Of a stretch of DNA of 38,431 nucleotides, positions 1 to 38,431 are shown piece by piece. The stretch spans positions 126,267 to 164,697 of the forward strand of contig WELB01000269.1 in NCBI GenBank assembly GCA_009602725.1, given 5' to 3'. The notes beneath the pieces are model-generated. The model was given only the letters and a program-made list of their open reading frames with translations. It was not told the DNA's origin and made no database searches. The position numbers and the translations under genes are program-made. This DNA is from Spirogloea muscicola (lineage: Eukaryota > Streptophyta > Zygnematophyceae > Spirogloeales > Spirogloeaceae). The stretch's first letter is position 1. Every line of letters starts with the position of its first letter.

Positions 1-204
1 GCAGGCCGCGCTCTGGCGGCGGCCTCCGGCTTCCGTCAGGGCGACGTCTTTCCGCCTGCTAGCTACTCAGATTTGCATCTACTGACGAGAGGTTACTGAG
101 AGTTCGCTTACTGCTGTCTCAGTCCTTAGCACTCCGACTCCTTCAGACCTTGTCCATTCTTTTGGGCTGGCCTCTCCCAGCCACCAGTTAATCTGGCCGC
201 GCTT
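1..204 (+). mobile_element. LINE-like 3' fragment (copy 1, tail family B)
   Basis: The first 99 bases are the end of a reading frame finishing in SYSDLHLLTRGY and a TGA stop at 97-99. The same C-terminus recurs at 732, 14864 and 25221. It is followed by about 100 bases of 3' tail with a hairpin (GGCTGG, short loop, CCAGCC) near 157-176, ending about 204. This tail is repeated almost exactly, inverted, at 1262-1350, and more distantly at 20797 and 38160. I infer the 3' end of a non-LTR retrotransposon cut off by the window edge. No poly-A tail is seen. Confidence 0.55.
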
Positions 205-734
205 GCTCTCGCTGGGCGCGGACGGCCAGCCCCATACGCGCCGCGCCGACGGGACTGGTCGCCATCCCGCCCGGCGGCGGTCCCCGCATCATCGCTGACG
301 TGGTGACAACTGACTGCATCGACTCCGCCAATCCCACCAGATCGGCGTCGTTTGCAGGGCACGCGGTCGGCCGGGCGGCCCGGGGCAAGGAGCGAAAATA
401 TGCTGATCACCCGGTGGGGGATGAATTCGCGGCCGTGGCGATGGAGGTACACGGGGCTTTCGGCAGCCGCTGGCTGGATCTCATTCAGCGGCTTGCCCGC
501 CAGGCCATTGACCGGCGGCCGGGTCTGCCAGGGGCGATGCCCGGCTTCAACGCTGCCGGTTCGCTCCCACAACTCTTCCGCATGCGCCTGGCCGTATCGC
601 TTCAACGCTCCCTTGCCCACGCCGTCCACACGCGCGCAGGCCGTGCTATGGCCGCCGCCTCTGGGTCACGGCGGAGTGCCTCTTTCCCTGCAGCGAGCTA
701 CTCAGACCTGATGTTGCTCACTCGTGGGTACTGA
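201..734 (+). pseudogene. C-terminal fragment of a LINE-type ORF
   Basis: The frame is open from about 201 to the TGA at 732-734, roughly 177 codons, with no credible start codon of its own. Recognisable blocks are GKERKYADHP (K..KY motif), then EVHGAFGSRWLDLIQRLA, then RMRLAVSLQRSLAHAVHTR, and the end SYSDLMLLTRGY. From memory, the order KxxKY, a short E..G..W region and a basic R.R.S.ALQR helix is typical of the C-terminal part of non-LTR retrotransposon polyproteins in algae and protists. The same order is found in the copy at 24850-25223, and the beginning of it at 38371-38431. It is a truncated fragment, not a host gene. Confidence 0.55.
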
Positions 735-897
735 GCTTTCCTCTGCATCGTTTCTGTGTTCTGCACTGTTTTGTAGTGTAGTCCTTTCTCCGGCTCCTCT
801 TTCTTCGCCTTTGGACATCGTCCATTCTTTTTTGGGCTGGCTTTGCTAGCCCCTCTTCTCTATGGGCGCGCACTTCTCTCTCTCTCTCTCTTCTTCC
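205..897 (+). mobile_element. 5'-truncated LINE-like element (copy 2, tail family A)
   Basis: This copy starts directly where copy 1 ends. It holds an open frame to 734 and then a 3' tail of about 140 bases. The tail has the shared block TTGTCCATTC, a hairpin with stem GGCTGG/CTAGCC near 837-855, the string ATGGGCGCGC, and a short CT run (about 878-894) at the end. 5' truncation with a conserved 3' end is the hallmark of target-primed reverse transcription. The clade of LINE is not identified. Confidence 0.55.
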
Positions 898-1061
898 TGG
901 CCAGGGCCAGAGGCTGCAGCTAAGGCACAACCGGCACGCAGATGCAGCGCGCCGTGGACCTCTGCATCGAGACAGACTTCATTTCTTACTTTTGATAAAC
1001 TTGTCGTTTTGGGGCTTCCTCGCGGACACTTTTGTCAGTCTATCGGCTCGCCCTTCTCAGC

Positions 1062-1225
1062 TCACTCGTGGGTACTGAGCTTCCCTCTGCATCGTCTCTG
1101 TGTTCTGCAGTGTTCTGTAGTTTAGTCCTTTTTCCGGCCTTTCTTTGGCTTTTGGACATTGTCCATTCTTTTTTGGGCTGGCTTTGCCAGCCCCTCTTCT
1201 CTAAGGGCGCGCACTTCTCTTCTCA
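1062..1225 (+). mobile_element. strongly 5'-truncated LINE-like tail (copy 3)
   Basis: The sequence from CTCACTCGTGGGTACTGAG onward repeats positions 718-880 with few changes, including the hairpin (GGCTGGC, TTT, GCCAGCC near 1176-1193) and AGGGCGCGCACTTCTCT. Only the last few codons of the ORF remain. About 140 bases (898-1040) between copies 2 and 3 show nothing recognisable. Confidence 0.6.
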
Positions 1226-1261
1226 GCGTTTCCTGGCACACTGTCAAGCAGAGCGAAAGAA

Positions 1262-1350
1262 GCAAGCGCGGCCAGATTAACTGGTGGCTGGGAGAGGCCA
1301 GGCCAAAGGAATGGACAAGGTCTGAAGGAGCCGGAGTGCTAAAGGATTGA
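1262..1350 (-). mobile_element. inverted LINE-like tail (copy 4, family B)
   Basis: This is the reverse complement of the tail at about 115-204, differing at only a few positions, so the two form an inverted pair about 1.1 kb apart around copies 2 and 3. It includes the hairpin GGCTGG/CCAGCC and the block GGACAAGGTCTGA. It ends about 210 bases before the start codon of the SET gene. Confidence 0.6.
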
Positions 1351-1412
1351 GACAAAAGCGAAAAGGAACCAATAGATTCCGTTTGACCGCAGAAGCAGTC
1401 TCCTACTCCGCA

Positions 1413-1413
<1 letters not shown>

Positions 1414-1455
<42 letters not shown>
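1414..1455 (+). repeat. (GCC)14 microsatellite
   Basis: A perfect run of 14 GCC units lies about 107 bases upstream of the SET gene start, probably in its promoter or 5' leader. Similar GCC/GGC tracts lie near the 5' ends of three other genes in the window. Confidence 0.9.
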
Positions 1456-1513
1456 TCTGCCTCCCCCGCCGCCGCCGGGCGTCGGCCGGAGCGCGCTCCC
1501 TCGCTGCTCCAGG

Positions 1514-1541
1514 CTCAGGGTTTGGGGTTGAGGGTTAAGGG
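1514..1541 (+). repeat. degenerate telomere-like motif in SET gene leader
   Basis: The stretch reads as degenerate TTTAGGG/TTGAGGG/TTAAGGG units just before the start codon at 1562. The plant-type telomere unit is TTTAGGG. It could be a telo-box-like regulatory motif or a relic of telomere repair. Longer versions lie in introns of the JmjC gene. Confidence 0.5.
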
Positions 1542-1561
1542 CTCCTCCACCGGAGGCAGCC

Positions 1562-4500
1562 ATGGACGGCCCCTCGCGCCGGCGGCTCTGGCTGCCCCTG
1601 CTGCTGCTCGCGCTGCTGGTCGCCGATCCGGCGGCGTGCCTCCAGCTCGGCGCTGGTGAGGCACTCCTGTGCCCCTTGCCCTATGGCTTGTAGCTAAACT
1701 GGATAGAGCACCAGAATCCGGATTTGGCGATTGATAATTCAAGCCTTTCCAAGCATATCTGGAATTTTCACGAGAGCGGCCGCGAGTGGCGGTGGAGCGG
1801 CGGCAGCCATGGCGGTCCAGCTCTCAAGCTCCGCAAGCACCAGCTGACGAGTGGCGGCCAAATGGGAGCCTGTGAGGGCCTTGCAGGAGCTGCCGCGCCA
1901 GCCAGCCAGCCATGAGCGTTCCTGCAGGCACTCTAGAGCGCGATCAGACTGCCGCGAGGCGTGTTCTTGGCAATCGTCAGTCGGGCCGAACGTTCATGCA
2001 AGCTCGACTGGGCTGGGCCTCAGCTGGTGTGGCCATTGATTTTGTGTCGCTTGTCTGCATTCAGACGTTGAGTCCGGCATGGCCGCTGCCGCGCATCCCG
2101 GGGTCCACTTTGGACTCGGCGCAGGTGCCTCCTGTCTCCACTCAGTGGCAGCGGCGCCGGCCTCTGCAAGCCCTTTCGCCACTCCTGCAGCTCTTCAATT
2201 CTGCTGCCCCACTTGGCAGTCTCATGCGAAGGATGCATTTTATGTTTGTCACACTGTTGCCGGTCAGTAGGAATGCTCAGGACAAAGTCAAGATGGCTGG
2301 CTGCCTGCACTGAGGGGTCCGTTCACAGCTTCTGCATGAGTCTTAGCGGATTGTGACTGTGGTTGGTGAATACTGTCCCATGCCCAGCTGAAGCGCTGTG
2401 ATAATATGGCTCCGCAGGGCATCTGAACAGCAATGGCAGGAGCCACCAGGGCACGGGCAGTCGAACGCTTGAGGCAATGACCGAGTTTCTGGACTGGCTG
2501 AATCTGAACAATGCGACCAGTGCTGGGCCTCAGAGCTCCATGCAGCTCAGCGTGAGACGGACATTCAGAACCACCTGTTTCTATTCAACATTGCTGATAA
2601 AAAAGCCAAAAGCTAATTGACTATACTGAAGATAATTATAGCAGCTGACTCACAAGCAGCCTTTCAGTACATTCTGCAGGTTGTTCTGATGGGCACAGCT
2701 GAGGCAGGCCGCGGGCCCAGCACGCCTCCTGAAAGCAGCGGATTTGGTGTAATTGCAGGTCTTTCCGAGCCCCTCAAACACCACCTCCTTCCACCCTCCC
2801 ACTTTCTTGCTCTCTCTAACAGCTCACCCGCCTCCTACCCTCCCCCCGTCCTTTTGCCTCCTTGCTTTGATTTACAATTTGCCCTTCTCCACAACCTCTC
2901 CAGCTCTGGTTGACAACCTCTTTCAGGAATTTTCTGTGCCTGATTTCATTGACATTGGTGATATCAGACAGTCACTGATTTAGCACCACCTGGCGGTGCC
3001 TCTCCAGTAGCCGCCTCCCACAGTCATGCCTTGCCCTCTGCGCGCTCACAGTGACTCCAAGCTTGGCCTGATGCATCAACATCGCTGGCCTGGCATTTCC
3101 CAGCGCGCAACATTACCAAGGGCGAGCTGCTGCTCAGGCTGCCGCCAAATCTCTACATATCAAACAATCACACGGGTAATGCTCCCCCTCAAGCCACATG
3201 CGCTGTTTTTGATTGGCATCAGCAGCAGCATCAGCAGTTGGTGCAGGCCAAAATGTAGGCGGTCATTGCGCCAGCTCCGGAGGCCAAGGGCCACAAATCA
3301 GCTTTTTGGATGCAGTGACTTCATCTGTCAAATCTTGGACAAGTTGGCTCCAGCATCGCGGCAATTCATACAGAGCTGTAACAATAGTTGCCTCAGTTGC
3401 CTCCAAAAGAGGGATACTGTCTATCTCTGATATGAGGGTATAGGTCCACGGGCCTCTAGGGTGTAGCATAGATTGTAAGCGATAATTTATTCACACATGC
3501 TTATTTGGATTACATGACAGCCAATGACGTTGTGCCGTACACGAATGCAACATCGATGGAGATCCTGGCGGCCTGGCTCCTGCGAGAGCGCGTCAAGGGC
3601 AATGCCTCCTACTGGGCACCTTACATCCGCATTCTGCCTCCTTCTGTGCCTGGCCCAGTGCACTGGGATGATGCTCTCCTTGGTGAGCTTGACTACGAGC
3701 CAGCATTGGAGAAGGTGCGCAGCTGGAAGTCGGAGCAAGGTGGTTTCTGTTGGGTGATAAATGTTGCTCCATTAGAGCGTCCCACACAATTGGCTTCATA
3801 TAATTTGCTGAGGTTCTCAAAGGTCGCCTCTAAGCATGACTAACTGGCGAGGCATCACAGGTGAGGGCAGAGAGGGCATTCATAGTATCCTCCTATCAGC
3901 AATCTAAAGCCGCTGCCATTGCCCACGCCACACTGGACGAGTGGACATGGGCCATGTCCATCGTGAGCTCCCGTGTCTTCACCATCAAGTTCCCTGCGGT
4001 GAGGACCCTGATGCTTGCTTCAAGCAGGGATTAGGGTACAGACATAAAGTGGAATATATATTGACATGCCATTCCATTCCAAATAAAATGCCAGAAATGA
4101 TTGCAATATGATACTGAAAGTACCATATGAGGAGCTCCTTCTGTGTGTGATTGTGTAGCTTAAAGCATTCGTGTGGTTGGGCAGCTACTCGTCCAGTCAG
4201 CATCCCTGCAGGCTCAAAGAGTTCACTTTGGACGCTGGCAAGTTGCAATGGCGCAATTGTTGGGGTTGGCTCTTGCACCTGGCGTTTAAGCTGAGTACGA
4301 GCTCTTGCAGCTGAACAGCTCCCTAGTTGCTTTCCTTGCCTCCAGAATGGCAACCACACCGAGTATGCCCTGGCCATGGAGCGCATCCGGCTGCGTAAGG
4401 AGGCCGAGGAGGCCGAGGAGGCCGAGATAGAGGCTGCCAGGCAGGAAGCCAACCGCGAGGCTGCTGATGATGATGAGTCCGTTAGCGAGACAAAGGAGGT

Positions 4501-6181
4501 GCCGTTGGAGCGAGCCCCCTCAGCTGATACGGAGGGCGAGGAGGGGGCCACCAATGACTTGGCTGCTGAAGGTGAGCTGGATGTGAATGGGGAGGTGGAA
4601 GTGGAGGTGGAAGAGGAGGGCGATGGCGAGTTGGAGGGTGATGGGGAGGCAGGAGAAGACGGCGACGGTGAAGACGAGGAATGGGAGGAGGAGGACGAGG
4701 ACGAGGATGAGCCAGCAACTGAGGAGCTTTCAATGCTCCTGCCATTTGTCGATCTCCTCAATCACGACTTTGGCTATAATGTTGAGTGGCAGGTGGTGGG
4801 CTGACTACGTCCCGCTGCATACGCTTTCTTCCAGTGGCAGTCTCGTTTACTAATATAAAGCTAGAATCCAGATTGTGTGCCAGCGCTTGCAAGATCCTCT
4901 TACATTATACAGCTCCTCCTGCTTGGGCTCATATCTCGCAGGACCTTGCTGGTGAGGACGGCATAGCATTGCACGCGCGCCAGGATATCCAGGAGGGGGA
5001 GACGATTCACAACAGCTATGGGCCCCAGAACAATGAGGAGTTGCTGGTCGACTATGGCTTCCTCCCTATCTATAACCCCTTCGACAACGTGCTGCTCTTC
5101 TCCAACATGACGCAGGCTGTGGACTGGTTCCTTCCCAAGTATGAGAAGTGGAATGAGGAGCAGGTAAGACGGGCTTGCACCTCAGAAGCCCGCTGGGGCT
5201 GGCGTCCTCATGTTACTCTCTTCTGGCTTGACGTTGGATGCTCTCATGGCCAGCCAACGGCAAAGTGCTGTAAATAGTGCTCCTCTCAGCTGCAAGATCC
5301 CAGCCTTTACACTACCTTGCACACTGCCAATGTTTGGAAAGGACAGGTGTATCACCATGAGGCGCTTCACTTTGCCAACATGGGAATTCGAGGTGTCAAT
5401 GTCCACCCAACGCCGGACTACATCACTGATGAAATAGTTGGGCCTGAGTATGCCTTCATGGAGCACGAGATGCAGCTGCATGTGTGGCCAAAGGCTCACG
5501 TGGAGCCGCGGCTCATTGCTGGGCTGGGGATTGTGTCACACACCATCTATCACTCAGCAGGTCAGTACTTTCAATCAGGAATCTGCAATCAGGAATCAGG
5601 AAGCGTTTTCATATAGGAACAAGGAATCAAATAATCACACCAATCCGGCGACCTTTATCGTGTACAGATCCTTCTGTTCCAGTTGAGGCTGATGTACTAA
5701 CGGTCCAATTGCAGGCGGGCCTGAGAAGTTGGACATTTACGAACTTGAAGAGGCGGCTATCCACTTTGGGAGGGGCTGGAATCGGACAACGTGCAAGTTC
5801 ATACGGGAACAGGTGAACACCCGGACCTGGGAGTGCTTTGAGGTTGGTGTGCGATTTGTTTACGAGCGCATCAAGGAGGTGCTTGCAAGCTTCGGCACGA
5901 GCTACAAGGAGGACCTGGCGGCTTTGGAGGCCACAGTTCAGCAAAAGGGCGACTGTGGCCAGGAAGGGTTCACGACCGTGGTCGGCAACAGCGTGTGCTT
6001 GAGACCGGCAGTACCGCTGCCATCACGCGAGGCGGAGCTAGTTTTGCGGCTGCGGCTGAATAAGAAGCGCCTGCTGCGTCAGGCCAAGATCCGGATGGCG
6101 CTCATGTGCGACATTCTCGACGACCCCGAGGTGCCAGCGGGCAGCAGCTGGCATGAATCCGAGGAGTACGTGCCTCAATGA
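1562..6181 (+). CDS. SET-domain protein, rubisco LSMT-like, 11 exons
   Basis: Probable protein-lysine methyltransferase of the SETD3/SETD6/rubisco-LSMT group. Exons: 1562-1655, 2065-2124, 2418-2551, 2680-2758, 3104-3175, 3521-3739, 3871-3998, 4346-4792, 4942-5163, 5347-5560, 5715-6181; all junctions agree in phase and give about 711 residues. The second exon is least sure and could be skipped in frame. Residues 1-27 look like an ER signal peptide (basic start, leucine run, PAACLQ). Then come GFGVIAARNITKGE (about 116-130), the i-SET part ending in HATLDEWTWAMSIVSSR, a glutamate/aspartate-rich insert of about 100 residues (274-390), LPFVDLLNHD (about 395) and NSYGPQNNEELLVDYGF (about 435), the last two being the AdoMet/catalytic SET motifs. 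Residues 485-680 match the expected place of the LSMT substrate-binding domain. A signal peptide is unusual, since classical LSMTs go to chloroplast or cytosol, so the substrate is unknown. Confidence 0.85.
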
Positions 6182-6798
6182 GGTCAATGCTCTCGCTAAT
6201 ATGTCGCTGGCCCGAATCGCTTAGCCAGTTTTTGAGCCGCCGTGCAATTCTTCATATTTTACGGCTGCAGTGGCAGCAAGGGCCCACCCTGGCGATGCTC
6301 TTGCCCTGTGAGCCACAGACGGAATAGCGTGCGCCATGGCTTATGGTTGCTTCGCAGAGAGACCCATTGGCCCAAGCGGGAGAGCGGGCAGCTCGGCATG
6401 TGCCACCGGAAGGCCCAGCGGCGCCTAAGAAGGACGTGGAGTGTGTTGAGTGATGGAGGGCCTGAGCGGCTTAGCACAAAGCAGAAAGCAACGGCCAGAG
6501 AGTACTGAAGTGGCTCATGGCCATGCCCACAGCCACGCCGCGGCGACCGCCGCCGCCGCCGCCGCCGTCGCCAGCGCCGCGGGAGTCGCGGCGGGTTTCA
6601 TGCCGGATCGCGGGCGCTACGTGGCGGCGCGAAAGTGGCCGGGAAGAGGGTGCCGCCCAGGTCAGGGCGGGGCGGCGAGGAGCCGTCCGATTGGGCACGG
6701 CGCCGATTTTGGCGGGAAAGCGATTTTGGCGGGGCCCTCTCGCCCTCCGCACATCCCGGGCTCCGGGGGCGGCGGCGGCGGCGGCGGCGAAGGTGGCA
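6182..6798. other. intergenic region, GC-rich, no gene seen
   Basis: This lies between the SET stop codon and the next gene. It holds short GCC/CGG tracts (about 6540-6560 and 6766-6792) and is probably the SET 3' UTR followed by the promoter of the next gene. Open frames here have the composition of GC-rich shadow frames and no domain was recognised. Confidence 0.5.
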
Positions 6799-9700
6799 AT
6801 GCCGACGCCGGCGGCGCCGCCGCCGGCGGCNCCGTGAGCTCCGCGCGCTGCGCCAAGCCCAGGTCCCGGGCGGATCCGGCGGCGGCGGCGGCAGCGGCGG
6901 CGGCGGTGGCCGTGGTGATGCTGACGGCGAGGCACGCCGCATCCTTCTCTCGTCCGTGGAGTCCATGGCGTCGTTCGCCGGTACGCCGCCCGCCGCCCCC
7001 GCTTGCCGCCGCCAGGGCCGGCGCCGCTGTTGGCCGCTGCCCGAGGCGCTGGCTGGCCGCGGCTGACGGCTCTGACTCGCGGGCGCAGCTTCTCTGGCGC
7101 CGCCGACGCGGCTGGCCGCCGTGGCGGCGCCCGGGGACTGCCCGTGGAGCCTCGGCGACGAGCTGCTGAGCTCCGACACCGAGAAGACTGAGGACAACTG
7201 GTGTGTGCCGCGCCGCCGCCACTGCCGCCGTCGCTGCTTCCTGCTGTGGCAGTCCGCCATTGCAGCCAGTGATTGCTCTTGCTGGACCGCAAGAGCTCGC
7301 AAGCTCTATTTCGAACATGGCCATAGAGTGCGGGGCTTGAAGTGAAGCGGACGTGCGGCCTGGCGCGCAGGCTGTACACGCCGCCGCGGCTGGCCGTGGC
7401 TGCGGGACGTGTCGTGGCGGCGCCTGTCAGGCAGCGGGAGCAGAGGGCGAGCGAGCCCACGCCGCCGACGCGGATCCCGTCGCCGCGGCGGCGCGCCAGT
7501 GCGGTGCGTTACCACTGCTCCTGCCCTGGGGCTTTGCATGCTCAGCTCAGACCTCAGCTTCCTCCCTCCTCCCTCCCTCCACAACTCTCACACCCCTCAT
7601 CTTCCAATACCCATTTCCCCATCCTCCCTCCTCCCTCCCTCCTCTCACAGCCGCTGTTTTCACTATCAGCAGCCGCATTCTTTCCTCTTTATCTATCCTC
7701 GTTCATCCTGTTGATGCTGGCTTGCAAGCACCGCCGCAGGCTGCGCTGCCGGCGAGGCCGTCGCTGCCAGCCCAGCGGCCGAAGTCGCCAGCAAGACCCG
7801 CGCTCGAGCGGCGCAACAGCACCGGCTCGGCGGCTGCTCGCCCGGGACCAGCCAGCGGCAGCAAGGCCGCGAGCTCTTCAGCCGGCTTGGCGGTCCGGCG
7901 GGCTGACCCTGCATCCACTGCCTATCCCTCCGCCATCGCGTCGAGTGGCAGCCGACCGCAGCAAGCAGCAGCGCCGCGCTCGAGCTCAGCCGGCCGGGCT
8001 GTCCGCGGCCGGGCGACGTTGCCAGCAACCACGGCCGCCGCCGTCACCGGTGCAGCAAGACTGGGCCCGCCGGCGCTCCGCAGCCAGAGCCTCCCACGGT
8101 CACGGTCTCCGGCCGCCAACGGCGGCAGCTCGCCTTTGTCGGCGCGGCCAACGAGCCTGTTCTCCAGAGCCGCCCCAGCGGCAGAAGCCCTGGCCGGCGG
8201 CCCCGCACTGGCGACGGCGCGGCCGCCGGGGGCCACCCTGCTCCTGGCGGACGAGCGGACGCCGCCAAACCTGCGCACGTCGCTGTCCGAGCGCGGCGCT
8301 GGCGGCAGCCGCGTCACCACCCCGGCAGTCGCGCACCTGCAGTCATCGGCGTCCTCCACGACGCCACCGCCGCCGCCGTCGTCGGCGTTTAACAGCTCGT
8401 CCTCCCGCGCGCTGCGGTTCCACGAGGTCGCCAGTAAGCCCCGATGGCAGGCCGGCGGCAACGGCAGCCCAGCTGCGGCGCCGGCTGCCGTGGCACGGAG
8501 CTCCGGCCCCGGCGGCAGCACTGCTGCATCGCCGAGGTACGAGAGCTTCCCTGCATCTCCTCTCTCCTCCCCCCCTCCCTCCTTCCCCCTCCCTCCTTCC
8601 CGCTCCTTCTGACTATGCTCCTCCATCCGGCCCCCTCCTTCGTGTGGACAGCCTCCGGGAGTACAGTGGCGGCCCTGCCAGTCGTCCGAGGCTTGGGCTG
8701 GAGGCACCGTTGGCGCCTCCGCCGCCGCTGTCAGAGTTGGCTCCCCTACCGATGCCGGTGCTGACCTCGCCATCAGTGGGCCCCAGCTCGGCCGCAGCGC
8801 CGCACGGTCGTCGCGTGTCGTTCCACGATGACCAAGACGGCGCCGGCGCTTCCGGCACCAGACTGAGCCCGGAGAGTACCGCAGAGCTTGAGGCGCTGCC
8901 GCCTCTGCCACTGCTGCCGGCGTTGTCGCCGCTGCTGAGAGGCTCCGCAGCCATGACGAGCAAGCGGCCGCGGTGGTGGCGGTCACCGCCGGCCCATCTT
9001 GGCGGCCTCTTTCCTGGCCGCGAGGAGTACTACGGCGAGCAACCGGCGGCGGCGGCGGCAAACTTTGGCAAAGCTGCTGGCAGCTCAGACGACGACTATG
9101 ACGACGACGAGGAGGAGGGTGGCGACGACGATGGCTCGTGGGGCGGCGGCGACGCCACTGAGATTGGCAGCAGCGCCGGCGAGGGTGGCGCGCTGGCGGA
9201 CGTGGAAGGCGACTCGGACTATGCGGCTGCCGGCCGCAACGACAGCCGGGGAAGCAGCAGCGGCGCTCGCACGAGCGGTGGCGGAGGTGAAGGCGGCGGC
9301 CTCCACGGCTGCACTCACTCTCGCAACTCCAGCGGGGAGCTCTACATGACGACGTCTTCGCCAACAATCGGAGCTGCCGAGCGGGCCCTGGTTGCCGCCA
9401 TAGTCGGCATCAGCGGCGCCAGCTGCGCTACAAAGGTGGCGCCTTGCCATGACCACGACGGCGTCATAGGAGGTGACCTTGAGGCCGGCGACATCGAGCG
9501 CCAGCATGTAGAGGCCACCGCCGCTGCGGCGGCCAGCAAGTGTGCAGCCGGGTCGGCAACTCAGGCGGGGCTGCCGAATATGGCGGCATCTCTTGGTGCA
9601 GCGGCATCCGCACAGGCAAACAGCATGGCCTGTCACGAAGCTGCCTCCAGAAGAGCCGAGATCCCAGCTATGATGACGAGCATGGACTTAACTCCGCTTG

Positions 9701-11169
9701 TCGTCTGTGAGATGTCGCCAGAGGCCGCTGCTGACACGGCCGCTGCAGCGCCGCTGGCCGCAGCCATCAAGGCAGCAGCAACGTCGGAGCTCCTCCCAGT
9801 GGAGGGGTGTGTCGGCAGCCACCGTCAGGTGGCCGCCGGTGAGGATCGTGGCCCCGCACCGCTGCCGGTGACGGTTGCGGCGCTGCTGGAGGAGGACGAG
9901 CAGGCGCTGTACGGCGACCTGGTGGGCGGCGTGCGCGCACAGATCGATGGCTGGAAGGAGGAGGACTCGTCGCTGCTCCACGAGATGGAGCTCGGCAGTA
10001 CTGCGGCCGCCGCGGCGCTCTGGGACGTCGCAGGCAATGGCGGCGGCGGGGGGCCAGCCGAGGGCCGAGAGGGCGACAGTGGCAACCGAGGCCCTCCAGT
10101 GGTGGCGCCCACAACGCCATCGTCCTTTGGCAGCGCAGCTCCATCATTAGCAGAAGCCGACGGCGGCCCCCTCATGGTGCAGGCGGCGGTGTCAGAGAGC
10201 TCTTCCGAGAGTGGCCGCAAGGCCAATGCGGTGACCGCTACAGCCTCGTCGGCGGAGGAGCCGCGGAGCCTTCCCGAGCCCCAGCAGCAGCCGCTACCCA
10301 GGGCTGTCATGTCGATGCCGCGGTCCCGGCCGAGGGGCCTGGCCGAGGGGCAGGCGCCGCAACCGCCGCCGCATTCGTCGCTGAACGCGAGCATGTCGGA
10401 CAGCCGGACGATGACGACGGCGGGCAGCAGCGCTAAGTCCACGTCCTCGGAAGTCAACGAGTGGGACCACAGCAGCTCCATTGGTAAGTGGACCATCACG
10501 GCCGCCAGTCGCATGCTGGCAGTGCAGGGTCGCTGCTTGGCTTTGCATCGCTCCACCGCTCATTGACGTGGTCTTAACCAAGAGCCCCAAGCCCTGTGAC
10601 TGACATCAAGGACTGAAGGTACTACATTTTGCATCTTCCTCATGCCATCACTAACGGCGGCGCTGTTGCCTTGCCGCCATGGTGGGTTCCGCTTGCTGCC
10701 CCCTGGCCAGCTGACGAGGTGTGCAGCGAGGTCAGCACATCGTCTACGATGCTGTCGCGCCATACCACGCTGGAGGAGGCCACCAACACCATCCTCTTCT
10801 GCAGGTGCATGCTTCAGAACAATTTCTTATTATCCCTGCCAGGACATTCTCCTGTCTCTGCATGTGATATGTCCTGGCCAGTTATTGCCAATCTGGTCTG
10901 GGCTTCCCATTGACACAACGCAGTCTCCATCTCAAAGCTGGTATTGCTCTTTTGTGACCTGCAGCTCCATCGTCCACGACATAGTCTTCAAGGCCGCACT
11001 CATTGCTGAAGCAAACGGGGAGGAGGCCGGGAAGAGGCTGGAGGAAGCTAAGGCGGCGCAGGCGGCGCTGCCATGGGCACCCAGCCCCGTGCTCAAAGCT
11101 GGAGGCGTCGCAGCCGCCACTGAGCGGAAGGTCCCACTTCAGCCGGGCTGCACATGCCGCATTTTGTAG
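6799..11169 (+). CDS. long disordered protein with conserved C-terminus and CaaX-like end
   Basis: Seven exons fit in phase: 6799-6980 (contains the N at 6831), 7089-7200, 7371-7503, 7740-8536, 8652-10483, 10711-10804, 10965-11169; about 1,117 residues. Conserved islands sit in low-complexity Ala/Pro/Ser/Gly sequence: RRILLSSVESMASFA, SDTEKTEDNWLYTPP across the exon 2/3 junction, TPPNLRTSLSER (about residue 316), GRRVSFHDD, an acidic patch near 9090-9150, and TLEEATNTILFCSSSIVHD across the last junction. From memory, these match a plant family of unknown function often labelled FLO11-like or serine-rich, with EKNDYDWLLTPP, APPNLRTTLPER and TLEEATDTILFCSSIVHDLAY. The end is CTCRIL; CRIL fits a CaaX box with X = L (geranylgeranylation), so membrane attachment is plausible. 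The frame before the N differs from the frame after it, so the N must hide bases and the start is uncertain. Confidence 0.72.
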
Positions 11170-11516
11170 TGGATGTTGGAGAAATGGTGCTGCCTGATAC
11201 AACACCACCTCATCCACTACAGCCAGGCCGCCATGACCAAGTCTGTCAGAGTGACCCGTAGCACTTTTTGCAGCGTTTGCGGAAGCCTGCAGCGGCGGGA
11301 CAGTGTCCTGAGTGGCTACAAGCATCTGAGCGCCATGCTTGAGCCTCTGAACTGAGGCAGAAGGCAGCCGGCTCAGCAGGTCGCAACCCTGTTTAGGCTA
11401 CCTGTTTAAGCTACAAAATGCTGGTCAAAAGCAGCAAGGCACGTAATCTCGTGAACTAGTGCATGGTTCTGTGAGAAAGAATCCCTGGCCACTGCAAATG
11501 TGCATTGGGGAGGGTT
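11170..11516. other. short convergent intergenic region
   Basis: This separates two convergent genes and presumably holds both 3' UTRs. No further reading frame or motif was recognised. Confidence 0.5.
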
Positions 11517-11666
11517 TTGTAGCATATGTGCTGCAGCTTGGTTTCAATGGCAGGCTGTAGTGCTGGAACATCGTGTCGTCATGACCACCAGTTGTAGCAT
11601 ATGTGCTGCAGCTTGGTTTCAATGGCAGGCTGTAGTGCTGGAACATCGTGTCGTCATGACCACCAG
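11517..11666 (+). repeat. perfect 75-bp tandem duplication
   Basis: Positions 11517-11591 and 11592-11666 are identical over 75 bases. The copy nearer the JmjC gene contains the gene's last codons and its stop (TCA at 11654-11656 on this strand). The second copy lies wholly in the 3' UTR. Identity implies a recent duplication or an assembly error. Confidence 0.95.
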
Positions 11667-14626
11667 AAGCTGACGGAGAAGCTGAGCGTGAGGGAGCGGA
11701 CGTAGTGCCACCACTGCGGCGGGATGTACAGCATCTCGCCCTCTGCCAGGCAGCAGTCCACGTAGGAAGCCGCGGCAAAAAGTGGCCACCTGCTGTTGTC
11801 CGTCGCATCGAGGTCCACCTGGCCAGTCAATGTCACAGATGACAATACATGTAATCAGCCAAAACTTCCATAGCACTCATGACAGCACATATCAAACACC
11901 AAAACTCTGCCACGGAAGGGCCCCCGCCTGCAAGGGGTTTGCAGCGGGAGCTTGTGGCTGTCAAGCTAACGGAGCTCTGCACTGGGCTACAATAGTACCT
12001 GGCTGCTGTTGTGCAGCATAGTCTCCGAGTGCGGGTACAGTGCGTCCGCGCAGGCCCTGTCATAGAGTCGGACATACTTCTGCCCGACGACCTGCTCACA
12101 CACAGCGCTTCCTTACATCAGCTCTAGGCTCTGTCATCCTTGGCGAGCGCCATCAAGTGCAGATGGTCGGGGCCCAACACAGGCATTATTACACCTTGGG
12201 ACTGCGATGCACCATGCAAGCTTGGCCGGGAAGCGGTGGTGCTAAGGGAGCCGTATCTCTGATGAACCCCAGAGGTGATCAAGCATTCGGCGGTGCACAG
12301 CCAAGGACAGGGGCTTAGAGTCAAAGACCTGAGCAAGGAGATTGTGGTGGGGGTCATGGTGCAGCGGCGTGACCGTGCCTGCCGGCCCAAGCCATGCATT
12401 GACGACAGGCTCTGCACCGCTGCCGCCTAGCATGCAGTACTCTGGTACGCTGAAGTCGTGCCGGAGCTGTGGTACCTAGTCACCTCCAGAAGAGGGGGCA
12501 GAGTCAAGAGTCAAGTATGACAAGCATTCTCAAGATCAAAGTTAGCCATTTGGGGGAGGGCGATGGCAGCAGCACAGACGAAACCCCATTGTGCAACTCC
12601 TGTGGTGCCTTGACCATGTGCTGCGGCACCAGCAAAGGCTTGAGAACGCACCTGATCAAAGAGCCCATGCTGTGCCAGGTAGCCCCGCGCGTCAGATGTA
12701 GGCAGTGGGGCGTGCCGGTCTTCTAGGTGGCAGCTGATGAAGCTATTGAGGGTCATGAGATCCTGGCGCCACGAATCGGCGAGGTAGTGCTCCCCCACCT
12801 GCACTGGCAGAGTTGACTCAAGGGAAAGTAGGTGCAACTTCTTGGTCACACAGATGTGGAAATAGCTTCACAACTTCTCAATTTTGACTGGCTGAGTGTT
12901 GTGGAATGCTTGTAGTCGAGGAAGTTGTTGCGGCAGAAGAGAACAGGCAGCACATAGGGTACCACTTCATGCAAGCATAGAAGCACGCTCCAAGCCATGG
13001 CGCTGGCCTGCTATGCAGTTGAGCAATGCGCAACCTGCTTGCCCTCATGTGGCCTTGTGCAACAGCCTGAATGCGGACTCAAGGTTACACCTGGATCCTA
13101 ACAAGTCAACTGTGCTGGAGAGGCAGAGTCGAGCGGTGGTCAGGGTCTCACCTCGACAGGGATGGTGCGCAGGCCGGCGACCTCGCGGAGGTAGTTGAGG
13201 TCGCGCCACCGGGACAACGCGGGCCAGTGGGCCAACGCGCCGGTGACAATCACTGGCACGCCAGGCAGGAGGAAGGAGCAGAGGAAGTCTTCCAGCGCTG
13301 GCAGCTCCACGCGCGGCACAGCCATGCTGGAGTCAAGCGACCCCTTTGGTAGTATGCTGCGTAAGAGCTGCATGCAGTGGCAGGCCGGTGGTCCATGAGA
13401 GCCTGGCCATGGTGACAAGGGGCTCACTCATTCTGCAATCATGATTTGAGCTGCTGAGATGACACTATCAGGGTTGGTCTTAGGGTCTAGGCAGTTGTAA
13501 TGTGTTTCGATATCAAGACCCTAAACCCAAAACCCTAAACCCCAACCCTAAACACTCAACTCCAACTCCTCAATCTTGTGAGCTTTCAGTAATGGCTTCT
13601 GATGAGCTGGTCTCTCACAGCGACCTCTTCTTCTGGAAAAGCGCGTCCTCATAGTACAGCTGTGACCATGGGCGCATGCGCAATCGAGGCCACTGACCTT
13701 GTCGTCTGGGAGCGCAATTGATTGCTGTCGCCGGCGCTTGGCCTCCTCGTGCCAGCGGCCCTCCGCAGACCCCTCGTGCGCCCGCTTCCGGCCCTCAGCG
13801 AGCTCGGCCGAGGGCCTCTCCGCGCGCCGCATATGGCCTCCGCCGGTGCCGTTTGGCGGCTCGCTGTTGTCAGGCTCGGCCTTGGCACTGCCTCGGCGCT
13901 CCTCACTAACACAGCCGTCTACTGCTGCTGCAGACGATGCTGCGGAAAGCGCCTGCTGCGCCGCCGAGATGGCGGCGTCGAGGCCCGCCCGGAACAGCGG
14001 GCCGCCCATGAGGACCGCCAGGTCGAGGCTGCGGAGCGCCTCTGCCGGCCGACCCGCACGTAGCGCCAGCGCCGCCAGGCCCCAGCCGGCGAGCGCGTAG
14101 GCGTCCCGCCATGCCACCGGGACATCCTGAGGCGCCGCCGCTTGCCGGGCCAAGCTGGCCTCAGTGCCAGCGGCGGCCATGGCGTTGCCAGGATATATGG
14201 TTTAGGGTTCAGGTTCATGATTTGGTCTTTAGGGCTAGGGCGAGGGTTGGGGTTAGGGTTCAGGATCAGGGTTAAGATTTTGGGGTATGCGTCCTTCACC
14301 TTCCAGGGGCCAGTGTGGAGCTGCTCCCAGGCGAGGTCTCGAGCCTGCTCGCAGAGCCAGCGGCAGGCCTCCTCCACCGCCGCCGCCGCCTCGGCCGCGG
14401 CGGCGCTGGCCGGGAAGGCGGCCACGGCGGCCTCCAGGCGCGCCGCGCAGAGGCCGCCGCCATCGGCGCGCAGCGCGGCGAGAAGCGGCGCCAGGCGCTC
14501 CCGTGGCACGGCCGAGGGGCTGGCCGCCATACATTGTGTAGGTCGCGCCATTGCAGCAGCCTGTGGCTTGCGCAGCGGGGTTGCTCTTCCTTCCCGTCCT
14601 TCCCGTCGGCTTGAATTGGCCTCCAT
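11654..14626 (-). CDS. JmjC-domain oxygenase, JMJD5/JMJ30-like, 7 exons
   Basis: Fe(II)/2-oxoglutarate-dependent oxygenase of the KDM8/JMJD5 (plant JMJ30) group, a nuclear regulator or protein hydroxylase in known members. Exons in transcript order: 14626-14300, 14126-13698, 13367-13152, 12798-12652, 12475-12329, 12091-11999, 11818-11654; every one ends in phase 0, giving 507 residues (475 if the Met at 14530 is used). The N-terminal helical part has [11 protein letters not shown] and [20 protein letters not shown] as in JMJD5. A charged, disordered linker (about 13700-13860) precedes the JmjC part, which starts with [17 protein letters not shown]. Metal ligands are visible: H-x-D in [14 protein letters not shown] and the distal His in [11 protein letters not shown]. 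The catalytic core looks complete. Introns 1 and 2 contain telomere-like repeats, and a 75-bp duplication touches the stop codon. Confidence 0.88.
13513..13556 (-). repeat. interstitial telomere-like repeat in JmjC intron 2
   Basis: It consists of CCCTAAA-type units on the plus strand (ACCCTAAACCC, AACCCTAAACCCC, AACCCTAAAC), i.e. TTTAGGG variants on the gene's sense strand, between exons at 13367 and 13698. This is the plant/green-algal telomere unit. Confidence 0.75.
14203..14278 (+). repeat. interstitial telomere-like repeat in JmjC intron 1
   Basis: It is a degenerate array with GGTTTAGGGTTCAGG, TTTAGGGCTAGGG and GGGGTTAGGGTTCAGG. It reads in the opposite sense to the intron 2 array relative to the gene, and lies between exons 14300 and 14126. 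Confidence 0.7.
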
Positions 14627-14822
14627 TTCATTTCATGCGCCCCGCGCGCCTTCTGACTTCCCGTCAGCTCACTATTATTCCTATTGCTGACACGGGAGGT
14701 ACTTAGAAGAAGAAGAAGAAGACTTAGAGCGCTCTGTTTGCCTAGCCTGTGGTTCCGCTTAGATAAGATGAACACACTGTGTGTGCACCTGGCTGGCTTT
14801 TTTGTCTCGTCTGCCTGCATCA

Positions 14823-15005
14823 TTTTGAGCTACTCTGACCTGATGTTGCTCACCCGCGGGTATTGAGCTTCCCGTGGTTCCGTCGTGTCTAGTTGTCTAG
14901 ATGCCTAGCTGTGTGTTTCCCGGCACCTGTTGTGGCTCTTTGATGTTTGTCCATTCTTTTTTGACGGGCTTCTGCCAGCCCCTCTTTTCTGTGGGCGAGC
15001 TACAG
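14823..15005 (+). mobile_element. 5'-truncated LINE-like tail upstream of the JmjC gene
   Basis: This copy begins with codons for SYSDLMLLTRGY and stop TGA 14864-14866. A tail follows with TTGTCCATTC, an imperfect hairpin (GGGCTT/CTGCCAGCCCC near 14966-14984) and GTGGGCGAGC. It is an insertion about 200 bases upstream of the divergent JmjC start. Confidence 0.6.
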
Positions 15006-16047
15006 CTGCTCTCTTTATTAGCAGCCGCATACCTTCTTCAGAGGACCAGCAGATCGCCACTTGGCTCAGCCTTACAGACGCAGATCTGCTCATGACAGCA
15101 CACAGATATCAGACCAGCACAGCCTTCGCCCTCACTCAGTGGGTGGCGGCCATAGCTAGGGTGCACAGTGGCAGCAGCGCGGTCGCCTCAAATTCAGGGT
15201 TAAGCTATTGTGCCTGGGCAGCCCTTTTCCCGTTTGAGCTGCTCCCACGGCCCACTAGACTGAGACATTTGGTTTTGTAAGCACTAATTCCTCAAAACAT
15301 TGAGTTAGTTAAGATGGTTTCCCAGCCTAAGTTGCTGAAAAAACATACCACTACAATCATCACTTAAACACCAGCACTTTTGCTCCTGCTTAGAGATTGT
15401 TAACAACTTCGTGGCTCGTGCAGGGTTGAGGGTCAAGACGTTGGGCTAAGTGGTGTCCAGTATAGCACGGATGTGGCTGCCCCTGGTCTGTTCGCTGCCG
15501 CCCCCAATGGTGCCCATGAGCCACTCCGGCTCCCTGCCCCACTTCAGTCAGAGAGACGGACTGCAAAGCACAAAAAGCACGGCCTGTACATCCAAGATTT
15601 CTAAGAAGCTTATAAGCTCCTCCTAAGAGGAGGGGGCTTGCAGATTGCAAGCAAATAAAGCAATGCGAGCGACTAGGAAGCAATGGGCTATCGTCTAACA
15701 GGTCAGACGGCCTCCGGATACGGAAGCACAGAGACCACAAGCTATCTAATTGAAGCGTGGGGCACAACCGACCACGACGTGCGTTTAGCACGACTTCCAA
15801 TCTATGTACAGAAGCAGGGCATCAGGTCTACATTAGCAGAAGAGATACATGACTGAATTTGTGAGCTGGCTAAAGAGGAAGTTCAAATCCTAGGTATACC
15901 TAAAAAGCTGTCGGTCATTCTACACCGGCTGTGCTAAAAATCACATAATAGAGAATAAACTTTGTGGGCAAGGTGAGTGCTGTGTCAGGTATGTACAGCA
16001 GCAAAGGGCTGCAACTTCTGTACAGGTTGGTGGTGGAGGCCAGCAAC
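15006..16047. other. intergenic DNA, no gene recognised
   Basis: AT/GC-balanced sequence without a convincing reading frame, RNA gene or repeat. It contains the 3' UTR of the minus-strand peptidase gene near 15900-16047. An open frame at 15390-15800 (-) has no recognisable domain. Confidence 0.45.
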
Positions 16048-19006
16048 TTAGCGCAAAGGTGGGGCGGTGGTGAGGACAGCCAAGGCGAGCGGGGCGTGAG
16101 CAGCAGTGTCTAGCTGGCGCTCAGCAGCGACGATGCAGGCATCGGCCAGCAGGCGAGTGACGACGGCCCCTTTCTCGGCGCCGCCACTGTTGAGCGATGA
16201 CGCAGGCTGTGCGGTTGGCATTGCTGGCGTCATGGTCGGCGGGAGGCCGCAGGCAGCGTCGGCGGCAAGCCCGACCTTGTCGATGGCGTGAAGGCCTGGC
16301 GACAGGTACTTGGCAACGGTGACGAATATGGCCGACCCGTCTGCGAGCTCGTACACGCTCTGGATGCGGCCCTTGCCATAGGTGGTCTCGCCGACCAGGG
16401 TGGCGCGGCCGTTGTCACGGAGCGCGCCAGCAAGGATCTCGCTTGCGCTGGCGCTACCGGCATTCACCTATTGATGCACCAAGCAGCAAGATCTGATGCT
16501 CAGCTTGTCATTACAGCCCGCATTTCCCGGGAAAAAGGGGCCTTTTAATGGCATGAGGGGATGCGGGAGGTCGAGCAGGGCCCAACCAGGACAGCAAGAG
16601 GCTGCTTGGTGAGGGCGTGGCCGTCTCCAGCGACCGTGATGCGCTGCATCCCCCCGTGTCTGTCGACCGTCACGACAGCCGTAGCAGGGCCGTCCAGCCA
16701 CATGCCAGCAATGTCCAGGCCTGCTTTGACTAGTCCGCCCTGTGAGCAGCAGGTAGGAGGGGGGAGGGATGATAGAGGTCAGCTTGCGCGACAGTAAGAG
16801 AGAGGTGAGCAAACCCCAGGCAGGACATGGAAGAAGGAAAGGAGAGGAGAGAGGAAGGAGGGTAGGGAGAAGATGGAGGGGGGAGAGCCTCACAGGGTTG
16901 TCGCGGAGGTCCAGGATGTAGTTGGTCACACCCTGCCGCTCGAGGCCGGCCAGTGCGCGCGCCATGTCTGCAGCCGCCGTCTGTGCCACGCCCAGCATCG
17001 CTCAGCCTCAAGCAAGTATTGACTTGCTAAGTGAAAACCAGGCGAACTGGGTACTCGGGATAGGGGGTTTGCATCAAAGGGGGGGGTGTGCCTGTGAGAA
17101 GGCGGCAAGGCGGATGTAGCCGGTGCGCACGTCGGTGCCCTGGGGACCGGCATGCGGCAGCAGGGTTGCAAACACGGGCGACATGGTGATCGTCTCCCGC
17201 ATGAGCTCCACCTGCCGGTGGAGGACAGGTGGTGGCATGAGCAGGTGGTGGCATTGCATGTCAAGGATCAGAGGAAGCAAGATGGCTGCACACGATGGGA
17301 GTCGACAAGAGAGCGAGCATCAGAGGAGAGAGGTGGAGGAAGGAGGGGAAGGCTGACCTCCTTGAGCTCGCTCACGCTCGTGTGCTTGTCATCCTACCCC
17401 GCCATAGCGCAGCCGCCGCCAGCACAGATGCAGCGTCAAGAAGAGATAGCAGAGGATGCACGGGACTGGAGGATTCTGATGCCTGATGCCTGCTAGAGCG
17501 TACCACCTTACCATGCGGCGCAGCGTGAGAGTGACCAGCGTCCCAGCGTGGCCGCGTAGCCGGCCTGCGGCCTCCTCACCGGTGACGCCCTTGAGCTTCT
17601 CATCTGGGAGCCGCAGAGACAGCGCAGCCGAATGCTGAGCAACGACTGCTCCTGCGTCGACTGGGTACATGGCCTTGACAGAGGAGGAAGGTGGGATGCC
17701 GCACGATTGATCTGCAAGAGCTCGTCGCCGGAGAGGATGCCCGCGCGATCCGCAGGGCTGCCCTCGATTGGCAGCACAACAACCTGTGCAGCCCAGAAGG
17801 GCGTGAGAGGGGAGAGAGGAGGAAGCGAGGTGAGGAGTGGCCTAAGCTTGTGCCAGGAAGATCAAGCAAGGACAAGATCAGACGCGCAGGAAGTGCAGTA
17901 GGGTGTGCAGATCGGTGACCCACAAGGCGACCGCTCTTGGAGTCGGAGGAGATGAGGAGGCCAACGCCGTCCATGGCGCCGCGGTTGGCAATGCTGAAGC
18001 TCTCATACTCCTGCAAAGTGCCGGCAGCAGCTGCAGCGGCTGCTCAGACTACGACGGCAGCAGAATATGATCTGGTATGCACTTGCAAGGAAAACGCATC
18101 GCGAGCATCCGCGAAATCTGCGATCAAGGGGGCGCTCGCCTCGGGGTTGACGATGCGCGTGTAAGGGTCGTTGAGCGTGGCCAGCATGTCCCGGATGCTG
18201 TTGTGGACCTTGTCAGGCGAGTCAACGGCGGCAGTCCCCACCAGCAGGTCTCCCAGCTTCGCGTCCCAGTCTGCATGTACGGCTTACTCAACGACTGTCA
18301 GTGCCGCCGCCTCATAACCCATCAGCGCGTGGTCTTCAAGGTGGCATCAGGAGATGTCAATGGCAGAAGGAAGGGAGAAGGAAGGGGGGACCAGGCAGCA
18401 CCGCAGCAAGGAGAAAGCCGGATGGACGAAGAAATTACTTCACTGGAAATTACTTCAATACGAGTGTATTTAAGTAATGGAAGGCCAAAGTGGCCAGGTA
18501 CTAACGGCAAGCACATCCGATGGCATTCATTACCACTGCCAATTGACTCGCTCGGCAACCACGGGTCAACACATGAAGGTCGCTGATCGAAGGCGAGAGG
18601 CGATAAAGTGGAGAGTGGAGGGTGCAGCGCGCACTCTGGTGGTTGAAGGTGGGGTCCACAAACGCCTCCCTCACGATGCCCCACGCCTCCACCAGCGTGC
18701 GCTGAAGCGTGCTCACCTGCGGCAGCGCACCCAGTTCCCAACACCCCAATCGCTGTGATCCGGCAGCGCTAGTTCGTCTTCCAGATGGTGGCCTTGGCTC
18801 TCGCACAGAGCAGAGCTTCCGGGCATCGGCGGCAGCATGGCGGCGAAGGCGATCAGAGGAGCGGGCTGTGGCAGACCTCGGTCAGAGACGGCTCCCGGAG
18901 CACGACGCTGTACTGGTCCTCCATAGCGGCCAGCGCGGCCGGCCCTCTGGCCACCAGGGCGCTCGCGGCGCAGGCCAGGCCCGCGCCGCGCAGGGCGGCG
19001 CCCCAA
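16048..19006 (-). CDS. C-terminal processing peptidase (S41, CtpA-like), 5' end missing
   Basis: Tail-specific serine protease of the CtpA type, which in chloroplasts trims the D1 C-terminus in the thylakoid lumen. Exons in transcript order: about 19006-18877, 18716-18635, 18270-18083, 18010-17924, 17783-17705, 17603-17512, 17211-17092, 16980-16894, 16739-16587, 16467-16048; phases agree. The visible N-terminus has a hydrophobic Ala-rich stretch ending in GPAALA, like a lumenal targeting peptide. [17 protein letters not shown] follows, then a PDZ domain ([10 protein letters not shown] to [19 protein letters not shown]), the [14 protein letters not shown] motif, and the catalytic dyad: Ser in NAGSASASE and Lys in TYGKGRIQ. 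The intron between 17092 and 16980 needs a GC donor. The first exon runs into the N at 19007, with no start codon or transit peptide visible, so the 5' end is lost or displaced. Confidence 0.87.
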
Positions 19007-19080
19007 NGGCTAATGGAAAGCTGTTAGCTGGGGGCTCCGTCCCGCCGGCGCGCCAGGTTCAAATCCCGAATCCGGCTCCG
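19007..19080 (+). tRNA. tRNA-like sequence, incomplete or pseudo
   Basis: Just after the N, positions 19008-19022 look like a D arm and A box (GGCTAATGGAAAGCT, pairing GGCT with AGCT). Positions 19056-19066 are a good B box (GGTTCAAATCC). The spacing of about 45 bases is right for Pol III promoter boxes. I cannot fold a convincing anticodon arm, and the 5' acceptor strand does not pair well with ATCCGGC, so an isotype cannot be given. It may be a real tRNA cut by the assembly gap, a tRNA pseudogene, or the head of a tRNA-derived SINE. Confidence 0.3.
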
Positions 19081-19600
19081 CGGCGCGGCTGTGTTTGGCG
19101 GCCGCGGCGGCGCGGCATCGTCGGCGTCGGCGTCGGCGGCGGCGGCAGCGGCGGCAGCGGCGGCAGCGGCGATCAGTGGGAGGCCAGCGGCCGGGAGGGC
19201 GGGGACCTCCCTCCTCCCCCCGCCGGGCCCTCCCCCCTCCCCGCTGGGCCCTCGGTGGCGTTACCAGGCCTCTCGCTTCGCGGCCCCGCCGTGCGAAAGC
19301 GGCTCTTGGCGCGCGGGCGGGCCTCTTCTTGTCGGTAGAACCCCGTGGAGACTCCGCGGTCCATGTCCCCCGCCGTCAGACGCCACCGGCCGTCGTCGGC
19401 GGGTGGGCCCAAGCCGTTGCGGCGGGGGCTGCACATGGGCCGTGCGGTCGAGTGCGCCGTTACGCCCCTCCTCCGACCCCGTGGGTCCACGTGATTGAGG
19501 GAGCCCCCGGGCGCCGTCAGCGCGCCGGCCCGCCACCCGTGCCTGACGCGATGACGAGGTGACGCGGTGATGCGTGCGCCCAGTGAAGTGACTCCTCCCT
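19081..19600. repeat. GC-rich block with GGC repeats
   Basis: It contains GGC/GGCGGCA microsatellite (about 19129-19172) followed by very GC-rich sequence. It could hold the missing 5' exon of the peptidase on the minus strand, but no transit peptide with a matching splice junction could be shown. Open frames in all directions are typical of GC-rich shadows. Confidence 0.4.
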
Positions 19601-20430
19601 CCAAGAAAGCAAGTGCTCGCCCACTGAGGTTACCAACTACCCGGGGCTGCCCCTCCTGGGCCTTCCCGCCCTTTCAGACCTTGCTTTGGATCTTCCTGAT
19701 AGCGAGAGATAGACTCCTTCAGTAAGGGTGTGTGCTGGCCTGTCTCAGCCATCGGAGATGTGTAAGAGTCGGATTGTCGAAATGTCGGCCACCGCCCTAC
19801 TATGCGAGATCGCTTCCCCAGCCGCGGAAGGCCTCGCAGCCTTCCACGGCTGCACACGCCTTGCATCTGCGTGCTGGATGTGCCCGGTGCTGCCGCATCG
19901 GGCTACTGGCGGGGCGGCTCCTATTCTGGCTGCTGCTTCCAACTTGCGGCGGCTGGGGTTTACTGAGCAGCCCATCCTTAGTGGTCCTGCTTTACGGTGA
20001 TTATGCACTTTCCGACCCTTCTGGACCTTGTTCCTTGTCTTGTGGGCTACCTTTCTAGAATCTCGCTCCCTCTAGAAAGCTGCTTCGTTCTTTTGCAGGC
20101 CAGGTCAGCAGCTTCTCCCTTGGTCATTGTCGACCAGGGGCCCATGTGGATATGGGCCGTGCACTTGGAATCCTCTGATCGACATCTGTAAGTTTGCCAG
20201 TCTCACTTCTATGCGTGTCTGCAATCTGCAAAAATGGTGAGCTTTCGGCCGCACTACTGTGAGCCCTTTCCCAACGGGAGCGGTAGCTAGTCGACGCCGG
20301 ACCAAAAGGTCGAACAGAGTGGATGATGAAGCGACGGCGCACAAGGCCTCCCCAGAGCAAGAGCGTCGCTTCAATCAGCAGGACTCGAGAGAAGGAGTCT
20401 TCCAAAGGGTGCAACGGCTGCCAAGGGCCA
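19601..20430. other. unassigned region, possible remnant LINE tail at its start
   Basis: 19603-19630 resembles the inverted LINE 3' end (AGTGCTCGCCCACTGAG versus AGTGCTCGCCCATTGAG elsewhere), but the hairpin is not well preserved. The remainder shows no recognisable gene. Confidence 0.3.
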
Positions 20431-20439
20431 GCCCACCAG

Positions 20440-20700
20440 CGTTAGACAAGGTTGAGCTGGCCTCTCCCAGCCATTGCCTTACCTTGAAGAGCTGTTTTCT
20501 CTTACTGTACATTCTCTAGAAGCGTGTTCATTATTTGGAGCTGATTCTCAGTATTCATAGAAACAACTCCCAAGAACAGCTCTGAAAAGAGCAATGTAAG
20601 GCAATGGCTGTGAGAGGCAACCCCAAGTAACGAACTAGCTCTGAAAGGAGTGCACAGTACAAGAAACTGCCTCAGTGTAAGTCAGTGGCTGTGAGAAGTG
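20440..20700. repeat. imperfect inverted repeat of LINE-tail-like sequence
   Basis: The left arm, about 20459-20500 (containing CAGCCATTGCCTTAC and GAGCTGTTTTC), matches the reverse complement of about 20576-20620, with about 70 bases between. The left arm contains the family B hairpin (GGCTGGCC...CCAGCC type). A third, diverged direct copy of the right arm lies near 20640-20700. Probably head-to-head insertions of related tails. Confidence 0.5.
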
Positions 20701-20796
20701 AGCTCTTCCAAAGGGGGCGAGGATGTGACAAGCCAGCCCGGAAGGGATGAACAGTAAGGAATATGCAAGTCCAGGTCTAGGAGGAGGTTGTCGGGA

Positions 20797-20885
20797 GGAA
20801 AGCGCGGCCAGATTGACTGGTGGCTGGGAAAGGCCAGCCCAAAAGATTGGACAAGGTCTGAGGGAGCTTGAGTGTCGGGAGAGAG
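20797..20885 (-). mobile_element. inverted LINE-like tail (family B)
   Basis: It matches the reverse complement of the tail at 115-204: GCGCGGCCAGATTGACTGG, the hairpin GGCTGG/CCAGCC, then TTGGACAAGGTCTGAGGGAG. Only the 3' tail is present. Confidence 0.6.
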
Positions 20886-21204
20886 AAGGCGCGTGGTGCG
20901 CATGAATTGAAAGGGTGGCCAATGCAAGCCCATATATTTCTCAGGCAAAAGCTAGTGCAATGCAAGTGTTAGGAGGGTTGTTCGACATCCAGGTTGACGG
21001 GGCTGTCGTGAGATATACCGTCGGTGGCTAATTCCTGTCGATCTGACAAGGCATGTGAGGTGGCTGCACACGTGGACATTTGAGGCACGTCACCTATCAG
21101 TTGAATGTGAACCAGGAGTCGTCAACACGGCGGATTCGCAACCACGGCACCTCCAGCTCGGCCCCAGTCAGGTAAGTGAGCAGGTGCCGCCGCGTCATCG
21201 ATCG

Positions 21205-21345
21205 ACATGAAGAAAGTGCTCGCCCATTGAGAATAGGGGCTGGAAAAGCCAGCCCAAAAATGAATCAACAAAGGACGAGAAGGGGGCCAGGGGAAGCGCT
21301 AAGAAAAACAAGCGCACAAAGAAACAAAGCAGCTACGGATCACTC
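21205..21345 (-). mobile_element. inverted LINE-like tail (family A)
   Basis: On the minus strand it ends in ATGGGCGAGCACTTTCT, preceded by the hairpin GGGCTGGC/GCCAGCCC. It then extends over a block containing GGAAGCGCTAAGAAAAAC and ACGGATCACTCAG. The whole block recurs at 38098-38158 plus 38296-38370. The element starts at about the ORF stop (CTGAG), so only the 3' UTR was copied. Confidence 0.6.
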
Positions 21346-21536
21346 AGAAACCCCTGCTAAGCAGCCTCAGGTCAGAGACGCTACATTGGCAATCGGTCTT
21401 CATCCTACCATCCCAACCGATCAACAACAGCGCCAACCTGCCGTTGAGCCGTCGATATGGCATCAGCGAGCAGTCCCCATCCTTACCGCTCGAACCGCTC
21501 AAAAGGCCTCAAAGCGGAGCCGAAAAGCCCCAAGGC

Positions 21537-22014
21537 AGCCTGGTATTATTAGATCAAAACAGCCACTGGTGCTTCAGACATTTTACTTGGAGTTACCAAG
21601 CGTCCTTTGAGCATTACCTTCAATGCACATGATCCAAGTCTGTGTACTTCATTTTCCATCTTATGCATGAATACCCGAGCTACAACCTATGATATTATGC
21701 TCGGCACAGAAATCTTATTTCCTCTTGGTTTCGGTATAGAGTACTATGCTGAGGTGGCCTGGTACAGACCAGGTGGGAGACTATCTGGTACTCGTAAAGC
21801 TACATTACCTTTATCAGAGGGGTGGAGTCCACTGAGTCGATCCGCTAATATTGGTATTGTGATTGTGGATATAGCTGGACATGAGCCAGTTACTCCGGAG
21901 GAGCTTTCCTCTACAGAAGAGAAGGACTTTCCTACCGACCCACAGACCGTCGATGACTTTGCAGAGGCGGAGGAGGCCTTCACTGAACTAAAGGAGGACG
22001 GACAACAAGGGTAA
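21537..22014 (+). pseudogene. retroelement aspartic protease region
   Basis: LVLLD (Asp codon at 21552-21554) fits the start of a retroviral-type protease active site. After a frameshift the frame reads ATGASDILLG, then ATTYDIMLGTEILFPLGF and WYRPGG, which match the gypsy protease and following linker. The frame ends in an acidic segment at a TAA (22012-22014). The active-site triad is disrupted by the frameshift, so it should be inactive. Confidence 0.6.
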
Positions 22015-22019
22015 AGGGC

Positions 22020-23395
22020 CCCAGGAAGGTGTTCCTGCTGTACCAGATCCCAATCGAGTTCAAGACGTGGTGGTCGATGGCCAAGCCCGGGGTGAGACAT
22101 CGCAGCCTCCAGCTGGCCCAAAGAGGACTTGGAACATGGTTGTCCTTGATCCGAATCAAGCCAAGCAGCAGGCAGGCCTCATACGTACTGTGCCGAACTT
22201 GGGTATGCCTGGTACCTATCTGGCAGAGCTGCAGGTCGCCAAAAATCACGAGATGATCCGAGCTGCGCGCCTATGCTTTCCAGTGGTGGGCCACATGCGA
22301 GCTGACGAAGCGTGGGCTGAGGAGTCTCTGACGGCACAGCCTCCCATAGTACACTCGAATGCTGGCACGACTTGGTGGATCGTATGGGGATATTTTACCA
22401 TGGAATCATTGACTGGAATTTGCCATCAGAGGGCATTGTCATGGTGGAGTTGTTTGGTGGCACCGCGATTGGGTTGAAGGCAGCGCGCCAGAGCCACATT
22501 AAGGTGGCTAGGTACTTCTACATTGACATTGACGACGAAGCTCGTGAGACCGCGCAGCACCACATCAACCTTCTGCTCCAACAATACCCGACATTGCTTC
22601 AACCATCAACCTTTGTCCTAAGGGATACAATGTTACCACAGGACATTACCAAAGCAGCCCAGCCCGTAATGCTTCGCCGCTTTCCTCCAGTGGATTTGCT
22701 TGTGGCAGGCTTTCCCTGCCAGGGTTTCAGCGGTATGAGCAAAGGCCTGGGTTTTGCAAAGAAAGACACGGCTCTCTTCATCCCCATGGTTAAACTTATG
22801 CACGCGATACAAGCAAGGCAGACCCGACCGGTTGGTTACAGTATTGAGAGAGTTGAACCTCGAGAAAACCAATCCTCGGTGCGGTTAAATTTTACAACCG
22901 TTTACGACATCTTTGGGCCTCCTACGATATTAGATGCAGCTTTTGTTGGCTCGCTTGCAGATCGCAGGCGTGTTCAGTAGACAAACTTGGCACTGGCGAA
23001 GATGATGCAGCGCTGCATTGACAACCATAACCGGCCTCCTGGATTATATGCCTATATGGCGCTGGATGCTGGCAGAGAAGTTATTCCAGTGTACGGGTCC
23101 AAGCATTAGCACTACCTTCAACCAGCCAGGTTCGGGACAGTGTCAAATTTCCCACTTTAATGGCGACGGTGAACTCCGAGGCTTTCAATGCGCACTATGG
23201 AAGAAAAGGGCCAGGCATGGTCCGAGTTAAGGGTACCAACTTCTTTCAGGATCCCAATTCACGAGAGAGGGAGAGAGCCATGGGCTACGAGCAAGGAGAG
23301 ATTACTCTACTTCATCACTGATTAAGAACCCATGTCAAACTAACTGGGCAGGCGTTTGATGCGAACTCTACGTGTTGGGTATTGTGTATTCAGTG
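22020..23395 (+). pseudogene. C5-cytosine DNA methyltransferase domain of the retroelement
   Basis: Motif I is VMVELFGGTAIGLKAA (22438-22485, AdoMet site), motif II FYIDIDDEA, and motif IV LLVAGFPCQGFS with the catalytic Cys in PCQ at 22714-22722. Motif VI appears as IERVEP (22843-22857), where the family has ENV, so the key Asn is changed to Arg. A motif VIII-like stretch, FVGSLADRRRV, is followed by an in-frame TAG (22978-22980) where YW is expected. The target-recognition region is damaged by stops. The C-terminal pieces SRERERAMGYEQGE (23256-23300) and LTGQAFDAN (about 23340-23366, motif X type) remain. So a full-length enzyme once existed, roughly 400 residues. The N-terminal part (22060-22370) is in another frame, implying a frameshift near 22370. 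Not functional as it stands. Confidence 0.82.
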
Positions 23396-23699
23396 TCACC
23401 AATGCCATTCAGGCTAAGAGGAAGGTCAAACAACAGCTTTACAACTATGATCCTCGGAGCGTTTCTGAATCAGACATCAGTCTTCTGAAATTATATGATC
23501 TGGTTGTTGAGAACACAGAGTACTCTTGGACAAACACAGCCTATCAGCCAAGTTTGCCATTCTTTGACAGGGTATCAGTGGCAGCTTGGTCCTGATCTGA
23601 CTGCAGAAGACAACTCCTGTATGGTCAAGTTGTTGAATGATGAAATTACCTGATTTTATTTTCATCGGCTGATCTGGGTACCTATGTTGGTTCCAGATT

Positions 23700-25599
23700 T
23701 CAAATTCAGCTTATTGATGAACGACCTAGTTTCCGTTAACGGTATCCATTATCTAAGGTTGAGAATGACTTCATAGATAACTGTCAATAGAATAGATAAA
23801 TGTCAAGAATTGTTAGCCATAGGGTTGATACAATTCTCTGAAAGTTCTTATGCTGCCTCAACAGTTCTGCCAGCCAAGAAAGATGAATTTGGCAATAACA
23901 CAGATAGGAGAATGTGTGGTAATTATCGTCGACTCAATTTGTCTACACCTCTCGATCGATATCCTATGCCTACCCCTGATGAGATTTTTGCCTGTGTGGG
24001 GAGCAGCAAGATCTTTTCAGTATTAGATCTTAGGCAGGTATTAACCAGATCGATATTGAGCCTGGAGACAGGCATAAAATTGCTTTCTGGGGGGCCCGTG
24101 AAGGTGTTGGAGTTCTTTATGAATGGATCAAAATGCCATTTAATCTCAAGAATGCTCCCATTATGTCTCAGCATGTTATGGACATGGTATTGAGGCATGT
24201 TCCATTTGCACGCTGTTACATCGATGATATATTAGTGTTCAGTAAGAATTTTGCAGAACACTTGTACCATATTGCACTTGTGCTTGATACTATACAACAG
24301 GCTGGACTCAGATGTCACCCAGGCAAATGCCGTTTTGGCTTGTCTGAAGCTACCTATTTGGGGCACCAGATTTCAGACAAAGGTTTCTCCACAAGCTGCC
24401 AAAGTGCAGGCTATTCTTGACATCCCTCCTCCAACTAATCTTCAATCGTTGCGATCTATCCTTGGCTTGGCTACTTATTATCGAAGATTCATCCAGAGTT
24501 TCAGTTCCATAAGCTAGGCCTCTGACTGATTTGCTCAAAAAGGATGCAACATGGCAGTGGACTACTTCTCGTCACCAAGCATTCAATCAGCTTAAACAGG
24601 CTCTCACTCAAGCTCCAGTCCTGAGACATAACTTATTTACATACAGATTGGAGCAAGGTGGGGATGGGGTGCTGTTTTGACTCAGCGTGATGAGGACAAC
24701 CACCAATATGTTATCGCTTATGCAAGTCGCAGTAACAATTCTGCACTTTTCTACGTATCATGGGGGAATGCTTGGCTGCCATGTGGGCCGTCACACACTT
24801 CCGACCGTACCTCCATGGGCATATAAAGGCCCAGCATCAACACACATTGCTGGGCACGCAGTGGGCGGAGCAGAGCAAAGAAAACTGCGGCATTACTCCG
24901 ATTACCCCCAATGCGATCAACTCCTGCCAGCTGCAATCGACATCTTTGGCTGTCTGGGTCCTCGCTTCCACACTCTGCTTCAAAACATTGCCAATCTAGG
25001 CTACACTCGACGCGCAGATGTGTTTCCGGCTGAGATGGGCTTGCCAGCTGCATATCTGTCGCTCTTGCGACGTCGAGTTTCGGCCTGTTTGCAGCGTGCT
25101 CAGGCTAGTGCCTTGCACCAGAAAGCTGGGCGAGCTCTAGTAGGTGGCAGAAGGGCTCCGTTCCTGGCATCTAGTATTCATGCATCGAGTAGTGACCTTT
25201 ATGTTTTGACCCGTGGTTATTGAGCGGGTCAATCTGCTGTAGGTTATGTAGATTTTTAGATGTGCTTGCCTTTGTACCTGGCCATTTGGCCTACATTTCT
25301 TTCTAATACACGAACTTTCTCATGGGCGCTCGTTTCAACTGATTACCTATCATCAGCCTTTACAATGGCTATTGAAGACTGATGAACTTACAGGAAAATT
25401 CACACGTTGGGCTCTTCAATTGCAAGAGTATGAATTCAAAATTGTTCATTGTCGCGGTCTTCAGAATATGGATGCGGATGCTCTAAGTTGAAACCCAACT
25501 TCCGAGGCCATTCCGATCAATTTACCCACATAATTATATGTCAGAAACCCATGTTCCGTTGTCGATTGGCTCATGCTCTTACGACATCTACACATGATG
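23700..25599 (+). pseudogene. reverse transcriptase and RNase H, broken
   Basis: The reverse transcriptase shows YAASTVLPAKKDE, CGNYRRLN, FSVLDLRQ, then YIDDIL with the catalytic YxDD at 24217-24228, and LGHQIS. Frame changes occur near 24040-24120 and 24370-24400, and a stop near 24515. RNase H follows (AYASRSNNS, GECLAAMWAVTHFRPYLHG). It is cut at 24820 by a LINE fragment and resumes at 25321 with FQLITYHQPLQWL and HCRGLQNMDADALS, ending at a TGA (25488-25490). The region to 25599 continues toward the integrase. Confidence 0.8.
24821..25320 (+). mobile_element. 500-bp LINE-like fragment nested in gypsy RNase H
   Basis: It is flanked by the 7-bp duplication CATGGGC (24814-24820 and 25321-25327). 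Inside is a frame ending at TGA 25221-25223 with the same blocks as copy 2: GHAVGGAEQRKLRHYSDY, a basic RRRVSACLQRAQASALHQK helix and SSDLYVLTRGY. A tail of about 97 bases follows, with a GGCC-ATTT-GGCC hairpin (25280-25291) and the end AACTTTCT. Taking out the insert plus one duplication copy restores the RNase H frame. The tail sequence is diverged from families A and B, so this is a third family. Confidence 0.8.
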
Positions 25600-26139
25600 T
25601 AATGAACCAGCCGTTTGGTTAAGCCACATGGCTCTGTTTGCATTACATGACCGGCTATTTGGGACAAGTGGGCCCGCCAGGTGGCGGGCTGGCTTGCCGG
25701 GCAAGAGGCCCGCCCAGAGACGGGTCCAGCCCGTCCAGAAATACTCCTCGCCAGGATCCGCCCGTTCAAGGGAGGATCTTTGGCCCGCCGTCTGGCAGGC
25801 CATGGGGCGACCCGCTCACACCCCTGGAAGGGGGGGGTGGCACAGGAAAGCACGAAGAGCCTTGGGGCTGAGGCTCGAGAGAGTTCGAACCGGTGAAGCC
25901 CAGGAGCAGCCTTGCCGCTGCTCGCCGCCGCAGCCGCCGCCGCACCTTGCTGCGGGGCCTGCTGCGCCGGCCTGCGCCCAGGAGGTGGAGTCGCCGCCGG
26001 ACGGCGGCGCCACGGGGCCTGTCTTCCGCTGCGCCTATGCGCTAGTGCTTTGCCTGTGTAGTGGGTTGGTCCCTAAACCCCTACAGCCGAACTCAAGAAG
26101 GACTGCTCACCCTAACTGCGTGTGTAGGGCGAGGTTCCT
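25600..26139 (+). mobile_element. 540-bp GC-rich insertion of unknown class in the gypsy element
   Basis: It is flanked by a perfect 11-bp duplication TACACATGATG (25589-25599 and 26140-26150). The retroelement frame reads through (STHDDHSVGALEV) when the insert is ignored. The insert is much richer in GC than the surrounding element, has a GCC-type tract (about 25920-25945) and no protein domain. A tRNA-like pair, TGGCACAGGAAAGC (about 25837) and AGTTCGAACCG (about 25877), suggests a SINE, but the B box has mismatches. The ends share only GAACC in inverted orientation, too little to prove terminal inverted repeats. No poly-A tail. Confidence 0.75.
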
Positions 26140-26150
26140 TACACATGATG

Positions 26151-27660
26151 ACCATTCTGTAGGCGCTCTTGAAGTGTCTAATGATGACTTCTTTTCCAAA
26201 GACACCTTGTTGGATGCACCAGTTTTTCTATACCTACAAACTGGCACATATCCTGTTGGTTCCACAACCATGCAGATCGGATTAAACACCGAGCTCGTCG
26301 TTTTGTGTGGAAGGATACTCGGCTCATCAAACCTGATGTTGAGTACGGTAATCCAATTGTTCCACCTCCAGCAGTGCGAAACCAATTAGTGCACGACGTC
26401 CATACGTCACTTGGACACTACGGAATCAAGAAAACCGTCAGTTTGTTGGTCACGAAGTATTGGTGGTCTGGTCTCACAGATATGGTGAAACACGTCCTAT
26501 CTCAATGCGAGGAATGTTATAGCATTCGCAACACATTCTCGTTAAAGTCACCTCAACTTCATGGTCTACCCATACAAGGACTGTTCTATCGGTGGAGTTT
26601 AGACTTAGCTGGTCCTCTCAAAAAGGGAGATGAGAGACCTAATGTCCTCATAATGATTGAGCACTTCTCCAAATGGGTTGCAATGGTCATCATCCCGAAC
26701 AAGTCCAGCATATATGTCAAAGAAGCTTTTGTGGAACAGGTGTTGTCACGATTCGGGGCTTGTGCCAAAGTGCTCACCGATCAGGAAACTGAATTCCAAG
26801 GTGAATTTCAGCGTCTCTTAGACCAGACTTTCATTGATCATCGGCTTACATCAAGGGACCATCCCCAAGCTGATGCTTCAGCCGAACGCACGGTCCAAAT
26901 TATCAAACGTGGCCTCACTAACTACGCTTTTCGCGAAGGTGCGGAGAGATGGGACAGATTTTTACCATGGCTTATAATGGGTTACAGGATGTCCAAACAA
27001 ATTTCTCTATCGGCTTTTAGTCTGTATTTTCTACTTTATGGATGTCATCCTGTGATTGCTGTTAGTCTTGGTCCTGCTTCCACAGAGATAGTCAATCTCG
27101 ATGATCCAAACATGTGGCTCAAAGTTTGCACCGAACGGAGCATCTTCATCAACCGACATATGCCTATTGCTTTAGACAATTTGCGTATCGCTCAACATCG
27201 TGACACACAGCGTTATGCTACTATTCGAAGTGGTCGATATCAACCCAAACATCCAACGATTTTCTGTCAACGATTATGTCTATCTCCGGGTGAAACCTCA
27301 AGATGCACTGGATGCTTCCACTGGTCCGTTTATATGTAAGGTTGTTGGCAAGAACAATTCAGGCGTCGTACCCTTTACAAGGCTCGTGTGGCAGGGAATG
27401 TCAAACCATGTTCAGAATATTACACCCCGTCACCTCACTAATATTGACCCTACCATCAATCCTACTAGACAGTGGATCTCAGCACATTTGCCATGTGAAA
27501 TCTGCCATCGGGAAGACCAATCAGCAACACTGCTGTTGTGTTCTGCTTGCAACAAAGGGTGGCATCTTCATTGTCCTTACGCCACTACTCACCAGCATAC
27601 CTTCCCATGACTGGTTCTGCACTGCTTATATGGTTGCTGACCCAACTCTTCGGCCTAATC
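26151..27660 (+). pseudogene. integrase with C-terminal PHD finger
   Basis: The H2C2 zinc-binding domain (HTSLGHYG, then CEECYSIRN, 26390-26535) is followed by the integrase core. Its catalytic D, D, E lie in WSLDLAGP (26602), VLTDQETEF (26779) and DASAERTVQ (26884), the last two 35 codons apart. After a frameshift near 27180-27240, an SH3-like tail (FSVNDYVYLR) leads to a PHD finger: CEIC, LLLCSAC, GWHLHC (27494-27574). A further frameshift follows, then LTPLLTSIPSHDWFCTAY, where the last zinc-binding Cys is Tyr (27627-27629). The integrase core alone is open for about 300 codons, the best-kept part of the element. Confidence 0.8.
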
Positions 27661-27674
27661 AGGACTCATAGTGT

Positions 27675-27752
27675 GGGGGGGGGGGGGTTAAAATCAGCAA
27701 GTCATCCATCACAAGCTCCAGTTATTCATATTATTCCATCGTGCTGATTTTA
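27675..27752 (+). repeat. 13-G run and 11-bp inverted repeat at retroelement 3' end
   Basis: Thirteen G residues (27675-27687) are followed by TAAAATCAGCA (27689-27699) and its exact reverse complement at 27742-27752, 42 bases apart. The G run could be a polypurine tract with LTR sequence after it, but no matching 5' LTR was found. Confidence 0.5.
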
Positions 27753-27925
27753 TGTAACAATGTACTTTCATTTCTCGCCTTTTCGTTTTCTTTCATAATG
27801 CGGACGTTGCCAACCACGTGTACTCTGACACATCTGCCCTCCCGACATTCCCTAGTAATCGACACTGTATGGCATGACAGGGCCCACTTTGCCCCACATG
27901 CGCAGCTTGCCGTCGACTTCATCAG

Positions 27926-28015
27926 AGAAGAGCTCGCCCATAGAGAAGAGGGGCTGGCAAAGCGAACCCAAAAAGAATGGACAACGTCCAAAGCCAAAGA
28001 AAAGTGTGCCGGAAA
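27926..28015 (-). mobile_element. inverted LINE-like tail (family A)
   Basis: On the minus strand it ends in CTATGGGCGAGCTC. The hairpin here is damaged on one side (GGGTTCGC/GCCAGCCCC). TTGTCCATTC and GCCTTTTGG-like sequence follow as in copies 2 and 3. Confidence 0.55.
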
Positions 28016-28249
28016 AGGACCACTGAAAAGCACGAGATGGTGAACCGACCCCCACGATTTGGCGATTTGCGAAGGCGTCCACCTTTCAAGGGGCCCCGCC
28101 ACCGAGCCGCCAGCGTGTCGCCAGCGTGGCGCCTACATGGCGTCCACCTCAGTCCGACGTGGCGCCACTCCCCCCGGGGAGGGAAGCTCCCGCTGGCCCG
28201 CCTGCGCCGCCGCCGGGTCCTCCCCCATCGCTGCCGCAGCATTCCGCGC

Positions 28250-28301
28250 CGCCGCCGCCGCCGCGCTTGCCGCCGCCGCCGCCGCCGCCGCCGCGACTGC
28301 C

Positions 28302-28352
<51 letters not shown>

Positions 28353-28353
28353 N
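28250..28353 (+). repeat. CCG microsatellite, 49-base A run and N
   Basis: GCC units up to about 28295 are followed by 49 consecutive A (28304-28352) and an N (28353), about 140 bases before the start of the FUSC-like gene. Such an A run inside GC-rich leader DNA is unlike anything else here and may be a sequencing or scaffolding artefact. Confidence 0.85.
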
Positions 28354-28493
28354 CGAGCCCGTCGACGCGGGGAGCCGAGGCGCCCGGCTGCTCGCGCGCA
28401 GCTGCGGGCCTGGCGCACGGAGCTTGCGCTGCCGCGCAATCGCGCGCCCCGCCGTCTCCTCGTCTCGCACGCTGCCGCTCTGCCGGGGCGGCG

Positions 28494-31400
28494 ATGGCCC
28501 GGTCCGTGCACTGGCGGCTCTTCCAGCGGCGCTGCGCCGTGGCCCTGCGCACCGGCCTGGCCGCGCTCCTGGCCGGCGCCCTCGTCTCGCTGGGCAGCCT
28601 CAGCGCCTGGATGGTCGTCCCCTTCTTCTCCGCCGTGCTGGCCATCCTCATCACCGGTGCGACGTTCACTTCCTCTGGCTCGACTCTGGCCAGGACTTGA
28701 GCCTTCTTCTGCTTCTGCCGTCGCTCTCGAGGGCGGGCGACAGACGGGCAACAGCTCCCGCGGCTGAGTCAGAATGATGCGGAATGACGACTTGCAGAAT
28801 GTCTGCAAAGGGGTAGTGCTATCTCGGAGGTGCTTGTCGGGCTTGCTGCTCTTGGGTCCCTGCCAAGATTAGCATCCTCATCGAAGTCCCACTTCTTTAG
28901 AGCTTGACAGCAACCTCGGCTGTTCGATTCACGGGTGTCACTCGGTGACTGCTTCTGTCACAGATGCGACTCTGGGGAAGGCCCTGAAGAACGCTGTCCT
29001 GCTCACTTGGGGCTGCTTGGGAGCAGCGGTGAGCACTCCCCCGCTGCTGCTAATGACTCAAATCTGCACTGAGGTTCTCATTGAGTACCTGAAAGGATTG
29101 GAATGTGATAGACATCATGGACACAGCACGCTCTATCCTCCCAATCTTCAGAGTGTTTCCTGTCCCAGAACCTTCTATGTGCTTTGTGCTCATAGACATT
29201 GTTTTCACGACAATAACAGAGCGTCTGCGCACTGAACTGCTGCCAATGTCAGCCGGTAACAATATTGCACTATCTTGTGCTCAAGAATGTGCCAGTTGAC
29301 GGCGCTGCTGGCACGTCATATACTTGGTCCATCTCGAGGCGCAATGCTTAGTACACTGGCTGCAACCAGCTTCTTGTTCTCCTAGTACGCTCTCTTGCCT
29401 TGCCACCAACGTGGATAGATATGCATCATGGCGCATCATGGCTTGCTCACATCGGGTATGCATCAGTCTCGTCACTTGCGTGTCAATCCACTTGATTTGC
29501 TAAATCTAGTACTTTGAAATGGTTAATTAAGCTCCTGGTGCCACTCTTGGGAGCTATGGCTCATCAGCCCCCCTCTACACTGCCAGCCCGGACGTGGACG
29601 TGCTGGTGAAGAAGATTGCTCTGGCAGTTGGGGCCATCACATATGTCATGTTCGCCTCTGTTCAGTCCACCCCACTGCTCTTTCCCCTTCGTCTGGTGGG
29701 TGCTTTTGCTTATCTGCTACTGAAACAGTCTTTAGACCTTGGCGCACTGATCAAGCTTTATCTGTGAGTAATAAGAGATAAGACTGATGAAGATAAGTCA
29801 AGCTCTGCCCTCTACTCATAGTTCAGGGTTACGTCACTCTTGTGCACTAGACTTGTGTGACTTCCTTGGTTCTTATATTGGGACCCCCCAGAAGCTTGGC
29901 GGTGAGGCTCAGCAGTGAGTGCAATGGGCCCAACATTGTATCTCTGTGAAGCTCACTGAAAGTCAGGCTATAGAACAAAATGTGTTGCTGTGGCTGCAGT
30001 GTGCAACTGGTCTGGCTGGTGCAGCGTGCGCGATCGTAGCGATGCTCCTGCCTATTCCACAGCTGGCATATGTGGAGGTCAGCACTCTTAGCATGTCTTT
30101 TAAGCAAAACAGCTCAGCCGAAAGGATTCCTCCTTTCCTCTGATCAGATCAGATTGCCGTCTACTGGACCTGATTTCGCTGTCCACGTGTCTGCTCCTTT
30201 CAGCAATGCTGATCAGATTTCTGTCTTGTGCCATGTGCGAGCAATTTTGCAGGTGAAGAAGCGCTTGCTGTTTGCAGCCCAATGTGAATCTGCTCTCCTC
30301 AAAACCCTACTGGTAAAGTGAAATTTTATGGGAACCCTCTCCTCTTGGAAGGACTAACCTGATCTTATTCACCTTCCGCAATTCCATCCAGTCTTGACTA
30401 TAAAGAGCACTCATCTGGCATAAACTCATTTTCAATCTGTGCAGCCTTGGTTAGTCAATTGGCACCAAAATCAGACACGCATAAGGCAGCAATGTACAAA
30501 TGTCATGTTCTCCCGTCACATAAACCTGAGATTTAATCTTCCAGGATGCTTTTGGGGCCGATGATGCTCGGGCACTTGCCTTCATTGAGATGCATGTCAA
30601 GATTCTAAGCAAAAGTGCATCCTCAAATCTTGTCAGCTTGAAGGTACTTTGTAAGTGCAGCTTCTAGGCATCAAGCAAGTGCAGCTTTGAGCTGCATGCA
30701 CAATTTGCCGAGGCCTCATGCAGCAAATTTACATACTGGAGCATCTGGTGCACAGCTTTACCTGGTGCTATACAAGTATGTGCGCAGCATATATGAATTC
30801 CTTACTATTGTCTATGCATCGGCCAAAAATCATCTAGGAGCGCGAGTTGGACCTGAGCTGGGAGCTTTGGTTGTATCAGGGACCCCTTAAGTCATTTCGG
30901 CGTATTATGAAGGTGTCAACCTCAACTTCAGCAATGTCGTCTCTTGCCGCTTGCTTTGTCTCATCGTCCTTAATTGAGCGCATGAAATTTGTCAATTTGT
31001 CCAGCTAAGATAGCCACCGAGCCTGACCTTCTATGGCAAAGATCTGCCTCTGAGAAGGTATTGGAGATGCTGCTTCTGATCAAGAAGCGCAGGCAAAGCT
31101 CTACTTAAAGAGTTGCCCACCTAAAATCAGTTCTAATCTCATCCAAATTTGTCTACACTTTTCCTCCTCCCTTGCAGTTGCTTGATGCTCTGATGATGCA
31201 CTCAGCTGGTATGGAGCTGGCTCTAGCTAAAGGAGAGATTCTCCACAGTCCTCAGGCATTGCGCTGCCTCTTGCGGGAACCTCTCAGTGACCTCTCCAAG
31301 TTTGGAGCGCTTGCTCTAGCAGCTGCCGTCAATGACTTTTGGAAGCCCCACTGTAGGTTCCATGATCCCTGTCAAAGTCCAACTTTTGCAATCTCGTAGG

Positions 31401-34400
31401 TATTGGCCGGTGTATTGAGAATGAAGCAGCAATAGCCTTCGTATAACAGGAGTTCCATATTTAGCAAGTTCCTCTTGGCAAATTGCAAGCTGCATTGATG
31501 CACAAATGCTTCTTGCCCACCTTATGAGCTAGCATGCCTCTGAAGCAGCTACTATGTTTTTGTTGTGCTTGGCTCTTCTTGATCCACTTGCACTCCTCTC
31601 TGCAGCCAGGGTGAGGGCAATTGAGGTAGTGAGGCTAGGAAACGAGCTACTGCAACAATTCAATCACGCACTCAGGTGGGCCCGGGAAGTAGCTTACTAC
31701 CATCTACCAGCTGACAAGGAGGACAGTCCCGTTCACAAGCCAGCTGCACAGGGTACCGACCAACATGAGGAGGAGACCGCGCCCACGAACACACCCAGGT
31801 TTGGTCTACATCTTCAGCTCATTAACTTGTCAGAGGCAAAAGGGACATGTGTGAATCATGCAATTTCAGTTGTTGTGCAGCCCTCTTGCTGCGCCTGAAC
31901 TGCCTGCTGGGGCTGATGACCCAGGCAGCAGGCAAGAAGCTGGGCCTGATTCCTGAAGACACCGTCAATATGTCTGCTAACAGCAGTTCTCAGCGTGGCT
32001 TCTCAGTTTGGTGGATTCGCAATTTTTCATCTTCAATGCGAAGCACTTTGTGATGGAAATACTGCATTTCCTGGAAGAGACAGCTTTACCAGGAGAGCAT
32101 TCTGGTGAACACGCTTGCTTGTCAGCATCAGCAGTGTGGTTTGTAACATGAAGGTTGTAACAAAATATGAAGGCATTGCACAACTTCCACAACCTTTTGA
32201 AAAGGGCGCTGCAATGTGTTTGAGGACATGGCAGACTGTTCACTGTGTACAGTTAGTTGATGCTAGAGACTTGACTAAGATCTGGGCTTTTCCACTGTGT
32301 GCCAGGCAAGCAAAGGGAACTTCACCTGGTGGATTCGATGTACAACCTGCAAAACCCTGAGACTCCAGTTACTGTCAGGCCTGAGGTGGAGGAGCCCTCA
32401 ACTCTAGGGTCATCCAGCCATAATTCAGCTGGAGCAGCAGAGACTCACTACTCCGAAGGTAGCAGGTGGCACCAGGCAAGGAGAAGACCACAACAGCCAT
32501 GGTGGACATGGTGGCAGGCGCGCAACTGGCCGCGGAAGGTGACCTTCAAGCTCAATACGAGACGGCTTAAGGTTGGCAACTTTCACTTGTCCCCGGCTCG
32601 CATGTCCACTCAAAGTTGCACATTGTGAGAAGTTGTTTTCAGCAGCAATATCATGTTGTAGGAGGATCTCTTGTGCAACATACACATATTTGAGAAATCT
32701 CAGAAAATCCACACAACTGGTGGTTGGTGTCTTATGATGATGAGTCTTTCTCTTTGAGATGATACTGCAGCCTCCAGCAAGACGTAGCAGGAGATGCTCA
32801 ATGTGCTTGACACGCTAGAATGTTGAGGTTGAGATTCTATCCTTGGGTTGCTGTGCAGTCTTCTGCAAAGATTGCGGTGTCCATGGTCATCTCAGCTATC
32901 TTGGGGGACCTCATCACCAAGCCTGGCTTCTGGGCTCCTGTGACTGTTGCGTAAGTATCGTGCGATTACATATTCACATAGTATATCCTCAAGTAGCCTC
33001 AGGTACAGGCGATCTTTCTTCACACTGCAGAAGACTCAATACACCAGATTGACCTTCATTCAGCCTGCAGGCAGGCTTTCATACGCAGTCGGTTTCCAGT
33101 AGAGTAAGTACGTCTTGCTGATATTGTGCTTACTGCACTCAGCTCTGATGACGACCCTGCAGGTTCGTCATAGGGGGACATCAGGGAGGTTCTTTTCAAG
33201 TGTCACTGCTGCGTCTCCAAGTAGGATCTCATCTTGCCTTCTTCGCCACTGGGCCTGGCTTTCCTTGAAATAATTGCAGATGATGCAATCTAGAAGATCT
33301 GAAAAGCCAACCGACATTGCAAGCAGGCAGCAAACTTATCAATGCAGCAATCGAATCCCACTGAGTTCCCTGCTTCGAGCCCTACAGGGGACAGTAGCTG
33401 GAGCTATTTATGGCTATCTTGCGATCCTGCTTACGCATCATAGTCAGTGGTTGATCCTTGCGGCGCTTGTTCCATGGGTGGTACTTTCTTCCTACATACG
33501 ATACAGGTAAGAATTTCATGCCCATGCATGCCCTCCTTTTCTCTTTGTCTTTCAGCCATGCGTATAGTTGAAGCTTCACTTGTGACAGATAAGGGCTCTT
33601 TGTTGCTGGGCATTGCTAGGCAATGCACAATGCTTGGGCATGTCATTGCATCTGTGCTTCTTCTCACTGATGGACAACTGAGACAGTGTGGTTGATTGTT
33701 GTGCAGTAAGGCTGTCGGCTATGCTGGGATTGTTTCAGCTTTCACAGCTGCCATTATCATGCTTGGATACCGAACAGCTGCACTGAACGTACACGACTAT
33801 GCTCTTAATCGCATTTCTGAGGTATTAGCCAATCTTTTGCACCATGAGATATACATATAAAGTGGCCTGCTTAGCCCCGTAGCAAATGCCTGATCGTTCA
33901 TTTGTCCTGCAAGGGCCGCCAGAGCGTCCCCATCATTAGCATGGAGCGCAATATGAAAGGTTGCTTTGCTGCTGAAAGAATGAGTGACATTGGCTTCAGC
34001 TTGGCTTCTGTACTAGTCATTGAATACTTTCTGTTCCGAGGGCTATGTACACCTTTTACAATTCTTTAATATGGCAGACATGCACAGGAATCACGTGCTT
34101 CATTGTGGTAGAGGCTCTGCTTTGGCCCCACCGAGCAGTCAAGCTGGTCAGGCAGGAACTGGTGTCTTGTCTATCGAACGCGAGGCGTTGCTTCTCAGCA
34201 ATTGTTGCCTCCTACATGGGCCAAAATTGTTCCAGGTTTATTGATTTTGTTCGACCCGGTCAAGGTGGTGCTTGAGGTGATCTGGTCTTCAGCAGTTGTT
34301 CTGTAACTGGAGGTTGCACCGCTGCACCTGACAATGTCTTAGGAGCAGAATTGTCATATTGTCGTCCATAGCCTTGCACACAGTATTGAAGTCCACTTCT

Positions 34401-36478
34401 TTGTGAGGCTGTGCAGCTGCCACAGTAGGGCCATCGAGATGGTGGCAGAAGTGGAGGAGCAAGTGAGCAAGAGCATTCTGCTTCAGGTTAGATGACTGTG
34501 ATGTATAATATCTGGCGTGCATAAAGACTGACTCCCAAGCTTGCTATCAGGCATTGTAGATCACCAAAAGCCTTCAGCTCTACAATCTGCACTGATCTCT
34601 TAAATGAAGTCCCTCTTTGTGAACACCTACCTAGGTCATCTTTGTGGGCTGCAGACCATCTTAGCGGAAGAAGCAGCCGCTGAGCCAGATCTCTGGCATG
34701 CACCTTTTCCAGCGCAGGTGATGTTTGCCCCCTTTGCTATGTCCTTCCAAGTAGGTGTGTACTCTTCATAAGGAATGTGTAATTCTCAAGGTTGTACTTG
34801 TTGCCCTGCCATCCAGATCTACAGCCAGCTCGTCAGGAGTGAAGGTCGCATTTTACGCATGCTCGTGAGTGATACTTCCATAGCCAACACTCAGCATCAT
34901 CGTCGGCCGCTTGACTGGTAGAAGCAGATGGCCAGATAGTTCTCCTGCAAGAGGCCTCAGATTGACTCCCTTTGCAGTTTTTCATGGACTGTTGCTTGAG
35001 GGCAACTTGCAGCGGGTCTGCAGACGGTCACTTTGAAAAACTCGTATACCCTCTCAGGTACGACTCATAATGCGAATATGAAGTTCGACTTGCTGATGCA
35101 AAGCCCTGCTAACATGTGCTGCAATACAAAGTTCCTTGTCCAACCACGTCTTTCAGGTCATTCAAGTCTGACGAATGTCCTTATACTCTCATAATTGCCT
35201 GTGCAGGTCTTCACTGCTGACATTAGAGGCTGAAGTCCTCCAAGTTCTTGACCGCCTGCTCCAGGCACTGGAGCCCAGCCTCACCCCCCTTGGGTCACCC
35301 TCATTGCCGCACACGCTGGCAGCAGGCCGGCAGCTGTGTCCGCCAGGAATTGTGACCAGTGATGATGCAGCATACCAGTTGCAAGACGGCAGGCTGCAAC
35401 ATGACATCGGTGGCCACTCTCCTCCAGCATCAGAAAGAAATTCTGGGGCTGCAGGCTGCAGGTCATATAGAGGAGCAAGCTCCAGTGGCAGAGTCAAGAG
35501 AAGGGAGGTGACTGTTAGTGTAGCAGCAGACGCTCACCCGCTCCTCCTACTGGGGCAGCAAAAAGCCTCCCGTCCTCTAGAAGCTGAATCGGGCCATGAT
35601 GCTGCAGTGGATGCCCTGCAGGCCTTTGAGCTCAGGTCTGTTGTTAAACTCAGCAGCACTTCTCTTGTTCTTCGCTCTGCTGGCATGAAATGCAATCTTC
35701 AATTGATTAAGTTCTGGTATAGTCTGCATCCTTGTGTTGTGAAGTCGTGAAGCCTGCAATTCAATGTCAACGTTGTGGCGTCTCCTAACCTACAGACATT
35801 GAGCAGACTGATGAGTCCCGTGGGAACTTTGAGGTTGCTCAACTCTATCATATAACCTATAGCTTGACCTCCATGTAAATTAAGCATTTTGCAGGTACAA
35901 TGAGGTTATTGGTGGTCTGATAGCAGCAAAGAGGGAGGATCCAGCTGCTCAGATTGTGAACAATTCTGTTATGCTCTCCTTCAACGCCTTGGTTTTCAGG
36001 TTGCCCTGGCCACAGTCTTGGACTCCTCTTATTAAGACATTGAAGTCTACGAATTGATCCTTGCAAGTTGCGGCAGATAACTTCACAGTATCTCTTATCA
36101 TAACGTGTGGCCATATGTCACAGCATGCGCACGTTGATCAAGGAGACAGTGGATTTGGAATATGGCATCTGTGAGCTACTCCAGGTACGAAGTACCGCAA
36201 CAGTGCACCTTACTTGAAGTTAACTTGGCTTCAACTTGGTTGCTTGTCAGCCTTCTTAAGTTCCTACATTACACCCTCTGCCAACAATGACATTCTTCAG
36301 CTATTATGCAGGAACAGATTGAGCTAGTTTGTCGGTATTGTTGGGCAAGTCAGACTCACGCGACCCACTGACATTGCAGGTGGAGAGGCCTTTGAATCTG
36401 GACGAACTGTCTGCTGCTTATACCGCAGAGACCTTGCTTCCAACCTATGCACCCAGTGCTCAGCAAGAGGACAGTTGA
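28494..36478 (+). CDS. FUSC / aromatic-acid-exporter-like membrane protein, about 26 exons
   Basis: Predicted multi-spanning membrane protein related to fusaric-acid-resistance/AaeB-type exporters and plant homologues. Exons by phase: 28494-28656, 28964-29028, 29532-29695, 29851-29901, 30000-30077, 30253-30312, 30545-30643, 31010-31057, 31178-31356, 31610-31798, 32007-32104, 32306-32571, 32859-32950, 33071-33103, 33163-33220, 33388-33506, 33707-33821, 34078-34235, 34429-34486, 34655-34717, 34817-34864, 34978-35057, 35207-35635, 35895-35999, 36124-36184, 36380-36478; about 990 residues. N-terminal half: membrane segments (LRTGLAALLAGALVSLG, MVVPFFSAVLAILIT, DATLGKALKNAVLLTWG). A soluble loop follows, then the second half with KIAVSMVISAILGDL, KPGFWAPVTVA, GTVAGAIYGY and TCFIVVEALLWPHRAV. 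A hydrophilic region (35207-35635) precedes the C-terminus. The junction 29028 to 29532 does not agree in phase, so a small exon or another splice site is missing there. Substrate unknown. Confidence 0.8.
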
Positions 36479-38097
36479 CTCATTACATATGACTGATCTT
36501 CTGAGCATCGGACAGGCACTCTTCATGTGGATGTTGATACCAACATCTTTCTGCAGCTTGGTCTATGGGTGATTGTTGACAGATAACCACATCCCATGCC
36601 AGCCTCAAAGCAAGGTATTGTTGAGATGCCACTGCGCATCTACCCTTGTGCTCATAGTGCAACCCCAGAGTCTATGCAGGAGTCTGCAGAAAGACATAGA
36701 ACAGTGTCTTGAGGAGCTCATTTTCCTGCCCACAACCCTGGAGGGACAATGCTCTTCTCACATCATCGTAACTGCTGTATATGTAGATCAAACACATGTT
36801 GAGAGCATCAACCTGGCACAGTATCTGCTAGTTAGCCAAACACTTATGAGTCTCAACCACGAGGAGGGTACATTTCCCACCATCTTGTGCTTAACTCGGG
36901 AGGAGCTGCCAGTCAATACGCTGTCAGCTGGCTTGGTAAGGATTTGCTGATCAGCTGAATACTGCTTCTTGGTGGTTTAGTGTATTGATACAGTACTCAG
37001 TCACACGGATGCGAGACGGCGTGGACTCTGCAAAGTTGACAGTCAGACTATCTAATGCAAGGTATGATTGCAAAAGCTCCATCTTGCTTAAGCAGGCCAA
37101 GGTTGCTTTGATGACGCCAATGCTCTCTTGGCAAAAATGACTTCAGACAGGTTGACCTTACAACCCTGATCTCAGGAGTACAGAACACAAGTAGTCTGGC
37201 TATTATGGCCTGCCACAGTGAATCCGTGCTGTTCCGACTCCTCTGCCAAACCAAGGTAACCAACACTGCCAGCTCACTGAACTTGCTCAAAGGATCATGA
37301 AATTGACGAGCATTTTTCGGCTGACTATGAAAAGGCCAATTCACTGTCTGGTACTGGCCAGTCAATGTATCTCAACAGATGACCTTGACATAGAGCAGCA
37401 CTGTCAAGGCTAACAATATCATGTCTCCGCCTTAGCAAAAGGCAGCTGCGAAGTGCCATGCTCGATGGCTATGGTTTTGACAAACAACAACTCTGGCCAT
37501 AATCGGTGGTAATTCCGCACAATCTGGAAGTCAGACATTGGGCGGCAAGATTACGTTGTGTTGATTGTTTATCATCATCATTATGCCTTGCTATGATTGG
37601 TGAAACTGGTAGTCGTTTTGTTCCTCTAGTCTCCAGCCAGCAAGTGCTGATTGCAGTGTTAGTCTGGGCTCGCCTTTCGGGCTGGCTGTCAACAGCCTTG
37701 CCTTCGGGAGAGCCAGTTTCTTCCACAGCCATCGCCCCACTGTTGAAGACCGGCCTCCCGTTCTTCTGTTGCTCGCCCACCCCGCGCAGCTGCTGCGAAG
37801 AAGCGCGGGCGGCCTGAGCGGGGGACGGCATGCGGGGCGAGCAGGCGGCATCGGCAAGCCAAGCGCCAGTTGTAGTTGGAAGCCATTGCCGCTGCGCCGC
37901 GTGGCCGCCGGCTCGCCGCGTCGCCTGCACCTTTTTGGTCCTCAAACGCGACACAGTCACCTTAGCATAAGGCTTTTTCCCAATGCAACAGCATCTTGTC
38001 AACCCCGGCCTGGGCGGCGCTTCCCATCGCGTCATCGCGTTGCCGCGATGACGCGACGCGCCATCCCCCCTTCCACCGCGCTCTTTGGCGCTCTTTA
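36479..38097. other. no gene recognised; FUSC 3' flank and GC-rich patch
   Basis: 36479-37450 is AT-balanced sequence with short frames only and no domain I recognise. 37640-38097 is GC-rich. An open frame on the minus strand across 37469-38215 partly translates a LINE tail and looks spurious. Confidence 0.45.
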
Positions 38098-38370
38098 GAG
38101 AAAGTGCTCGCCCATTGAGAATAGGGGCTGGAAATGCCAGCCCCAAAAAGAGCCAAGAAAGGACGAGAAGAAGAAGCGTGGTGGCTGGGAAAGGCCAGCC
38201 CAAAGGAATGGACAAGGTCTGAGGGAGCCTGAGTATGAACGACTAGGACTAAGACATCAGCCAGGGAACGCTCAGTAACCTCAGTAACGAGATGCGGGGG
38301 GAAGCGCTAAGAAAAACAAGCGCACGAAGAAACAGAGCAGCCACGGATCACTCAGTAACAACGCTCTTCA
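38098..38370 (-). mobile_element. LINE-like tail (family A) split by a nested family B tail
   Basis: 38098-38158 matches 21205-21265 (AGAAAGTGCTCGCCCATTGAG, hairpin GGGCTGG/CCAGCCC, AAAGGACGAGAAG). 38296-38370 continues the same element (GGAAGCGCTAAGAAAAAC, ACGGATCACTCAG). Between them, about 38159-38295, lies a family B tail in the same orientation with its own hairpin and GGACAAGGTCTGAGGGAG. The older copy was therefore hit by a younger one. Confidence 0.65.
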
Positions 38371-38431
38371 GCGCTGTTCAGGGCCAAAGAGCTGAAGTAC
38401 GCGGATCATCCGCGGGAAGACGAGTTCTTCC
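38371..38431 (+). mobile_element. start of another LINE-like ORF fragment, cut by window end
   Basis: The plus strand reads ALFRAKELKYADHPREDEFF to the window end, matching GKERKYADHPVGDEF of the copy at 205-734. It is a further 5'-truncated copy, lying against the inverted copy on its left. Confidence 0.6.

Follow-up and report, generated by a model that had tools for sequence, protein, structure and literature searches.

That a genomic parasite should carry the type of enzyme that silences it is an open puzzle, and a few retroelements are known to pose it. KnitGypsy-Dnmt3, a Gypsy element of Klebsormidium nitens, has a DNMT3-type methyltransferase, and its legend gives the repeats as A-coding-B-A-B with Gypsy domains (de Mendoza et al. 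2018, PMC5890265). SymbioDIRS-Dnmt3 and SymbioLINE-Dnmt of Symbiodinium likewise bear C5-methyltransferases but are described there as a tyrosine-recombinase (DIRS) element and a LINE, neither being of the integrase kind (PMC5890265). According to the text of the same paper, retrotransposon DNMTs are capable of de novo CG methylation. With KnitGypsy-Dnmt3, the methyltransferase-bearing Gypsy kind is already known. What is new here is an open reading frame (ORF) that joins gag, protease and methyltransferase ahead of a conserved stop, a PHD finger, two placements of the enzyme, and the split repeats and target-site duplication of one copy.

The window, a stretch of 38,431 nucleotides that is part of contig C269 in the Spirogloea muscicola genome (153 Mb, 471 contigs), contains a decayed Ty3/Gypsy-type copy of a multi-copy family, with a C5-methyltransferase between a protease remnant and the reverse transcriptase (RT). 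A sequence-only reading had proposed such an element at 21537..27690 and had likened it to captures in dinoflagellates and Klebsormidium. Both are known, the dinoflagellate ones being LINE and DIRS elements and the Gypsy one, in the text of PMC5890265, being confined to Klebsormidium. The extent was drawn too short; by blastn and tblastn with better copies, the remnant begins on the forward strand in the 5' repeat (A), reaches just into the first 3' repeat (B1) and spans approximately 21002..27718, with gag absent (two gag-bearing queries had no match in the window). Of the 5' terminal repeat A, one piece lies at 21002..21080 and a second at approximately 21466-21530 (80-82% identity to the repeat of the copy on contig C341). 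The protease named in the sequence-only reading is present upstream of the methyltransferase, but as its C-terminal part only, at 21551..21927 (62% identity to the L041 ORF and 39% to the L039 ORF). Its tblastn match starts at residue 683 of the L039 ORF, past the LLDTGAQ stretch, and lacks the active-site stretch; a Pfam search of 21553-22011 returned no match.

The methyltransferase occupies 22369..23526 and is recognized by Pfam (PF00145, 8e-9, within 22321-22977), by homology to L041 and L039 and by its motifs, which were all found where they had been claimed: motif I at 22444-22476, PCQ at 22708-22731, a changed motif VI at 22840-22860 (ERV, where intact relatives have ENV), RERERAMGY at 23262-23288 and GQAFDAN at 23346-23366. 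It is followed by the broken RT and the start of RNase H at 23561..24817 (RVT_1 at 1.5e-15, within 24034-24417; homology to the L039 pol). RNase H is interrupted at 24818..25332 by an insert with a foreign repeat at 24831-25284, and its remainder lies at 25333..25488 (PF17917, RT_RNaseH, 1.4e-7, match within 25252-25488). A second, GC-rich insert at 25513..26134, seen as a homology gap, separates RNase H from a broken integrase at 26135..27261, which has a zinc-binding domain and core (PF17921 at 2e-13, Integrase_H2C2, and PF00665 at 5e-8, rve; both within 26188-27336). The C-terminal part of the second ORF extends over 27242..27574 (54% identity to L039), with a PHD finger from approximately 27494 that matches PF00628 below Pfam's cut-off (4e-4, 27176-27607). 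Homology stops within the start of B1 at 27685..27718 (blastn with the C341 copy), the left limit being approximate. All of the Pfam matches are on the forward strand and in the claimed order, and the retroelement parts on both sides of the enzyme share its orientation. The copy was rightly called dead: it has frame shifts along its length, stops in the methyltransferase, one of which replaces the W of the relatives' WTNL, and the two inserts. A repeat search of 16000-33000 found no plain LTRs, and the window contains no tRNA genes or Rfam families. Elsewhere in the genome, a light-harvesting exon has LHCII chains as its best PDB matches, with moss and spruce complexes among the leading entries. 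Three of the light-harvesting genes seem to be present in triplicate and others in two or five copies, in keeping with the genome triplication of Spirogloea, a streptophyte alga. A search of the assembly for the RuBisCO large subunit gave no match.

The broken window copy, with its other inserts, could not by itself rule out that the methyltransferase is a host or bacterial gene that landed by chance in a single dead element. With its methyltransferase piece as the query, at least 153 matches were obtained in the same genome, and tblastn of the window pieces (38 loci, some overlapping) placed protease, methyltransferase and RT in the same order at 10 places besides the window. On the same strand and no more than 2.5 kb upstream, 27 of the 40 best RT matches have a methyltransferase piece, as do none of 40 control Gypsy RT matches, the controls being hand-picked from weaker rows of the same RT match list and the count using most, not all, of the listed methyltransferase pieces. 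The same enzyme family also occurs in pol proteins from other sources, and the methyltransferase showed no insertion boundaries of its own. Because the order recurs at 10 places and the counts are 27/40 against 0/40, a chance insertion is rejected, with a probability that we regard as negligible; the enzyme belongs to the element, as the sequence-only reading had held. The 13 family RT matches with no upstream piece under the 2.5-kb rule may be truncated or too diverged, or may genuinely lack the enzyme; in one of them, C66, a methyltransferase piece directly abuts the RT and is missed by the rule alone. The family's existence in this lineage, which the dead copy had been taken to document, is confirmed but is not merely past, as several copies keep long open frames.

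These better copies reveal the coding layout. In L039, a first frame of 1411 aa comprises a zinc knuckle, protease and methyltransferase, and a single TAG separates it from an in-phase second frame of 1037 aa that comprises RT, RNase H, integrase and PHD finger. In L040, zinc knuckle, protease and methyltransferase share a single frame of 1153 aa, and the stop codon site reads TAC. The protease matches of both copies and the zinc knuckle of L039 are below Pfam's cut-off, and the RT, RNase H and integrase matches of L039 are above it; the Ty3/Gypsy order of protease, RT, RNase H and rve-type integrase is thus present in the L039 ORFs with a sub-threshold protease. The enzyme does lie between protease and RT, as had been claimed, but it forms part of the gag-protease ORF, which a conserved stop closes, rather than of the RT-integrase ORF.

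At the codon that follows the methyltransferase, 29 of the 33 alignable copies have a stop (18 TAG, 11 TGA, 0 TAA). The 33 include close relatives that are not all independent, and L050 and L070 are counted double owing to an inverted partial copy beside each (27/31 when counted singly); excluded were L076, with a match short of the site, L074, unalignable there, and L029, the same copy as L069. The four exceptions are TTA, GAA, TAC and, in the window copy, GGA at 23528..23530, followed by CAA ACA. After the 29 stops, CAA follows in 26, CAR-NBA in 25 and CAR-YYA in 22. CAR-NBA is the yeast readthrough consensus. CAR YYA is the context required for readthrough in tobacco mosaic virus, and in plants UAG with CAR YYA is reported to give 32% readthrough, with UAA or UGA in its place decoded at lower levels (PMC2754532). 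The present site resembles that viral stop (UAG CAR YYA; PMC2754532) in having a stop followed by CAR, with YYA in 22/29 and NBA in 25/29; it differs in that it belongs to a retroelement, has TGA in one subset and is leaky by prediction from its sequence.

Decay of the coding frame is rejected as the cause of the stop because 29/33 copies are hit at this one codon; where the alignment starts at the first residue, 19/23 rows have a stop at the site, compared with 9 stops among 1955 other nearby codons. The stop could also be a true end, with RT and integrase made by reinitiation or from a spliced or separate mRNA, and some other sources do have continuous methyltransferase-RT proteins. The second ORF of L039 is in phase, and the choice of stop and its context suit readthrough. 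Taken together, a true end or decay is improbable, and the stop is predicted to be leaky. Gammaretroviruses also use stop readthrough before pol. Here the stop comes after protease and methyltransferase instead of separating gag from protease.

A profile built from eight methyltransferase sequences had DNMT3A as its best PDB match (1.5e-24), with HhaI (4e-11) and DRM (9e-11) far behind and no match to DNMT1 up to 0.01 in the same search. A search with a single sequence ranked HhaI (1e-6) above DNMT3A (6e-5). An AlphaFold model of a relative, P0005, was of modest confidence (pLDDT 61), and in a Foldseek search with this model, 50/50 of the matches listed were from DNMT3 entries. Judged by profile and model, the enzyme is of DNMT3 type; DNMT1, DNMT2 and bacterial enzymes are all more distant, in a comparison without a rooted tree that covered these classes but not DNMT5 or the ChloroDNMTs (named in PMC12344493). 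The profile search, in which DNMT3 is ahead, disfavors an enzyme of DNMT1 or bacterial type. The catalytic Cys of motif IV and the ENV of motif VI are found in 6/6 alignment rows; the window copy retains PC but has ERV. The dN/dS ratio was 0.14 for the methyltransferase in one pair (L027 and L036) and 0.09 for the RT in one pair (L031 and L064), the remaining pairs being left out with dS of 2 or more.

A PHD finger (PF00628, 1e-9) ends the second ORF of L039 and resembles, in a PDB search, those of KMT2, CHD4, PHF21A, BAZ2 and UHRF1. Several of these PHD fingers read unmodified H3K4, and by analogy the finger of the element is predicted to bind it as well. Chromoviruses also carry a chromatin reader behind the integrase. 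In the family described here, that reader is a PHD finger and not a chromodomain.

The termini could be read in the C341 copy, the sole one with both ends. Plain LTRs are not what bounds it; repeat A1 stands at the start and B1, A2 and B2 behind the coding part, which constitutes split direct repeats (302 nt at 98% and 234 nt at 97%) with an apparent insert inside A2. The copy ends in TGTC...GACA and is flanked on both sides by ACGT, a 4-bp target duplication, such that integrase-type ends and a short target-site duplication are present in this one copy. Its flanks, when joined, align through with the foreign repeat at 24831-25284 of the window, which represents the empty site.

With these features the family can be set against KnitGypsy-Dnmt3. 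Both are Gypsy elements of streptophyte algae with a DNMT3-type enzyme, an A-coding-B-A-B arrangement (one copy here) and low dN/dS, and these shared parts, a DNMT3-type enzyme within a Gypsy polyprotein included, would suit the view that the window family is KnitGypsy-Dnmt3 as already described and has no new design. The text of PMC5890265, however, puts the enzyme in the Pol ORF, whereas here, in a comparison by description, it is in the gag-protease ORF before the conserved stop; a PHD finger lies behind the integrase here, and that text, its figures and supplements apart, has no match to PHD or chromodomain. We therefore consider identity of the two designs doubtful. Among the literature titles and abstracts listed, none reported a Gypsy element with a methyltransferase that also had a leaky stop or a PHD finger, and neither the gag-side place of the enzyme nor the second placement in other green algae was met.

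The reading that we favor, as reasonably probable, is that this is a Gypsy family with a DNMT3-type enzyme in the gag-protease frame, in which the conserved and predicted leaky stop would keep the enzyme abundant and RT and integrase scarce. Gag-protease-methyltransferase would be the major product, and RT, RNase H, integrase and PHD finger would be added by the fraction of ribosomes that read past the stop. The protease would then release the methyltransferase, which would be packaged with Gag, in excess over RT, and would methylate newly made cDNA of the element at CG sites, either ahead of integration or shortly after it, and copies would arrive marked. The PHD finger may guide the integrase to chromatin that lacks methylation at lysine 4 of histone H3. 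By fixing how much methyltransferase is made relative to RT, a conserved and probably leaky stop would amount to a claim that the enzyme is needed in bulk, together with Gag. The sequence-only reading had suggested that an element could use such an enzyme to methylate its own copies or to evade host control; if the stop leaks, the enzyme would likely let the element mark its own new DNA.

Some bearing on this comes from base composition. The ratio of observed to expected CG is 0.58-0.62 in four copies, compared with 0.74 elsewhere in the window and 0.77-0.90 at five light-harvesting loci. The CG depletion fits CG methylation of the element, with host methylation also a possible source, in a comparison made without a methyltransferase-free Gypsy element. 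Alternatively, the enzyme could act in trans on host DNA or RNA, for instance by shaping host silencing, and not on its own cDNA. DNMT3-type enzymes do act on chromosomal DNA, and effects on the host methylome are discussed in the text of PMC5890265. The place in the gag-protease ORF would favor the particle, and the CG depletion fits self-methylation, yet does not separate the two; on balance, we hold action in trans to be rather unlikely.

Beyond this genome, the second ORF matched 1704 proteins at 1e-10, and the 120 matches listed included Klebsormidium nitens, Closterium, the liverwort Calypogeia, Haematococcus and Chromochloris; four K. nitens pol proteins and no K. nitens methyltransferase were among them. 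When viral contigs were scanned with the pol alignment, no relative was confirmed. In the 127 proteins examined (P0004-P0130), the methyltransferase lies before the RT in 14 (the first placement), between RNase H and integrase in 20 (the second), stands alone in 6 and is not seen in 87, where it may be encoded in another ORF outside those compared. Continuous methyltransferase-RT proteins of other sources have no stop at the site, as a single frame requires, possibly by loss, by original absence or through spliced gene models. Supply at the level of Gag is no rule of the wider group, because these continuous proteins lack the stop and the second placement puts the enzyme behind the RT.

In a quick RT tree of 108 rows, made with no bootstrap and omitting four second-placement proteins that were too incomplete (P0129 and P0123 among them), 16 second-placement rows fall in one group of 25 (SH-aLRT 98), of which 9 are without the enzyme and none is of the first placement. 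The methyltransferase tree, which is unrooted, mostly separates both placements and is compatible with one or two captures. More tentatively, and with somewhat less than even confidence, we suggest that this green-algal Gypsy group carries a complete reader-writer pair, with a DNMT3-type writer supplied at the Gag level by way of a conserved stop that leaks and a PHD reader that follows the integrase, by which the element would mark its own DNA during replication; because the writer is at two places in two element groups, it may have changed place or been captured repeatedly. Along with the PHD finger, the two green-algal placements are natural comparisons for asking what the enzyme is for. 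Closterium P0078, P0093 and P0127 have the first placement, Haematococcus P0129 and Chromochloris P0123 have the second, and the PHD finger is found in 83 of the 127 relatives examined.

At several loci holding copies or pieces of the family in the same genome, the methyltransferase-linker region forms long palindromes without a spacer, the longest reaching 2154 nt. Palindromes of at least 200 nt are present at 17 of the 74 loci, representing approximately 12 distinct places, and include those at L004 233-2386, L016 1408-2772, L019 602-2089, L034 45-1330, L070 369-1551, L025 1522-2436 and L057 2657-3245. The palindrome arms are 88-95% alike, and substitutions outnumber gaps between them in most of these seven. 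Such palindromes may derive from snap-back cDNA, may constitute hairpin siRNA loci or may be an artefact.

Other repeats occur in and around the element. The RNase H region of the window element is interrupted by an inserted repeat (window 24831-25284), another copy of which served as the insertion target of the C341 element, a family copy with both ends. A dispersed short repeat is found in both orientations in the window (412-877, 1060-1218, 14827-15000, 21206-21271 and 27920-28001). The C341 copy also contains it, after its coding part, and there it may account for the apparent insert inside A2, one of the split direct repeats. At window 28304-28353, 49 A in a row followed by one N lie amid GC-rich DNA, perhaps marking an assembly join.

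At the predicted leaky stop site behind the methyltransferase, L040 (position 5345, minus strand) carries TAC, a codon for Tyr, the same residue described at the tobacco mosaic virus read-through UAG in plants (PMC2754532). Among related database proteins, P0007, P0008, P0046, P0060, P0129 (Haematococcus) and others have AGWECQ in place of the enzyme's usual Pro-Cys, with Glu replacing Pro ahead of the catalytic Cys. In another relative, P0125, the PHD finger is located between RNase H and integrase rather than terminally.
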